DNA from: Phytoactinopolyspora mesophila
GTDB lineage: Bacteria > Actinomycetota > Actinomycetes > Jiangellales > Jiangellaceae
NCBI RefSeq assembly: GCF_010122465.1
Contig: NZ_WLZY01000007.1
Location: forward strand, 348,934 to 412,933
Length of the DNA: 64,000 nucleotides
Direction: 5' to 3'
The notes under the pieces are model-generated. The model had not been told where the DNA came from. It saw only the letters and a program-made list of their open reading frames with translations, and did no database searches. Position numbers and translations under genes: made by a program. Below are positions 1-64,000 of this stretch, in pieces (position 1 is the first letter of the stretch; each line of letters begins with the position of its first letter).

Positions 1-123
1 GTCTTTCAAGGTGCCGCCCATTCGTTCGGCCATATCTCTGGCCGCCTGAGCCCGGCTCACGGACTCCTTGAAGCTCTGGACCCCTTGATCGGTCCATTTG
101 ATGAGACTGATGTAGGTAGGCAT
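1..123 (-). CDS. GYD domain protein (N-terminal part, cut by window edge)
   Basis: An ATG at 123-121 opens a frame that stays open for 41 codons to the left edge. The N-terminus MPTYISLIKWTDQGVQSFKE and the following helix with SRAQAARDMAERMGG are what GYD-domain proteins look like: small (about 90-110 aa) dimeric alpha/beta-barrel proteins of unknown biochemical role. Only the first strand and helix are visible; the name-giving G-Y-D motif would lie beyond the edge. The gene is short of any catalytic clue, so no reaction is proposed. Family placement is from recognition of the N-terminal pattern alone. Confidence 0.7.
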   Translation of the reverse strand, partial: MPTYISLIKWTDQGVQSFKESVSRAQAARDMAERMGGTLKD

Positions 124-250
124 TGCGCCTTCACCCCCGTGAGGCTTGTTCCAGCCCGATGCCGCCGTTGCCACCCGCACGGCGACTTGCTTCTACGGTA
201 CGTCTCTGCCGCCGTCTTGGGAACGTCTTGCCCGGGTGCGCTTTGCGAAG

Positions 251-697
251 CTACGGCTCGACCAGGGCACGGAGCCTGTCGAAGGCGTCGGTCCAGCCAC
301 CCCGGTGCAGAGCGAGCCGCTCCTCTGTGGCGAATTCGCCGTGCGAGAGCGATACACGTGTGCCGTCGTTGACGGCCTGGAACGTCAATACGACGACCGT
401 CTCCTGGTCGTCGGGGGCCGGTTCGTCCCAGCGGAACGTGTAGACGAGACGATTCGGCGGGTCGACCTCGAGGAACTCCCCGGACAGATGGAACGGGTCG
501 CCGTCCGGTGGCTGCATTGTGAATCGGTAGCGGCCGCCTACGTGGACGTCGAGCGTGATCTCCGGTGTGGTGAATCCGTGCGGCCCCCACCACGTGACCA
601 GCTCGGCCGGCTCAGTCAGCGCTCTGAAGACCCGGGCAAGCGGCGCGTTCAGCACCCGTGTCAGCTCGAGAACCCGGCCGCCCGGCTGCGCTTTCAT
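251..697 (-). CDS. SRPBCC / AHSA1-type protein
   Basis: A 148-residue protein starting at ATG 697, chosen because the family fold begins right there (LELTRVLNAPLARVFRAL) whereas the upstream open frame is low-complexity. The helix-grip signature TWWGPHGFTTP near residue 35, the GGRYRF turn and the late GGWTDAFDRLRALVEP helix match the activator of Hsp90 ATPase homologue 1-like (AHSA1/SRPBCC) family. Bacterial members are cytosolic, hydrophobic-ligand-binding proteins and are often next to ArsR/PadR regulators. No ligand can be inferred. It stands alone, followed by the GYD gene on the same strand. Confidence 0.8.
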   Translation of the reverse strand: MKAQPGGRVLELTRVLNAPLARVFRALTEPAELVTWWGPHGFTTPEITLDVHVGGRYRFTMQPPDGDPFHLSGEFLEVDPPNRLVYTFRWDEPAPDDQETVVVLTFQAVNDGTRVSLSHGEFATEERLALHRGGWTDAFDRLRALVEP

Positions 698-735
698 CAC
701 GTCAGTCTCGCAGCCCGGCAAGGCGACCGGAAGTA

Positions 736-1431
736 TCAGCGAACACGAGACATGCCGCGACGGTAGATCACGACTGCCGCGGCGATGCCGGCCGCCAACG
801 CCGCGGCGAAGAATCCGGTGCCGACAACGCTGCCCCACACCGTCGCGCCACCCGTGCATACCTGTTCCACGTCAGGGATCTGCCCCGAGCCGACTTCCAC
901 CTCCGTGGATTCGGACACGCAGACCTCGCCGGAGGTGAAGCCGGCGCCGAGCGCCGCCCACAACGCCACCCCCGGCAGTGGCAACATGAACGTGCCCAGC
1001 AACTTCTCGCCTGGGCGCCACAGAGTTGAAACCCACAGCACTACCAACCCGATCAGCAACGTGACGATCGGCAGATAGAACATCAAAGCCAGGCTGCTGA
1101 GCATCACCAAAGCGATCACGGCTGGCGGCACCCAGGACGAACTCAGCGTCGCGGGAGCGGAGTCATCGCGCCGGCCACGACCTCCTACGTCGTCAGCCTC
1201 CGCGGCGATCGTCAACGGGTCGCCCAGCGACGCCAGGACGGCGTCGGCGTCGGCCGCCGCCCCACTCTCGCCAAGCGCGGACTCGATGTGCTCACGCACC
1301 GAGGCAACAATCTCCGCCCGCTCGAACACACCGCGCGCGGCCAGCGCGGCATCGAGTTCGTCCAAGTACAGCCGCACCTTCTCGAGCTGCGTGTTGTTGC
1401 GCATCGCTCCCTCTCCCGATCGTTCAGTCAT
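736..1431 (-). CDS. HAAS-domain (DUF1700-like) membrane protein
   Basis: A 231-residue protein. The start at ATG 1431 is favoured: it overlaps the stop of the upstream PadR gene by 8 bases and has AAGGTGG about 8 bases upstream. Residues about 10-80 form a soluble helical domain (VRLYLDELDAAL...VREHIESALGESG) typical of the HAAS/DUF1700 family, which pairs with PadR regulators. A hydrophobic hairpin follows (about residues 95-140), and a last membrane segment sits near the C-terminus with a positive tail (YRRGMSRVR). The loop before it holds two Cys. Likely an inner-membrane partner or anti-regulator of the PadR pathway. Its function is not experimentally known to me. Confidence 0.7.
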   Translation of the reverse strand: MTERSGEGAMRNNTQLEKVRLYLDELDAALAARGVFERAEIVASVREHIESALGESGAAADADAVLASLGDPLTIAAEADDVGGRGRRDDSAPATLSSSWVPPAVIALVMLSSLALMFYLPIVTLLIGLVVLWVSTLWRPGEKLLGTFMLPLPGVALWAALGAGFTSGEVCVSESTEVEVGSGQIPDVEQVCTGGATVWGSVVGTGFFAAALAAGIAAAVVIYRRGMSRVR

Positions 1432-1774
1432 CCCGGTCCACCTTGTGCCCCACAACTGCATCGACTGCCGCGCGAAACGGCACCCATGCCGACTCGAACA
1501 CCCGCAGCGCCTCGCGCCCGTCAGCCGTAAGGCTGTAGTACCGGCGGGGTGGACCCGTGCTGGATTCCTGCCAAGATGTCGCGACCAGGCCCCCCTTCCG
1601 CAACCGGGACAACAACGGATACAACGTCCCCTCGCCAGCGAGCAGGACCCCGTCGGTCAGATGCTGGGCGATGTCCAGCCCGTACCGTTCACCGTCGCGT
1701 AGCAGAGCCAATATGCAGTACTCCAACGAGCCACGACGAAGATTCGTCAGGATCTGCGCCTCACTAGGTACCAT
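1424..1774 (-). CDS. PadR family transcriptional regulator
   Basis: A 116-residue winged-helix protein. The start ATG 1774 (MVPSEAQILTNLRRGSLEY) is the usual PadR N-terminus; an in-frame ATG at 1786 is possible. The core LEYCILALLRDGERYGLDI, the wing region GEGTLYPLLSRLRKGGLV and YYSLTADGREAL match PadR. These regulators repress small operons in response to phenolics or membrane stress. The gene overlaps the HAAS membrane-protein gene by 8 bases, so the two are translationally coupled. This PadR-HAAS pairing is common in actinobacteria and firmicutes. Confidence 0.9.
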   Translation of the reverse strand: MVPSEAQILTNLRRGSLEYCILALLRDGERYGLDIAQHLTDGVLLAGEGTLYPLLSRLRKGGLVATSWQESSTGPPRRYYSLTADGREALRVFESAWVPFRAAVDAVVGHKVDRDD

Positions 1775-1826
1775 GCGACACAACATAGCATGCGTGACAA
1801 GACACCCGCCGCCCACGACCTCCCCG

Positions 1827-1875
1827 TGATCATTGGCTTTGACCCCACGATCGTGGGGTCAAAAGCCAATGATCA
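1827..1875 (-). terminator. Long loopless hairpin at the end of the TetR gene
   Basis: Left arm 1827-1850 and right arm 1851-1875 are complementary over 24 pairs with a single bulged base and no spacer. The right arm contains the TetR stop codon (1873-1875). It ends the leftward TetR transcript and insulates the PadR gene. There is no clear T-run, so intrinsic termination is inferred from the stem strength. Confidence 0.65.
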
Positions 1876-2535
1876 AGAGGTATGAGGCAGGGCTCTCGCC
1901 CTCTGTGGTCGCCAGTCGCGGAACCCGATGACGATCAGGCGCATTTCGCGGCGCGCCTCGTCCCTGATCCGTTCCTCCAGCTCGGGGCTACCGGGTGGAA
2001 GCTCGGCGAGCTCTTCAGCATGAGCGACCATGTTCCGGACGAAGAGCCGCGACACCATGTGCACGTCGTCGCTGTGCCAGTTCTGAATGTTGGGCAACCG
2101 TGCCAGCACGACCGCCAGCTCGCTGACGAACAGGTCGAGCTCATGGCGGATGGCCAGGCGCACCACGGATGATCCCCCGACGCGTTCGCGCGACATGAAC
2201 CCGAAGTGCGCCTGGTTCTGCCGGACGGCTTCGACCAGCACACGTGCGGACTCATCGATGATGTTGTCCAGGACATACGGGTCAGTTTGAGCGTCCCGGA
2301 TCATCCGTCGCAGCGTGGCGAAGGATTGCTCGACCAGCGTCAGGCCGAGCTGTTCCATCGATTCGAAATGCCGGTAGAACGCGGCCGGCACAAGACCCGC
2401 GTGGCGCGTCACCTGCCGGATGCTGATCTGCGCGAAACCCAGCGTCCGGCTCAGCTCGAGGGCCGATGCGAGAATCGACTCGCGAGTTCGTTCCTTCTGC
2501 TCTTGCCGGGTGATAGCGCGCACGGCCTCGGACAT
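1873..2535 (-). CDS. TetR family regulator, FabR-like (unsaturated fatty acid control)
   Basis: A 220-residue protein with ATG 2535 (a GTG two codons upstream is also possible). The N-terminal domain RQEQKERTRESILASALELS followed by LGFAQISIRQVTRHAGLVP and AAFYRHFESMEQLGLTLVEQ is the TetR helix-turn-helix. The FYRHF...ELGLTLV pattern is especially close to FabR, the E. coli repressor of unsaturated fatty acid synthesis. The gene faces an operon encoding a desaturase and its electron donor, which supports the same role here. The C-terminal domain (about residues 60-215) would sense an acyl-CoA or acyl-ACP; that is inferred from the family. Confidence 0.8.
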   Translation of the reverse strand: MSEAVRAITRQEQKERTRESILASALELSRTLGFAQISIRQVTRHAGLVPAAFYRHFESMEQLGLTLVEQSFATLRRMIRDAQTDPYVLDNIIDESARVLVEAVRQNQAHFGFMSRERVGGSSVVRLAIRHELDLFVSELAVVLARLPNIQNWHSDDVHMVSRLFVRNMVAHAEELAELPPGSPELEERIRDEARREMRLIVIGFRDWRPQRARALPHTS

Positions 2536-2643
2536 GTCCACAGCATAGGCGTCCGACGGCCGCGCCGAGGAGTCGCCGCTCCGTCAACGGCGATACCGAG
2601 TGAACAGGTGTATCGACGTGTTCCATTTCACATCGTGGGCGTG

Positions 2644-2693
2644 TTGTCGACCTTTCCGGTGTGGGTAACACTCTTAGTGAACGACTGTTTACT
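2644..2693 (+). promoter_or_regulatory. Promoter with 18-bp operator for the reductase/desaturase operon
   Basis: A TTGTCG (2644-2649) and TAACAC (2666-2671) pair spaced by 16 bases resembles a sigma-70 promoter. Immediately downstream, AGTGAAC (2676-2682) and GTTTACT (2687-2693) form an inverted repeat, 6 of 7 pairs, around a 4-base centre. Its size and position at the expected start of transcription suit the divergent FabR-like TetR protein. The operator lies inside the longest open frame of the reductase, which argues for a downstream translation start. Confidence 0.5.
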
Positions 2694-3803
2694 GACCATT
2701 CGGAGGCGTCCATCGGCATCATCCGGCGTCTGCTCAGCTCGCGAGCTGTGGCGTCCCTGACGTCTCCCCATTCGATCGACCATTATCTCGAGCAGTTGCA
2801 CCCGATGCTGGCCGTGCGAAACGTGCGGGCCAGGGTCGTTGAGGTGGTGCGCGAGAGCGACCAGGCGAGCACTGTGCTCCTGCGGCCCAACGGCGCCTGG
2901 CGAGGCTTCAAGCCTGGCCAGCATGTCCAGTTCGGGGTCGAAGTCGACGGAACGCGGAAGATCCGCTGCTTCTCGGTCTCCAGCTCGCGGGCACGCCAGG
3001 ACGGACTGTTCTCCGTGTCGGTCAAGGCACATCCGGACGGATACGTTTCCCAGTTCCTCCACCACGAGTTGCGACCCAAGACTCTCGTCTACCTGTCGCA
3101 AGCCGAAGGTGACTTCGTGTTGCCGGATCCGGTGCCAGACCCGCTGTTGCTGATCAGCGGCGGCAGTGGGATCACCCCGCTGATGTCCATGCTGCGCACC
3201 CTGTGCGACACCGGCCACCGCGGGAACGTGACCTTCTTGCACTATTCCCGGTCCCGCGCTGACGAGATGTTCTCCGACGACCTCGATCAGATCGCGGTCG
3301 ACATGCCCTCCGTGCGGGTGGTGCGCATCTACACGCGGGAGCCAGTGCCCGACGCCGAACTGGTGGGCCGTTTCGACGCCGGGCACCTGGAGCACATCGG
3401 GATCGATCCGGCCGACGCGGTCAGCTACGTGTGCGGACCGTCGGGCTTGATCTCCACGGTCAGCGACCTCTACGAGAAGCTCGGCGCAACCGGACAGCTG
3501 CGCACGGAGTATTTCAAGGTGCCGGCGGTCGACCTCGACGCAGCGGATGCCACGGGCGCCCTGACCTTCGAAAACAGCGCGAAGGTCGTGGACAATTCCG
3601 GCGAGACAATCCTGGAGCAGGCCGAGTCCGCCGGTTTGACCCCAGAGTTCGGCTGCCGCATGGGTGTCTGCAACACCTGCGCGATCCGGAAGAACCATGG
3701 TGCCGTCCGGCACGTCATCAGCGGAGATGTGGCCGCCAATACCGACGAGACCATCAAGATCTGTGTGAACGTGCCGGTCGGCGACGTGAACGTGGCTCTG
3801 TGA
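2661..3803 (+). CDS. Ferredoxin reductase with C-terminal 2Fe-2S domain (desaturase electron donor)
   Basis: A protein of up to 380 residues. The FAD domain carries RCFSVSS (about residue 102), the NAD(P)H domain GGSGITP (about 166), and a plant-type ferredoxin domain ends the chain with cluster ligands C332, C337, C340 and C368. This is the layout of the mycobacterial Rv3230c-type oxidoreductase that passes electrons from NADPH to the DesA3 stearoyl-CoA desaturase. The desaturase gene follows 17 bases downstream, so the pair is an operon. The GTG at 2661 is the longest start but has no ribosome site and lies upstream of the putative +1. The true start is probably within the first 30 codons, before SLTSPHSIDHYLEQLHPM. 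Confidence 0.88.
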   Translation: MGNTLSERLFTDHSEASIGIIRRLLSSRAVASLTSPHSIDHYLEQLHPMLAVRNVRARVVEVVRESDQASTVLLRPNGAWRGFKPGQHVQFGVEVDGTRKIRCFSVSSSRARQDGLFSVSVKAHPDGYVSQFLHHELRPKTLVYLSQAEGDFVLPDPVPDPLLLISGGSGITPLMSMLRTLCDTGHRGNVTFLHYSRSRADEMFSDDLDQIAVDMPSVRVVRIYTREPVPDAELVGRFDAGHLEHIGIDPADAVSYVCGPSGLISTVSDLYEKLGATGQLRTEYFKVPAVDLDAADATGALTFENSAKVVDNSGETILEQAESAGLTPEFGCRMGVCNTCAIRKNHGAVRHVISGDVAANTDETIKICVNVPVGDVNVAL

Positions 3804-3820
3804 GCGATTGAGAGACGACC

Positions 3821-5083
3821 TTGCCAAAGAAACTCGCACCCATCGAGCCGCTCAGCGCGGTGAACCACGACGAGGCGCCGAAGCCACTGGTCGGTAAGGG
3901 CACAGACAAACGTTCCACCATCGGCCTCGAGTACATGACCTACGAACAGCTCGAAGAGTTCGGCGACGAGCTCGACGCCGTCCGCCGCCGGGTGCTGAAC
4001 GATCTCGGCCAGGCCGACGCCAATTACATCCGTCGGGTCATCAAGGTGCAGCGGTCCTTCGAGGTGCTGGGGCGAATCGGGCTGTTCTTCCCGTTCTTCT
4101 GGCCGGTCTTCGTTCTCGGACTGGCACTCCTCGCGCTCTCCAAAATCATCGAGAACATGGAGATCGGGCACAACGTCTTACACGGCCAGTACGACTGGAT
4201 GAACGATCCCATGGTGAACGGCAAGCGCTACGAGTGGGACATCGTGGCGCCCGCGGAGGATTGGAAGCGCAGCCACAACTTCGTGCACCACACCTACACG
4301 AACATCCACGGGATGGACCGTGACATCGGCTACGACCTCTTCCGCATCGACGAAGACCAGCCGTGGTATCCGCGCCACCGGTTCAACCTCCCGATCGCTT
4401 TCATGCTCATGCTGGTCTTCGAATGGGGGGTGATGCACCACAACATCGAGCGCGACGACTACCTCAGCGGCAAGATGTCCGAAGCCGAGTTCCAGGCCCA
4501 GAAGAAGCGGGCGTGGCGCAAGATCCGCCGCCAGGTGTTCAAGGATTACCTGCTGTACCCGGCCCTGGCCGTGCCGCTCATCCCATTCACGTCGTGGTGG
4601 GTGCCGCTGGCTGTCCTGGGCGCCAACGTCGTAGCCAACGTCATCCGCAACATCTGGTCGTTCAACGTCATCTTCTGCGGGCACTTCCCCGCTGACGTGC
4701 AGACCTTCACCGAAGAGGAAGCCGAGAACGAGAACCGCGGCCAGTGGTACCTGCGTCAGCTGCTCGGCTCGGCCAACATCAGCGGCACGCCGTTGTTCCA
4801 CCTCTTGACCGGAAACCTCAGCCACCAGATCGAACACCACATCTTTCCCGACATCCCGGCGCGCCGGTACCCGGAGGTGGCAAACGATGTGCGCCGCCTC
4901 GTCGAGAAGTACGGCCTGCCGTACAACACCGGTCGGCTGTCCAGGCAACTGCTCAGCGTGGCCCGGCAACTCGCTGTGCTCGCGAAGAAGCCAGCCGACC
5001 CGTACAAGCAAGGCAACAGCCCCGAGTCGAAGGCCCTGCGCGAGGCCAAGCGAGAGGCCGCGGCCCACGCCGGCGGCGCGTGA
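3821..5083 (+). CDS. Acyl-CoA (stearoyl-CoA type) fatty acid desaturase, DesA3-like
   Basis: A 420-residue integral membrane di-iron enzyme starting at TTG 3821. Three histidine boxes are present: HNVLH (117-121), HNFVHH (152-157) and HQIEHH (335-340). Hydrophobic pairs around residues 85-115 and 245-285 give the four-helix membrane core. It inserts a cis double bond into a saturated acyl chain using O2 and electrons from the reductase encoded just upstream. The C-terminal tail is basic and Ala-rich. The family normally acts at C9. Regulation by the FabR-like TetR protein is inferred from the divergent layout. Confidence 0.92.
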   Translation: MPKKLAPIEPLSAVNHDEAPKPLVGKGTDKRSTIGLEYMTYEQLEEFGDELDAVRRRVLNDLGQADANYIRRVIKVQRSFEVLGRIGLFFPFFWPVFVLGLALLALSKIIENMEIGHNVLHGQYDWMNDPMVNGKRYEWDIVAPAEDWKRSHNFVHHTYTNIHGMDRDIGYDLFRIDEDQPWYPRHRFNLPIAFMLMLVFEWGVMHHNIERDDYLSGKMSEAEFQAQKKRAWRKIRRQVFKDYLLYPALAVPLIPFTSWWVPLAVLGANVVANVIRNIWSFNVIFCGHFPADVQTFTEEEAENENRGQWYLRQLLGSANISGTPLFHLLTGNLSHQIEHHIFPDIPARRYPEVANDVRRLVEKYGLPYNTGRLSRQLLSVARQLAVLAKKPADPYKQGNSPESKALREAKREAAAHAGGA

Positions 5084-5194
5084 GAATCGCGGCGGTCAGC
5101 GCCGGCTTTTGGGGACTTCCTACGAAAATCGTGCTACCGCGCGTGTTGTGACGGACGACCCCTCTACCCACCGGTAACCGGGATGCTTGGATAA

Positions 5195-10753
<5,559 letters not shown>

Positions 10754-10830
10754 GCAGCGGGCAGGCCGGGCGTGGTGGAAACCGCTAGCGAGCCTTGGCC
10801 GCAGGATGTGATGGGAATGGGGGTCCGACG

Positions 10831-11889
10831 TTGACGTTGAACGCTGAACTCACAGACATGCGGGCGGTCTACCTCAGGCCGGCCGGTGTGCAGCGTTGGC
10901 CGGTGCGTGAGCGCGCGGAGCGGCTCGACGCGCTGGCCGGAGCCGGCATCGACACCGTCGTGACAAAGCTGCGCGCTGCAGAGGGACCGTTCGCGGCGGA
11001 ATGCCGGGCCCGCGGCCTGCGCCTGGTGGGTTCGTTCGGCTGCTTCATCGATCATGCCTTGCCCGCTGAGATACCCCCGCAGCTGCGCCCCGTCGACGAG
11101 CACGGCCGCGTCTTCGAGCCTATGCGCTGGTACCACGGCGTGATCCCGACGAGTACGTGGTACCTCGAGGCCCTCACCGACGAGTTGCGGGCCGTACTCG
11201 ACAACACCGAGGCCGACGGCGTCGTGCTGGATTTCATCCGCTGGCCATGCCATTGGGAGCTCGAGCTCCGCCCGGGAGCCACCTGGAGGAGATCGTCGTT
11301 CGATCCGATCACCTTGACCCGGTTCAACGAACATCTGGCCAGCCTCGGTGAGCCTGGAATCGACCCCGCGGATCCGGTGCGTGCGGCAGCAACCGTGCGT
11401 GATCGGCTAGCCGCGACATGGGAGGAGTTCCGGTGCGACGTCGTCGCGGACGCATGCCGGCGCCTCACCGATGTCGTCACCGCCTCCGGCCGTTGGGCAG
11501 GTGCGTTCATCGTCCCGGCGACGGACGAACTGCGGCGCGCGGCGGTCGGGCAGGACACCCGGAAACTGGGCGAGATTGTCGACGTGCTCCTGCCCATGAC
11601 CTACCACGCCGCATTACAGCGCCCGGCAAGCTGGCTCGCCATCATCGGCGCGGACATCGTGGCCACCACTGTGACCCCGGACGGCAAGCCGGCCGGGCCG
11701 CCGGTGGTGACCATGGTCCAGGGTCCCGCGACAGAAGACCACTGGGGTGTCTCCCCGGGTTCACCCGACTTCGCGCACGCACTTTCCACAGCCATGACCT
11801 GGCAGGATCACGGCTCTGGCTTCTGTGTGTTCCCCGGAGACGAATTCGGGCCGGACGAGCTCGCGGCCATCAGCGAGCATCGCCGGTAG
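10831..11889 (+). CDS. Putative TIM-barrel glycosidase-like protein (GHL10-like)
   Basis: About 352 residues if it starts at TTG 10831, which follows a GGGGG stretch by 5 bases; ATG 10858 (MRAVYLRPAG) is an alternative. The segment EADGVVLDFIRWP (about residue 125) resembles the barrel strand DGIHLDYIRYP of hypothetical glycosidase-like family 10, and VDVLLPMTYH later looks like another strand end carrying acidic or polar residues. No signal peptide is visible, so it should be cytosolic. Substrate and catalysis are unknown. It is transcribed with, but 77 bases beyond, the carboxylase, and converges on the lactonase gene. Confidence 0.5.
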   Translation: MTLNAELTDMRAVYLRPAGVQRWPVRERAERLDALAGAGIDTVVTKLRAAEGPFAAECRARGLRLVGSFGCFIDHALPAEIPPQLRPVDEHGRVFEPMRWYHGVIPTSTWYLEALTDELRAVLDNTEADGVVLDFIRWPCHWELELRPGATWRRSSFDPITLTRFNEHLASLGEPGIDPADPVRAAATVRDRLAATWEEFRCDVVADACRRLTDVVTASGRWAGAFIVPATDELRRAAVGQDTRKLGEIVDVLLPMTYHAALQRPASWLAIIGADIVATTVTPDGKPAGPPVVTMVQGPATEDHWGVSPGSPDFAHALSTAMTWQDHGSGFCVFPGDEFGPDELAAISEHRR

Positions 11890-11927
11890 CGCCGAGATGA
11901 TCGGCGAGCGCGGCAAGAGCTGAGGGT

Positions 11928-12779
11928 TCAACCCCCGAACTCGTGCAGCGGCAGGCCACGCACACCGACGTCGCGGATACCGAAAAGAGCACCGGCCTCC
12001 GGTTCCGCCGAGTTGCCCAACCGGTGCCGCGACGTCGTGATCACCAGATCCCGCAGCTCGTCGCCGACGAACGCCACCGCTGTCGGCTGCCGGACCGGAA
12101 GCTCGACCACGTGGTCCAACCGGCCGTCGGAGTCATAGCGGCGAATCGCCGAGCCGCCGTACATCGCCACCCAGACACCGCCCTCGGCGTCGACGGCGAG
12201 GCCGTCCGGACCCCCCGGCGCCGACGCCCACTCGCGCCGGCCGGACAGCCCGGTGTCACTTGACCAGTCGAAGACGTCGATGCGGCCAGTGGAGGTGTCG
12301 ATGTAATACGCACGCGACCCGTCGGGCGACCAGCCGATCCCGTTGGAGATGGTCACCGCGTCCACCACCGCCTCGGCACGCCCCGCGCGGTCGATGCGGT
12401 AGAGCGTGCCGGCCCCGGGGGTGGCCTCGTACGCCATCGATCCGAGGTAGAGGTTGCCGTCTGGGTCACATCCGCCTTCGTTGTTGCGCACCTGGGTATC
12501 CCTCCACAGCTGCGGCCACTGCTGGAGGGGTGCGGTCAGGGAGTCGTCGTCGGCGATCGCGAGGCGCCGTTCCTCCGCGACGATCCAGCCACCGCCTCGG
12601 CGTGCCCGGATCACGGCGGCCACCGCGCCGACGTTTCGCCGGCTGATCGCGCCGGTGGCGTCCATCTCGAGGATGTCCCCGGCGAGCATGTCCACCCAGC
12701 GCGGGCCGGCCCACCGCGGTGAGTACGCCGGGCCTTCGCCGTGCTCGCATACCGGCGGGGTGAGCTGTTCGACCTTCAT
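11928..12779 (-). CDS. SMP-30/gluconolactonase family protein
   Basis: A 283-residue six-bladed beta-propeller. ATG 12779 (MKVEQLTPPVCEHGEGP) is preferred, with GGAG upstream. The metal-site residues of the family are visible: Glu in CEHGEGPAYSP (about 14), Asn in NNEGGCDPDGNLYLGSM, Asn in ISNGIGWSPDG, and Asp in GGPDGLAVDAEGGVW. Members hydrolyse sugar lactones or related esters with a bound divalent cation. It lies 62 bases downstream of the polymerase gene on the same strand. The partner sugar oxidase is not in the window, so the substrate is open. Confidence 0.88.
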   Translation of the reverse strand: MKVEQLTPPVCEHGEGPAYSPRWAGPRWVDMLAGDILEMDATGAISRRNVGAVAAVIRARRGGGWIVAEERRLAIADDDSLTAPLQQWPQLWRDTQVRNNEGGCDPDGNLYLGSMAYEATPGAGTLYRIDRAGRAEAVVDAVTISNGIGWSPDGSRAYYIDTSTGRIDVFDWSSDTGLSGRREWASAPGGPDGLAVDAEGGVWVAMYGGSAIRRYDSDGRLDHVVELPVRQPTAVAFVGDELRDLVITTSRHRLGNSAEPEAGALFGIRDVGVRGLPLHEFGG

Positions 12780-12841
12780 GGTGTGTTCGGCTCCCATCAC
12801 GGTGTTCATATCCGGCTGGCGGTACGCGAACGCTACCGCGA

Positions 12842-14569
12842 TCACTTCACCTGGGCGTAGGAGCCAGCCACCGAGACGCTCAGCGGGAATTTGACGGGGA
12901 AGTCGCCGAACAGCAGCCGTCCCGCCTCATCCGCGGCGGCCCGTACTTCGTCGGCGACGACCTCGGCCAGCGCCGACGGCGTGTGGATCACGACCTCGTC
13001 GTGCAGGAAGAGCACAAGGTGGGGCCGAGCAGCGAACGGCTCCGGCACCTGCCCGTCGATAGCATCGGGCACCTGCCCCAATGCCCACAAGCGCCGCCGG
13101 ATGGACGCCATCCAGCACATGGCCCACTCCGCGGCCGTGCCCTGCACCACGAAGTTGCGGGTGAACCGCCCCCACGAGCGGGCAGAAGACCTGGCCCGCG
13201 CCGCCTCAGCCTCTCCAGCACCGTCCTGGTAAGCCCCGGACTGCGTTTCGTGCCAGCTCGCGCCCGGCGGCGGCGAACTGCGGCCCAGGTGCGTGGTGAC
13301 CACCTCACCACGCTCCCCGGCCCGGGCAGCCTCGTCCACGAAGGCCAGCGAGCGGGGAAAGGCCCGCGCCAGCCGTGGCAGCACCTGGCCGCTGGACCCG
13401 GTGGTCCCGCCGTACATCGCCCCAAGCATCCCGACCTTGGCCAGTTCCCGGGTGGCTACGGCACCGGAGGCCACGATCCCCTCGTACAAGTCAGCACCCC
13501 GGCCGTCGGCACCGCGCCCGGCAGCCGCCATCGCCTCGTCACCGGCCATCCCCGCCAGCACCCTCGGCTCGATCTGCGCGGCATCGGCGACGACGAACAT
13601 CCAGCCGGGATCGGCGACCACCGCCCGGCGCACGCTCTTCGGGAGTTGCAGCGCTCCCCCGCCACGCGACGCCCACCGGCCGGTCACCACACCACCCACG
13701 ACATACTCGCTGCGCAACCGCCCGTCACGCACCCACGCATCAAGCCAGGCCCACCCATTGGCGGTCATCAACCGGAACAGCGATTTGTATTCGAGCAGCG
13801 GTTCGATCACCGGGTGGTCAAGCCGCTCCAACTCCCACTTGCGCAAGCTGCGCGCACCCACACCGGCGTGATCCATCGCCCGGAGAAGGTCCCGGGGAGA
13901 GTCCAGGTTCAACCCTGCCGGAGCGTCCAGCGCCGCGCGGATCCGGCCGGCAAGGTCCTCCAGGCGCGCCGGCCTCTCTCCCGCTCGCGGCCGCGGGCCG
14001 AGCGCCTCGGTGAGGATGTCCTCATGGATCTCAGCCCGCCACGGCACCCCGGCGTGGTACATCTCGACGGCCACCAGCGCGCCCGCGGACTCCGCCGCCA
14101 GGAGCAAGCGCAACCGCGCCGCCTCGCAAGAACCTGCGACGGCCGCCCGCTGGGCATCGAGCTCCGCGAGCGGATCCGGCTCCACGGCCTCTTCGATCGG
14201 TCCCGGGGCACCGAACAACGTCGCCGGCTCGTGACCTGCCGCGCCGAGCGCACCATTGGTCAGCGCCGCCGGCGGCATCGTGTCCCACTGCTCCGACGAC
14301 AACGTGGCGCCCGGCACCGAATGCCGCAAGATCCGGTGTGCCAACCGGAGGTCGTGGGCCCGCTCGATCCGCACGCCGGCCGCCAGCAGCAACGGATACC
14401 ACCGGTTGGTGTCGCTCCATGTCCATCGAGGCATCGCGGCCGCGTCGGATTCGGCTGCGCGCACCACGCCCGCCAGCGCGGTTGCCCCGACGCGCCGTTC
14501 TGCGTCCTTGACGCGCAGACCGCGAACACGCACCGAGCCATCAGGCTCGGAGGCGACGACGGGCTGCAT
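12842..14569 (-). CDS. Short family-A DNA polymerase (bifunctional 3'-5' exonuclease/polymerase type)
   Basis: 575 residues, about half the length of Pol I and lacking a 5' nuclease. Polymerase motif A (VVADAAQIEPRVLAGMAGD), motif B region (ELAKVGMLGAMYGG) and motif C (LFLHDEVVIH) are all present in order in the last 330 residues. The N-terminal part is weakly related to the exonuclease fold and contains no clear DEDD set. This is the actinobacterial-type second PolA-like enzyme, thought to act in gap filling or repair; the chromosome should hold a full polA elsewhere. The start ATG 14569 gives MQPVVASEPDGSVRVRGL. Confidence 0.88.
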   Translation of the reverse strand: MQPVVASEPDGSVRVRGLRVKDAERRVGATALAGVVRAAESDAAAMPRWTWSDTNRWYPLLLAAGVRIERAHDLRLAHRILRHSVPGATLSSEQWDTMPPAALTNGALGAAGHEPATLFGAPGPIEEAVEPDPLAELDAQRAAVAGSCEAARLRLLLAAESAGALVAVEMYHAGVPWRAEIHEDILTEALGPRPRAGERPARLEDLAGRIRAALDAPAGLNLDSPRDLLRAMDHAGVGARSLRKWELERLDHPVIEPLLEYKSLFRLMTANGWAWLDAWVRDGRLRSEYVVGGVVTGRWASRGGGALQLPKSVRRAVVADPGWMFVVADAAQIEPRVLAGMAGDEAMAAAGRGADGRGADLYEGIVASGAVATRELAKVGMLGAMYGGTTGSSGQVLPRLARAFPRSLAFVDEAARAGERGEVVTTHLGRSSPPPGASWHETQSGAYQDGAGEAEAARARSSARSWGRFTRNFVVQGTAAEWAMCWMASIRRRLWALGQVPDAIDGQVPEPFAARPHLVLFLHDEVVIHTPSALAEVVADEVRAAADEAGRLLFGDFPVKFPLSVSVAGSYAQVK

Positions 14570-14778
14570 GCGCCCATACTGCCGCCTGCGACCGACAGAC
14601 TATGCGCCAGCCTGAGCTCGAGGCCGGTTGTTCCGCACGCCCCGGCCGCGCCGGGCGATGTCACATTCCCGAGTACCCCTCCGTCTTGTTTATGAACGAA
14701 ACGCGGCAGCACGGAAGGCGAGACGGGTATGGGTCACCCGGTTGTTGACAGCGCGCGGACCTTTGGTGACGCGAATCA

Positions 14779-16443
14779 ATGGACGCAGCCATGAGCACCA
14801 CGACGCGAACTCACGAAAAGGCCGGCGCCAGCACACATCCAGCCATCGAGCAGGCAGGCAAGCTGGTCAATTTCTTCGACGAACGGATCAGAGCAAGTAA
14901 TTGGCTGAAGCGGAACCTGCGGAAGGTCTTCCCGGACCATTGGTCCTTCCTGCTCGGCGAAATCGCCATGTGGAGCCTGCTCTTGGTCATTCTGTCCGGG
15001 ATCTTTCTCACGTTCTGGTTCAAGCCGTCGATGGCACACGTCACCTATGAAGGCGCCTACGTGCCCTTGCGCGGCCTGGTGGTCTCGGAGGCCTACGCCT
15101 CTACGCTCAACCTTTCCTTCGAGGTCCGCGGTGGCCTGCTGATGCGCCAAGTCCACCACTGGTCCACCCTGGTTTTCATCGCCGCCATGGCGGCACACAT
15201 GCTGCGGCATCTTTTCACCGGGTCGTTTCGCAAGCCACGCGAGCTGAACTGGCTGGTAGGGCTCAGCTTGCTGGTTCTCGGCATCACCAACGGGTTCTTC
15301 GGCTACTCGCTGCCCGACGACCTGCTGTCCGGTACCGGCCTTCGGATCGTCGAAGGCGGAATACTGGCGGTGCCAGTGGTGGGAACTTACCTGTCCTATT
15401 TCATCTTCGGCGGCGAGTTCCCCGGAGAAGACATCATTTCCCGGTTCTACGTGTTCCACATCCTGCTGGTGCCGGGGGTGATTCTGGCGCTGCTCGCGTT
15501 GCATCTGGTCCTGTTGTGGTACCAGAAACACACCCACTGGGGCGGCCCGGGCCGGTCCGAGAAGAACGTGGTGGGCTACCCGTTCTTCCCGATGTACATG
15601 ACCAAGGCCGGCGGCTTCATGTTCATCGTCTTCGGCTTCATCATCGTGATGGCGGCGACGATCCAGATCAACCCGCTCTGGCTCTGGGGGCCCTACGATC
15701 CGGCGTCGGTCAGTGCCGGAACTCAACCGGACTGGTACATCGGTTTCCTCGACGGCGCACTACGCATCATGCCCGCATGGAAGATCGACGTCTTCGGGTC
15801 AGAGCTGGCGCTCAGCGTCCTGATCCCGGCCGCCGTCCTCCCAGGCCTCATCGTCACCGTGCTGGCGTTGTATCCCTGGATCGAACGGAAGATCACCGGC
15901 GACACCCGTGAGCACCACGTGCTCGACCGCCCCCGTAACGTCCCGGTCCGCTCCGGTCTCATCGTCGGGTTCATCGTCTGCTACGTACTGCTGTGGATCG
16001 CCGGCGGGAACGACCTCTTCGCCAGCGTGCTGAACATCCCGGTCAACTGGGTCTCACGGTTCCTGCAGCTCAGTGTCATCCTCGGACCGCCGCTGGCGTT
16101 CTGGATCACCAAACGGATCTGTCTCGGCCTGCAACGTCGTGACCGAGACAGAGTCTTGCATGGTCGCGAGTCCGGCGTCATCGTCGTCAGCCCCGAAGGC
16201 GAGTTCACCGAACGCCACACAGCACTATCCGCCGCTGAGGCCTACACCCTCACCGCCCACGAACACCACGTCCCGTTCGACCCCGGGCCTCCCACGGACA
16301 AGCACGGCATCCCGAATCCGGCCTACAAGAAGAACCTGCGCCGGGCCCGCATATCCAGGTTCTACTTCGCCGATGTGATCCAGAAACCGACGACGGCAGA
16401 ACTCAGCGCGGCACACGAGCGACACCAGGAGATCCAGGGTTGA
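14779..16443 (+). CDS. qcrB: Cytochrome bc1 complex cytochrome b subunit (orphan copy)
   Basis: 554 residues, with ATG 14779 or 14791. Eight to nine hydrophobic helices are visible. Two haem-b histidine pairs lie on helices II and IV (QVHHWST with AAHMLRHLF; FYVFHILLV with ALLALHLVLL). The quinol-site loop reads QPDWYIGF, where PEWY is more usual. The long hydrophilic C-terminal extension is characteristic of actinobacterial QcrB. It oxidises menaquinol in the bc1-aa3 supercomplex. The normal neighbours qcrC, qcrA and ctaC-E are absent here, so this looks like a second or relocated copy. Confidence 0.9.
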   Translation: MDAAMSTTTRTHEKAGASTHPAIEQAGKLVNFFDERIRASNWLKRNLRKVFPDHWSFLLGEIAMWSLLLVILSGIFLTFWFKPSMAHVTYEGAYVPLRGLVVSEAYASTLNLSFEVRGGLLMRQVHHWSTLVFIAAMAAHMLRHLFTGSFRKPRELNWLVGLSLLVLGITNGFFGYSLPDDLLSGTGLRIVEGGILAVPVVGTYLSYFIFGGEFPGEDIISRFYVFHILLVPGVILALLALHLVLLWYQKHTHWGGPGRSEKNVVGYPFFPMYMTKAGGFMFIVFGFIIVMAATIQINPLWLWGPYDPASVSAGTQPDWYIGFLDGALRIMPAWKIDVFGSELALSVLIPAAVLPGLIVTVLALYPWIERKITGDTREHHVLDRPRNVPVRSGLIVGFIVCYVLLWIAGGNDLFASVLNIPVNWVSRFLQLSVILGPPLAFWITKRICLGLQRRDRDRVLHGRESGVIVVSPEGEFTERHTALSAAEAYTLTAHEHHVPFDPGPPTDKHGIPNPAYKKNLRRARISRFYFADVIQKPTTAELSAAHERHQEIQG

Positions 16444-16486
16444 GCCAGCCAGGCGGATACGTAGGCGACAGCCCCGGCGGTTCGAG

Positions 16487-17356
16487 CTACAAGGTGGGAA
16501 AGTCGAGTCGCCTGATGCGTTCGGGGTCGGCGAGTACCTCGATGACGGTGATCGCCTCAGCGACAACCGTGAAACCCATCAACACGAACGGCTTTGCGCT
16601 GAGCATCACCACAACTCCAGCGCGGCCATTGACCAGCACCGGGTGGAGGACCGCGTTGGGGATGGCAAACCACAACGCGCGGCGCGCCACCTCACCGGAT
16701 CCGCGCACAATCACAGACAGCGGCTGTCGTGCGGCACCGCCGTCGGAATGCAGCACGACATCCGGATGGAGAACGGATACGAGCCGAGCGAAGTCGCCGT
16801 CGCGGGCTGCGGCGAAGAAGGCGTCGACGACCCTGCGCTGGCTAGACATGTCGGCGTCGGGAACCGTAGCTCCCCTGACGCGTCGCCGCGCACGGCTGGC
16901 CAGCTGACGTGCCGCGTCAGGTGTGCGTTCGATCATCGTGGCGATCTCGTCGAAGGGCACCGCGAAGACATCATGCAGTACGAAAGCCAGCCGTTCGGGC
17001 GGAGTCAGCGCATCGAGGACGAGCAGTAGAGCCGCGCCGACCTCGTCAGCCAGGATCGCTTCCTCGTCGGGGCCGACGGCATCGACACGATGCACTACCG
17101 GATCAGGCACATGGCGGTCGAGCGGGACCTCCGTTCTTGTCCTGCGAGAACGCAGCCTGTTGAGGCAGATCCGCGCTGTCACGGTCGTGAGCCAACCGTC
17201 GAGGTTGTCTATACCCTGCCCACCGGCACGGTCGAGACGCATCCACGTCTCCTGAACAGCATCCTCCGCCTCATCGCGGGTTCCCAGCATCCGGATCGCG
17301 AGAGCGCGCAGCCGATCCCGGCGCTCCTCGAACTCATCAGTCAGGTCCGCACCCAT
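16487..17356 (-). CDS. ECF sigma factor of the ECF41/SigJ type with C-terminal SnoaL-like domain
   Basis: 289 residues from ATG 17356, with GAAGGG 8 bases upstream. Region 2 (RMLGTRDEAEDAVQETWMRL) and region 4 (LTPPERLAFVLHDVFAVPF followed by an HTH) are followed by an about 120-residue SnoaL/NTF2-like domain (VVDAFFAAARDGDFARLVSV). ECF41 factors carry this extra domain as a built-in modulator, usually with a DGGGK motif; here it reads SDGGAARQPL. ECF41 genes usually sit next to a carboxymuconolactone decarboxylase, oxidoreductase or epimerase gene, and an oxidoreductase gene lies divergently at 17519. No anti-sigma gene is present. Confidence 0.9.
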   Translation of the reverse strand: MGADLTDEFEERRDRLRALAIRMLGTRDEAEDAVQETWMRLDRAGGQGIDNLDGWLTTVTARICLNRLRSRRTRTEVPLDRHVPDPVVHRVDAVGPDEEAILADEVGAALLLVLDALTPPERLAFVLHDVFAVPFDEIATMIERTPDAARQLASRARRRVRGATVPDADMSSQRRVVDAFFAAARDGDFARLVSVLHPDVVLHSDGGAARQPLSVIVRGSGEVARRALWFAIPNAVLHPVLVNGRAGVVVMLSAKPFVLMGFTVVAEAITVIEVLADPERIRRLDFPTL

Positions 17357-17357
17357 T

Positions 17358-17419
17358 GGTCACATCCCTTCGCCGCGACGGGTCATGGTAATGACCCGCC
17401 ACCCCGGCGGATCGTGACG
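17358..17419. promoter_or_regulatory. Overlapping divergent ECF41-type promoters
   Basis: Rightward: GGTCACA (17358-17364), 16 bases, GGTC (17381-17384). Leftward: CGTCACG (complement of 17413-17419), 16 bases, GGTC (complement of 17393-17396). The reported ECF41 consensus is TGTCACA, N16, CGTC. The two -10 elements form the arms of a perfect 7-4-7 palindrome at 17380-17397. This would give an autoregulated sigma gene and a co-regulated oxidoreductase gene. The match is imperfect (6/7 and 5/7 at -35, 3/4 at -10). Confidence 0.5.
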
Positions 17420-17438
17420 TCTGAGGAGCATTCCCATC

Positions 17439-17522
17439 ATGCAACCACGAATCGATCAACCTGCGCCCGCGTACAGCCGCCTCGGCACCGTGACCCGCAA
17501 GATGGACGGAGCGGCATCGTGA
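17439..17522 (+). CDS. 27-residue ORF translationally coupled to the oxidoreductase
   Basis: ATG 17439 has GAGGAG about 10 bases upstream and encodes 27 residues beginning MQPRIDQPAPAYSRLGTV. The stop overlaps the next gene's GTG (GTGA), so translation would be coupled. The sequence weakly recalls the N-terminus of carboxymuconolactone decarboxylase/AhpD-like proteins, which are frequent ECF41 partners. It could therefore be the relic of such a gene or simply a leader peptide. The resemblance is only suggestive. Confidence 0.4.
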   Translation: MQPRIDQPAPAYSRLGTVTRKMDGAAS

Positions 17523-18220
17523 CCGGCATACGAATCGCCCTCTTCGGTGCTTCCGGCCGGACCGGTCGCCGTCTCATCGCTCAGGCCATTCCCGCCGGCC
17601 ACGAGGTGATCGCCGTGACACGCCGCCCCGACAGCATCCGGCCGAGGGCTGGCCTGCGGGTGATAGTCGCCGACGCCACTAACACCACCGCTGTCGAGAA
17701 GGCCGTTGCGGGTGCCGACGCTGTGGCGTCCGCACTGGGGGTGCCCTACAGCCTGAAGCCGATCTCGATCTATTCCGCCGGGATCGCCAATGTGCTCGGT
17801 GCGATGGATATCCATGGCGTGCGACGCCTGGTCGTGGTCAGCTCAGCACCGCTCGATCCTGCGTACCGAGCCAGAGACTCGTGGCTGTTCACCCGCGCGA
17901 TGGAGCCGCTACTCATGCGGTTGCCCGGGCGAACGACCTACGACGATATGGCCCGCATGGAGTCACAAGTCACCGGTAGTGGTGTGGAGTGGACAATTGT
18001 GCGCTCGTCGTGGTTGTTCGACGCAGCTGCCGTCAGCGCCTACCAGCTGGTCACAGGCACACCCACAGGCATGTACACCGCTCGTCCAGACCTGGCAGCC
18101 GCCATGCTCGCGCAGCTCACCGACCGGCGCTACCTGCGCCGTGTCGTCGCCGTGAACACCACCGAGGGCACGCCCCGCCTGGTCACGCAGATCTGGCGGG
18201 AGAACATCAAGGGCAGGTGA
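17519..18220 (+). CDS. NAD(P)-binding oxidoreductase, atypical SDR (NmrA-like)
   Basis: 233 residues from GTG 17519 (TGIRIALFGASGRTGRRLI). The GASGRTG loop is the Rossmann GxxGxxG of atypical short-chain dehydrogenases. Further features are a D-A-T segment after the second strand (IVADATNTTAV), RRLVVVSSAPLD, and a late WTIVRSSWLF strand. There is no YxxxK, which fits the atypical NmrA/epimerase-like group that binds NAD(P) for redox sensing or small reductions. It is divergent from the ECF41 sigma factor gene and probably its target. Confidence 0.85.
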   Translation: MTGIRIALFGASGRTGRRLIAQAIPAGHEVIAVTRRPDSIRPRAGLRVIVADATNTTAVEKAVAGADAVASALGVPYSLKPISIYSAGIANVLGAMDIHGVRRLVVVSSAPLDPAYRARDSWLFTRAMEPLLMRLPGRTTYDDMARMESQVTGSGVEWTIVRSSWLFDAAAVSAYQLVTGTPTGMYTARPDLAAAMLAQLTDRRYLRRVVAVNTTEGTPRLVTQIWRENIKGR

Positions 18221-18236
18221 CGCCGTCGCTGACCGG

Positions 18237-18620
18237 TCACCACGCTGGAGGCCGGCTCGCGATTCGACGGCCGGCTGAACCAGGTTCGGGCTCGTCGAGC
18301 AACGTGTTGAGCATTGACACTGCGGAGCCGATCCGCTCGAGGTCGGCGGTCATGCGCTGGCGTTCACCCAGAAGACGTTCCCGACAACCGTCGAGCATGG
18401 GCGAATCGTCCGACATGCACGCAAGAATCTCGCTGATGATGTCCAGGCCCAAGCCGGCAGACAGCAGGGTCTGGATCTGGCCGACGGTCCGCACGGCGTG
18501 GTCGTCGAAAATCCGATAACCACTCGGAGTCCGGCGCGGCTTCAACGCACCCTTCTCCTCGTAGTACCGCAACGCCCGCACGCTGACTCCGGTCCGTTGC
18601 GACAGTTCGCCAATCTTCAT
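18237..18620 (-). CDS. MerR family regulator
   Basis: 127 residues with the N-terminal winged helix MKIGELSQRTGVSVRALRYY and the SGYRIFDDHAVRTVGQIQ segment, followed by a coiled coil (ERLLGERQRMTADLERIGSAV). The C-terminal effector region is short and has a single Cys (C98 region, DGCRERL), so a metal is not strongly suggested; an organic inducer is equally possible. It is divergent from an MFS exporter gene with a MerR-type dyad between them, which makes the exporter its probable target. Confidence 0.9.
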   Translation of the reverse strand: MKIGELSQRTGVSVRALRYYEEKGALKPRRTPSGYRIFDDHAVRTVGQIQTLLSAGLGLDIISEILACMSDDSPMLDGCRERLLGERQRMTADLERIGSAVSMLNTLLDEPEPGSAGRRIASRPPAW

Positions 18621-18643
18621 GGGTGTCTCAATGCGTTGTCGAC

Positions 18644-18672
18644 TTGACTCTCACGTGGACGTCAGACTTTAC
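18644..18672 (+). promoter_or_regulatory. MerR-type promoter with dyad for the MFS gene
   Basis: TTGACT at 18644-18649 is a -35 element. A dyad TGAC (18645-18648), CACGTG (18652-18657), GTCA (18661-18664) lies between it and a weak -10 near 18667-18672. The overlap of dyad and promoter spacer is the MerR-family activation layout. The next gene starts at 18682, so the transcript would be nearly leaderless. Confidence 0.5.
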
Positions 18673-18681
18673 CGTGCCAGC

Positions 18682-19860
18682 ATGTTACTCCGCCTGGCCG
18701 TTCTCATGTTCTGCGTCTTCAGCATCACCACCGGCGAGTTTGTCGTGGCGGGGATCCTTCCCGAGGTTGCCGGGGATCTGGCGATCAGCGTCGGTACCGC
18801 GGGACTGCTGGTCACCGCGTATGCCTCCGGGATGATCATCGGCGGACCGATCCTGACCGCACTCACCGCTGGCTCGGACCGCAAGCGGTTGATGTTGATC
18901 TTGCTAGGTGTCGCTGTTGCGGGGAACGTGCTCTCCGCGCTCGCACCCAACTTCACCTGGCTCCTCGTTTCCCGCCTGGTCACGGCACTTGTGACGTCGA
19001 CGTTCTTCGCCCAGGCGATTGTGGTCGCGGTTCGTTCGGCACCGCGCGAAAAGGCGGCCAGCACTGTGGCCAGGCTGGCATTCGGGATGAACCTTGCCAT
19101 GATCCTCGGCGCGCCGATCGGCACCGCCATCGGCGGCGTGTGGGGGTGGCGGGCTACGTTCTGGGCTATTGGTTTGGCGTGCCTGGCCGGCTTCGGGCTG
19201 GTATCGCAGCTGATCACACCACCGAATGAGGAGTCCCGCGGCTCCGCTGTCGCCGAACTGCGCGTGCTCCGGCGGCGACCTGTGCTGTTAGCGCTGGCCA
19301 TCACCGCGGTGGGCAACGTCGGCATCCTCATGGTGTTTATCTACCTGGCGCCCTTGCTGACCGGTCTTGCCGGTCATCCCGATGGCCGGTTGCCGCTTCT
19401 CCTGCTCGGGTACGGCGTCGGAGCCACGGTCGGCAACCTCGTGGGTGGGACTCTTTACGACAGGAATCCGCGGACGTTCCAACCCATGCTGCTGGGGCTG
19501 CTTGCCGCCGTACTCACTGGCACCTGGGTCATCGCACTTACGCCGGCGCCGACCGCTGTGGCGGTAGTCCTGCTCGGCGGACTCGGATTCGCCATCATTC
19601 CCGGAATGCAAACTCGCGTGATGCATGCGGCATCGGAGGCGCCAACCCTTGCCATGGCGGTCAACGCATCCGGTTACCAGGTCGCCGCAGCCTGCGCAGG
19701 CTTACTCGGCGGGTTCATCGCTGACTCCGGCGCAGGACCGCGGCCGATCTATCTCGTTGCGGCAGTATTCACCATCTGCGGCATGCTGCTCACCCTCGTC
19801 GGCGTGTCGGCCACCAATCCAGGAGGTCGAGCCCGCCGCCTAGCGGACAGACGCCGGTGA
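18682..19860 (+). CDS. MFS drug exporter (AraJ/Cmx-type DHA1)
   Basis: 392 residues from ATG 18682 (MLLRLAVLMFCVFSITTGEF). Twelve hydrophobic segments are apparent. TGEFVVAGILPEVAGDL in the first loop is typical of the DHA1 group that includes chloramphenicol and arabinose exporters. A charged loop SDRKRLMLI between helices 2 and 3 is the motif A region. It would expel a small hydrophobic drug in exchange for protons. It is divergent from a MerR gene with a dyad in the shared promoter, so expression is probably inducible. The substrate is not predictable. Confidence 0.88.
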   Translation: MLLRLAVLMFCVFSITTGEFVVAGILPEVAGDLAISVGTAGLLVTAYASGMIIGGPILTALTAGSDRKRLMLILLGVAVAGNVLSALAPNFTWLLVSRLVTALVTSTFFAQAIVVAVRSAPREKAASTVARLAFGMNLAMILGAPIGTAIGGVWGWRATFWAIGLACLAGFGLVSQLITPPNEESRGSAVAELRVLRRRPVLLALAITAVGNVGILMVFIYLAPLLTGLAGHPDGRLPLLLLGYGVGATVGNLVGGTLYDRNPRTFQPMLLGLLAAVLTGTWVIALTPAPTAVAVVLLGGLGFAIIPGMQTRVMHAASEAPTLAMAVNASGYQVAAACAGLLGGFIADSGAGPRPIYLVAAVFTICGMLLTLVGVSATNPGGRARRLADRRR

Positions 19861-19921
19861 TGACCGGGCGGCTGCGAAAGCGCTTGCGGGATAGCTGACT
19901 TTTATCAGATAATTTGGCTCC

Positions 19922-20823
19922 ATGGTGCGGATGGCTGATCGAGTTCGGGACTTCAATCGGACCTACACCCGCCGCATGGGTCTGCTGACCGACCGGTACC
20001 TCGGTCAGCGCCGCCCGCTCTCGGCGAGGCCCGGCTGCTGTTCGAGATCGGAGAAAGCGCCAATCACGGTGAAACCGCGGATGGCGGGTGCCGCGTGGCC
20101 GTACTGCGTTCGCGGCTCGGCCTGGATTCCGGCTATCTGAGTCGCCTACTGCGCTCGCTGGAGGAGCAGGCCCTTATCACCGTGAAGCCCGATCAACGCG
20201 ACGGCCGAGCGAGAGTCGTGCGCCTGACCAACCTCGGGGTTGACCAGTTGGACGAACTCAACCGCCGTGCCACCGAGGCTGCGGACGAACTCCTGACTCA
20301 GCTCGGCGACGTGGAACGTCAGCAGTTGATCTCCACGATGGGCCGGCTCCACGGCCTGCTCCGGCTCGCAGCAGTGACCGTGGCTCCGGCCGACCCCGCG
20401 TCCGAAATCGCGCGGCATTGCCTGACCCAGTATGCCCATGAACTGCGGCAGCGGTTTCCGGAAGGCTACGACGACGACGATCTTCTTGGTCCGGACGCGC
20501 TCACACCACCGCATGGGATTTTGTTGTGTGCGACGGAGGAGGAGCAGCCGATCGGCTGCGGTGCCGTCCATATGCTGCGGTCCGACGCCGGCGAGATCCG
20601 CCACATGTGGGTTCATCCCAGCGCCAGACGGATCGGCGTCGGCCGCCGCCTGATCACTGCTCTGGAAGAACAAGCCTACGGGCTCGGCGCCCGCACGCTC
20701 TGCCTTGGAACACACGACGTCCTGCGCGAGGCCATCAGCATGTACCAGGCGCCGGGATACGCGCCGACGCACCCATACGCCAAGGTTGCCCACACGCATC
20801 AGTGGTACGCCAAGACACTATGA
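19922..20823 (+). pseudogene. MarR-GNAT fusion gene with a 2-base frameshift
   Basis: The first frame, from ATG 19922, encodes MARVRDFNRTYT-like MarR residues up to GQRRPL. The sense then continues in another frame as GEARLLFEIGESANHG, the MarR winged helix (RSRLGLDSGYLSRLLRSLEE), and an acetyltransferase domain (MWVHPSARRIGVGRRLI). The switch occurs at CTCTC (20018-20022), consistent with duplication of TC. The intact family is a single chain of about 300 residues with MarR regulator and GNAT enzyme halves. A GTG at 20095 could still give the C-terminal part. A sequencing error cannot be excluded. Confidence 0.8.
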
Positions 20824-20864
20824 GAACGACCGATCAGGCCGCGCCACGCCAACTGACATCGTGG

Positions 20865-21161
20865 TCAACGCCGGCTCAATGCCGCTCTTAGCTCGTCCAG
20901 CACAGGTGATCCGGCAAGCCCTTCAGGTGTCTGATACATCCGACAGGCCAGCCCCACTCGCCCGTCGTCGCCGGGGAACAGATCCCGGCGGTCGACCAGG
21001 ACGGTCGGAGAACCACGGAATCCCAGCTTCTGGGCTTCCTCCAGTGTTTCCACGGCGCGGTAGGCAATCGTGAAGCCAATCTCTTCGGCGAGCGCACGCA
21101 GGCGCTCGTCCATAATTCGCCAGTTGGGGCAACCGTCGAAGTACAGCAGTTGCACGTCCAT
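20865..21161 (-). CDS. Thioredoxin-fold protein (YFDGCPNW type, alkylmercury-lyase-associated family)
   Basis: 98 residues from ATG 21161 with AGAGGAA upstream. The N-terminus VQLLYFDGCPNWRIMDERL and GFRGSPTVLVDRRDLFP match small thioredoxin-fold proteins that keep only one Cys of the usual pair, often annotated near MerB or mercury genes. A second Cys occurs at GLACRMY. A MerR gene with Cys-rich effector end faces it, and a classic MerR promoter lies between. This suggests a metal- or thiol-stress protein. The actual activity is unknown. Confidence 0.8.
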   Translation of the reverse strand: MDVQLLYFDGCPNWRIMDERLRALAEEIGFTIAYRAVETLEEAQKLGFRGSPTVLVDRRDLFPGDDGRVGLACRMYQTPEGLAGSPVLDELRAALSRR

Positions 21162-21206
21162 TGCGATTCCTCTCGTCCGCTTCGCTCTTCGCGTCACCCG
21201 CGAACT

Positions 21207-21238
21207 ACGCTAGACGTTCCAGTGCACTGGAAGGTCAA
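21207..21238 (-). promoter_or_regulatory. MerR-type promoter for the thioredoxin-fold gene
   Basis: On the complementary strand TTGACC (21238-21233) and TAGCGT (21212-21207) are separated by 20 bases. Between them is the perfect 16-bp palindrome TTCCAGTGCACTGGAA (21217-21232). An over-long spacer filled by a dyad is the signature of promoters activated by MerR proteins through DNA untwisting. The divergent MerR gene at 21256 is the obvious regulator. Confidence 0.8.
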
Positions 21239-21255
21239 CTCCTATTGGAGTCGTC

Positions 21256-21654
21256 ATGCTGATCGGCGAACTCGCGAAACGCACCGGCACCACGACCAAG
21301 ACGCTCCGCTTCTACGAGGACGCCGGCCTTCTGCCGGAGCCACCGCGCACGCCCAACGGGTACCGGGACTATCCAGATCAGATGGCGGACCGAATCGGCT
21401 TTATCCACGCCGCCCAAGCGGCCGGGTTCGGGCTACGCGACATCTGGCAGATCCTCGGGATAAGCGACAGCGGCAACCGCCCGTGTGAGCACGTCGGCAG
21501 GCTGATCGATCAGCGCCTCGCGGAGGTGGAACAGCGTATCGCCGAACTCCAGCGGACCCGTCGCGTGCTGACCGAACTAGCCGAACGCACCGCTCGACTC
21601 GATCCAACCGAATGTGCCGGTTACTGCGACGTCATCCAGCCGAGCACGAGATGA
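21256..21654 (+). CDS. MerR family regulator, metal-type
   Basis: 132 residues. The DNA-binding domain is MLIGELAKRTGTTTKTLRFY, followed by NGYRDYPDQMADRIGFI. A dimerisation coiled coil (LIDQRLAEVEQRIAELQRTRRVL) follows. Cys residues at NRPCEHVGR (about 76) and near the C-terminus (ECAGYCDVI) occupy positions used for metal coordination in ZntR/CadR/MerR relatives. It faces the thioredoxin-fold gene across a canonical MerR promoter. The metal, if any, cannot be assigned from these residues alone. Confidence 0.9.
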   Translation: MLIGELAKRTGTTTKTLRFYEDAGLLPEPPRTPNGYRDYPDQMADRIGFIHAAQAAGFGLRDIWQILGISDSGNRPCEHVGRLIDQRLAEVEQRIAELQRTRRVLTELAERTARLDPTECAGYCDVIQPSTR

Positions 21655-21706
21655 CGGCAGGCGCGTTCCGCACGACGTCATCTGAATATCGCAGCGGAGC
21701 ATGGCG

Positions 21707-21722
21707 CTGTACGGTCGTACAG
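21707..21722. promoter_or_regulatory. TetR-type operator upstream of the hydrolase/TetR operon
   Basis: CTGTACG (21707-21713) and CGTACAG (21716-21722) form a perfect 7-2-7 inverted repeat 52 bases before the hydrolase start. GTACG-type palindromes are common TetR operators. The TetR gene at 22742 belongs to the operon it would control. Confidence 0.55.
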
Positions 21723-21774
21723 TAGTCTGTTCATTCGTATTGTCTGTCGCTGCTACATCAGCGAGGAGAATGCC

Positions 21775-22752
21775 GTGCAGTACCGCAACTGGGGTGAGAG
21801 GTGTCCTCGCTGGGACGGGATCCGCAGCGAGACATTGGACCTGGACGGCCGGCGGGTCCACATGCTCCTGGCCGACACCAGCCCGGACGCCCGCCCCGAG
21901 ACGTCGCCCCAGCTGTTGTTGCATGGACTGGCTGGCAGCGGCACGGTCTGGCTGGACGTGATCACGTCGCTCACCGCGTTCGGGCCAGTCATCGCACCCG
22001 ACCTACCCGGGTCGATCTTCGGCGAGACCACGATCGGCCGTGCCTGCCAGGCGCGGCTGGCTGCCAACGTCGTGTTCCTGGACCGGATGACGTTGCACGG
22101 GCTGTCCATGGGCGGCATGGCCGGGCTCCGGTTCGCCGCCGAGCACCCGGGCCGGGTCGACCGCCTGGTCATAGTGGATTCGCTGATGCCCGTGCCTATG
22201 CGGAGACTCGAACGATTCGGCTGGCAGACCCTCGGGCGGCTGGTGCTGACCGTGGGACCGGTGATCGCCCGGATGCTCGTGTGGGCCTGGGGCCGCCGGC
22301 TGGTGGACACCAAACTGCGGTACCTGACCGACCCGGAACAACTGGCCGCGGCAGGGCAGTCGTTCGGTGGAGACATGACCCGGGCCGCCCCCGAGAGCAT
22401 CGCCCTCGCGGCCGACCAGATGCGCGAAGTCCCCAACCATCCGGCCCGGCTTGCGTACGCGGTGACTGCTTTCGCCTCTGCCACATCCGCGGCATTCGTG
22501 TCCCAACGCCGCATGCTGGCGGCGATCGACCGGGTATCAGCGCCTGTGCTGCTGGTCTGGGGCGATCAGGACCGGTTGGTGGCTCGTGAGGTCATCGACC
22601 ACGTGCTTCAGCGGCGGCCCGACTGGCACCTGCAGGTCCTGGAGTCCGCCGGTCACGCCGCGCCATTGGAACACCCCGACGCGTACATCGAAGCAGTATG
22701 CGGCTGGCTGATACGGCCGATCTCGACCGTCCGGGGGCCCGATGTCGACTGA
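21775..22752 (+). CDS. Alpha/beta hydrolase
   Basis: 325 residues from GTG 21775 with GAGGAG upstream. Features are the oxyanion loop LLLHGLAGSG, the nucleophile elbow HGLSMGGMAG (Ser), an acid in WGDQDRLVA, and the catalytic His in ESAGHAAPLEHP. Spacing fits a serine esterase/lipase-like hydrolase. The cap (about residues 145-225) is helical and basic. The gene overlaps the downstream TetR gene by 11 bases, so the two are coupled and the regulator probably responds to the hydrolase substrate or product. Confidence 0.9.
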   Translation: MQYRNWGERCPRWDGIRSETLDLDGRRVHMLLADTSPDARPETSPQLLLHGLAGSGTVWLDVITSLTAFGPVIAPDLPGSIFGETTIGRACQARLAANVVFLDRMTLHGLSMGGMAGLRFAAEHPGRVDRLVIVDSLMPVPMRRLERFGWQTLGRLVLTVGPVIARMLVWAWGRRLVDTKLRYLTDPEQLAAAGQSFGGDMTRAAPESIALAADQMREVPNHPARLAYAVTAFASATSAAFVSQRRMLAAIDRVSAPVLLVWGDQDRLVAREVIDHVLQRRPDWHLQVLESAGHAAPLEHPDAYIEAVCGWLIRPISTVRGPDVD

Positions 22753-23416
22753 GGCGTCGGCATCCGTCGAAGCGAGTCTTGCGGACCTGACCGCACGCGC
22801 CCGGATCCGTCACGTAGCCCTAGCCCAGTTCGCCGAACGAGGCAGCACGGCCACCACCATCCGCGGTGTGGCGCGGGCAGCGGGTGTGTCGCCGAGCCTG
22901 GTCCAACACCATTTCGGCACCAAGGAAGGCCTCCGGAAAGCCTGCGACGCATACGTGATGCAACAGCTGCGCCAAGGTGTGGCCCGTGGCGTGACCGAGC
23001 AGGCGTTGGCCGACCCGGCGTTCGTCGCCGAGACACGTCGGACGGCTCCGGTAGTCCTGCGCTACCTGGCCCGGGCCCTCACCGACGGATGGCCCGCGGC
23101 GACCACTCTGTTCGACCAATCCGTCGCCCTCACCGAAGCCCACCTGACAGGCCAGGGAGCGACCGCGGGGCAATCGACCCGCAACCGTGCAGCGGTGTTC
23201 ACCGCCATGAAACTGGGGGTAGTTGTCCTGCACGAACAGCTCTCACGGGCCATGGCCATCGATACCCTATCCCCGGACGGAATGTCCCAGGTCAGCGACG
23301 CGGTGCTCGACATTGTCTCACCCGCCTTCATCGGTAAGGATCTCGCCGACGCAGCCCGGCACGGCAACACGGGCGGCCCGCCTGAGTCCGCCGCTAGTTC
23401 TCAGCAGCGGCCGTGA
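22742..23416 (+). CDS. TetR family regulator
   Basis: 224 residues. The N-terminal helix-turn-helix is IRHVALAQFAERGSTATTI, RGVARAAGVSPSLVQHHFG, TKEGLRKACDAYV. The C-terminal ligand domain (about 75-205) carries no recognisable signature. It overlaps the hydrolase gene and is probably autoregulated through the palindrome at 21707-21722. It converges on the sulfatase cluster, ending 73 bases before the last sulfatase stop. Confidence 0.9.
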   Translation: MSTEASASVEASLADLTARARIRHVALAQFAERGSTATTIRGVARAAGVSPSLVQHHFGTKEGLRKACDAYVMQQLRQGVARGVTEQALADPAFVAETRRTAPVVLRYLARALTDGWPAATTLFDQSVALTEAHLTGQGATAGQSTRNRAAVFTAMKLGVVVLHEQLSRAMAIDTLSPDGMSQVSDAVLDIVSPAFIGKDLADAARHGNTGGPPESAASSQQRP

Positions 23417-23489
23417 AGATCTGGTCAGCCGTGCTCGTCGGTCGAAGTGTGTCATCGCTCAGCGGGAACGCGAAGCCGACCTTCCGCTG

Positions 23490-24905
23490 TCAGCGTTCTA
23501 GAGCAGGCAGGTCGAAGGTGTCCCCGGTCTGGTCGGCCCATTGCCGCAAGCGTTCATGCAACCCAGCGCGGATCGCGTAGTACGCGGGATCGTGCGCCAG
23601 GTTGACGAACTCGTACGGGTCGTCATCGAGGTTGAACAGCAGCCAGGGTTGTCCCTCGAAACAGGCGTACTTCCAGTTGTCGCGGGTGACGATTCCGCGC
23701 CATGCCTGGCCGACACTCTGCGGGTGCCGCGGCGCCACCGGGATGCCCAGGTAGGCGCTATCGGGAGGCCCGTCCCACACTGGGGGCCGGATACCGGGCG
23801 TGGTCACCACCGCGCTGTAGTCGGTGCCTTCCATCTGCGCCGGCACCGGAAGGCCGCACAAGCCCAGCGACGTCGGTGCGATGTCTACGTGGTTGACCGG
23901 CACATCCGGCCGGTTCGAGTTCTGATGTTCCCGGCTCGGCCCGCCGATCAGGAAGGGGATGCGGATCGATTCCTCCCAGGGCCCGGTCTTGCGCCACTGG
24001 CCGTGCGAGCCGTGCATGTCGCCATGGTCACTGAAGAACACCAGATAGGTGTTCTCAGTCAAGCCGAGTTCGTCGAGCGACGCCCGGATGCGCCCCACGT
24101 TGTCGTCGATCTGCTCGATTCCCGCGTAGTAGCCGGCCAGGTCGCGGCGGGCTCGCTCGGTCACGTCCCTGATATCCGGCACGTTCGGCCGCAGCCGTAC
24201 GTCGCCCGGCGTGTGCCGGGCCATCGCCTCGGCCGGAGCGGTGTACGGGTTGTGCGGCGGCTGCATCGAGAGAACAGCGAAGAAGGGCTGCTCGGGACGG
24301 TCGGCCACCTGCGTTCCGAGCCAGCCGAGCAGGATGTCGGTCAGTCCGTCCGCCTCGAAGCCGGGAACTCGGAAGTGCTCCATCCCGTCGGCCGAATCGA
24401 GCACGGGCACCCCCTGTGGGGTTCCGCCCTTGTCGGTGTGGATTATGCAGTCGAACGGCTGATTACCGTTCTCGTAAGCCCACCAGTCCTCGAAGCCGCC
24501 GCGACGCTCCGGCGGGATCATCCGGTGCCGGATGTCGTCTCCCGGCATCACCGAGCCTCGCTCGGGGCTATTGCCGTCGAGATGCCACTTGCCGATGTAA
24601 CACGTCCGGTAACCCGCGTCACGGAACGCATGGGCCACGGTCAGGGAGCCGTCCGGCAGCGGATCCCCATGCCCAGTCACGCCGTTGTTGTGCGGGTAGC
24701 GTCCGGTCACCATCGCCCCGCGGAACGGGCAGCACAGCGGCGCGCCGGAGACCGCACGGGTGAAGTTGGCCCCCTCGGCGGCAAGCCGGTCGAGGTTGGG
24801 GGTGAACACGTTCGGATCCCCCGCATAGCCGGTGGCCTGCGCCCGCATCTGATCGGTGATCACCCAGATCACATTGGCCGGGCGGTGCGCACCATCCATC
24901 GACAT
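23490..24905 (-). CDS. Sulfatase, Cys-type (third of the operon)
   Basis: 471 residues from ATG 24905, with GAGG 4 bases upstream. The metal-site Asp lies in NVIWVITDQMRA (about 18). The formylglycine precursor motif C-x-P-x-R reads CCPFR at 58-62, followed by VTGRYP. GKWHLDG supplies the usual Lys/His pair, and FFSDHGDMHGSHG the second Asp/His metal set. It hydrolyses sulfate esters after Cys58 is converted to formylglycine. No signal peptide is visible, so it should act on imported substrate. It starts 8 bases after the preceding sulfatase stop. ENGNQPFD and the C-terminal LFNLDDDPYEFVNLA are typical of the S1 family. Confidence 0.93.
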   Translation of the reverse strand: MSMDGAHRPANVIWVITDQMRAQATGYAGDPNVFTPNLDRLAAEGANFTRAVSGAPLCCPFRGAMVTGRYPHNNGVTGHGDPLPDGSLTVAHAFRDAGYRTCYIGKWHLDGNSPERGSVMPGDDIRHRMIPPERRGGFEDWWAYENGNQPFDCIIHTDKGGTPQGVPVLDSADGMEHFRVPGFEADGLTDILLGWLGTQVADRPEQPFFAVLSMQPPHNPYTAPAEAMARHTPGDVRLRPNVPDIRDVTERARRDLAGYYAGIEQIDDNVGRIRASLDELGLTENTYLVFFSDHGDMHGSHGQWRKTGPWEESIRIPFLIGGPSREHQNSNRPDVPVNHVDIAPTSLGLCGLPVPAQMEGTDYSAVVTTPGIRPPVWDGPPDSAYLGIPVAPRHPQSVGQAWRGIVTRDNWKYACFEGQPWLLFNLDDDPYEFVNLAHDPAYYAIRAGLHERLRQWADQTGDTFDLPALER

Positions 24906-24913
24906 GTCGAACC

Positions 24914-26533
24914 TCAACTCTCTGTGGTGAGGCCCCATCGGGCCAGTTCCAGAATCCGTTCGCGGGGCACGACGCCGCAGCGCGCTGCCCACGCCGCCCA
25001 CTCGTAAGCAAGCTCTCGCACCAGGCCGGGTCGCTCCCCTGCGAGATCGTGCAGCTCCGTCGGGTCAACGTCCACGTCGTAGAGCTCCCAGTCGCCCGGA
25101 TACTCCCGGGCGAGCTTCCACGGCCCGCGCCGGACCGCGGCGTTGCCGATGTGCTCGTAGAACTGGCAGCGTTGCTCGTAGCCCGGCTTACCCCGCCATG
25201 ACCCGAGCATGCTGATCCCTTCGAGCGGCAAGACCTCCCGCCCGGAATACGTGTCTGGGTAGGCCGCGTCCGCGACTTCCAGCAGCGTCGGCATGATGTC
25301 CGGCAGGTAGTGCGGCGCGTCGACGACGGTACCGGCCCGCTCTGCCAGCCCGTCCGGCCAATGGACGATGAACGGCGAGGCGATTCCGCCCTCATGGATC
25401 CAGCGCTTGTGCAGCCGGAACGGCGCGTTGGACACGTTGGCCCACGCCCGCCCGGCGAACATGAACGTGTCCTCACCCCCAGGCGGGTAACGCGGATCCT
25501 GCCCTACCCGGACCGCCCGGCCGTCGGTGGTCGCAGCCGGGATGATCTTCGGTCCCCGGTTCGCGTAGTCGGTGCCGAGACTGGCAGGTAGGTCCTCCGC
25601 GGAGCCGCCGTTGTCGGAGAGGAAGACGAATGCCGTGTTATCGAGCTGCCCGGTGTCACGCAACTCGTCCACGATCCGCCCGATCCCGCGATCCATGACC
25701 TCCACCATGGCCGCATACACCTCCATGCGCCGCTGCTCCCAGTCTTTGTCCTCGGCGTCCTCCCAGGCCGAAACCTGTGGATCCCGCGGGCTCAGCTCCG
25801 TCTTCTCACCGACGACGCCCAGCTCGCGCATCCTGGAAAAGCGGCGCTGGCGGACCACATCCCAGCCCTCGGCATACCGTCCCGCATAGGCGGCGATGTC
25901 GGAGTCCCTGGCGTGCAGCGGGAAGTGCGGCGCGGTGTAGGCCACGTAGCAGAAGAACGGCCGCTCGCCCTGCCCGGCGGCATGCTCCCGGATGAACGCC
26001 GCCGCGTTGTCGCTGATGGCGTCCGTGTAGTAGAAGTGCGGGTCGTCCCGCGCCTCGTGCGAGATGTCTTCCTCGCCTCGGTGCAGCCCGGCCGGGGCGA
26101 AGTAGTTGCCGCCGCCGTCCAGCGTGCCGAAGAAGCGCTCGAACCCGCGTCTGGTCGGCCAGGCCGCCGACGGCTCGTCCTTCTCGTGCGAGACGTGCCA
26201 CTTGCCGCTCATGTACGTCGCGTAACCGGCCGCGCCGAGCGCTTCGGCGATCGTCACGCACCGGTCGTTCAAGTTCCCCGGGTATCCGCCCGGCCCGTCG
26301 TCATCCGTCAGTACGCCGATGCCGGCCTGGTGCGGGTGCAAGCCGGTGAGCAACGACGCCCGCGACGGGCTGCACCGGGCCGTCGTCGTGAAATGCCGCA
26401 TCCGCACCCCGCCGTCGGCCAGCGCGTCGAGGTTCGGCGTCGCGATCTCGCTGCCGTAGCAGCCCAGGTCGGAATAGCCGAGATCGTCGGCGAGGACGAG
26501 AACGACGTTCGGCTGCTTCCCGGGCGGACTCAC
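24914..26533 (-). CDS. Arylsulfatase, Cys-type (second of the operon)
   Basis: 539 residues from GTG 26533, whose bases overlap the upstream sulfatase stop (GTGA), so translation is coupled. The canonical CSPSR starts at residue 54 and is followed by ASLLTG. Metal residues are DD in VLVLADDLGYSDLG and DN in FVFLSDNGGS. GKWHVSH and WIHEGG(I) complete the arylsulfatase signature, placing it near AslA-type enzymes. No export signal is seen. It is the longest of the four and has an extended insert between about residues 190 and 260. Confidence 0.93.
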   Translation of the reverse strand: MSPPGKQPNVVLVLADDLGYSDLGCYGSEIATPNLDALADGGVRMRHFTTTARCSPSRASLLTGLHPHQAGIGVLTDDDGPGGYPGNLNDRCVTIAEALGAAGYATYMSGKWHVSHEKDEPSAAWPTRRGFERFFGTLDGGGNYFAPAGLHRGEEDISHEARDDPHFYYTDAISDNAAAFIREHAAGQGERPFFCYVAYTAPHFPLHARDSDIAAYAGRYAEGWDVVRQRRFSRMRELGVVGEKTELSPRDPQVSAWEDAEDKDWEQRRMEVYAAMVEVMDRGIGRIVDELRDTGQLDNTAFVFLSDNGGSAEDLPASLGTDYANRGPKIIPAATTDGRAVRVGQDPRYPPGGEDTFMFAGRAWANVSNAPFRLHKRWIHEGGIASPFIVHWPDGLAERAGTVVDAPHYLPDIMPTLLEVADAAYPDTYSGREVLPLEGISMLGSWRGKPGYEQRCQFYEHIGNAAVRRGPWKLAREYPGDWELYDVDVDPTELHDLAGERPGLVRELAYEWAAWAARCGVVPRERILELARWGLTTES

Positions 26534-28104
26534 CGGCTGTCCTGCGTGCTCATCGACCGTCCCAGCCTGCGCATGAGGTTCTCGTGGCGACCGGGAGGCC
26601 AGGCGACGTCGGGCGCATGCCAGGAGATCGGCGTGGTCGGTGTCGTGGCTGCCAGGCGCTGCTCGAGGTCGTCGGCCAGATGGGCCCGCCCGGTATGCCT
26701 CAAGTGCTGGGCGTAGCGCGCGGGGTCGTTGTAGTACGTCGGGCCCGTTTGCAGCGTCGTGAGCATCGGATCGGGCAGCGCACCCGGCCGCCCGGCATAG
26801 TGGTGCCACCACTCGGCCAGGTGGCTGCGCATCTCGGCGGCAAGGTCCGGCTTCTCGTGCACCAGGTCGCGAGTCAGGTGCGGGTCGGCTGTGACGTCGA
26901 ACAGCTGCTCCCACTCCGCGCGGAACGCGCCCGGATGATACGTACGGATATACATGTGGTCGCGGGTGCGCACCGCACGCTGGTACGTGTGGGCCCCGTG
27001 GCCGAGCACCAGATAATCACGGGACCCGATCCGCTCGCCGCGGATCGCCGGTGCGAACGATTCCCCCTGCCAGCCGTCGGGAACGGGGGCTCCGAGCATC
27101 TCGCACAGCGTCGGCGCGAAGTCGATGTTGTACAGCAGGCTGTCACAGCGCCGGGCTTCATCCGGCAGGTCGTCGGTGACACCGGGCCAGTACACCACCA
27201 GGGGAAGCCGGTGGGTGGGTTCGTTGGCGAGGCCATGCTCGGCGTAGGAGCCATTCTCTCCGAACGACTCCCCATGGTCCGCGCTGACGATGATCGCGGT
27301 CTCATCGGCGATCCCGAGCTCCTCCAGCGTGGCCATCAACTGCCCGAAGTAATGGTCCCAGTACATGATCGCGCCATCGAACCCATTGATGAGGTGCTCG
27401 AAGTCGGCACGGGTCCGGATCGCGTCTGGCATGGTGTCCGGCGCGGGCGACTTCCACTGGGCCCCGAAGTAATGCAGGTCCAGGGCACTGCGCGGGCCGT
27501 ATACCTCGGAATGGGCGTCGATCGCGGCCTGGTCGGGCCACGCGGGAGGCGGGTCCGAGGCGGCCGCTCGCGCTGCCCATTCCGCCCCGGTGAGGTAGTT
27601 GGTATGTGGCTCCCAGTAAGTCAGGTGCAGATACCAGTTGTCCTCGTCCGCGTGCCGGCGCAGCCAGTCCACGGCCACCCGGTTGATGTCGTGCGCTTCC
27701 TCATCGTTGAGAGCTCCGGTGGCGCGGATGTTCTCCCGGAAGTTGCCGCAGAAGTGGTACGCGCGGTGCCGCTCGGCGAACATCGAGACCGCCGCCGTGT
27801 AATACCCGTGTTGTTGCAGCCGCTGTCCGAGCATCGGGCGGTGGGGGTCGGGACCGTGGCCCGGGTCCAGCCGGAAGCGGGCCGCCTCGCCGAAATGCCC
27901 GATCACGCCGTTGGTGATGCCGAACTGCCCGCTGGTCAACGCGGTCCTGGACGGCGCGCATGGTGAGTCGGAGCAGTAATACCGGTCGAAGACGACGCCC
28001 CGGTCCGCAAGCGCCTGAAGATTCGGCGTGGTCGGCCGCCGATATCCGTACGGCTGGGTGTGATCGGCCCGGAGCGTGTCGACGTCGACGTAGATGATCC
28101 GCAT
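26530..28104 (-). CDS. Sulfatase, Cys-type (first of the operon)
   Basis: 524 residues. ATG 28104 (MRIIYVDVDTLRADHTQPYG) is chosen because it shares a base with the stop of the hydrolase gene (TGATG) and is the usual sulfatase N-terminus. The active-site motif CAPSR begins at residue 49 (DSPCAPSRTALTSG). A second metal set is in VSADHGESFGENG, and the substrate-side segment is YNIDFAPTLCEMLG. It lacks a signal peptide. Its sequence is clearly different from the other three sulfatases, suggesting distinct sulfate positions or linkages within one substrate. Confidence 0.93.
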   Translation of the reverse strand: MRIIYVDVDTLRADHTQPYGYRRPTTPNLQALADRGVVFDRYYCSDSPCAPSRTALTSGQFGITNGVIGHFGEAARFRLDPGHGPDPHRPMLGQRLQQHGYYTAAVSMFAERHRAYHFCGNFRENIRATGALNDEEAHDINRVAVDWLRRHADEDNWYLHLTYWEPHTNYLTGAEWAARAAASDPPPAWPDQAAIDAHSEVYGPRSALDLHYFGAQWKSPAPDTMPDAIRTRADFEHLINGFDGAIMYWDHYFGQLMATLEELGIADETAIIVSADHGESFGENGSYAEHGLANEPTHRLPLVVYWPGVTDDLPDEARRCDSLLYNIDFAPTLCEMLGAPVPDGWQGESFAPAIRGERIGSRDYLVLGHGAHTYQRAVRTRDHMYIRTYHPGAFRAEWEQLFDVTADPHLTRDLVHEKPDLAAEMRSHLAEWWHHYAGRPGALPDPMLTTLQTGPTYYNDPARYAQHLRHTGRAHLADDLEQRLAATTPTTPISWHAPDVAWPPGRHENLMRRLGRSMSTQDSR

Positions 28105-28793
28105 CAGATCCATCCCTCCAGCGCACCGACGAAGGCGTCGAGATCATCGCGGTGGATCGTGTGGCCAACGCCGGGCACGATCCGCACCTGCAAACCCCGT
28201 TGCCGCAACTTGCCGGCGGTCGCTTCGGAGAAGAAGTGGCTCTCCGTCGCGAGCAGCACCAGCGACGGCACGACGGGATCCAGGGGCACGACGTCCGCGC
28301 CGGCGATCAAAGCCGCGCCCTCGACCGTGTCCGGGTCCCAGTCGCGCAGTGTCGCCAGTTCGGTGTCGACGTCCTCCGAGCTCCATCGTGGGCTGCGTGC
28401 GACGATGTCCTCTCGCGTCGCATGTTTGAACTGCCTGAACTGGCGCGGGTCGCCGTTTCGGCCGTCGACCAGAAAGGCCGGATCGCCGTAGACAACACGA
28501 GCCGGACGCAGCCGATCGACGGCCAGTGCGAGCGCCACCGCGCCGAGCGAGTGGCCGATCGCGACGTCGATGCCTTCGGGCAACGATTCCACGAGGTCAT
28601 CGGCCCAGTCCTGCGGCGTATAGCGGCCACGGCCGCTCTGGCCGTGCCCACGCAGATCCACACCGATGACCCGATAGCCCTGTTCGGCGATCTTCGGCGC
28701 GACCCGATGCCAGGTGCGCGAGTCGGACATGATGCCGTGAACCAGCAGGGCGGTTCGGTCCCTGTCGCCCCAGGTGCGCGTGTGCAGTCGCAT
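28104..28793 (-). CDS. Alpha/beta hydrolase of the sulfatase operon
   Basis: 229 residues from ATG 28793, 7 bases after the ATPase stop, with GGAG between. Motifs are LLVHGIMSDSRTW, nucleophile elbow AIGHSLGAVAL (Ser), and catalytic His in VPGVGHTIHRDD. The compact size fits an esterase or thioesterase-like hydrolase. Sitting between the transporter and three sulfatases, it may remove acyl groups from the imported compound; that role is inference. It overlaps the next gene by one base. Confidence 0.88.
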   Translation of the reverse strand: MRLHTRTWGDRDRTALLVHGIMSDSRTWHRVAPKIAEQGYRVIGVDLRGHGQSGRGRYTPQDWADDLVESLPEGIDVAIGHSLGAVALALAVDRLRPARVVYGDPAFLVDGRNGDPRQFRQFKHATREDIVARSPRWSSEDVDTELATLRDWDPDTVEGAALIAGADVVPLDPVVPSLVLLATESHFFSEATAGKLRQRGLQVRIVPGVGHTIHRDDLDAFVGALEGWI

Positions 28794-28800
28794 CTTGCTC

Positions 28801-31032
28801 CTACTCCTTCTCGTGGCTGCCGGCCGTCGCCAGCGCGGACATCGACATTTCGCCGGCGAAGTGGCAGGCGGCGAGCTGCCCGCTCGGCGTCTCGGCCAGC
28901 ACCGGCGCCTTCTCCACGCAGATCTGCCGCTCCGGGTTCGTGATCGGCCCAATGGGACATCGCGTCCGGAACCGGCAGCCGGACGGCGGGTTCTTGGGGC
29001 TGGGGAGATCCCCGGTCAAGACGAGACGTTCCCGCTCACGCGTCGCTATGGACGGAATCGGCGACGACGACATCAGCGCGACCGTGTACGGATGCTGTGG
29101 CGCGGCGTACACGGCCTCGACCGGTCCGGACTCGACGATCTTGCCCAGATACATGACCGCGACCCGGTCGGACAGGTGCCGGACGACGGAGAGGTCGTGG
29201 GCGATGAACAGGTACCCGAGGCCGAGCTCGTCGCGGAGCGTCTCCAGCAAGTTGATGATCTGGGCCTGGATGGAGACGTCCAGCGCGGAGACGGGCTCGT
29301 CGCAGATCAGCACCTGTGGCTGAACCGCGAGCGCCCGGGCGATGCCGATGCGCTGGCGTTGCCCACCGGAGAAGGCGTGTGGGTAGCGGTCGAGGTGCCT
29401 GTCATTGAGCCCGACTCGCCGGATGAGCTCGCCTGCCTCGGCGGCCCGTTCAGCCCGGGGCACCCCGCGCATCTCTAGTGCCTCGTCCAGTGACTGCCGG
29501 ACCGTGCGGCGTGGATTGAGCGAGGCGTAGGGATCCTGGAACACGTACTGCACAGTCGACCGGAGCGTGTTCGCACCATTGGGTGTCGAGGCGTCCACCC
29601 GTTCAGGACCTATCCGGATTGCCCCCGACGACGGCTGGTTGATCCCCACCACAGTGCGGGCCAGCGTCGATTTCCCGCACCCGGACTCGCCGACCAGGCC
29701 CAGCGTCTCACCGCCGGCCACCGCGAGACTGACTCCGTCCACGGCGTAGACCGGATCCGGCCGGCCGAAGAGGCTGCGCCGGTCCGAGGCCACGTTCACC
29801 CGCAGGTCCTCGATCACCAGCAGAGGCGCCAGGGAACCCGAACCGGCATCACCAGATCGCGGAACCGAACCCGACGGGTCGCCGGACCGCGAAGCCGAGC
29901 CCGGCGACGGGAAGCCCTCCATGGTTCGGTCGGGCATCGGCGAGCGAGGAACGAGCGAGTCCGCGGGCGGGGAGGGCTTCCCGTCGCCGGGCGACCCAAC
30001 AGCGGGAGGCGACTCCAGCGGCGGGATCGCGTCGCCGCGCTGGGTGACCCAGCAGGCGGCGGCACGGATACCGGGAGCATCGCCCTCACTGTCGCGAGCG
30101 AGTAGCTGCGGCACCTCGGTCCGGCAGTGCTCCTCGGCCAGCCGGCAACGCGGGTGGAACGCACATCCGCTGGGCAACTCGGCTGGATCGGGTGGCGCGC
30201 CAGGGATGGCGGGCAGCCCTTGGGTGCGTGTGCCGTCGTCCCCGTCGTCGATCCGTGGCATCGCCTTGAGCAGGTCGGCCGTGTACGGATGCTCCTGGCG
30301 TGTGAACAGCTCCTCGGCAGAACCACGCTCGACCACCCGCCCGCCGTACATCACAACGACGTCGTCGCAAGTCTCGGCCACGACGCCCATGTCATGAGTG
30401 ATCATCAGCACCGCGACGCCGAGTTCGTCTTTCAGGCGAGCGAGCAGGCGCAGGATCTGCGCCTGGATGGTCACGTCCAGCGCGGTGGTCGGCTCGTCGG
30501 CGATCAGCAGTTTCGGGGAGCTGGCCAGCGCGATCGCGATCACCACACGCTGGCGCATCCCGCCGGAGAATTGGTGTGGGTACTCGCCGATCCGCCGCTT
30601 CGCATCCGGGATGCCGACCTGCTCGAGGAGCTCCAGCGCGTGAACATGTGCGGCGCGTTTGCCCGTGCCGTGCACGATCAGCGCTTCGGCGATCTGGTCC
30701 CCCACGGTCATCACCGGGTTGAGCGCCGACTGCGGGTCCTGGAAGACCATCGCGATCTCACGGCCGCGGACCTCGCGCATCTGATCCTGGGTCAGCCCAC
30801 GCAGATCGCGACCGTTGAACAGGACCTCCCCGGCGACGATGCGGCCGGGCGGATGCACCATCCGCATGATCGACCGGGCCGTCACCGACTTTCCCGACCC
30901 TGATTCCCCGACCACACCGAGCACCTTGCCGCCGTGCAGCGTCAGGTCCACGTCGTTGACCGCGCGGACGGTTCCGGTATCGGTCGCGAACTCGGTGCGC
31001 AGCCCGCGCACCCGCAGCAACGGCGTGTTCAT
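28801..31032 (-). CDS. Fused dual ATPase of an oligopeptide/oligosaccharide-type ABC importer (DppD-DppF type)
   Basis: 743 residues, two complete ABC domains in one chain. Domain 1 (about 5-330) has Walker A GESGSGKS, signature QFSGGMRQR and Walker B LLIADEP. Domain 2 (about 415-735) has [17 protein letters not shown] and LICDEP. Both end with the Cys-containing tail typical of peptide/opine ATPases (SGCAFHPRC and SGCRFRTRC). They energise the two permeases encoded immediately upstream; the ATG overlaps the permease stop (ATGA). The linker (about 345-410) is low-complexity and contains a 22-bp inverted repeat. Confidence 0.95.
29899..29992. repeat. Palindromic repeat element inside the ATPase linker
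   Basis: Arms 29899-29920 and 29971-29992 are perfect 22-base inverted copies (arm begins GCCCGGCGACGGGAAG). They enclose 50 bases with short GAGCGAG/ACGAGCGAG repeats. The element stays in frame and encodes linker residues about 347-378. This looks like a REP/RPE-type palindromic insertion tolerated between domains. Confidence 0.7.
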
Positions 31033-31946
31033 CGTTTCAGCACCGCCTTGTTCAACGCGTCGGAGAGCAGGGTGAAGGCAAGTGCGAGCAGGAGCAGCAC
31101 CAGACCGGGCCCGATGATGTACGCCGGGTGCACCTCCACGTAACGGGCGCCGGTGTTGAGCATCGCGCCCAGCGACGGCACCGGTGGCGCGATTCCCAGC
31201 CCGACGATGCTCAGCCCGGCCTCGATGAAGATCGCGACCACCATGAACACCGAGGCGCTCACCACGATCGGATCGAGGATGTTCGGCAACACATGGCGCA
31301 ACATGACGGTGCGTTTGCGCACACCCAGCACCCTGGCGGCCAGAACATACTCCCGTTCCTGCTCCACCAGCAGCCCGGCTCGTGCCTGCCGGCCGAAGCT
31401 CGGCAGGCCGACCACCAGGATGGCCAGGAACAACGACAGCCAGCCGGTGCCGATCATCAGCACGATCGTCATTCCCAGGATCAGCCCGGGGAATCCGAGG
31501 ATGATGTCGAGCAGGCGTTGCATGCCGGTGCCCAGCCAGCGTGCGATCACTCCGGCCAGGCCCATCACGGTGCCAAGGGCCGCACTCAGCGGCACCGCCG
31601 TGAGCAGCAGGCTGATGTCCGTACGCAGACCGAACACGGTCCGCGCCAGGATGTCCCGCCCCAGCTCGTCGGTCCCGAGCCAGTGACGTGCTGAGGGCCC
31701 GGCGAGCGCGCCACTGCTCTGATCGTCGTAACCAGCCGGAAAGAGCACCGGCGCCAGGACGACCGCCAGGATGAGTAGGGCGAGCAGGCCGGCTCCGGCC
31801 GCACCGCGTGGGCGCTTCAGAGCCGCGGCATACCGGCGGAACGCGCCGGCACCTGATCGCCTGGAGGGCGACCGCCCGAGCGCGTCGGGACTACCCGTGC
31901 CGTCCGTTGGTCCGTTCACGGTTGTGGTGTTCGTCGCCATGGTCAT
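31029..31946 (-). CDS. ABC transporter permease (DppC type)
   Basis: 305 residues from ATG 31946, overlapping the DppB stop (ATGA). A disordered N-terminus of about 40 residues precedes the first helix. WLGTDELGRDILARTVFG is the hallmark of DppC/OppC permeases. The EAA-like loop (YVLAARVLGVRKRTVMLRHV) contacts the ATPase. Five further hydrophobic segments follow. It forms the import channel with the DppB-type protein. Confidence 0.95.
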   Translation of the reverse strand: MTMATNTTTVNGPTDGTGSPDALGRSPSRRSGAGAFRRYAAALKRPRGAAGAGLLALLILAVVLAPVLFPAGYDDQSSGALAGPSARHWLGTDELGRDILARTVFGLRTDISLLLTAVPLSAALGTVMGLAGVIARWLGTGMQRLLDIILGFPGLILGMTIVLMIGTGWLSLFLAILVVGLPSFGRQARAGLLVEQEREYVLAARVLGVRKRTVMLRHVLPNILDPIVVSASVFMVVAIFIEAGLSIVGLGIAPPVPSLGAMLNTGARYVEVHPAYIIGPGLVLLLLALAFTLLSDALNKAVLKR

Positions 31947-32890
31947 GCCCCCAACCGGACACGTGGGTCCAGGCCAGCGAGGACCATCTCGGTCATGAGC
32001 TGCATCAGCACGGCGATGAGCACAGCACCGACGATGATCACTTGCACCAGGTTGTAGTCCGCGTTCTGCACACCCGTCACGGCTAGTTGGCCGATGCCGT
32101 TCCGGGCGAAGATCATCTCGATGACGACGGCGCCGGCGAGCATGTCTCCGAACCGCATGCCGAGCGCCACCACGGCCGGTCCGAGACTGTTGCGGACCAC
32201 GTGCCGCACGCTGATCCGCCGCCGCGGGACCCCCTTGGCCACCGCCAGATCCACGAAATCCTGCTGCCAGACGTTGTGCATCGACGACTGCACCAGCCTG
32301 GCCACGCCCGCGGACATCGGCACCGCGAGCGCCACCGCTGGGAGGAGCAGATACTGCAGACCGATCACCGGATCGTCGAGCACCGCCACCTCGCCGCTGA
32401 TCGGCAGCACCGGGAACGCGACGCCAAGGACGATGATCAGCAACAGTCCGGCCAGGAACGGCGGTGTCGCCAGCAGCAGCGTGTTGGTCGCGTCAGCCGT
32501 CAGCTGGGACAACCGCGACCGCGCCGATCCACCGAAGACACCCACGCCGATGCCTACCACCGTCAGGATCAGCATCGCCGCGATCGTCAACTCCAGCGTG
32601 CTACCGATCCGGTCCCCGATCAGCTCGGCCACGGGCCGCTTGAACTGCAGCGACTGCCCCAAGTCGCCGGTGAGCAGCCCGCCGATCCAGCTGAAGTACT
32701 GCTCCAGCAGCGGCCGGTCCAGCCCCATCTGCGCTCGCAGCACCTCGATCTGCTCCGCCGACGCGTCGGGACCGGCGGCCACAGCCGCCGCGTCACCAGG
32801 TGCCAGCCGCGGCAACAGGAACGCGATCACGCTCGTGGCCCCCAGTACCAGCAGGACCGACGGCGCACGTCTCAGCAGAAAACGGATCAT
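31943..32890 (-). CDS. ABC transporter permease (DppB type)
   Basis: 315 residues. The N-terminus MIRFLLRRAPSVLLVLGATS, then LPRLAPGDAAA and GLDRPLLEQYFSWIGGLLTG, are classical for DppB/OppB. The coupling loop is DFVDLAVAKGVPRRRISVRH. Six membrane segments are apparent. The gene follows the binding-protein gene by 42 bases and overlaps the DppC gene. Family members carry peptides, but also glycosides and oligosaccharides in actinobacteria. Confidence 0.95.
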   Translation of the reverse strand: MIRFLLRRAPSVLLVLGATSVIAFLLPRLAPGDAAAVAAGPDASAEQIEVLRAQMGLDRPLLEQYFSWIGGLLTGDLGQSLQFKRPVAELIGDRIGSTLELTIAAMLILTVVGIGVGVFGGSARSRLSQLTADATNTLLLATPPFLAGLLLIIVLGVAFPVLPISGEVAVLDDPVIGLQYLLLPAVALAVPMSAGVARLVQSSMHNVWQQDFVDLAVAKGVPRRRISVRHVVRNSLGPAVVALGMRFGDMLAGAVVIEMIFARNGIGQLAVTGVQNADYNLVQVIIVGAVLIAVLMQLMTEMVLAGLDPRVRLGA

Positions 32891-32932
32891 GGTCTCATCC
32901 GTCCAGGGGGTTCCTGATCGGCCGTGGACACA

Positions 32933-34543
32933 TCAGGCGTCCTCGAGGTACGCAGCCCCGAACGAGCGGCCGTACTTGCCGATCAGCTGGTCCTTCAGCG
33001 CGTCGGAGCGCACACTTGTGGCCGGGGATATGACGAACGGGAGAAAGAACGCCGCGTCCAGCAGATGCTCCGACAGGGCACGCAGTGCAGCGGTGGTCGC
33101 CTCGTCGTCGGGGCTGTTGACGAGCTCCTCCACGAGTCGCTTGTACTCGTCGTCGTCGTAATGACCCGTGTTGCCTTCAGGCCGCAGCTCGGGAAGCGAG
33201 TTGACCATGAGCGCGGGCGCTTGCCCCACGGTCGCGCTCCAGATGTGGAACATCTGCCCGAGCTCGTTGGCAGACCTGCGCGGCTCGAAGTCCGGGATGG
33301 AGTACTCCTCGACCGAGACGTTGAGGCCCGCCGCCTCAAGATCGCGGGCCACGATCTGGTAGACGCCGCGCGGGGCCGGCTGGGCGTGGATCGCGATCGT
33401 GACCGCTGCCCCGGCTGCTCCGGCCTCCTCGATCATCTGCTGTGCCCGGTCCGGGTCGTAGGTATACGTATCGGCTAGATCCGCCGGATAGCCGGTCGCG
33501 CTGTCGACCCACGGCAGGCTCGTGGCCTGGGCCACGCCGCCCATGACCTGCTCGACGATCCGTTCCCGGTCGATCGCGTATCCGACGGCCTGCCGGACCC
33601 GGACGTCGTCGAACGGCGGCAGCGTCACGTCGAAGCCGAACGCGTACACCAGTCCGTGGTTGGCGATGAGGCGGAAGTTCTCGTCGTCGACGACGGTCTG
33701 TATGTCCTGGGTGGTCATTCCGGAGCTCATCTGCGCGCGACCGGAGCGCAACGCGGACAACTGTGCGGTCGAATCACCGATGACCGTGATCTCGACGGCG
33801 TCCAGGTACGGCAGCTCAGAGTCCCAGTACGAGTCATTGCGGGTGAGCTTGAGCTCGGTGCCGGCGGTGTACTCCGACCAGACGAAGGGCCCGGTCCCGA
33901 TGACCTCGGAACCGTCCTCCAAGCCCTCATAGGTCTCGTGGTCGATCATCGGCAGTGTGTCCAGAACGTCGAAGGCAATCTCCTGCAGCGGCGTCGGCGA
34001 GCTGATGACGACCTCGTAGTCGCCCGTCGCCTCTACCTCCCACTCGCTCAGGACGCCGGCCATCTCCGACAGACCGCCGCGCTCCCTGGCGTTGTCTACG
34101 GCGAAGAGCACGTCCTCCGAGGTGAAGTCCCGCCCGGAGTGGTACGTGACGCCTTCGCGCAGCCGAAGCACAAGCCGCTGGTTGCCGTCCTGGAACTCCC
34201 ATTCGGTAGCCAGGACGGGGATCACCTCGTAGTTGTCATCGACGAGGGTGAGGGTCTCCAGGACGCTGCGGCACCAGAAGATGTTCCCCGGTCGCCCGGT
34301 GTTGTAGGCGCCCGGCACCGGCTCGGCCACCACGGACGTCACGAGGGTGCCGCCGCTGACAGGGTTCCCGCCGACGTCGCCGGTGGCTGCGTCGTCGGCG
34401 CTCTCCGCCTCTTCGACGGCTGAGCGGCACCCGGAGACGGCGACGAATCCCATCGCCGAGACCGCGCCGAGGAAGGCGCGCCGGGACAGCGCGTTGTTGT
34501 CCCGCACTCGACCGGTCACTTTGAACTGTCCTGTTGGGTACAT
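32933..34543 (-). CDS. Extracellular substrate-binding lipoprotein, family 5, Tat-exported
   Basis: 536 residues from ATG 34543, with GAGGTGG 7 bases upstream. A twin-arginine signal (LSRRAFLGAVSAMGF) ends in a lipobox VSGC with Cys39, so the mature protein is a lipid-anchored receptor. The bacterial family-5 fold is seen in LRLREGVTYHSGRDFTSEDV and DDVRVRQAVGYAIDRERIVE. It captures the substrate for the DppBCDF-type importer. It is 89 bases from the GH3 stop. Placement with four sulfatases and a glycosidase suggests a sulfated glycoside or oligosaccharide instead of a peptide. Confidence 0.92.
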   Translation of the reverse strand: MYPTGQFKVTGRVRDNNALSRRAFLGAVSAMGFVAVSGCRSAVEEAESADDAATGDVGGNPVSGGTLVTSVVAEPVPGAYNTGRPGNIFWCRSVLETLTLVDDNYEVIPVLATEWEFQDGNQRLVLRLREGVTYHSGRDFTSEDVLFAVDNARERGGLSEMAGVLSEWEVEATGDYEVVISSPTPLQEIAFDVLDTLPMIDHETYEGLEDGSEVIGTGPFVWSEYTAGTELKLTRNDSYWDSELPYLDAVEITVIGDSTAQLSALRSGRAQMSSGMTTQDIQTVVDDENFRLIANHGLVYAFGFDVTLPPFDDVRVRQAVGYAIDRERIVEQVMGGVAQATSLPWVDSATGYPADLADTYTYDPDRAQQMIEEAGAAGAAVTIAIHAQPAPRGVYQIVARDLEAAGLNVSVEEYSIPDFEPRRSANELGQMFHIWSATVGQAPALMVNSLPELRPEGNTGHYDDDEYKRLVEELVNSPDDEATTAALRALSEHLLDAAFFLPFVISPATSVRSDALKDQLIGKYGRSFGAAYLEDA

Positions 34544-34632
34544 CTGTGGACCACCTCACTCATTTCTCGCGCGGCCTGATACCGGCCCAGCGCGGTCAGC
34601 AGGGGTATTGCGGTCTGTCCGAACAAGGAGTG

Positions 34633-37137
34633 CTATTCGTCGGCCGAGGTGTGCGCGAGCAGGTCGACCGAGGTTGTGCCGTGAATGTCTGTGGCGGAGA
34701 AGCCGACGAGGACGTCGAATCGTCCCGGCTCGACGGCCCAGCGACGCTGTTCGGTGTCCCAGTGCTCGAACGCGCGGCGGTGCAGTGTGACCTCGACGGC
34801 CGCGGTCTCCCCCGCACCGGCCCGAGCCACAGCGAAGCCGGCAAGCCACCGCACCGGGCGGTCGATCGCCGATGACGGCCGCGCCAGGTAGACCTGGACC
34901 ACCTGTTTGCCGGCCCGTTTCCCGGAGTTATGGACCGACGCGGCTACCGTGAGGATTGGGTCGTCGCTGCTGGGCGCCTCGTCACCGCGGACTTCCGGGG
35001 GTGCATCGACGCCGGTCAGCTCCCACGTCGTGTAGCCGAGGCCGTGCCCGAAGGGGTAGGCGGGTTCGCCGCCTGCGCGCAGCCAGGCCCGGTAGCCGAT
35101 GTGGACGCCCTCGTCGTAGTCGAGTCGCCCATTCACCGGAGTGGTGTTGAACACCGGGGCGTCGTCCAGGCGTCCCGGCCATGTTGTCGGCAACCGTCCT
35201 CCGGGTTCGGCGGCACCGAGCAGGATGTCCGCCACCGCGTTGCCCATCTCCTGGCCACCGAACCATCCCAGCAGGATCGCCGCGACGCCCCCTCGCCAGG
35301 GCATTTCCACGGGCGCTCCAGAGTTGACGACGACGACGGTGCGCGGGTTCTCCGCTGCGACCCGTCTGACCAGCTCGTCTTGCCGAGCCGGCAATCGGAG
35401 GTCCTGCCGGTCGTAGCCCTCGCTCTCCACCTGTTCGGTGGTACCGACGACGACGATGGCCAGGTCAGCATCCCTGGCAGCCGTGACGGCGGCCTCCATC
35501 TCGGCCTCGGCCGAGCGGCGCGGTGGCCGCACACCGAGCCCGATGGAGACGCCGAGCCCACCGATCTCGTGCCGCAGCACGACCTCGGTCGGCTGGTTGC
35601 GGTCGAGGTCGAAGTCGGTGCTCCAGTGTGGCGGCCCGAGCATCTGCATGGCCGCGTCGGCGCGTTCGGAGACCACCTCACCGTCCAGAACGATGTTCCC
35701 GTCCACGGAGAAGGTGAACGTGCCGGCGCCGGTGAAACCCACGTCCCAGCTTCCGGCCCGATCGGCGATGAAGGTGGCGCTCAACTCGACAGCGGCGGCA
35801 CCCACCGGAACGTCGGTCTCCCACCGCACCAGGTGGGTGGACGTCCGGTGTTCCTCCTCGAGCAGCGTCTCGTCGGCGCGCAGCCAGCGGACGCGCACCA
35901 CCGCGGCTCCGTCCGCCGCACGCATCCGGTCGATCGGGATCTCCGGCAACCCGTCGTCCAGATGACAGCCGTGGACGTGCCTGACCTCGGCCAGCCCGTC
36001 GAGTGCGTCGCGCACACCGTCCAGGATCGACACCGTGTACGGGGCACGGACTTGTGCACTGCCACCACCCTGGACACGAGGCTGCGCGGCGAGCTCGCCG
36101 ATCACGGCGACCGTGTGCACCTGTGCCGGATCGACCGGAAGCAGTCCGTCGTTGCGGACCAAGACCATGCCGTCACGTGCGGCCTCGCGAAGCTCGGCGC
36201 CATCCGCGGCCACCGTCACAGCGGCCGCCGGCACCACCGGCTCAGCAGCGGACGGGTCGCTGTCGAGGAAGGAAAGCGCGCCGACCCGGGCCGCGAGGCG
36301 CAGCATGTTGCCGACCTTGGCGTCGATGTCCGCCTCATCCACAGTGCCAGCGCGCACGGCCTCCTCAAGGGTGGCGCCCCACGGCCCATCGGGCCCGGGC
36401 ATGGCGAGGTCCAGTCCAGCCCGCCCTGCCGCCACGGTGGAGCGGGTGGCACGCCAGTCGGAGACAACCGCACCGTCGAAGCCCCATTCACTGCGCAAGG
36501 GATCGTTCAGCAGGCCGTGCTCGGTCATGGTGGTGCCGTTCACGGAGTTGTAGGCCGCCATGGCCATCCAGACGCCCGCGTTGCGGACGAGATACTCGAA
36601 CGGCGCCAGGTACACCTCACGGAGTGTGCGCTCGTCGACCCGAACGTCCACATGGCGCCGGTCGGTCTCGGCGTCGTTCGCGACATAGTGTTTGACGGTC
36701 GCGGCGACGCCGTTGTCCTGCAGGCCCCTCACGACCTCTGCCGCCATGCGCGCCGTCAGCAGCGGGTCCTCCGACCAGCACTCGAAATGCCGGCCACCGA
36801 GTGGGCTGCGGTGCAGGTTCACCGTGGGTGCCAGGACCACGTGTACGCCTTTGCGGCGGGCCTCGGCCGCCAGCACCTGGCCCACTCGCGCTGCCCGGTC
36901 GACGTCCCAGCTCGCCGCGACCGCGGTGGGCGACGGCAGGCATGCCGACGGATCGTCGTCGTCCCACAGCACGCCACGCACGCCGGACGGACCGTCGGCC
37001 AGGGCCATCTCGCCGAGGCCGATCGTCGGCTCGGCCGGGGTCGACCAGAAGCTGCCGCCGGTCAGCAGGCGGACCTTCTGCGCCAGGTCGAGCTTGCCGA
37101 TCAGCGCATTGAGGTGGTCGTCGCGGATGTCACTCAT
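34633..37137 (-). CDS. Glycoside hydrolase family 3 beta-glycosidase with PA14 insert
   Basis: 834 residues from ATG 37137, sharing bases with the TetR stop (ATGA). The catalytic nucleophile Asp is about residue 227 in GFDGAVVSDW; KHYVANDAETDRR carries the substrate-binding Lys-His. A PA14-like domain occupies about 385-525 (RADETLLEEEHRTSTHLV, GTFTFSVDGN). The second half of the GH3 core and a fibronectin-like C-terminal domain (YPFGHGLGYTTWEL) follow. It has no signal peptide and should cleave imported beta-glycosides in the cytosol. It is the first enzyme gene after the regulator. Confidence 0.93.
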   Translation of the reverse strand: MSDIRDDHLNALIGKLDLAQKVRLLTGGSFWSTPAEPTIGLGEMALADGPSGVRGVLWDDDDPSACLPSPTAVAASWDVDRAARVGQVLAAEARRKGVHVVLAPTVNLHRSPLGGRHFECWSEDPLLTARMAAEVVRGLQDNGVAATVKHYVANDAETDRRHVDVRVDERTLREVYLAPFEYLVRNAGVWMAMAAYNSVNGTTMTEHGLLNDPLRSEWGFDGAVVSDWRATRSTVAAGRAGLDLAMPGPDGPWGATLEEAVRAGTVDEADIDAKVGNMLRLAARVGALSFLDSDPSAAEPVVPAAAVTVAADGAELREAARDGMVLVRNDGLLPVDPAQVHTVAVIGELAAQPRVQGGGSAQVRAPYTVSILDGVRDALDGLAEVRHVHGCHLDDGLPEIPIDRMRAADGAAVVRVRWLRADETLLEEEHRTSTHLVRWETDVPVGAAAVELSATFIADRAGSWDVGFTGAGTFTFSVDGNIVLDGEVVSERADAAMQMLGPPHWSTDFDLDRNQPTEVVLRHEIGGLGVSIGLGVRPPRRSAEAEMEAAVTAARDADLAIVVVGTTEQVESEGYDRQDLRLPARQDELVRRVAAENPRTVVVVNSGAPVEMPWRGGVAAILLGWFGGQEMGNAVADILLGAAEPGGRLPTTWPGRLDDAPVFNTTPVNGRLDYDEGVHIGYRAWLRAGGEPAYPFGHGLGYTTWELTGVDAPPEVRGDEAPSSDDPILTVAASVHNSGKRAGKQVVQVYLARPSSAIDRPVRWLAGFAVARAGAGETAAVEVTLHRRAFEHWDTEQRRWAVEPGRFDVLVGFSATDIHGTTSVDLLAHTSADE

Positions 37138-37751
37138 CGGGTGGCCTCCTGGCCGGATGTTCCCGGCAAGGCGAGCCGCTGCAGATATGTCGCCATGATC
37201 GCGCACAGGTCTACCGAGGGATCGAGCAGCCACTGGACCTGCAGGCCGTCCATCACCGCGAGGATCTCAGCCGCCGTGTCGTCCGGGTCAAGCTCCGGGC
37301 GGAGCAGACCGGCCTCTTGGTCTCGCCGGACGTGACCGGCCACCGATGCCCTGACCCAGGTGTAGCGTCGCTGGAAGAACTCGCGCGCCGGGTGGGCGGG
37401 TTCGATGCTCTCCGCGGCGGTCACCGCGTACAGCCGCATCGACTCCGGGCTTTCCAGGTTGTGCCGGCACAGCGCCAGGAGCGCGTCCACGGCGGTGGCG
37501 CCGTCGAACACGGCTGCCATGTGCCTGGAACTGTCCTCGTCCCGGCGTTCCAGCGCAGCGATCAGCAGCTCCTCCTTGCTCCGGAAATGATGGAGCAGGC
37601 CCGGCTGGGAGATCCCGACCGTCGCGGCGATGTCTGCGAGAGACACCCCGCGGAATCCACTGTTCCCGAACGCCACCGTCGCGGCCTCCAGGATCTGCTC
37701 CCGGCGGACACCCCGAGGCTTGCGGTTTCGCACCGTCGAGGACTCGACCAC
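37134..37751 (-). CDS. TetR family regulator of the sulfatase/glycosidase locus
   Basis: 205 residues from GTG 37751 (VESSTVRNRKPRGVRREQIL), chosen because AAGGGA lies 6 bases upstream and the family fold starts here; the longer frame has no coding character. The HTH reads FRGVSLADIAATVGISQPG, LLHHFRSKEELL. It overlaps the GH3 gene by 4 bases and is the first gene of the leftward train. A perfect palindrome at 37868-37883 between it and the divergent sulfatase is the probable operator for both directions. Confidence 0.9.
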   Translation of the reverse strand: MVESSTVRNRKPRGVRREQILEAATVAFGNSGFRGVSLADIAATVGISQPGLLHHFRSKEELLIAALERRDEDSSRHMAAVFDGATAVDALLALCRHNLESPESMRLYAVTAAESIEPAHPAREFFQRRYTWVRASVAGHVRRDQEAGLLRPELDPDDTAAEILAVMDGLQVQWLLDPSVDLCAIMATYLQRLALPGTSGQEATR

Positions 37752-37867
37752 GACCACTCCCTTGACTCTCGACTGACCAGCGCCGACGCTGCCACGGCAC
37801 CCAACCAAACGTTCGCTCTGCGTATGGACGTTCGCATGGCGACCAGCTACTGTGATTGCGGTCACCT

Positions 37868-37883
37868 TACCGAGTACTCGGTA
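37868..37883. promoter_or_regulatory. Perfect 16-bp TetR operator between TetR and divergent sulfatase
   Basis: TACCGAGTACTCGGTA is fully self-complementary. It lies 117 bases upstream of the TetR start and 107 bases upstream of the sulfatase start, so a single site could control both transcripts. ACCGAG...CTCGGT is a common TetR half-site pattern. Confidence 0.75.
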
Positions 37884-37989
37884 GGTAACGCCAGAGTTTC
37901 CGAGAAGTGAATTCCGCACACCGCACCGGCCCTCGTCCCGGGCCACACAAAAGGCCAGCTCAAGCCAGCCGAAGGAGAAGCAAATAACG

Positions 37990-39486
37990 ATGACATATCG
38001 GCCTAACTTCCTCATCGTGGTCGCCGACCAGCTCCGCGCCGACGCCCTTGGCGCCTTCGGCAACACGCTTGCCCGGACACCGAACCTGGACCGCTTGGCT
38101 GGCACCGGCACCTCGTTCACCAACGCCTACGCGCAGCATCCGGTCTGCTCGCCGAGCCGCGCGTCGTTCCTGTCCGGCTGGTATCCGCACACGGCCGGGC
38201 ACCGCTCGTTCGGCACCCCACTGCGCCCGGACGAGCCGAACTTCCTGCGTACGCTCCGGGAAGGCGGCTACCACGTCGCCTGGACTGGTGACCGGGGCGA
38301 CACGTTCGCCCCGGGGGCCACGGAGCTCAGCGCGGACGAACACGGCTTCGCCATTGCGCCGACCAGTGGCCGCTGGTCCGGTGGAAGGAGCACGCCGACC
38401 GAGTTGCCCACGCTCACGACTGAGTCTGGGGCGCCGGTCCAGGTGGAGCGCGACCTGTGGGACCGGCTCTTCTATCAGGGCAGGGTGAGCGACCCTGACG
38501 ACATCGACTTCGACGAGGCGGCCGTGCGCACCGCGGAGAGTTGGCTGCGTAAGCCGCCGGACCAACCATGGGTCCTGTTCGCTCCGCTGGTGGCGCCGCA
38601 TTGCCCGTTCCGGGCTCCCGAGCCGTGGTTCTCACTCCACGAGCGCGACACCGTGCCCGATCCGGTCACCGGCAGCGGACCCGAGCCGGCGTACATGCAA
38701 GCCATCCGCGAGTCCTACGGCGCCGACCGCGCCACACCCGAGGTCTGGCGGGAGGTGATCGCCACGTATCACGGCATGGTCTCCCGGCTCGACGCGCACG
38801 TGGGGCGCCTGCTCGCCGGCGTGCAACGAGCTGAACAGGCGGACAACACCGTCACCATCTTCTTCTCCGACCACGGCGAGTATCTCGGAGACTTCGGCCT
38901 GATCGAGAAATGGCCCTCCGGGCTGCACAGCTGTATCACCCGAGACCCGGTGATCATCAGCGGTGCCGGCCTGCCGGCCACTGGTCCGGTCGAGGCGATG
39001 GTCGAGCTGATCGACGTCTTCCCGACTGTCCTCGACATCGCGGGTGTCGAGGCCACGCATCGCCACTTCGGCCGGAGTCTGCTGCCCCTCATCGACGGCT
39101 CGGCCACCGAGCACCGTGAATACGCCTTCAGCGAAGGCGGCTTCCCCGCAGAAGAGGAGCCGATGTTCGAGAGATCTGGTTTCCCGTACGACCGCAAGTC
39201 CGCGCTACAACACGAGCGTCCCGAAGCCGTCGGCACGGCGATCGCGGTCCGGGATGCGCGCTGGACCTACGTGTGGCGGCGGTACGAGCAACCGGAGCTG
39301 TACGACCGGGCCAACGATGTCGACGAGGCGCACAACATCATCGGCAGGGCCGGCCTGGCAGAGGTCGAGAGCCGGCTGCACACAGCGATGCTGAACTGGC
39401 TCACCGACACGTCAGCGCCATTGCCCACGCACGCGCACCCCAGACTCCCCCAGGTCGACCTGCCCGCTCCGGGCCGAACACGGTGA
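37990..39486 (+). CDS. Sulfatase, Cys-type (divergent fourth sulfatase)
   Basis: 498 residues from ATG 37990, with AAGGAG upstream. Features are NFLIVVADQLRADALGAFG with the first metal Asp, CSPSR starting at Cys53 followed by ASFLSGWYP, a second metal set in FFSDHGEYLGDFG, and LIDVFPTVLDIAGV. No signal peptide is present. It is read away from the TetR/GH3/transporter/sulfatase train and probably shares its operator. Like the others it needs formylglycine formation, for which no gene is in the window. Confidence 0.93.
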   Translation: MTYRPNFLIVVADQLRADALGAFGNTLARTPNLDRLAGTGTSFTNAYAQHPVCSPSRASFLSGWYPHTAGHRSFGTPLRPDEPNFLRTLREGGYHVAWTGDRGDTFAPGATELSADEHGFAIAPTSGRWSGGRSTPTELPTLTTESGAPVQVERDLWDRLFYQGRVSDPDDIDFDEAAVRTAESWLRKPPDQPWVLFAPLVAPHCPFRAPEPWFSLHERDTVPDPVTGSGPEPAYMQAIRESYGADRATPEVWREVIATYHGMVSRLDAHVGRLLAGVQRAEQADNTVTIFFSDHGEYLGDFGLIEKWPSGLHSCITRDPVIISGAGLPATGPVEAMVELIDVFPTVLDIAGVEATHRHFGRSLLPLIDGSATEHREYAFSEGGFPAEEEPMFERSGFPYDRKSALQHERPEAVGTAIAVRDARWTYVWRRYEQPELYDRANDVDEAHNIIGRAGLAEVESRLHTAMLNWLTDTSAPLPTHAHPRLPQVDLPAPGRTR

Positions 39487-39505
39487 GCTGGCCAGTTCCG
39501 TGTTC
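39476..39505 (+). terminator. Possible terminator after the divergent sulfatase
   Basis: GAACACGG (39476-39483) and CCGTGTTC (39498-39505) form an 8-pair stem with a 14-base loop, spanning the stop codon. There is no T-run. It lies between converging genes and could act in both directions. Confidence 0.35.
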
Positions 39506-39536
39506 CGCCGTGAACGAACCTTCGGCTCAGCTGGGC

Positions 39537-40421
39537 TCAGGTCCGCTGCCGGAACGGGGCGAGCGTGGTGCGCACGAGGTCGGCGGCTCCCCAGTCGGGG
39601 TCGAACTGCGCGATGACGGCCAGGTGCTGGCGGAGCTGGAGGATAGGCATGCGTTCGCGCCAGTTGCGGTCGAGCCCGGTCAGCTCGGCGTAGAGCTCAA
39701 AGAACACATCTGCCTCGGGCGGCGGCGCCGTGGTCCACAGGTGGGCCAGGTCGACCTCGGCCCAGGTGTACGACACGGCCGGGTCGATCAGTGCGGGCCG
39801 GCCGTCGAGCGTGGCCATGACGTTCAGCGCCCACAGGTCGCCGTGCGTCAGGCACGCGGGCCGGACCGGCAATAATTCGGGTAGCCGGTCGCACAGTCGC
39901 TCCAGCGCCGCCCGGTCCGCGGCGTCGAGCGCCTCCTGGACGCGACGCTCGTCGAGCCAGCGCAGCAGCCGATGCTGGGCGAAGAACTCGAACCCATCGT
40001 CATCCCAGGTGTTGACCTGCCGGCGACGGCCTAGCTAGTTGTCCCGGTGCCAGCCAAATCTGGACTGTCGGGTGCTGGTGTGCAGCTGGGCGAGCTCATG
40101 CGCGAGCTGCTCCCAGAAGGCCTCGGTGCTCGGCCGGGGCTGCAGCGGGGACAGCACGAGCAGGTCGCGGTCCGCGAGGATAACCTCGGGTGTAGTGACG
40201 CCGCCCGCCTCCCGCAGTGCGGCAAGCCCTTCAGCCTCCGCCGCGAAGGCGTCGTCCGACGGCGGCTCGCCGAACGCCTTGACGAACACCGACGTGCCGT
40301 CAGCGCAGCGCGCGAGCCCCGAGGTCGCGGCGAGGCCTCCGGTGGCTGGCTCGACCGCGACGACGTCGGTCAGGCCGGCCTCGTGCAGACGTTGGAGCAG
40401 GAAGGACGTCGCGACGCTCAC
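39537..40421 (-). pseudogene. Fructosamine kinase family gene interrupted by an in-frame amber codon
   Basis: From GTG 40421 (AGAGGAA upstream) the first 128 codons match the N-lobe of fructosamine/ketosamine-3-kinase relatives. A TAG at 40037-40035 falls in the segment FGWHRDN-stop-LGRRRQVN, where the family has a Tyr. The same frame then continues uninterrupted with the catalytic LTHGDLWALNVM and LIDPAVSYTWAEVDLAHLW to the stop at 39537. A single-base nonsense change (TAC or TAT to TAG) explains it. These kinases phosphorylate fructosamines to reverse protein glycation. Suppression or a sequencing error is possible but unproven. Confidence 0.85.
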
Positions 40422-40479
40422 AGGTAAGTTCCTCTCCGCTGGTCACGAATCATCGCGATCGGGATCCAGCTGGGGCGGC

Positions 40480-40821
40480 TCATGGTTCCCCGGGGGTCGA
40501 TCTCCCGTGGAGAGCGCCAGCTTGAGCGGGTCTCTTGTGGATCAAGTGGTTGCTGACGCCGGCTGTTCGGCGCGTTGTGCGTGATGATCGTGACATGGCG
40601 CCTCCCGCCGCCGGGGCCCGACCGGCGAGCGCGAGATCGTGCGGCGCGGCCAGGATCACCACGGGGTGCCGCTTGCGCGCCGGCGCCACCTCAATGGCGC
40701 GCAGCGCCTCGTCAGACTCACTCACGGCCACGGCGACGCGCTCGTACAGCGGCGACGTGCCAGCAGCTTCGACCGCACCGAAGCGTCGATACACCTGAGC
40801 GAGGCTTCGTCCCTTACTCAC
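40480..40821 (-). pseudogene. Truncated DUF2332 gene
   Basis: GTG 40821, with GGGAGGAG upstream, begins a typical DUF2332 N-terminus (LAQVYRRFGAVEAAGTSPLYERVAVAV, then HPVVILAAPHDLALAGRAP). After about 70 residues the similarity ends and an unrelated basic tail follows to 40480. Intact members are about 300-350 residues. The 5' part with its ribosome site is preserved while the 3' part is lost, probably by a deletion next to the also inactive fructosamine kinase gene. The family function is unknown. Confidence 0.7.
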
Positions 40822-41023
40822 CGGTGCTGCTCCTCCCGCGATTGGCCTTTGACATACCGGCGATTCTCAATGACCATCTCCCCGTTCTGCGTGGCGCAAC
40901 AGAGCCTCGACGTGCGTTGACAGGTTCAGGCGAACGTAGAGCCTTTGCCGCCGTAGGGCCATGGCTCGGCAGACGCATCAGTCCTGATCAGCGATAACCA
41001 ACGAATAGTCGTCCCGCCTGCTC

Positions 41024-41650
41024 TTACTGGTCAAGCAGCGTATGGACGACGTCGCGGGCGTAGCTGGCGGCCGAGGTCGTTTCGCCGGGGAGCATGCCGT
41101 GGATACCAGATGGTGAGAGCTGCTCCAGGTACACGTAGTGCAGGCACGCCCCGATCAGCATCGCGGCCGCGACCGGCCATGAGCCGCGGTTCGGCAGCCG
41201 GCCCTGTTGATACTCCCGTTCCAGGTAGGCGCTGACCTCGACGACGCCGGTCAACGGAGTCAGCGCTCCACCGTCCGGGCTCGGCACGGCCCCTTCGGTG
41301 AACCACGCGCGAAGTTCAGGATCACCCAGTATCGATCCGACGATGGGCGCGACCTCACGGAAGAACTCGATGATCGCCTCCATGAGGCCCACCAGGTTCT
41401 GTTCGACCGTGTCTGCGCCGACGAGTTGTTCGAGTTCAGCGGCGCGCTGACGAATGCCCTGAGTCGCCAGCGCGAATGCCTCGATGATCAGCTCGGACCG
41501 ATTCGCGAAATGGTTGTAGATACTGCCTTCCGATACACCCGCGCGATGGGCGACGGCCTTCGTCGTAGCGCTCCGGACGCCGTGTTCACGCATGCATCCC
41601 CATGCGCCCTCAACGATGCGCGCACGCATCGGCAATCGCTCTTCCACCAC
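41024..41650 (-). CDS. TetR family regulator
   Basis: About 208 residues from GTG 41650 or 41647; ATG 41629 is also possible. The HTH is MREHGVRSATTKAVAHRAGVSE followed by GSIYNHFANRSELIIEAF. The C-terminal domain has LEREYQQGRLP and a hydrophobic LIGACLHYVYLEQ helix. It is divergent from the gene at 41723, and a 9-bp inverted repeat with 14-base spacer lies between them. It probably controls that gene and itself. Confidence 0.9.
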   Translation of the reverse strand: MVEERLPMRARIVEGAWGCMREHGVRSATTKAVAHRAGVSEGSIYNHFANRSELIIEAFALATQGIRQRAAELEQLVGADTVEQNLVGLMEAIIEFFREVAPIVGSILGDPELRAWFTEGAVPSPDGGALTPLTGVVEVSAYLEREYQQGRLPNRGSWPVAAAMLIGACLHYVYLEQLSPSGIHGMLPGETTSAASYARDVVHTLLDQ

Positions 41651-41670
41651 ACCAGTGTAGCTGGGTGAGC

Positions 41671-41702
41671 ACTCACTCAGGTAGTGTCGGCGGTGAGTGA
41701 GT
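41671..41702. promoter_or_regulatory. TetR operator: inverted ACTCACTCA/TGAGTGAGT
   Basis: ACTCACTCA (41671-41679) and TGAGTGAGT (41694-41702) are perfect inverted copies with 14 bases between, centred in the TetR/41723 divergent intergenic region. A smaller GTGAG-CTCAC palindrome (41665-41676) overlaps the left arm. Confidence 0.6.
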
Positions 41703-41722
41703 ACCCACCCAGAGGAGATCCC

Positions 41723-42397
41723 GTGCCACCACATCCAACGACCCCACTCGCCACCCCGGAGCCACACGGCTTCATCTACCTCGGCTTTCAGGCCGATCAA
41801 GCCCCGAAGGGGCCGCACTACCGCGCCACCCCGCGCCGCCGCCAGCAGGCGCTGCACTTGATCGAGGCAGCTCAAAGCCTCGAACGGTGGCCCTCAATCG
41901 CCTCAGTCCGCGTGTTCCGCACACACCTCGTCCCACCGTTGCCCGGAGCACCTCGACATGACCTCGCCATGCTCCTCCGGACGGCCACAGTCAAGGATTT
42001 GGCCGAGGTACGCAACGTCGCGGAGGTCAAGGCTCTCGGCGGCACCGAGGTGCTCGTCGGCACCAACGCCGCCCGTATCGGCAACACCGAGGCGGACGAA
42101 GAATCGATCTTCCTGCTCAACCACTTCACCGTGGCCGGCGACGCCAATCCGGTTGAGGTCTGGCGTGGCCTCACCGACTGGTACACCTCGAAGATCCATG
42201 TCGACAACTCCACCGCCCTTCGCTCTGTCGATGCACACTCCCCCTTTGCGCTGGTGAACTACGTGCGCCTACCAGCCAACCCGCCGAGCTTCCTGGTCAA
42301 CCAGCTCCTGCGACCAAGCTTTCATCGGGTCATCAGAGCCGCACTGAAAGAGCATCAGATGCGCGCACTGCCTGGCTTCTACCGCATGATCCACTAG
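41723..42397 (+). CDS. Conserved-looking protein of unknown function, TetR-linked
   Basis: 224 residues from GTG 41723 with GAGGAG 6 bases upstream, chosen over the longer frame for this reason. Seen features: HGFIYLGFQADQAPKG, ERWPSIASVRVFRTHLVPPLPG, ESIFLLNHFTVAGDANPVEVW and FALVNYVRLPANPPSFLV. Alternating strands and helices hint at two ferredoxin-like alpha/beta repeats, as in dimeric-barrel proteins, but no catalytic motif is recognisable. It is divergent from a TetR gene that probably represses it. I do not recognise the family with certainty. Confidence 0.7.
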   Translation: MPPHPTTPLATPEPHGFIYLGFQADQAPKGPHYRATPRRRQQALHLIEAAQSLERWPSIASVRVFRTHLVPPLPGAPRHDLAMLLRTATVKDLAEVRNVAEVKALGGTEVLVGTNAARIGNTEADEESIFLLNHFTVAGDANPVEVWRGLTDWYTSKIHVDNSTALRSVDAHSPFALVNYVRLPANPPSFLVNQLLRPSFHRVIRAALKEHQMRALPGFYRMIH

Positions 42398-42418
42398 ACG
42401 GCCACAGGCGGGGCCGTC
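42397..42418 (+). terminator. Hairpin after the TetR-linked gene
   Basis: GACGGCC (42397-42403) and GGCCGTC (42412-42418) pair across an 8-base loop directly at the stop codon. No T-run is present. Confidence 0.4.
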
Positions 42419-42521
42419 ACCAGGGTCACCGGCAGGCCGTGGCTGAGGAGAAGAATTGCCGGCATCATCGCAGCAGCACCAACAACGGACGTTGTCAGTG
42501 GTGGGTCGTATCGTTTAGGAC

Positions 42522-43967
42522 ATGAGTTCGAGTGTGTTGGATGAGTTGACCGCCGCGGTGCGAGAGATCGCCGCACAGGCGGTGGGCGAGTTCGCCGACG
42601 CTCGAGTGACCGATGAGCTGGTGGCGCTGCGGCGGCTGGCTGACGCCGCCGAAGCGGCCTATCTGACCCGGCTGCGGGTCTTCGACACCCGCCGGATCAG
42701 TGAGACCCGATCGGCGTTGTCCACCCGGTCCTGGATCCGCCACGAACTCCACGTCACCCCGGCAGAGACCTCCCGCGCCACGAAAACGGCGCACGGCCTG
42801 AGCGATTTCCCGGTGATCGAGGCCGCGCTTATCCGCGGCGAGATCCGCATCCCCCACGCCGAAGCGATCGTGCGGGCAGCCAAGCTGCTAGGCACTGACG
42901 TGATCGCCGGCTGCCAGGACGCCCTCGTCGCAGCGGCCAGCAAAGATGATCCCACCCGGCTACGCGCGGCACTGCGGGGCCTGGGCGCCGCCGTCGATGA
43001 CACCAAGGCGGCCAAGCGTGCCGAGAAACGCGACCAGGGACGCTGGCTCGACCTGTCCTCCACGTTCGACGGCGCGGTCGTGCTCGACGGAGTCCTCGGC
43101 GAAGAAGGCGGCGCCATCGTCAACACCGCCATCGACGCCCTCGCCACGCCATCCGGTCCTGACGATCAACGTACGCCGTCGCAACGCCGCGCCGACGCGT
43201 TGGTGGAGTTGTGTCGCCGCGCGCTGGCCAACGGCGACGTCCCCTCTCAGGGTGGTGAGGCCACCCATCTGGTCGTGGTCACCGACCTGCAGACGATCGA
43301 AGCCCGCACCGGCGGGTTCGGTGAACTCGCCAACGGGTCCATCCTGCGCGGCGACGCCGTGCGGCGGCTGGCCTGTGACGCCCGCATCAGCAGGATCATC
43401 ACCGGTCCGGACTCTCAGCCACTTGATGTCGGCCGGTCTCGGCGCACCGCCACCCCCGCACAACGCAAGGCGTTGCGGCTGCGAGACCGCGGGTGCGTGT
43501 TCCCAGGCTGCGACCGCCCACCCGAATGGACCGAAGTCCACCACCTCATCCCCTGGGCGCAGGGCGGTTCCACGGATGTGGACGAGATGGCCCTGCTCTG
43601 CCGCAAACACCACACCGTGGTACACGAGCGCGGCTGGAGCATACAGATCCTCGAGCCCGGGCAGTTCAGATTCCTCAACCCCGACGGCGTCCTCATCCCC
43701 GCCGACCCAGCCCCATCCACCACCCACACCGTGGTGAACCTCATCAACACCACCCAACCCCCACCCCGAGCCGGACCCACCACCAACACCACAGGCACCA
43801 CCAACACCACAGGCACCACCAACACCACCACCGGCTGCGGAAACAGCGGACCAGACCAGGACCGCAAAGACGGCACGGCAGGTGGACACGCCGCAAGCGG
43901 GACGGCAGAGGCGCACCACGATCCCACCGGCAGCGAAGATTCTGCCGGTCGGCACAACGCCGCCTGA
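42522..43967 (+). CDS. DUF222 / 13E12-type HNH endonuclease-like protein
   Basis: 481 residues. The N-terminal DUF222 domain (about 1-300) includes RRLADAAEAAYLTRLR, HAEAIVRAAK and RWLDLSSTFDGAVVLDG. An HNH motif follows (about 335-370: RGCVFPGCDRPPEWTEVHHL, then LLCRKHHTVVHERGW) with two zinc-type Cys pairs. The C-terminal 90 residues are a low-complexity Thr/Asn/Gly/His tail with an NTTGTT repeat. The family is abundant and multicopy in actinobacteria (13E12 repeat family in mycobacteria). DNA cleavage is likely from the HNH but its biological role is unsettled. Confidence 0.92.
   Translation: MSSSVLDELTAAVREIAAQAVGEFADARVTDELVALRRLADAAEAAYLTRLRVFDTRRISETRSALSTRSWIRHELHVTPAETSRATKTAHGLSDFPVIEAALIRGEIRIPHAEAIVRAAKLLGTDVIAGCQDALVAAASKDDPTRLRAALRGLGAAVDDTKAAKRAEKRDQGRWLDLSSTFDGAVVLDGVLGEEGGAIVNTAIDALATPSGPDDQRTPSQRRADALVELCRRALANGDVPSQGGEATHLVVVTDLQTIEARTGGFGELANGSILRGDAVRRLACDARISRIITGPDSQPLDVGRSRRTATPAQRKALRLRDRGCVFPGCDRPPEWTEVHHLIPWAQGGSTDVDEMALLCRKHHTVVHERGWSIQILEPGQFRFLNPDGVLIPADPAPSTTHTVVNLINTTQPPPRAGPTTNTTGTTNTTGTTNTTTGCGNSGPDQDRKDGTAGGHAASGTAEAHHDPTGSEDSAGRHNAA
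43782..43829 (+). repeat. 18-bp tandem repeat inside the DUF222/HNH gene
   Basis: The unit ACCAACACCACAGGCACC occurs twice exactly (43782-43799, 43800-43817) and is followed by a 12-base partial copy. It encodes NTTGTT. Being a multiple of three, copy-number change would alter the tail length without frameshift. Confidence 0.85.
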
Positions 43968-43977
43968 ATCAGGCGGC
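43959..43977 (+). terminator. Hairpin at the end of the DUF222/HNH gene
   Basis: GCCGCCTGA (43959-43967) pairs perfectly with TCAGGCGGC (43969-43977) across a single base. It includes the stop codon. A longer hairpin follows at 44239. Confidence 0.45.
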
Positions 43978-44238
43978 AGCACACGAGCAGTCGTAGTTTC
44001 GCCGGTGACGAGGAGTCAGGTGATACAGGAGGGCCTGCACCTCGTCGCCCGGATCGCGGCGCCGAAACGACCACCATCCACGACCGCCCGGCGCCTCGTT
44101 GCCGTCACACCCGATGGGAGCGGCTGCGGCACGGCTCGTCTTTCGCAACTCTGCCGGGCCGGCCGCGAAGACGCCGCTGCACCACGCCCTGACCGAAGAC
44201 GACGTCCTTCACCTCGGCCTCGTCACACCACTACCCCC

Positions 44239-44282
44239 TGTGCGATCCAGCGACTCGTCGTGATGAGTCGCTGGGTCGCACA
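44239..44282. terminator. Strong bidirectional hairpin between convergent genes
   Basis: Arms 44239-44256 and 44265-44282 pair over 18 bases with one G-T type mismatch and an 8-base loop. A second stem (44292-44301 with 44326-44335, 10 perfect pairs) overlaps the MMPL stop. The stretch 43968-44319 between the HNH and MMPL genes holds these structures and no supported gene. Confidence 0.6.
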
Positions 44283-44319
44283 GTCCGATAAGCGTCCTGC
44301 AGAGCGTGGGCCATGGGGC

Positions 44320-46575
44320 TCACTGTGCAGGACGCAACTCGGGCTCGCTGGGGTGCAGAAAGATCTCGGGTCGTCCTTCGACGTTCAGCTGTGGCATACG
44401 TCGTTCCATGGCCCGGGGTAGCCACCAGTTACTGCGGCCCAGCATGTGCATGACGGCCGGTACCAGCAGCATCCGGACGACTGTCGCGTCGATCAGGATG
44501 GCTGCGGCCATGCCGACGCCGAATATCTTGACGAAGATCTGATCGCTTGGGATGAACGACGCGAAGACCACGATCATGATGGCCGCGGCGGCGGTGATCA
44601 CCCGTCCCGTTCCTGCCAGGCCACTGACAATCGCCTGGCTGTTGTCCTGCGTTCGCACCCAGGCTTCCCGCACCCGGCTGATCAGGAACACCTCGTAGTC
44701 CATCGAGAGCCCGAACAGCAGGGCGAACATGATCACCGGGACGAACGAGGCCATGGGTGTGGCGGTGTCGATGCCGATCAGCTGACCCGCCCAGCCGCCT
44801 TGGAGGAAGAACGCCGCCACGCCGTACGCAGCCGCCACTGACAGCAGGTTCATGACGGCGGCTGTCACCGCGATCACGATGCTGCGGAACGCCACCACCA
44901 ACAGCAGTATCGACACGAGCACGACGCCGCCGATCAGCAGCGCGAGACGGTTGGTGATGGTCGTGTCCATATCGATCACCGTGGCCGTGACTCCGCCGAC
45001 GTGGATTTCCGCGCCACTGCCATCAGCGGCCGCCGGGATCACGGCGTCGCGCAGGGTGCGAACGACGTCTTGAGTGTCAGCCTCCTGTGGCCCGGTCGTG
45101 GGCACGACGGTGATCAACGCGGTGTCGCCCGCCGGGTTGAACTGTGGCGGCGATACCGCGGCGACTCCGTCCGTGGTGCCGAGCTCCGCCTGCAGCCGTT
45201 CGAGCGCGGCAGCGTCATTCGCCTCTGACATGTCCGCGACGACAAGCATCGGCGCGTTGTGCCCGGGGCCGAAGCCCTCGGCGAGCGCGTCGTAGGCCTG
45301 TCGGCTCGAACTGTCCTCGGGATCGTTGCCCGCGTCGGGGAGACCGATGTGCACACCCAGGAACGGCGCGGCCAGCACCAGCAGCAACGCGACGCTGGCG
45401 ACCGCGGCCAGGGCGCTGTGTCGCTGTACGAGCCGGCTCCACCGCACCCAGCCCGCGGCCGGCACGAGGTGTCCGCCGGCAGAGACACGGGCCGGGCGGC
45501 GGCGGCCCATCGGCAGCCGGAGCCGATCGATCCTCGCTCCCAGATAACCCAGCAGGGCAGGGAAGAGCGTGACTGCGGCCACCATCACGATCAGGACCGC
45601 CACCATGGTCACAACGGCGGCGCCGCTGATGTTGGACAGGCCCATTGCGAACAGGCCGAGCATGCTCACCATCACCGTGCCACCGGCGACCAGAACCGCG
45701 CGGCCGGCGGTGTCGAGCGTCGCCACCGTCGCCGACTCCGGATCAAGACCGGCTGCGCGCCATTCACGGAACCGGGTGACCATCAGCAAGGCGTAGTCGA
45801 TGCCGAGTGCGATGCCCAGCATCATGCCGAGGATCGGAGCGAATGAGGGCACGTCGACCACGGCTGCGACCACGCCGGTCAGGCTGGCGCTGACCGCGAG
45901 TCCCGCGAGTGCCATCGCCAGGGGCAGCCCGGCCGCGACCACCGATCCGAACATGATGAGCAGGATCACCGCGGCCGCGGCCAAGCCGATCATCTCGGAT
46001 CCGGCTTCGGTCTCCTCGGCGAGCTGGACGGCGCGCCCGCCCAGGGAGATCTCCAGTCCGTCATGCTCGGCCGCCTCTGCCGTGGCCAGCAATTCTTGGG
46101 TGTCTTCGACCGGTATGTCGTTGGCGTTGGCGACGTCGAGATACAAACGTGCGACGACGGTCCGCCCGTCAGGTGCGACAGCGCCCGGTGTGTCGTAAGG
46201 ATCCTCGACGGCGGTGACGTACGGCATGCTGTCCATCTCACCGAGCAGCGCATTGACTTCACCTTGCACGTCGGCGCCGGTCACGTCGTCAGCCTGCACC
46301 ACGACGTCCACCGGAACGCCGGCCTGAGCCGGGAACCGATCCTGCAACAGGTCCTGCGCGTGCCTGGAGTCCGAGCCCGGGACAGAGTTGTCCGTCGCGA
46401 ACTCGCCGCCGAACGCCACTGACAACCCGATGGCGGCCGCAAGTGCAATGGCCCAAGCGATGAGCACAGTTCCGCGCCGGCGAAAGGTCAGGCCTGCGAG
46501 CCTTCCCAGCGGCCCTGGCCGCGGTGCGTGCGGAACGTCTCCGCGATCGTCGAGCGTGGATACCAAGTCAGTCAT
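44320..46575 (-). CDS. MMPL family RND-type exporter
   Basis: 751 residues in two homologous halves, each with one membrane helix, a large periplasmic loop, then five helices. The proton-relay signatures GIDYALLMVTRFREW (first half) and SMDYEVFLISRVREAW (second half) are present. The N-terminal helix region is FRRRGTVLIAWAIALAAAIG. Members export lipids or drugs across the actinobacterial envelope. Length is typical for the short MMPL/YdfJ group. No regulator gene is adjacent. It ends in a hairpin shared with the convergent HNH gene. Confidence 0.93.
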   Translation of the reverse strand: MTDLVSTLDDRGDVPHAPRPGPLGRLAGLTFRRRGTVLIAWAIALAAAIGLSVAFGGEFATDNSVPGSDSRHAQDLLQDRFPAQAGVPVDVVVQADDVTGADVQGEVNALLGEMDSMPYVTAVEDPYDTPGAVAPDGRTVVARLYLDVANANDIPVEDTQELLATAEAAEHDGLEISLGGRAVQLAEETEAGSEMIGLAAAAVILLIMFGSVVAAGLPLAMALAGLAVSASLTGVVAAVVDVPSFAPILGMMLGIALGIDYALLMVTRFREWRAAGLDPESATVATLDTAGRAVLVAGGTVMVSMLGLFAMGLSNISGAAVVTMVAVLIVMVAAVTLFPALLGYLGARIDRLRLPMGRRRPARVSAGGHLVPAAGWVRWSRLVQRHSALAAVASVALLLVLAAPFLGVHIGLPDAGNDPEDSSSRQAYDALAEGFGPGHNAPMLVVADMSEANDAAALERLQAELGTTDGVAAVSPPQFNPAGDTALITVVPTTGPQEADTQDVVRTLRDAVIPAAADGSGAEIHVGGVTATVIDMDTTITNRLALLIGGVVLVSILLLVVAFRSIVIAVTAAVMNLLSVAAAYGVAAFFLQGGWAGQLIGIDTATPMASFVPVIMFALLFGLSMDYEVFLISRVREAWVRTQDNSQAIVSGLAGTGRVITAAAAIMIVVFASFIPSDQIFVKIFGVGMAAAILIDATVVRMLLVPAVMHMLGRSNWWLPRAMERRMPQLNVEGRPEIFLHPSEPELRPAQ

Positions 46576-46753
46576 GACAGCCTCCGTTGATGTGAATCAC
46601 GGAAGCGATCGTCGCGCCGCGGACGAGGTCGCGTCGTCGGCCGGCGGATGACACGTTGTGCGCACCTGGGCCTAGTGGTGTGGTGACACTATGCGCTCGT
46701 CGTCGTAGACGACCGCGCTCCTCAGCCAAGCAACAGCGTCGCCGCGAGGCAGA

Positions 46754-47197
46754 TCAGGGGTCGAACCGCACGTATGCGTTGAGTGGCGCATCGGTGAAAT
46801 CGACCGTCCGGACATAGCCGAAGCTCTCGTAGAACAGCCGCTGAGATTCGTCGTCGTCGGTCAACAGGACCTTCTGACGAACGTGGCGGTAACGCTCCAA
46901 GCAGGCCGCGAGCAGCTGTCGTCCGATCCCCCGGCGCTGGTGCGCCGGCCGCACGATGATGTCCTGCAGATAGAACACCGATGCGTCATCCGATAGGCCA
47001 CGAGCCAAACCGATCAACGCGCCGTCCTGGTCACGTGCGGTCACAACGTAGGTCGAGTTGGCGATCGCCTTGGTCAGAACGTCAGGCGATCGAGTGTAGG
47101 ACGTCCAGCCAACCGAGGCGTACAGATCGAGAAGCTCATCGACACCGACGTCGCGCTCCGCACGGACGTTCACGCCGTCTCCTTCGGACAGACCCAT
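46754..47197 (-). CDS. GNAT family N-acetyltransferase
   Basis: 147 residues from ATG 47197 with GAGGG upstream; the longer frame upstream lacks family character. The acetyl-CoA loop is DIIVRPAHQRRGIGRQLL, preceded by strand LIGLARGLSDD and followed by LLTDDDESQRLFYESFGY. YTRSPDVLTKAIANSTYVV near residue 35 is shared with small actinobacterial and bacillary GNATs. The acceptor substrate is unknown. Confidence 0.9.
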   Translation of the reverse strand: MGLSEGDGVNVRAERDVGVDELLDLYASVGWTSYTRSPDVLTKAIANSTYVVTARDQDGALIGLARGLSDDASVFYLQDIIVRPAHQRRGIGRQLLAACLERYRHVRQKVLLTDDDESQRLFYESFGYVRTVDFTDAPLNAYVRFDP

Positions 47198-47590
47198 AGT
47201 CGAGCCCTCATCGTAGCGGCCCGCCTCACGGCTGTGGTCAGGATCGTGCCCGGCACCGCGGTCGCGGCCGGCGCACTCATCCCGTTCGGGCTGGCCCTGG
47301 ACGGCAGGGTGCCAGGATGGATCTATCCGGCGATCGTCGGGAGCGCGGTGGCGGGTGGCGCTGACATTCACCACAATCCTGTTCCCGGCGTGGGTTGCCC
47401 TGAGGGCGCAGCCGGTAGAGGCCGCCGTCGCGGGTTCCTGGTCTGTACGCCATCGCCAAGGTTGCCCAGAAGCGTGATCGACCATCGCGGCTGCTCCTGG
47501 CCACGCGGCAGAGGTCGTGACCGCGGAGACGTGGACGACCGATCCTGCTGAGAAGGGGAATGACATCCGTCCAGGCACTGTTGCCTGATC
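47198..47590. other. Intergenic stretch without a supported gene
   Basis: A rightward frame around 47234-47400 has a hydrophobic start (VAAGALIPFGLALDG, then a frame change to TTILFPAWVALRAQ). This could be the relic of a small membrane protein. There is no ribosome site or family match, so it is not called as a gene. Confidence 0.4.
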
Positions 47591-48511
47591 ATGAAAGCAG
47601 CGCAGATCACCGAGTACGGTGGCCCTGACGTCATACAGTTCAGCGATGTGCCCAAGCCAGTGCCTGGCCCTGGCCAGGTACTGGTCAAACTCGCCGCAAC
47701 AAGCTTCAACCCGGCCGACATCGGCGACCGGTCTGGCGCCTACCGGCAGGTCCGCCTCCCCTTCGTCCTCGGGTTTGACGCTGCTGGAACTGTGCAGGAG
47801 GCCGGCTCAGGTGTGACCACATTCTCACCCGGCGACACACTCATCGCCCGTCTGGACAGTGGTGGCGCCGCGGCCGAATATGCCGTCGTCGATGAAGCGA
47901 TCGCGGCGCGCGCGCCTACCACCGTCCCGCTCGCCGACGCGGCCGCGATCCCGCTGGCCGGGCTCACCGCATGGCAGGCAATACACGACCATGCCGAGCT
48001 CCGCGAGAACCAGCGGATCCTGATCAACGGCGCCGGCGGCGGCGTCGGGGGTTACGCAATTCAGCTTGCCAAACATGTCGGCGCCCACGTGATCGCGACC
48101 GCGAGTGCCCGAAGCGCCACCAAGGTCCGTGCGCTCGGCGCCGACGAGGTCATCGACTACACCGCCACGCATTTCGCAGAAGCGTTGTCCCAGAAAGTCC
48201 ACGTGGCCCTGAACCTCGTCCCTCTGCCACCCGAGGCCGTGCGGAGCCTCGCGAGCGTCGTCCGGCCCGACGGAGTCGTCGTGTCCATCACGAACGAGAT
48301 CGATGTGCCGGCGAGCGCAGGTCCCAGGTCGGTCCGATTCATCGCCCAGAACAAGGCCACAGACCTGGACGAACTCGTCAGCCTCGTCGACAAGGGCAGG
48401 CTCACCATCGATATCAGCGAACGTTTACCCCTCCCAGACCTTGCCGACGTACACCGGCGCAGCGAGCGAGGCGAGATCCGCGGCAAGATCATCCTGATCC
48501 CCGGCCCGTAG
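47591..48511 (+). CDS. NADP-dependent zinc-free quinone/alkene reductase (MDR superfamily)
   Basis: 306 residues. GroES-like N-terminus MKAAQITEYGGPDVIQFSDV with NPADIGDRSGAY, then the nucleotide-binding motif ILINGAGGGVGGYAIQLAK (about 142-160). Residues ASARSATKVRALGADEVIDY are typical of quinone oxidoreductases. The zinc ligands of alcohol dehydrogenases are absent. It likely reduces quinones or enones with NADPH. It stands alone, with a promoter presumably inside the preceding 390 bases. Confidence 0.92.
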   Translation: MKAAQITEYGGPDVIQFSDVPKPVPGPGQVLVKLAATSFNPADIGDRSGAYRQVRLPFVLGFDAAGTVQEAGSGVTTFSPGDTLIARLDSGGAAAEYAVVDEAIAARAPTTVPLADAAAIPLAGLTAWQAIHDHAELRENQRILINGAGGGVGGYAIQLAKHVGAHVIATASARSATKVRALGADEVIDYTATHFAEALSQKVHVALNLVPLPPEAVRSLASVVRPDGVVVSITNEIDVPASAGPRSVRFIAQNKATDLDELVSLVDKGRLTIDISERLPLPDLADVHRRSERGEIRGKIILIPGP

Positions 48512-48704
48512 CTCTTCAAGGCTGCTTGAGCATTGATATCATCGGCTCGTGGGTTCGCGATGTGACCCGCCGCTCGCGCCGACAACGTCGGTAAGGTGAA
48601 CGCATCGCACACCAGACCAGCCGCAGGCTCCCGTCAGCACGGTGCCCAGAGGCCGGAAATGCGAGCACCGACCACGTCCGGGCGCCGGGACGAGACGGTG
48701 AACC

Positions 48705-49235
48705 ATGCACACGACACCCGCCGAAGCCAAGGCAGCAGCAAGGGCCCTTCGACGACGCCTGGCCGACAACGGCATCAACCTGTCACACAGCCAGGTATTG
48801 GAGATCGTCGCCAGTCAGCTCGGATTCCCCGACTGGAACACAGCCCACGCGGCTCTTGCCCCGAGCACTTCGTCGCTCGGCGCCCCGGTTCCGGTTCTCC
48901 GCATCCACGACGAGACCATCGCCCGCGCCTTCTACCTGGACTACCTCGGCTTCATGATCGAGTGGGAACACCGCTTCGAACCCGGTATGCCGCTCTACCT
49001 GCGAATCCACCGCGACCGAGCAACCCTGGACCTCTCCGAGCATCACGGCGACGGCACTCCGGGCTCGGTGATCTGGATCCCGCTCGGTGACCTAGAGGCC
49101 TTCCACGCCGAGCTGACACACCGCCGGCACCCCCGGCTACGCCCCGGAATCGACCGCGACGCGCCCGGCGGCCCCACCATGGAAATCACCGATCCATTCG
49201 GCAATACCCTGCGCTTCTGCGAACCGCAATCCTGA
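48705..49235 (+). CDS. Glyoxalase-fold protein with N-terminal helical domain
   Basis: 176 residues from ATG 48705. The first 50 residues (AAARALRRRLADNGINLSHS, QVLEIVASQLGFPDWNTAHA) form a small helical domain found in front of some glyoxalase/bleomycin-resistance proteins. The VOC fold follows (VPVLRIHDETIARAFYLDYL, then ITDPFGNTLRFCEP). The VOC metal positions are incomplete, which favours a binding (resistance-type) over a lyase role. No partner genes are adjacent. Confidence 0.85.
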   Translation: MHTTPAEAKAAARALRRRLADNGINLSHSQVLEIVASQLGFPDWNTAHAALAPSTSSLGAPVPVLRIHDETIARAFYLDYLGFMIEWEHRFEPGMPLYLRIHRDRATLDLSEHHGDGTPGSVIWIPLGDLEAFHAELTHRRHPRLRPGIDRDAPGGPTMEITDPFGNTLRFCEPQS

Positions 49236-49352
49236 GCCACAGCCTGATCCCCGGTCCTTCTGTACCGGCAAGGATCGGCCCGGGCCAGAACCGGTGGCCG
49301 ATCTTTGCCGAAGATCAGCGAGCACCACGACCACCGGCCGCACAGCTGATGG

Positions 49353-49955
49353 TCAGTGTCGCCGTAGGGCGGTGATAGCTCCATGACGACGCCGGCCAGG
49401 ATCCGTACGAGTCTGGGTGTCGCTCACCACGAATCCGGCCTGCTCGATGCGGGACGAGAGCAGGTCAACGGGCCAGAAGTAGGCCGTCGTCACAGCGTGG
49501 TCGAACGGGGCCGGCTCGGGCCCTTCGAAGAAGCCGACGGCCAGGCCACCGCCTGGCCGTATTGCCCGCGCGAACTCGGTCAGCAGTGCATCGATCTCAT
49601 CCGGATCGGTGTGGATCAGTGAGTACCAGGACAGAACGCCGCCAAGACTCGCGTCTTCCACGTCTAGCCGATCCGCATGACCGATCCGGTAGGCGGCGTC
49701 GGGGTATCTGCGTCGAGCGTCGTCGATGAACTCCGGAACAGGATCGACACCCTCGACGTCCACGCCGCGCTCACGCAGGTAGTTCGTCCACTGCCCCGGA
49801 CCGCAACCCACGTCGATGATGTGCCCGCCCACGCCTCGGGCCCACGCCAGCACGTACTCACGATCTTGATCCGCGGCATGCTCGATGCTGCCGACCACCG
49901 CGATGTACTCCCCTGCCCGAGCGGCATAAGCATCCCGAACCCGCGCCACAGACAT
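49353..49955 (-). CDS. Class I SAM-dependent methyltransferase
   Basis: 200 residues from ATG 49955. Motif I is GGHIIDVGCGPGQWTNYL, acidic motif II VDVEGVDPVPEFID, and motif IV region GGVLSWYSLIHTDPDEID. The C-terminal DHAVTTAYFWPVDLLSSR probably shapes the acceptor site. Similar small methyltransferases are scattered in actinobacteria with unknown acceptors. It is not in an operon. Confidence 0.9.
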   Translation of the reverse strand: MSVARVRDAYAARAGEYIAVVGSIEHAADQDREYVLAWARGVGGHIIDVGCGPGQWTNYLRERGVDVEGVDPVPEFIDDARRRYPDAAYRIGHADRLDVEDASLGGVLSWYSLIHTDPDEIDALLTEFARAIRPGGGLAVGFFEGPEPAPFDHAVTTAYFWPVDLLSSRIEQAGFVVSDTQTRTDPGRRRHGAITALRRH

Positions 49956-50047
49956 GCAGCGATCCTACGGACGCGCCGCACTCAAGACTTGCATCCACGC
50001 ACCCGGCGAGTCGGTCCGAAACAAATCGGCGCAAGCCCGACGGACCG

Positions 50048-50524
50048 CTAGCTGACGGCCTGCTTGACGAGTTCAGTGAGCTTCTCCCAAGCCTGCTCGC
50101 TCGGCTCGGTCAACGCGTACGACGTCGGCCACAGGCCGTGGGCGTCGTCGAGATTGGCCTGCATACTGAACCCGAACGTCGAGTACCGCTCCTTGTCCAT
50201 CTGCCCACTACGAAAGAAGCACACGACCTTTCCCTTGCGGGCGTAGCCGGGCTGCCCGTAGTAGAGCTTCGGGGCCAACTCCGGCGCGGCAGCGGTGACG
50301 ATCGCGTGGACTCGTTCAGCCAGTACACGATCCGACTCCGGCATCTGGGCGATTTTGGCCAGCACATCGGCCTCGTCGGCTGCCGCTTTGTCCTTGCCAC
50401 GGCCGCGCCGTGCCTGCGCCTTCAGCTCCGCGGCCCGCTCCTTTATCGAGACGCGCTCCTGCGCCGAGAACCCCTCCTCCGAGGACTGGCCCTTCCCGCC
50501 GGACTTCGACCCGGTACCCATCAT
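50048..50524 (-). CDS. DUF1801-type protein
   Basis: 158 residues from ATG 50524 (or 50521), with GAGGAG 6 bases upstream. A charged Gly/Ser/Lys N-terminus (KSGGKGQSSEEGFSAQERVS) precedes the DUF1801-like fold (HAIVTAAAPELAPKLYYGQP, then GKVVCFFRSGQMDKERYSTF). The Y-G-Q-P-G-Y segment is a good match to this YdhG-like group, whose member in Bacillus was proposed to bind iron. Function here is unknown. Confidence 0.8.
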   Translation of the reverse strand: MMGTGSKSGGKGQSSEEGFSAQERVSIKERAAELKAQARRGRGKDKAAADEADVLAKIAQMPESDRVLAERVHAIVTAAAPELAPKLYYGQPGYARKGKVVCFFRSGQMDKERYSTFGFSMQANLDDAHGLWPTSYALTEPSEQAWEKLTELVKQAVS

Positions 50525-50624
50525 CGATACTCCTCTGCTCGTATCTTCGTCATCCACTTGCTCCGCCTCCACGCTAGGAGCACAACGTGTCCGGCACTTC
50601 TCGATTCCTGACCGATACCGTGGC

Positions 50625-51470
50625 TCAGCCAGCGGTGGGGCCGGCCTCACGGAGGAACTCCGTCATCGCAGCCGCCACCTGTGCCGGCTGGTCCAGCATC
50701 ACGAGCACCTTGGCGTCGTCGATCACCCGGAGCCGGGCATGCGGAATCAACTCGGCGAGCCGTTGCCCGTGGGCCAGCGGCATCACGCGATTGTCCGACC
50801 AGAGCACCAGCACGTCGCCATTGAACTTGCGTAGCGCTTCGGTGTCCGCGATGAGTTCGGCGTCGTCGAAACGGCCGGTAGCGTGAACGCGGACGTCACG
50901 GCGTACCCGCGGATCACGAAGACCAGGTTCGGTCCATCCGCGAACCAGATCATCGGGGACCGGGCGCTTCGCCATTTGCCCCAACATGGGCGGCGTCCGG
51001 CGTAGCCAGCTGATCCGCAGCTGACGCAACGCGAGGGTCAGCCCGCCGGGCATCCGCGCGGCAAACTTCACCATGGCACCCGGCAGGCCGGGCGGGAAGT
51101 TCTCGAAAGCCTCGCTCGGGCAGATGATTTGCCGGGCGATCCGGTCATCGAGGCCGTACGCGGTCATGAACAGGGCGCCGCCCCAGTCGCTGTGCACCAT
51201 CACGACGTCGCGCAGGTCCAAGGCCGCCAGGAATTCCGCGACAAGCTGACCGAGCCCACGCAAGCTGAGATCGGCGTCAGCGTTCATCGGGGTGCGGTGC
51301 GCGCCTAGCGGCAGGTCCGGCCGGATGTAGCGCCACCCGCTAGGGAGAAGGCCGATCACTTGATCCCACACCGTGTGGTTCATGAACAGCCCGTGCAGCA
51401 GTACCACGGGCGGCCCGGAACCGTTCTCGACGTAGTCGATGGTTCCGTGTGAGATCTCGACTTGCGGCAT
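50625..51470 (-). CDS. Alpha/beta hydrolase, dehalogenase/epoxide-hydrolase-like, His apparently missing
   Basis: 281 residues from ATG 51470. VVLLHGLFMNHTVWDQ is the oxyanion loop. The nucleophile elbow reads VVMVHSDWGGALF, with Asp in place of Ser as in haloalkane dehalogenases and epoxide hydrolases. The usual C-terminal GH-x-x-x-x-D/E motif is replaced by VIDDAKVLVMLDQP, so the catalytic His is not where expected. Either the enzyme is inactive or it uses another residue. It is followed on the opposite side by a TetR gene 53 bases upstream that may control it. Confidence 0.85.
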   Translation of the reverse strand: MPQVEISHGTIDYVENGSGPPVVLLHGLFMNHTVWDQVIGLLPSGWRYIRPDLPLGAHRTPMNADADLSLRGLGQLVAEFLAALDLRDVVMVHSDWGGALFMTAYGLDDRIARQIICPSEAFENFPPGLPGAMVKFAARMPGGLTLALRQLRISWLRRTPPMLGQMAKRPVPDDLVRGWTEPGLRDPRVRRDVRVHATGRFDDAELIADTEALRKFNGDVLVLWSDNRVMPLAHGQRLAELIPHARLRVIDDAKVLVMLDQPAQVAAAMTEFLREAGPTAG

Positions 51471-51523
51471 GTCTGCCTCGCTCTCTAGTGCGCCGGCTTC
51501 GGCACGATGTGGAATCGCTAGTC

Positions 51524-52075
51524 TCAGGAACGGCCGAGTATGAGGTCGCCGGCGCGGCCCATCACCTGCTCGCGGGTCCGGCCGAGGTGGTCGGCGGCGA
51601 GGAAGTGGTGGCCGATGGCCATGCAGAACGCCAGCAGGCACCAGGCCTCGATTTCATCGGGGTCCTGGCGGATCGTCCCGATGGCGTCACGCAGCACCTG
51701 CATCCGCCGGTTGTCCACTCTGCGCAGCCGGTCGGCCACAGCCGGGTCACGCCGCGCCCAGTCGCGAACCGCCAGGTCGATGGGGAGCAGCCGGTCGGAA
51801 AAGGTGAGCTGACCGGCGAGGCGGGCTTTATGGAGCGCGTCACCGCCCGCCTGCTCGACACGGTCGAGGACGACGTCGATGCTCTCCCGCTCCCATGTGT
51901 CGAGCATCGCCTCCAGCAGGGCGCTTCGGTCGGTGAAGTAGCCGTAGAAGCCACCCTTGGTCACGCCCAGCGCCTTGGCCAGCGCCTCGATCCGTACCGC
52001 GTCCACGCCGCCGTCGGCCAGAGTCCGCAACCCCTCCTCGACCCACTTCTCGCGCGGTGTGCGCAGCGCGCCCAT
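51524..52075 (-). CDS. TetR family regulator
   Basis: 183 residues from ATG 52075. The HTH is LADGGVDAVRIEALAKALGVT followed by KGGFYGYFTDRSALLEAML. Length and the C-terminal ARRDPAVADRLRRVDNRR segment resemble AcrR-like actinobacterial regulators. Two palindromic sites lie 30-83 bases upstream, in the shared region with the DUF2867-like gene at 52175. The hydrolase gene at 50625 is read in the same direction downstream. Confidence 0.9.
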   Translation of the reverse strand: MGALRTPREKWVEEGLRTLADGGVDAVRIEALAKALGVTKGGFYGYFTDRSALLEAMLDTWERESIDVVLDRVEQAGGDALHKARLAGQLTFSDRLLPIDLAVRDWARRDPAVADRLRRVDNRRMQVLRDAIGTIRQDPDEIEAWCLLAFCMAIGHHFLAADHLGRTREQVMGRAGDLILGRS

Positions 52076-52104
52076 TGCGTGATCACCCCTCTGCCACAGG
52101 TGCC

Positions 52105-52158
52105 GGTTGTACGCCCCCGTACAACCCGTGTAATGTCGGTTATACCGTACCGTACAAC
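52105..52158. promoter_or_regulatory. Two TetR operators and promoter between TetR and DUF2867 genes
   Basis: O1: GGTTGTACG (52105-52113) and CGTACAACC (52118-52126), a perfect 9-4-9 palindrome. O2: GGTTATACC (52139-52147) and CGTACAAC (52151-52158), a degenerate copy. TATACC (52141-52146) inside O2 is a likely -10 for the rightward gene, so occupancy would block transcription. Confidence 0.75.
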
Positions 52159-52174
52159 AGCGAGCGAGGCAGCG

Positions 52175-52834
52175 ATGTCGAACCAGCGTCCCAAGAGCGA
52201 GCACACCAGCCGTCGCTGGCGGATCCACGAGATCGTCCCGGACTTCACGGTCGAGGATGTCTGGGTATTCCGGACGCCCGGCGCCGGGCCCGACGACTTC
52301 CCGCTGATGCTGCAGGCGCTGCGCGCCGACGGCGGACTGCACAACCAGTCGTGGGCGTCGCGGACGCTGTTCGCGATCCGGTGGAAGCTGGGCGCGCTCT
52401 TCGGCTGGGACGATCCGGCAGCCGGCTTGGATGCACGCGTCCGGTCGTTAATCGAGCGACTGCCCGACGACCTGCACCAGCCGGCGACCGGAACGCCGGT
52501 ACCGAACACCCCGTTCACCACGCTCTACGAGCTGGCCCACGAAGGCGCCTACGAGCTGGCCAACAAGACCGTCCACGACGTCCTGCACCTCGGCTGGGTC
52601 GAGGGACGCAACGGCGAGCACGAACTACAAATGGCGGCCCTCGTCAAGCCCAACGGACTGTTCGGCCGGATCTACCTGAGCGCGATCAAGCCGTTCCGGT
52701 ACCTCGTCGTCTACCCAGCCATGACCCGTCAGTGGGAGCGCGCCTGGCTGAAGCACCGCGACACCGGCCGCCAGCAGACCACTCCCGCCGAACCTCGTAG
52801 GCACGACCACAATGAGACTGGAGATGTTAGATGA
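52175..52834 (+). CDS. DUF2867-like protein
   Basis: 219 residues from ATG 52175 with GAGG 6 bases upstream. HEIVPDFTVEDVWVFRTPGA, WKLGALFGWDD, TTLYELAHEGAYELANKTVH and LFGRIYLSAIKPFRYLVVYP resemble DUF2867 proteins, some of which are fused to SDR enzymes. No catalytic residue set is known to me. It is first in a two-gene operon with the DUF6463-like membrane protein (ATGA overlap) under the divergent TetR. Confidence 0.8.
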   Translation: MSNQRPKSEHTSRRWRIHEIVPDFTVEDVWVFRTPGAGPDDFPLMLQALRADGGLHNQSWASRTLFAIRWKLGALFGWDDPAAGLDARVRSLIERLPDDLHQPATGTPVPNTPFTTLYELAHEGAYELANKTVHDVLHLGWVEGRNGEHELQMAALVKPNGLFGRIYLSAIKPFRYLVVYPAMTRQWERAWLKHRDTGRQQTTPAEPRRHDHNETGDVR

Positions 52835-53238
52835 TCAAGTGGGCAGGTTGGCTCATTCTGCTGTTCCCGGGTGTCGGGCACAGCCTGGGCGCGCTATTGG
52901 AGACCGCACCGAGCCACGCCAGCGCGTGGTTCGACGGCGACGGCTGGCACACAGACGCCACCGAGATGACTCACGCCCAGGCGACGCTCTGGTACACCGT
53001 CGGCAGCTTCGGCATTCCCTTCCTGCTGCTCGGCCTGCTCATCCTCTGGCTGGCCTACCGTGGAATAACTCCGCCGTCATTCATCGCCTGGGGGATCGCG
53101 GCCTGGGCGGCAGTCGCCACAGCAGCCGGCGGCCCCTCACCGCTGCTCGTCCTCTTCGTCGCGGCGGCCCTGCTGCTACTCGGGGCCAAGCGGGCCGCAC
53201 GTCATGACCAGTCGGATCCAGAGCCGGCCGCGGCGTGA
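52831..53238 (+). CDS. Small membrane protein, DUF6463-like
   Basis: 135 residues, starting in the stop of the DUF2867-like gene (ATGA). Four hydrophobic segments: about 4-22, 55-75, 80-100 and 105-122. The loop after helix 1 (SHASAWFDGDGWHTDATEMT) and TLWYTVGSFGIPFLLLGLL match small DUF6463 membrane proteins. Coupling to the DUF2867-like gene and TetR control suggest a joint function, which is unknown. Confidence 0.8.
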   Translation: MIKWAGWLILLFPGVGHSLGALLETAPSHASAWFDGDGWHTDATEMTHAQATLWYTVGSFGIPFLLLGLLILWLAYRGITPPSFIAWGIAAWAAVATAAGGPSPLLVLFVAAALLLLGAKRAARHDQSDPEPAAA

Positions 53239-53251
53239 GAAGCCGCGGACG

Positions 53252-53345
53252 AGCGCCCCTCCCCCGCGTTTCCGCAGGTGAGGGGCGCTCTACCAGTGGT
53301 AGCCCCGACGGGATTCGAACCCGAGTTACCGCCTTGAGAGGGCAA
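53252..53345 (-). repeat. tRNA-Glu(CTC) 3'-end fragment with terminator: left boundary of the island
   Basis: On the complementary strand this reads a tRNA anticodon arm with loop CTCTCAA, a T arm (GGGTTCGAATCCC) and GGGGCTACCA. A hairpin (AGCGCCCCTC / GAGGGGCGCT, 53252-53261 with 53280-53289) follows. The 5' half of a tRNA is not recognisable, so it is a fragment. Positions 53254-53323 match 58762-58831 in 68 of 70 bases. It marks an integration scar (att site) of an element that targeted tRNA-Glu. Confidence 0.8.
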
Positions 53346-53530
53346 CGAGCCAGGACGCTCCAACATGCTACTGACCTGTGACAACACCAGGTCGACTCCC
53401 GCAGAGAGGGAAACTTGGACACGTACTTGGCACGAATGCTCGCCGATGGCCGGAGCTGACCGCTCACCGATGCGGCGACACGTCGCCGACGTCCCCGCCT
53501 CGGGCTGTCCGGCTGCGTGATCGCAAGGTC

Positions 53531-53794
53531 ATGACTGCTCCCGCTGAACCACTGCCCAGTGGTGGGCCAATACCGCCGGACGCCGATCCGGCCATCCGCG
53601 CGCGCCTGAGCTGGCGGATCGCCGTAGAGGTCGACGCCGAGTGGGGCATCGTCCCGGAGCGGACCAAGCAGTCGAAGGATCTCAGCGCGGCACTGATCGC
53701 TGCCCCAGTCTCACGGTGGCTTGTGACCGTCGGACGGCCGGTCGGGGACCTACGGGACGCCAGGTGCATTCACGGAGATCGCCGATCTACGTGA
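53531..53794 (+). pseudogene. Truncated DUF6247 gene
   Basis: ATG 53531 opens with a Pro-rich segment and then DADPAIRARLSWRIAVEVDA and EWGIVPERTKQSKDLSA, the N-terminal half of DUF6247 proteins, which behave as antitoxin-like partners of RelE-type toxins. After about 55 residues the family sequence ends. A second, frameshifted copy is at 55711. No ribosome site is evident. Confidence 0.65.
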
Positions 53795-54705
53795 ATACGT
53801 TCTCGAGCCGGGCGACGAGTTGCGACCGGACTGCTCTATCGAGTTTGTCAAGGTTTTGCTGCTTCCAGCGGACAGCAGGAAGGCGTTCGGCATCATCGAT
53901 CCCGAGCAGGGGCCAGTCCGGTTCACCGCGCTCGAATGAGACCAGAAACTGTCGGTGCGCGCTGGGCATCCGGCTCACGACCTCAATGATCAGGTCTTCT
54001 CGCGCGTCAATCAGGTGCTCGATCGCCACAGGAGTGCTGGTCATACCGAGGAAGCCGCGCGTGTACTCGTGGCCGATGTCCTTACGCGTCGGGTTGATGA
54101 TCTCGTGCGTGGGACGGTTGTGACTGATCAGGTAGACCACAAAGGCACGACGCAGCTCGTCAGTCACTTCTTCACGCTCAAGCAAGTCGCGGATATCGAA
54201 TAGGTCACGCGGATGCTGGCGATCGAGCGCAGCGACGATCTTGCCAGCGTAAAGGTCGGGAAATGAACCGATGGGCGCTTCCGCGAAGCCGACTCGTCCT
54301 CAACCGATGGCGCCACGGCCATCAGTTGAGGCTCGTACACGCACCCCGCGTAGCACAGGCGTAACCTCGACCTTAACCTGCGCACTATCGGAGCGCGCTG
54401 TCAGCCGGGTGATCGTGGTCTCACCCTTGGCAGGAGCATGCAACGTCACTGAAAGCGCCAGCAGGGCCGGCTTCCAGCCGCTTGGCTATGCGCCTCAGAG
54501 CGCCGTGGATCTGCTCGAGAGAATGAGCACGCGGTGCGATGGGGATGTAGGTAAGGTCGATATCAACAGACAAGCGCGGCATATCCCTGATGAACAGGTT
54601 GATCGCGGTACCGCCCTTAAGAGCGAAGCAATCCTCGGCCGCGATGGAAGGAAGGAACCGCACGAGAGCAGCAACTTGGCGGCGGTAGGGCTCGCTAAAC
54701 GGCAT
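53787..54705 (-). pseudogene. abiEii: AbiEii-type nucleotidyltransferase toxin gene, frameshifted
   Basis: ATG 54705 overlaps the AbiEi stop by 11 bases. The start MPFSEPYRRQVAALVRFLPS and the nucleotidyltransferase motif FALKGGTAINLFIRDMPRLS, VDIDLTY are intact. The frame then changes near 54465, again near 54345 and near 54292. Each piece keeps AbiEii sense (QVKVEVTPVLRG; VYEPQLMAVAPSVEDE; GFAEAPIGSFPDLYAGKIVA, then DLFDIRDLLEREEV to the stop). Intact AbiEii is about 300 residues and modifies RNA to stop growth during phage infection. At least three indels make it inactive, unless the assembly is wrong here. Confidence 0.85.
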
Positions 54706-55513
54706 ACAAGTCCTCCGGCACGGTGATGTTGTACGTCGAATCCAGACGTCCACCGGGCACGAGCGCACGTTTACCCGAACCGAGGTTGACCTTCGCACGG
54801 TCGATCCGGGCCAGCCAAGCGTGCGAGTAGCGGTCGGCGAAAAAGAAGAAGAGCCGCTTGACCTTTACGCTCTTGCAACGTTCAAGTAGGTGCTGGACAC
54901 GCCGCGGGCTCAGCGCGACCATGCCTTCGAAAAGCACATCCGCCTGATGAAAGCTCTCCCGGGCCGGGAGTTCGTCCAGAAGCTCGAGCACGGCGCGCTC
55001 CGGCGTTGACACCATGAGCGGCCAGTTCCACTGTCCCCACGACACCGCGACGAATCCACCACGCGCCCATGCCTGGACGTCGCCATCTGTCCGGGGGGCG
55101 GATAGATCCGACGACGTCAACTCAGGTACAGCGATGTCGAATAGCCGCGTGTTCCTGTGATCGATGAGGCGCTGCGGCAGCTGCAGCGTCGGCAACCAGG
55201 TTGGCAGCGCACGATCCCTGTGCAGGTGAACCTCCGCATGAACCCGCGGAACATAGTGAGCAAGGCCACCGAGCTCGAGGGCAGTGCGCCCGCCGACCGC
55301 GACCGGATACTCAAGCAGAGTCTGCAAGGAGATGACAACCTGTTCCCAACTCAGCTCGGGACCAGGCCGACGATAAACCCGGCGTGCCGCTCGCTCAAGC
55401 CAGCCGTGGTTGACGTACGTCTGCCTAAGTGAACGGTAGTACCCATGCCGCTCCAGCCAGGCCGCATCCACCACGAGCCCCTCTGGAAGCTCGCGTTGCA
55501 GCTGGTTTAGCAT
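54695..55513 (-). CDS. abiEi: AbiEi antitoxin/repressor
   Basis: 272 residues from ATG 55513 (MLNQLQRELPEGLVVDAAWL); an in-frame ATG at 55543 is less likely. The N-terminal winged helix (YRSLRQTYVNHGWLERAARR, VYRRPG) and the C-terminal domain (ALELGGLAHYVPRVHAEVHL; TPERAVLELLDELP; RVQHLLERCKSVKVKRLFFF) are the AbiEi arrangement: autorepressor plus toxin-neutralising half of a type IV toxin-antitoxin and phage-defence system. It is uninterrupted although its toxin partner is broken. Confidence 0.88.
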   Translation of the reverse strand: MLNQLQRELPEGLVVDAAWLERHGYYRSLRQTYVNHGWLERAARRVYRRPGPELSWEQVVISLQTLLEYPVAVGGRTALELGGLAHYVPRVHAEVHLHRDRALPTWLPTLQLPQRLIDHRNTRLFDIAVPELTSSDLSAPRTDGDVQAWARGGFVAVSWGQWNWPLMVSTPERAVLELLDELPARESFHQADVLFEGMVALSPRRVQHLLERCKSVKVKRLFFFFADRYSHAWLARIDRAKVNLGSGKRALVPGGRLDSTYNITVPEDLYAV

Positions 55514-55710
55514 CTTTCTACGTTGCACATTACAAGTGTACATAGAGGTAGCTAGGCAAACCATCATGAAGTTTAATCTACTAGTAGATCTGCATACTCC
55601 GGATGCACAAACTTGACCATCCTCAAACCCGGCTACTCTTTGCGCACAAGAGATCTTGCGCAGATCCACGCCGAGTGCATCGACGGCGACGCCCAGCGCA
55701 ACCGGCTGCC

Positions 55711-55993
55711 GACCCGGTAGCTATCCGGGCACGCCTGAGCTGGCGAGTCGCCGTCGAGTTCGACGCCGAGTGGGACATCGTGCTCGAGCGGGCCAAGCAG
55801 TCCAAGACCTCACCGGCGTGCACGAGTTTTTCTCCGCAAGTGGCAACACATCGCTCACACCGAAGCCACCGATCCCGGTTCGTACTTCCGCGTGCTCGCC
55901 AAGACCGAGCAAATCACCCAGACCGGCCACAACCCCGACGCGGTACCCGCGGAGCAGATGCACGAACTGATCCGGCAACGCCTGGGCACATAA
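55711..55993 (+). pseudogene. DUF6247 gene with two frameshifts
   Basis: DPVAIRARLSWRVAVEFDA, EWDIVLERAKQSK is followed in a second frame by DLTGVHEFFS and in a third by KWQHIAHTEATDPGSYFRVL, AKTEQITQTGHNPDAVPAEQ and IRQRLGT-stop. A missing base near 55807 and two extra bases near 55835 explain it. No start codon is evident; the 5' end is fused to an integrase-like tail (55661-55720, IHAECIDGDAQRNRL). The toxin relic starts 1 base after its stop. Confidence 0.75.
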
Positions 55994-55994
55994 G

Positions 55995-56261
55995 GTGTAC
56001 CGCATCGTCCCCGACGCGGCCATACTCGACCAACTCGCCGCACTCCCCGACGAAGCACTGGCTGCCTACGCTGAGATCCTCGACGTTCTTCAGCTCACCC
56101 CATGGAACGGCCGTCCCCAGCATGACGCTAACCCCGACGGCGCAGTGAGGTGGTGGCCCTTCGGCCCTGACACGGCGGCCAGGTCATCTACCTCATCCAC
56201 GAGGAACAAGAAGAAGTCCACCTGCTGCTCATCCAATGGCTTGGCCGACAATCGCCCATAG
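55995..56261 (+). pseudogene. RelE/ParE-like toxin gene with a frameshift
   Basis: GTG 55995 starts YRIVPDAAILDQLAALPDEA, LAAYAEILDVLQLTPWNGRP and ends the good frame at VRWWPFGPD. The family C-terminus GQVIYLIHEEQEEVHLLLIQ-W continues in another frame from about 56180, consistent with loss of one G in GCGGCC. RelE-like toxins cleave mRNA. It forms a pair with the preceding DUF6247 relic; both are broken. Confidence 0.7.
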
Positions 56262-56366
56262 CTCTGTCGTGTCGCCCGGTGAAGACGGGGGATGTCGGTG
56301 AGAGCTTGCCTCTTGACGAGCGGGCTGCGCTTGCATATGCGATATCACGATAGATAGCATGTGTGG

Positions 56367-56639
56367 ATGCCGAACGTGCTCATCCGGGACGTGCCCGGTG
56401 ATGACTTGGAGCAGCTCCGGTCCGCTGCGGCGGACCGGGGGTTGTCGTTGCAGGCATACCTGCGCGAGGCCGTTCACATGCAGGCCGCACACCTGCGGCG
56501 GCGCCAAGCGCTGGACCGCGCAGCACGCCGCTTGCACGGGCAGACCGCCGTCCCAGATGATGAGCGGCTCGCTGTTCTTGACGCTGTGGACGACGCCCAC
56601 GTTGAGCGGGCGGAAGAACTTAGCGACCCGCCGACGTGA
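56367..56639 (+). CDS. FitA/VapB-type antitoxin (ribbon-helix-helix)
   Basis: 90 residues from ATG 56367 (a GTG two codons earlier is in frame). MPNVLIRDVPGDDLEQLRSA and AAADRGLSLQAYLREAVHMQ form an Arc/FitA-like ribbon-helix-helix, followed by a flexible acidic tail that would cover the toxin. Its TGA overlaps the toxin GTG (GTGA), giving the standard coupled toxin-antitoxin layout. It is probably autoregulated with the toxin. Confidence 0.9.
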   Translation: MPNVLIRDVPGDDLEQLRSAAADRGLSLQAYLREAVHMQAAHLRRRQALDRAARRLHGQTAVPDDERLAVLDAVDDAHVERAEELSDPPT

Positions 56640-57058
56640 TCGTCGACGCATCGGCGATCATCGACGCTGTTGCCGATGCCGGCCCGCGAGGAGAGGCCGC
56701 CCGCCGCGCACTGGCTGAGCATCCGGCGTCAGAGCCACTGATTGCGCCCGGCCACTTCGCATTCGAGGTGATGTCTGGACTGCGGGCAGCCGCCAACCGG
56801 CCGCAGCACCCATTCCAGCCCGAGGACATCGAGCAGGCACTGCTAGACGCCGAACAGTTCGAGGTCAGCATGGACGCCGTGATGTGGGTGGATGTGCACC
56901 GCGCGTGGGCGCTGTCCTCCGCGCTACGGTACGCCGACGCCATCTACGTGGCCTGCGCCGAGCGTCACCGGATGGCACTGCTGACCAGCGATGCGCGCAT
57001 CGCCAGGTCCGGCCTGCAAATACACTGCGAAATCATCACCATCACACCCGAGTCGTGA
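56636..57058 (+). CDS. VapC/FitB-type PIN-domain ribonuclease toxin
   Basis: 140 residues from GTG 56636. The PIN-domain acidic residues are in place: Asp4 in MIVDASAIID, Glu in FAFEVMSGLR (about 42), Asp in RYADAIYVACAE (about 101) and Asp in LLTSDARIARSG (about 119). Such toxins cleave RNA using Mg2+. The pair is one of the intact cargo modules of the island. Confidence 0.92.
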   Translation: MIVDASAIIDAVADAGPRGEAARRALAEHPASEPLIAPGHFAFEVMSGLRAAANRPQHPFQPEDIEQALLDAEQFEVSMDAVMWVDVHRAWALSSALRYADAIYVACAERHRMALLTSDARIARSGLQIHCEIITITPES

Positions 57059-57199
57059 TTATGAGGGATCGACCTCGGCAGGAGGTTCGCGGCCAGCCCC
57101 GGCCACCACCTACCGTGGCCACCCTGTGTCAATGCCGCCCAGATCATGGTGTAAACCGCGACTCATTGAAGCTTCAGTGAAGATCCGACTGGACCTCGG

Positions 57200-57496
57200 T
57201 CAGTCGAGGCCTTCGATGATGCGGAAGTCGCGTTCGAAGCCGTCGGGGAGTTCGGCCAGTGCCTTCTGGTAGGCCGCGCTCGCGCGTGCTGCGACCGCCT
57301 GTTCGAAGCTGTCGAACTCGATCAAGACGACGCGCTCGGCGATTCCGGCTTCGTGTGCGTCGACCCGGCTGCCGATGCTGGCGAGCACCCGCCCGCCCGC
57401 GGCCGCGACGGCTAGACCTGCCAGTTCGTTGTAGACATCAAAACTCTCGGGGTCATCGATGGTGGGGTAGACGCTGACCCAGTAGCCCTTGGGCAT
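57200..57496 (-). CDS. DUF1330 family protein
   Basis: 98 residues from ATG 57496. MPKGYWVSVYPTIDDPESFD, YNELAGLAVAAAGGRVLASI, RVVLIEFDSFEQAVAARASA, AYQKALAEL is a full-length DUF1330 dimeric alpha/beta-barrel protein. These are cytosolic with unsettled function. It is divergent from an HxlR regulator, with a 17-bp inverted repeat between them, so the regulator probably controls it. Confidence 0.9.
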   Translation of the reverse strand: MPKGYWVSVYPTIDDPESFDVYNELAGLAVAAAGGRVLASIGSRVDAHEAGIAERVVLIEFDSFEQAVAARASAAYQKALAELPDGFERDFRIIEGLD

Positions 57497-57518
57497 GGAA
57501 CCTCCAGTGTTGGGATGA

Positions 57519-57580
57519 GTGCTTTGAATTCCGAAGCACCGCCGCGATGTGCGATGCTACTGTTTCGGAATTCGAAGCAC
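57519..57580. promoter_or_regulatory. HxlR operator: 17-bp inverted repeat between DUF1330 and hxlR genes
   Basis: GTGCTTTGAATTCCGAA (57519-57535) and TTCGGAATTCGAAGCAC (57564-57580) are inverted copies with one mismatch and 28 bases between centres' inner ends. Each arm contains GAATTC. The spacing would let one HxlR dimer per arm act on both promoters. Confidence 0.7.
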
Positions 57581-57598
57581 AAGAGTTGACGGAGAGTC

Positions 57599-57991
57599 AT
57601 GAACGCGTCGCCGACGCCCATGCCCGGCCGGCCGGTCCGCGGTTCCACCACGGGACGATCGTTGATGGCGGCACTGGACCTGTTCGGGCGCCGCTGGACT
57701 CTGCGCATCATCTGGGAGCTGGGGAACGAGCCGCTCGGCTTCCGGCTCCTGCAGCGGCGCTGCGACGGCATGTCGTCAAGCGTCCTGCAGCAACGGCTCA
57801 CAGAGCTCCAAGAGGCTCGGCTCGCCGAGGTGCTGCGCGACGGCAACTACACCCTCACCCCGCTCGGCCACGACGCCCGCGAGTCCCTCGGTCCGGTCAT
57901 CGAGTGGTCGCGGCGGTGGGCTGCCGAGCTTGCCGACGCCCCGCCCACTGCCGCCGAGGGTGCCGGCGACGGCCAGCGCAACCGGTTCTGA
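57599..57991 (+). CDS. HxlR family transcriptional regulator
   Basis: 130 residues from ATG 57599 with GGAGAG upstream. ALDLFGRRWTLRIIWELGNE, LGFRLLQRRCDGMSSSVLQQ, RLTELQEARLAEV and NYTLTPLGHDARESLGPVIE are a complete HxlR winged helix. It lacks the common N-terminal Cys sensor. The last residues (GDGQRNRF) coincide with a 21-base stretch (57965-57985) that nearly matches an integrase-like tail at 55685-55705, so the 3' end may have been formed by fusion to element DNA. Confidence 0.88.
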   Translation: MNASPTPMPGRPVRGSTTGRSLMAALDLFGRRWTLRIIWELGNEPLGFRLLQRRCDGMSSSVLQQRLTELQEARLAEVLRDGNYTLTPLGHDARESLGPVIEWSRRWAAELADAPPTAAEGAGDGQRNRF

Positions 57992-58000
57992 CAACGGTCC

Positions 58001-58697
58001 GCGCGCGAGACCTGGTACGCGTTCGCATGTGAGTACACAGACTTCAAGTGGCCCAGGGCGGCAGCAACCACACGACGCACCATCACCGAAGCACTCACGG
58101 CAATCACATGTCTGACGTTCACCACCAAGCGCGGCATGCCCGACGAAGTCCGCCCCCGGTCGGCACTGAAACGATGGGCCTTCAACACCAAGCGCCGCGA
58201 CGATCCCGACCGCCCCGAATGGGTCTACGATGCGCTCCGCTGGGCCGGTAGGAACACGCGCCCCGCGGCGACGCTCAATGACCCGCAATACTGCGCGCCG
58301 TCCTCGACGGAATCACCGTACGGCTCGACGGCACACCACGGGCAGCGAGCGTGGTTTCCATCACCTTTGGCACAGCAATCGACGGCCGGCTATTCGTCGG
58401 CGGACGGAACACCGACCAACTCCCGGCCTTCACCGTCACTCGGGTATGGGCAAAGGCGCGCAAGGCAGGTCACGAGCGCACGCACAACAATCGCCCCTTG
58501 CCGCCCGTCCGTACGACCCACGTCACGCAGCGGTGTCAACGTGGTTCAACGCAGGCGTGCCACCTACCCAAGTCGCCGAATGGGCCGGACAGTCCGTCGA
58601 CGTCCTGCTCGAGATCTACGCCAAGTGCATCGACGGCGACACGGCGCACAACCGAGCCAAGATCGACCGCGCCCTTGGCCGCTCTATCAGCGACTGA
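58001..58697 (+). pseudogene. Tyrosine recombinase (integrase) relic
   Basis: Three frames carry integrase sense in order. EYTDFKWPRAAATTRRTITE and LKRWAFNTKRRDDPDRPEWV (N-terminal part); then LRAVLDGITVRLDGTPRAAS and, after loss of the middle, GRLFVGGRNTDQLPAFTVTR; finally the catalytic end ARPYDPRHAAVSTWFNAGVP, PTQVAEWAGQSVDVLLEIYA. Frame changes lie near 58290 and 58470. The usual GHS is GQS. A full enzyme is about 450 residues. It ends 62 bases from the right tRNA-Glu fragment, the normal position for the integrase of such an element. Confidence 0.8.
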
Positions 58698-58759
58698 AAC
58701 TCGGGCACAGACAGTCGCAGGCAACCCGTTTCAGCCGGATACAGCCGCACATACGTAGA

Positions 58760-58853
58760 TCGCCCCTCCCCCGCGTTTCCGCAGGTGAGAGGCGATCTAC
58801 CAGTGGTAGCCCCGACGGGATTCGAACCCGCGCGACCGCCTTGAGAGAGCGGC
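58760..58853 (-). repeat. tRNA-Glu(CTC) 3'-end fragment with terminator: right boundary of the island
   Basis: On the complementary strand: anticodon stem CCGCT/GGCGG with loop CTCTCAA, T arm GGGTTCGAATCCC, GGGGCTACCA, then a hairpin whose arms (AGATCGCCTCTC and GAGGGGCGATCT) differ from the left copy by compensating changes. The upstream half does not form a normal tRNA. Identity to the left copy is 68 of 70 bases in the core. Confidence 0.8.
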
Positions 58854-58869
58854 ACACCAGAATCAACCA

Positions 58870-59356
58870 CACATAGGCTGCCCTGTAACGATGCGCGTTC
58901 GACGGCCGCGCGGACGGAGACTTGGGCACGTATTCGACACAAACCGTCGACCACCACCGAGGGTGGCCGGTCACCATCGTCCACATCGCGGTGCCTCTCG
59001 CGAGGTCGGGTCGAGCCAATGTCGCGGCGGGCCGCCTGCTTATCCCGCCAGATCGGACCGTGCGCTGCTCCGGCACAACCAAGCGGAGAGCGTCGCCGCG
59101 GCCCGCACGAAACGGGCCACCGCTGGCAGGAGTCCCAGGGAAAGATGCACGCGCCGGACGGGTCGGTAAAAGATCTTGATTCACGGGTCTTGACAATGGC
59201 TCCCGCCGCGAGTGACGAAGGCGCTTACCCTCTCGGCAGTTCCGCGCGTTGCGGGAGGACCGCTTCCATGAGTTGCGTCATGCCCCGCGGATGGATGCCC
59301 CGCAAGAACGCCCTGCCCGGATCGCACTCGATATCTGGGCGACCGTGGCTTCGTGC
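58870..59356. other. Stretch without a supported gene
   Basis: No frame with a ribosome site, family motif or convincing codon pattern was found on either strand between the right tRNA fragment and the alpha-glucosidase stop. Short similarity to the left scar continues to about 58950 (CTTGGGCACGTATTCG against CTTGGACACGTACTTG), suggesting leftover element-end DNA. Confidence 0.4.
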
Positions 59357-61071
59357 TCAGCGGAGGCCATGCGGTCCACATGCATGCAGCCAGACGGTCG
59401 TGTCGGGCGGGATGCCTTTGGTGGGCAGTTCGCCGCTGGCCATAACCAATTGACTGCCCGATGGTAGGTCGACCGTGACCGGGGAGGCGTTGACGACGCA
59501 CTGGAATTCGTCGCCCCGGCGAAAGGCCAACACGCCAGGAGCAGAATCCAGCCAGTCGAGTTCGGGCGTCAGCGGGATCGTCAAATGCCGCCGACGCCAA
59601 TGGATGGCGCGACGATAGAGGGTCAACATCGATGATGGGTCGGATTCCTGTTGGTCTACTGAGTACTGAGCCCACCACGCAGGCTGGGGCAGCCACGGTG
59701 TCGCATTGCTGAACCCAAGAGCTGGGAGTTCGCCAGACCACGGCAGCGGAACCCGGCAGCCATCCCGCCCTCGTTGCTTCACACCGCTGCCGGACGAGAT
59801 CGGATCCTGTCGGGCTTCGGGTGCGATGTCGAACACCTCAGGAAGTCCCAGTTCTTCGCCTTGATAGATGAATGCACTGCCGGGAAGCGCCAGCATCAGA
59901 AGTGCAGCTGCCCGGGCCCGCCGACAGCCGACCTCAAGATCGATGTCGGGCTCGTCGTTGAGCATGAGATCGGCGAGACTGCCCTTGCTGCCGAACCGTG
60001 TCACAGGCCGGATCAGGTCGTGTGACGACAACACCCAGGTAGGCGTCGCGCCCACGGTGGCAAGTGACCGGATCTGGGTTTCGATTGTGGCCTGCAGGAG
60101 ATCGGCATCCCATGGGCACTTTAGAAAGTCGAAGTTGAACGCCGTGTGCAATTCGTCTGCGCGCAAGTAGCGGGGTAGTCCGCCTTTGCGGGTCCGCCAC
60201 GCCTCGGCGACGAAGATGCGGGCTCCCTGCTTACTCGACGCGTATGAATCGGCGATTTCTCGCCACCGACGGAAGATCCGGTGGACGTCATCACGGTCCC
60301 AGTGTGGATGGTTGACCACGTACGCACCACTGACTTCGTCGGGAGACCGTGACGGCGTCGCATTGTGGGGGGCCGCAAGATCGGGTAGATCTGGATGTTT
60401 GGTGAGACCGTGAGCGACGTCGATCCGGAGCCCGTCCACACCCCGGTCGAACCAGAAGCGCAGGATGTGATCGAACTGCTCGGCGACGCCCGGGTTGTCC
60501 CAGTTCAGGTCGGGTTGTGCTGGGGTGAACAGATGGAGGTACCATTCGGTTCTTGGTGGCTTCACCGCACTATCCAATTTGCTCCACGCCGAGCCTCCGA
60601 ACACTGACTTCCAGTTGTTGGGTGGCAGTTCTCCGTACGCCCCACGTCCTCGTCGTGTCCAATACCAGTCGCGCTCCGGGGCCGACGGGTCGGAAGCAGC
60701 ACGTCGAAACCACGGATGGTGATCGGATGTGTGGTTAGCGACGAGGTCGAGTGGGACTCGCATGCCGTGGTGGTGGGCGTCGTCAAGCAGCGCCGTCGCT
60801 TGTTCGAGATCACCGAAGTCTGGATGTATGTCGCAATAGTCGGCGACGTCATAGCCACCGTCGGCCATCGGCGATGGATACCACGGGGTGATCCAAAGAG
60901 CATCGACACCCCCCAGGTCAGCAAGGTATCGAAGGCGGAACGCAATCCGTTGATGTCACCAATCCCGTCCCCGTCACTATCACTGAAACTGCGCAGGTAG
61001 ACCTCGTAGACGATGGCGGTGCGCCACCAATCCGGCGTCGACGCGTACACGTGGCTATTCGCTGCTCTCAC
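59357..61071 (-). pseudogene. GH13 alpha-glucosidase with one frameshift
   Basis: GTG 61071, with GAGGAG 9 bases upstream, overlaps the SDR stop. It encodes STPDWWRTAIVYEVYLRSFS, DGDGIGDINGLRS; the frame then shifts near 60938 into YLADLGGVDALWITPWYPSP, MADGGYDVADY and runs to 59357. Catalytic residues remain: Asp in GLRIDVAHGL, Glu in FVAEAW, and SSHDLIR where NHD is usual. A one-base loss explains the break. Intact enzymes (about 550 residues) hydrolyse maltose, sucrose or isomaltose-type sugars in the cytosol. A sequencing error would restore a functional gene. Confidence 0.8.
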
Positions 61072-61855
61072 TGGTGCCGTTCTCCTCGGGTAGTTGCGGC
61101 TCGCGTGCCAGGGCTGAGCGACCCCCGTCGACGGGAATGACCGCGCCACTGATGAAGCTCGCCTCCTCGGACAGGAGATACGTAATGGTGGAAGCGGCTT
61201 CGTCCGGTTGCCCGACTCGCATTAGTGCGTGCAAGCGGTCGGTTTCGCAGGCCCACTCTGCACCGCGGCTTTCCGCGTCATCGACGTACCGGTCGACGGC
61301 AATGGTCCCGAGCGCCACCGCATTGGCTCTGATGCCGAGCCTTCCGTAGTCGACGGCGACGGCGCGGGTCAGGCCCTCGATAGCGGCTTTGGCGGTCGCG
61401 TATGGTAGACAGCCGGGCACGGGGCGCTGGGCTTGGTGGGAGGAGACGTTCACAATTGCACCGGCCGTTTCCGCAGCGAGGAACGCCCGGACGGCGGCAA
61501 CACAGCCGGCTAGTGCGACCTTCAGGTTGGCGTTGACCAGTTCGGCGACGGCTTCGAGCGGATGGTTGTGCAGAGCGGCATCACGGAAGATGGCGGCGTT
61601 GTTTACCCAGCCGACGAGCGTGCCCATAGCATAAGCACGCTGGACGGCGTGTTCGAGCACTGTGGGATCGGCTGCGTCGCCGGCTACGGCGTCGATTCGG
61701 TCGCCGTCCGGATGGCTCTCGATCCAATCAACGGCCGTGGGCTCTCGTTCTATCGCGACGACGTGCTGGCCGCTTTTCACCAGGCGTTTGACGACGGCAC
61801 GGCCGACGCCACGACCTCCGCCGGTCACGATGTGTACAGGTCTATCCATGCGCAT
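61055..61855 (-). CDS. Short-chain dehydrogenase/reductase
   Basis: 266 residues from ATG 61855 with GGAGGG 4 bases upstream. HIVTGGGRGVGRAVVKRLVK is the cofactor loop, VGWVNNAAIFRD the structural Asn, IVNVSSHQAQRP the catalytic Ser and YATAKAAIEGLTRA the Tyr-Lys pair. FISGAVIPVDGGRSAL is the classical C-terminal pattern. It probably oxidises or reduces a sugar or polyol, since it is coupled to the alpha-glucosidase downstream (17-base overlap) and overlaps a sugar-kinase relic upstream. The exact substrate is unknown. Confidence 0.92.
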   Translation of the reverse strand: MRMDRPVHIVTGGGRGVGRAVVKRLVKSGQHVVAIEREPTAVDWIESHPDGDRIDAVAGDAADPTVLEHAVQRAYAMGTLVGWVNNAAIFRDAALHNHPLEAVAELVNANLKVALAGCVAAVRAFLAAETAGAIVNVSSHQAQRPVPGCLPYATAKAAIEGLTRAVAVDYGRLGIRANAVALGTIAVDRYVDDAESRGAEWACETDRLHALMRVGQPDEAASTITYLLSEEASFISGAVIPVDGGRSALAREPQLPEENGTSESSE

Positions 61856-62302
61856 TGTCCCTCCTCGCCCGGCACGCGGCCGGAGCCGCATGGGATCGGT
61901 GTGACCGGAAAACTGTGGCCGGAATCTGTCCACCCAGTTGCCCACACACCATCGCTGCTGCGTTCATGGCGCGGTTGAGGTGCGCCGTCCAGTTGCTCCC
62001 GGCAAGTGCAGTAAAACGGCTAAAGGGCCGTGCCGGGTCACCGAGGACGTCGGCCACGATCGAAGCGACGACGGCATCACCCGCTCCGATAGTGCTCACG
62101 ACGTCTTTACCAGTGGCAGGTATGGTGATCCGCTGTCCGGTGGACGTGTGAAGATCACTACCGTCCGCTCCTCGGGTCACGACGACCGCCTGGGGTCCGA
62201 GACGCATGATGTGTGTGATCACATGCTCTTCAGCGCCACCGTAGATGAGCTGGAGATCGTCTGTGCTCACCTTGACCAAATCTGTGTGGGCGAGCAACCG
62301 GT
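61842..62302 (-). pseudogene. 5'-truncated PfkB-type sugar kinase
   Basis: Only the C-terminal half is present: LLAHTDLVKVSTDDLQLIYG, GPQAVVVTRGADGS and the PfkB signature STIGAGDAVVASIVADVL with the catalytic Asp. Intact ribokinase/fructokinase relatives are about 300 residues; about 150 N-terminal residues are missing at 62302. It overlaps the SDR start by 14 bases, so it was the first gene of this leftward sugar operon. Confidence 0.85.
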
Positions 62303-62798
62303 CTGGAGACGTGGGAGGCGCTGGAGGTGCTGCGCGCGGAAGGTCTGGTGCGCGCCATCGGGGTCTCTAACTTCGAGCCAAAACACCTGGAGGACATCTT
62401 GACGGTCGGAAAGGTTGTACCCGCGGTGAACCAGATCGAGTTACACCCCCGGCTCCAGCAGTCTCATCTACGCTCGCTCCATGACCGTTACGGCATCGCA
62501 ACTCAGGCGTGGAGCCCGCTGGCCAAGGGCCAGTTGCTAACTTCATCCGACACTGGTCCGCATGGCACAGCAACGTGGCATTACCACTGCACAACTCGTC
62601 CTGCGGTGGCACCTGGACCTCGGCAACCTGATCATCCCCAAGACGGAAACTGCGGCACGCATGCGAGAGAACCTTGGCGCACTACATGCGCCGTCCCTCG
62701 ATGAGGAAGAGCGTCGGGCGGTCTCCTTGTTGGACGACAGCATGCGAATCGGCCCGCACCCTGATTGGTTCGAAGCCGGCGTCGCCCCGTCAGTTTGA
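62303..62798 (+). pseudogene. 5'-truncated aldo/keto reductase with frameshift
   Basis: LETWEALEVLRAEGLVRAIG, VSNFEPKHLEDIL, AVNQIELHPRLQQ and QAWSPLAKGQLL are the middle of an AKR barrel. After a frame change near 62550 it continues LVRMAQQRGITTAQLVLRWH and LIIPKTETAARMRENL to the stop at 62798. The first about 100 residues, with the catalytic Tyr and Lys, are missing. It begins exactly where the oppositely directed kinase fragment ends. Confidence 0.85.
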
Positions 62799-63310
62799 AA
62801 CCGAAGATGTCAACCGAGTCCATGAGCGACGCACGCGCTGCCTTTTGGCGATGGCCGGTATTCGTCGCAGGAGACCGTCAGTACTCTCGGCGCCGTTCAA
62901 CAGGCTGGCTGCGGTCTGTACTGAACAGATCTATGTCTTCAGACGGTCGGTCTGCCGTGCCGTGTGAGCCGAGAAGGCTAGCGCGCACTGGCGAGATGAC
63001 CTCAAATTAGATCGCGATCGTGAGACCTACCAGCGCCTCCGCCGCCTCGAGATCGGCACCCGCGCCGACCCCGGACTCGAACCAACGCGCGACGCTCGCC
63101 CTCGCCGAGCTCACCCCACCAGAGACCACTTGACAGCAATAGGAGCATCCACCATGCGGGACTCACCTTGGCCCGTTCGACGTAGGGCCAGCTCTCTACC
63201 GCGCCGCCTGTGCTCGGACGACCCGCACGGTTCTCGCCTACGATGTAACACCGATCACGGTGATCAACACTGCCATGTTCCGTACAGGTACGAGGACAAG
63301 AACAATCAAA
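62799..63310. other. Stretch without a supported gene
   Basis: A rightward frame near 62977-63050 reads AHWRDDLKLDRDRETYQRLR-RLEIGTRA, with coding-like charge pattern, but it has no start, ribosome site or recognisable family and is soon lost. It may be a gene relic. Nothing else stands out. Confidence 0.35.
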
Positions 63311-63366
63311 CCCGGTCCATTAGGGCGCCTACGCGGTTATCCGCGTAGGCGCCCTAATGGACCGGG
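63311..63366 (-). terminator. Very long perfect hairpin terminator
   Basis: Arms 63311-63336 and 63341-63366 pair perfectly over 26 bases around a TTAT loop. On the complementary strand the stem is followed by TTTGATTGTT. It lies 36 bases after the stop of the leftward gene at 63403 and is an intrinsic terminator of unusual length. Confidence 0.85.
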
Positions 63367-63402
63367 ATGCGTTGTTAGATCAGAGGCAGATCGGTTCTAC
63401 GT

Positions 63403-64000
63403 TTACTCAGGGGCAAGATAGACGGCGAGAACATCCGGGACTGTTCTACCGATGGCGCTGGGTATTTCGACATATCCTTCAGCGTACATCTGGGTACTGC
63501 CGCCGCCATCGAGCTGGATTGCCATTATTGAACCAAAGGACTGAAGAATTTCATTTGCGTCTTCAATGGTCACTGGCGTGTCAAGACTAAGGATATACAT
63601 CTTGGAGCCCGGCACCACACCCACGAAAGTTCGCCCCGACACGCCAGGCCCACTGATCTCATACAACGGCTGGAATCCAACAGTGCCATATATGCAATCG
63701 CCACCACCGCACTGCGGATTCATGAATCCCCCGAAGGTAGCTTCGACATCAGCCTCGTCGTATTCAGTAGGGAATTCCTCGATGCTGACGAACTGAGGCG
63801 TATTGCCAGGGTTCCCGATCTTTAGCGCGCGCTTCAGGCCGCCCCAGGCTGGGTCATCGTGATCGCCAAGAGCCGCGCCATATGTCCGGTTGGCAACAGG
63901 AAATGGAAAGTCCGTAGGCCATTGCAAGGAATCTTGTGGAAGAGATAGCGCCGTCCTATCACCAGACGTGTCGGTGAAGAACGATGCGTTTGTTGTGCTA
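63403..64000 (-). CDS. Phosphodiester glycosidase (NAGPA/DUF2233)-like protein, cut by window edge
   Basis: The frame is open from the right edge to the stop at 63403 (about 199 codons). TNASFFTDTSGDRTALSL near the edge, VPGSKMYILSLDTPVTIEDA and IMAIQLDGGGSTQMYAEG match the NAGPA-like fold, where LDGGGS is the signature; the C-terminus GRTVPDVLAVYLAPE is also typical. Members cleave GlcNAc-1-phosphodiester bonds or related envelope glycans and are usually secreted; the signal region would lie outside the window. Its lower-GC codon usage differs from neighbours, hinting at transfer. Confidence 0.8.
   Translation of the reverse strand, partial: STTNASFFTDTSGDRTALSLPQDSLQWPTDFPFPVANRTYGAALGDHDDPAWGGLKRALKIGNPGNTPQFVSIEEFPTEYDEADVEATFGGFMNPQCGGGDCIYGTVGFQPLYEISGPGVSGRTFVGVVPGSKMYILSLDTPVTIEDANEILQSFGSIMAIQLDGGGSTQMYAEGYVEIPSAIGRTVPDVLAVYLAPE

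Follow-up and report, generated by a model that had tools for sequence, protein, structure and literature searches.

We describe a 62-bp site (positions 17358-17419) that is very probably a bidirectional, mirror-symmetric promoter of the ECF41 type, serving a sigma factor gene and its neighbour and predicted to hold one polymerase at a time. It lies between the sigma gene on the minus strand and an oxidoreductase gene on the plus strand of the window, i.e., the whole analysed stretch of 64,000 nucleotides from Phytoactinopolyspora mesophila.

Anatomy of the proposed promoter

The core of the proposed bidirectional promoter is a 60-bp mirror element (17359-17418) that exactly follows the pattern GTCAC-N18-GTCA-N6-TGAC-N18-GTGAC, which recurs beside ECF41-type sigma genes. 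The plus-strand half, facing the oxidoreductase gene, reads GGTCACA-N16-GGTC, with its -35 element at 17358-17364 and its -10 element at 17381-17384. The minus-strand half, facing the sigma gene, reads CGTCACG-N16-GGTC, with the -35 element at 17413-17419 and the -10 element at 17393-17396. Both halves stand in exact mirror register around a common centre at 17388.5, and the mirror complement is matched at 38 of the 62 positions. A distance of 8 bp separates the inner ends of the two -10 elements (17384 and 17393), which together make a 7-4-7 palindrome, GGGTCAT-GGTA-ATGACCC, at 17380-17397. The site thus carries symmetric promoter letters on either strand, separated by a short, constant distance, as is characteristic of bidirectional promoters.

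Re-reading of the sequence confirmed the location of the site and of the palindrome as given in the original prediction, which had also described two divergent matches to the ECF41 promoter. The mirrored -35 elements, N16 spacers and -10 elements are indeed present, but both -10 elements are GGTC and not CGTC. Compared with the ECF41 target promoter TGTCACA-N16-CGTC given in the main text of Wecke et al. (2012, PMC3426412), the plus half has two mismatches and the sigma-ward half three; allowing spacers of N16±1, the motif is likewise present both ways with these mismatches.

The adjacent sigma factor

The sigma gene (16487-17356, minus strand) encodes a protein of 289 amino acids with sigma2, sigma4 and SnoaL-like C-terminal domains. 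Pfam models Sigma70_r2 (5.5e-11) and Sigma70_r4_2 (5.9e-9) scored above their cut-offs, and SnoaL_2 matched residues 177-277 (E 2.6e-5) with 25.2 bits, below the curated 27. The best structure match was SigJ (PDB 5xe7, 4.3e-40), covering residues 6-231, and the SigJ subfamily model matched at 1.6e-74 with 250.8 bits, below its cut-off of 271. Among the hallmarks of ECF41 factors, the protein has the SnoaL-like C-terminal extension of about 100 residues and an adjacent COE-type gene, which encodes an NAD(P)-binding oxidoreductase (17519-18220, plus strand), while the linker between sigma2 and sigma4 reads HVPDP in place of the WLPEP motif. Because of this linker and the subfamily score under its cut-off, we use the label ECF41-type, rather than ECF41.

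Recurrence of the mirrored layout

Single halves are common in the window, with 55 sites at up to two mismatches and 541 at up to three (spacers of 15-17), and either half alone is therefore weak evidence. The complete mirror pattern, searched with up to three mismatches, occurred once in the window, without any mismatch, and 10 of 100 dinucleotide shuffles contained any match at this threshold. In a search of DNA alone, 46 of 393 genomes of the class carried the pattern with at most one mismatch, and the reversed-pattern control gave none in the 393 genomes among the matches listed. With the centre left free at 0-30 bases, 47 exact sites were found in 42 of the 393 genomes, compared with one site for the reversed control. 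Their centres are 6 bases long in 40 sites (one of which is a repeat array, G303), 7 in five, and 11 and 22 in one each, so that 45 of the 47 have a 6- or 7-base centre. The mirror geometry is strongly fixed.

An ECF41-type sigma gene adjoins 44 of these 47 sites, and at sites with 6- or 7-base centres the identity to the window sigma factor is 43-100%. A sigma match was lacking at the exact sites of G303, L067 (none in 3 kb) and L171, and at the one-mismatch site of L166; the neighbour check excluded the G303 array and the one-mismatch site of G249. The mirror site at L067 (1501-1560) closely resembles those of L065 and L068, and is possibly an orphan left after loss of the sigma gene. The frequency of single halves at two to three mismatches would suit a chance palindrome in high-GC DNA. 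However, the reversed controls (none among the matches listed, and one site, against 46 genomes and 47 sites) reject a chance origin of the mirrored pair, and the association with sigma genes further reduces this reading to a negligible probability. Its recurrence in many actinobacteria makes a genuine control device probable and a coincidence improbable.

We further analysed 121 upstream regions, comprising 61 sigma-homologue loci (the window's included) and the next 60 in order among the matches listed. Motifs in both directions were found in 42 of them, with the outer ends of the -35 elements 61-62 bases apart in 23. Even with two mismatches allowed, only 32 of the 121 loci are mirrored, and most homologues are not; 19 have a sigma-ward promoter only and 20 a target-ward promoter only. 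The mirror was found in Actinomycetes and once in the acidobacterium Terriglobus (L035), a single locus that is the sole cross-phylum support. The source genome itself holds a second mirrored locus (L123), whose sigma factor is 51% identical to that of the window over the compared stretch. Conservation of the -35 and -10 positions in related species, which the original prediction had named as a check, is thus borne out at homologous loci, with homologues at most about 60% identical; close orthologues of the window locus were absent among the matches listed. On the sigma tree the mirror state changes at least 17-18 times.

Outside the letters that the search itself prescribed, 33 non-redundant mirror sites retain an A behind GTCAC (28 sites) and C as the first base of the -10 element (25 sites), and vary freely at the six central positions (0.03-0.33 bits). 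A palindrome of 18 bp, as formed here, is typical of operators. The palindrome might accordingly bind a dimeric repressor or activator, with the surrounding promoter matches incidental; a MerR-family regulator gene lies close by (18237-18620), and the mirrored GAC is kept at some one-way promoters. We consider this very unlikely, however, as the -35 elements at N16 on both sides belong to the recurring element, sigma genes adjoin 44 of the 47 sites, the promoter letters are kept around a free centre, and the outer letter of the palindrome follows a residue of the sigma factor (see below). The retention of TGAC or GAC at the mirror -10 position was counted at promoters without an exact mirror -35 element (17 of 33 sigma-ward, 7 of 34 target-ward), a set that includes near-mirrors, relatives of mirrored loci and leaderless starts. 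Part of the palindrome may therefore be a relic or have a role at the start site, and the mirror -10 TGAC may reflect a start-site preference only. A role in translation for the GTGAC ahead of the sigma start is disfavoured, given that at one-way sigma-ward loci starts occur in its absence.

A single sigma residue matches both halves

The first base of the -10 element is equal in both halves at 29 of 36 non-redundant mirrored sites (shuffled mean 17.7; none of 5000 shuffles as high), and at a stricter cut the halves agree in 12 of 15 (6.6 when shuffled). The spacer bases of the 36 sites showed no agreement between halves beyond chance (131 vs 136.7). Among 51 distinct sigma sequences from mirrored loci, one alignment column, residue 66, separates the -10 classes fully, with Asp at 35 of 35 CGTC loci and Asn at 15 of 15 GGTC/TGTC loci (the mixed locus L116 was left out), and the runner-up column scores 0.73 out of 1. 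Near-duplicate sigma sequences were removed from all of these counts as well as from the following one.

The correspondence extends to one-way promoters, as judged from 166 aligned loci, 110 of them with a promoter. Loci with Asp66 have CGTC in 104 of 105 promoters (58 of 58 sigma-ward, 46 of 47 target-ward), the sole exception being a target-ward TGTC at L116. Loci with Asn66 have GGTC or TGTC in all 67 promoters, split into GGTC at 29 of 29 sigma-ward promoters and GGTC at 24 and TGTC at 14 of 38 target-ward ones, and the single Gly66 locus has CGTC both ways. These numbers include L070, which seems frame-disrupted so that its residue 66 is unreliable, and count L114 twice on the target-ward side. 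The window sigma factor has Asn66 (codon at 17159-17161, minus strand), and GGTC in both halves is therefore the departure from CGTC that is predicted for it. The proposal that one sigma factor serves both promoters is strengthened by this correspondence.

Many of these loci are related. A tree built from 101 sigma proteins requires no fewer than 10 changes of the Asp/Asn label (11 without its own column), four of which are forced by supported branches, and six changes of promoter class (seven without the residue-66 column). Both traits agree in 81 of 81 rows that have them, and only two supported independent pairs exist; both agree, which is too few for significance. A node with a support of 93 unites L004, which has Asp and CGTC in both directions, with its neighbour L079, which has Asn together with GGTC and TGTC. 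In the sections covered here, Lin et al. (2019, PMC6372665) suggest on the basis of structures that the C-G immediately upstream of the -10 element could be read by the helix at the C-terminal end of sigma region 2. Residue 66 probably lies in the equivalent helix, and in comparison to that study a single Asp/Asn position here tracks C versus G/T across natural loci. For ECF factors in general, a code linking residues and bases is already in print (Todor et al. 2020, as cited in PMC8103513), and for this reason we do not claim the code as new. The Asp/Asn66 correspondence would be of use in deducing the target promoters of ECF41-type factors from their protein sequence, and it opens the reading of the base just before the -10 core to direct testing.

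The residue also bears on the alternative of one working half beside a relic, in which an ancestral two-way site would be decaying. In favour of it, the sigma-ward half of the window site has the poorer match (three vs two mismatches), many homologues keep a single half, and the mirror state changes often on the tree. Yet both halves of the window site retain an intact GTCAC core, the N16 spacer and the GGTC expected for Asn66, and both of its -35 elements are in place, whereas at some relatives of the mirrored loci one has recognisably gone. We thus regard a relic half as unlikely, and a two-way promoter as the better reading.

Predicted mechanism

A polymerase with the adjacent ECF41-type sigma factor, bound in one direction, would transcribe the sigma gene (positive autoregulation) and, bound in the other, a 27-codon open reading frame (ORF) and the oxidoreductase gene; we expect both halves to be active. 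Likely start sites were derived from 12 candidate leaderless genes behind ECF41 promoters, sought with starts 5-13 nt behind the C of GTC. The gene starts 8 nt after this C in four and 9 nt in six of them, and in the remaining two at 10 nt and, doubtfully, at 7 nt. By this 8-9 nt rule (10 of 12 candidates), transcripts are predicted to start at 17392-17393 on the plus strand (oxidoreductase-ward) and at 17384-17385 on the minus strand (sigma-ward), and the sigma transcript would carry a leader of about 28 nt. The starts would thus be 7-9 bp apart, each at the edge of the opposite -10 element, which itself would lie inside the DNA that must melt. Given this overlap, two polymerases could presumably not melt and hold the site together. 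Single occupancy would also accord with the statement by Warman et al. (2026, PMC12825309), in the sections covered here, that simultaneous binding is sterically precluded at bidirectional promoters. The mutual exclusion foreseen in the original prediction would hence follow from the geometry, and any regulatory role of it is hypothetical.

Activation by the sigma factor itself should raise transcription in both directions; competition, if any, is therefore expected only at high sigma activity, where output would be split between sigma factor and target. In the same sections Warman et al. report that the five bidirectional promoters they tested in Escherichia coli had too little basal activity for polymerases to compete, and that strong activation in one direction could repress the opposite one and lower noise. 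It is tempting to speculate on a self-limiting feedback, in which autoregulatory and target promoter are one site and each polymerase making sigma blocks the target and vice versa. Output would then be divided near a set ratio, runaway feedback braked and noise lowered, with the halves matched by a one-residue/one-base code. We hold this role to be possible but rather doubtful. The dozens of natural variants (mirrored, one-way, decayed) offer material on how competition shapes feedback.

Relation to known systems

Bidirectional promoters are known, as are divergent ECF41 loci with motifs on both sides (2012, PMC3426412). In its main text, the latter study describes 55 loci with divergent ECF and COE genes; the motif precedes the sigma gene at 36 of them and the COE gene at 41. 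The window site resembles these promoters in the type of -35 and -10 motif and in the divergent arrangement of sigma and COE genes, but differs in its -10 elements (GGTC instead of CGTC). A word search showed that this main text contains no wording on a palindrome, symmetry, mirror, bidirectional or inverted arrangement, and its sections covered here present no fixed overlapping mirror. In the sections covered of their study of bidirectional promoters in Escherichia coli, which are described as hardly studied, Warman et al. give common start separations of 18, 10 and 23 bp, with starts that flank a shared sigma70 -10 element or fall inside it, and a word search found no mention of ECF factors. 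The window site, in contrast, would use an alternative sigma factor, has two separate -10 elements 8 bp apart and both -35 elements, and one of its products would be the sigma factor itself. The literature searched, including PMC3426412, PMC8103513, PMC8999054 and PMC12825309 and consisting of main texts with few subscription papers, yielded no description of the mirror geometry. The fixed mirror layout is thus apparently unreported, for which these searches are weak evidence. The mirrored loci are a widespread natural collection of sites at which a single alternative sigma factor appears to read both directions and would itself be one of the products.

Genes opposite the sigma gene

The divergent genes at mirrored sites encode NAD(P)-binding oxidoreductases, carboxymuconolactone decarboxylases, a glyoxalase-like protein, MFS and MMPL transporters, flavodoxin-fold reductases and an FAD-binding protein; the gene family varies while the mirror element stays. 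When the first 61 loci were searched with the window oxidoreductase (tblastn, E 1e-3), it matched, besides itself, a divergent adjacent gene at L031 and, weakly, L060. Partners at other loci belong to other families or are too distant for this query.

Orientation of the neighbouring gene was judged by ORF length and third-position GC rather than annotation, which left 32 of the 121 loci ambiguous. At mirrored loci (up to two mismatches) the neighbour is divergent in 20, co-directional in six and ambiguous in six, compared with 4, 12 and 3, respectively, at one-way sigma-ward loci (Fisher p 0.0014 for clear loci only). The corresponding numbers are 9, 0 and 11 at one-way target-ward loci, 9, 1 and 0 at loci with both promoters in another layout, and 17, 11 and 12 at loci without the motif. 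The reverse half therefore tends to accompany a divergent gene. Some good mirrors have a co-directional neighbour only (FAA hydrolase, OpuAC, Fe-S protein, esterase, bestrophin-like, aldo/keto reductase), and such an upstream neighbour was seen at mirrors L116, L081, L110, L113, L154, L089 and L168 (L110 and L168 with one mismatch). There the reverse half would run antisense towards the upstream neighbour. Where the upstream gene is co-directional and a clear divergent target is missing, as at several mirrored loci, the reverse half lacks an explanation. Among loci resembling co-directional mirrors, several no longer have the mirror -35 element, which seems to have decayed once the target was gone.

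In the window, the two halves face the sigma and the oxidoreductase gene, as originally predicted, but on the plus side the 27-codon ORF (17439-17522) is the first behind the promoter. It is preceded by a Shine-Dalgarno-like GAGGAG, and its TGA stop overlaps the GTG start of the oxidoreductase gene (NAD_binding_10, 2.2e-35 in Pfam). Its translation resembles the N-terminus of carboxymuconolactone decarboxylases (mean BLOSUM62 score of 20.3 against six such N-termini, reached by 3 of 20000 shuffles), and genes for these enzymes hold the same place at mirrored loci L033, L035, L071 and L152. The ORF may thus be a remnant of a carboxymuconolactone decarboxylase gene; a role as translational coupler is possible.

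Other ECF41-type promoters

A perfect TGTCACA-N16-CGTC promoter (14659-14685, plus strand) lies 121 nt upstream of the second gene for cytochrome b of the bc1 complex (qcrB; 14779-16443, plus strand; NF050120, 4e-217); a further qcrB copy in the same genome is 74% identical. The closest two homologues, L173 (84%) and L174 (82%), also have the exact motif. Within 300 bp upstream of qcrB, an ECF41-like match occurred at 5 of 25 loci, including L193 and, weakly, L188, and was absent from copies of 67-77% identity (L175-L182, L190-L192). An ECF41-like sigma gene lies near qcrB at L173 (convergent, downstream) and at L193-L195 (divergent). An ECF41-type sigma factor may thus control an alternative bc1 cytochrome b.

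The next most common layout after the mirror among the 121 upstream regions is a second fixed arrangement of back-to-back promoters with -35 elements 6 bases apart, found at five loci (L127, L128, L129, L133, L136), all of which have a candidate leaderless divergent gene. At five others (L010, L012, L013, L009, L015), the -35 element of a target-ward ECF41 promoter lies directly beside the start of the sigma gene, and the NAD(P)-binding-like gene that begins 9 nt after the -10 element is a candidate for a leaderless transcript.
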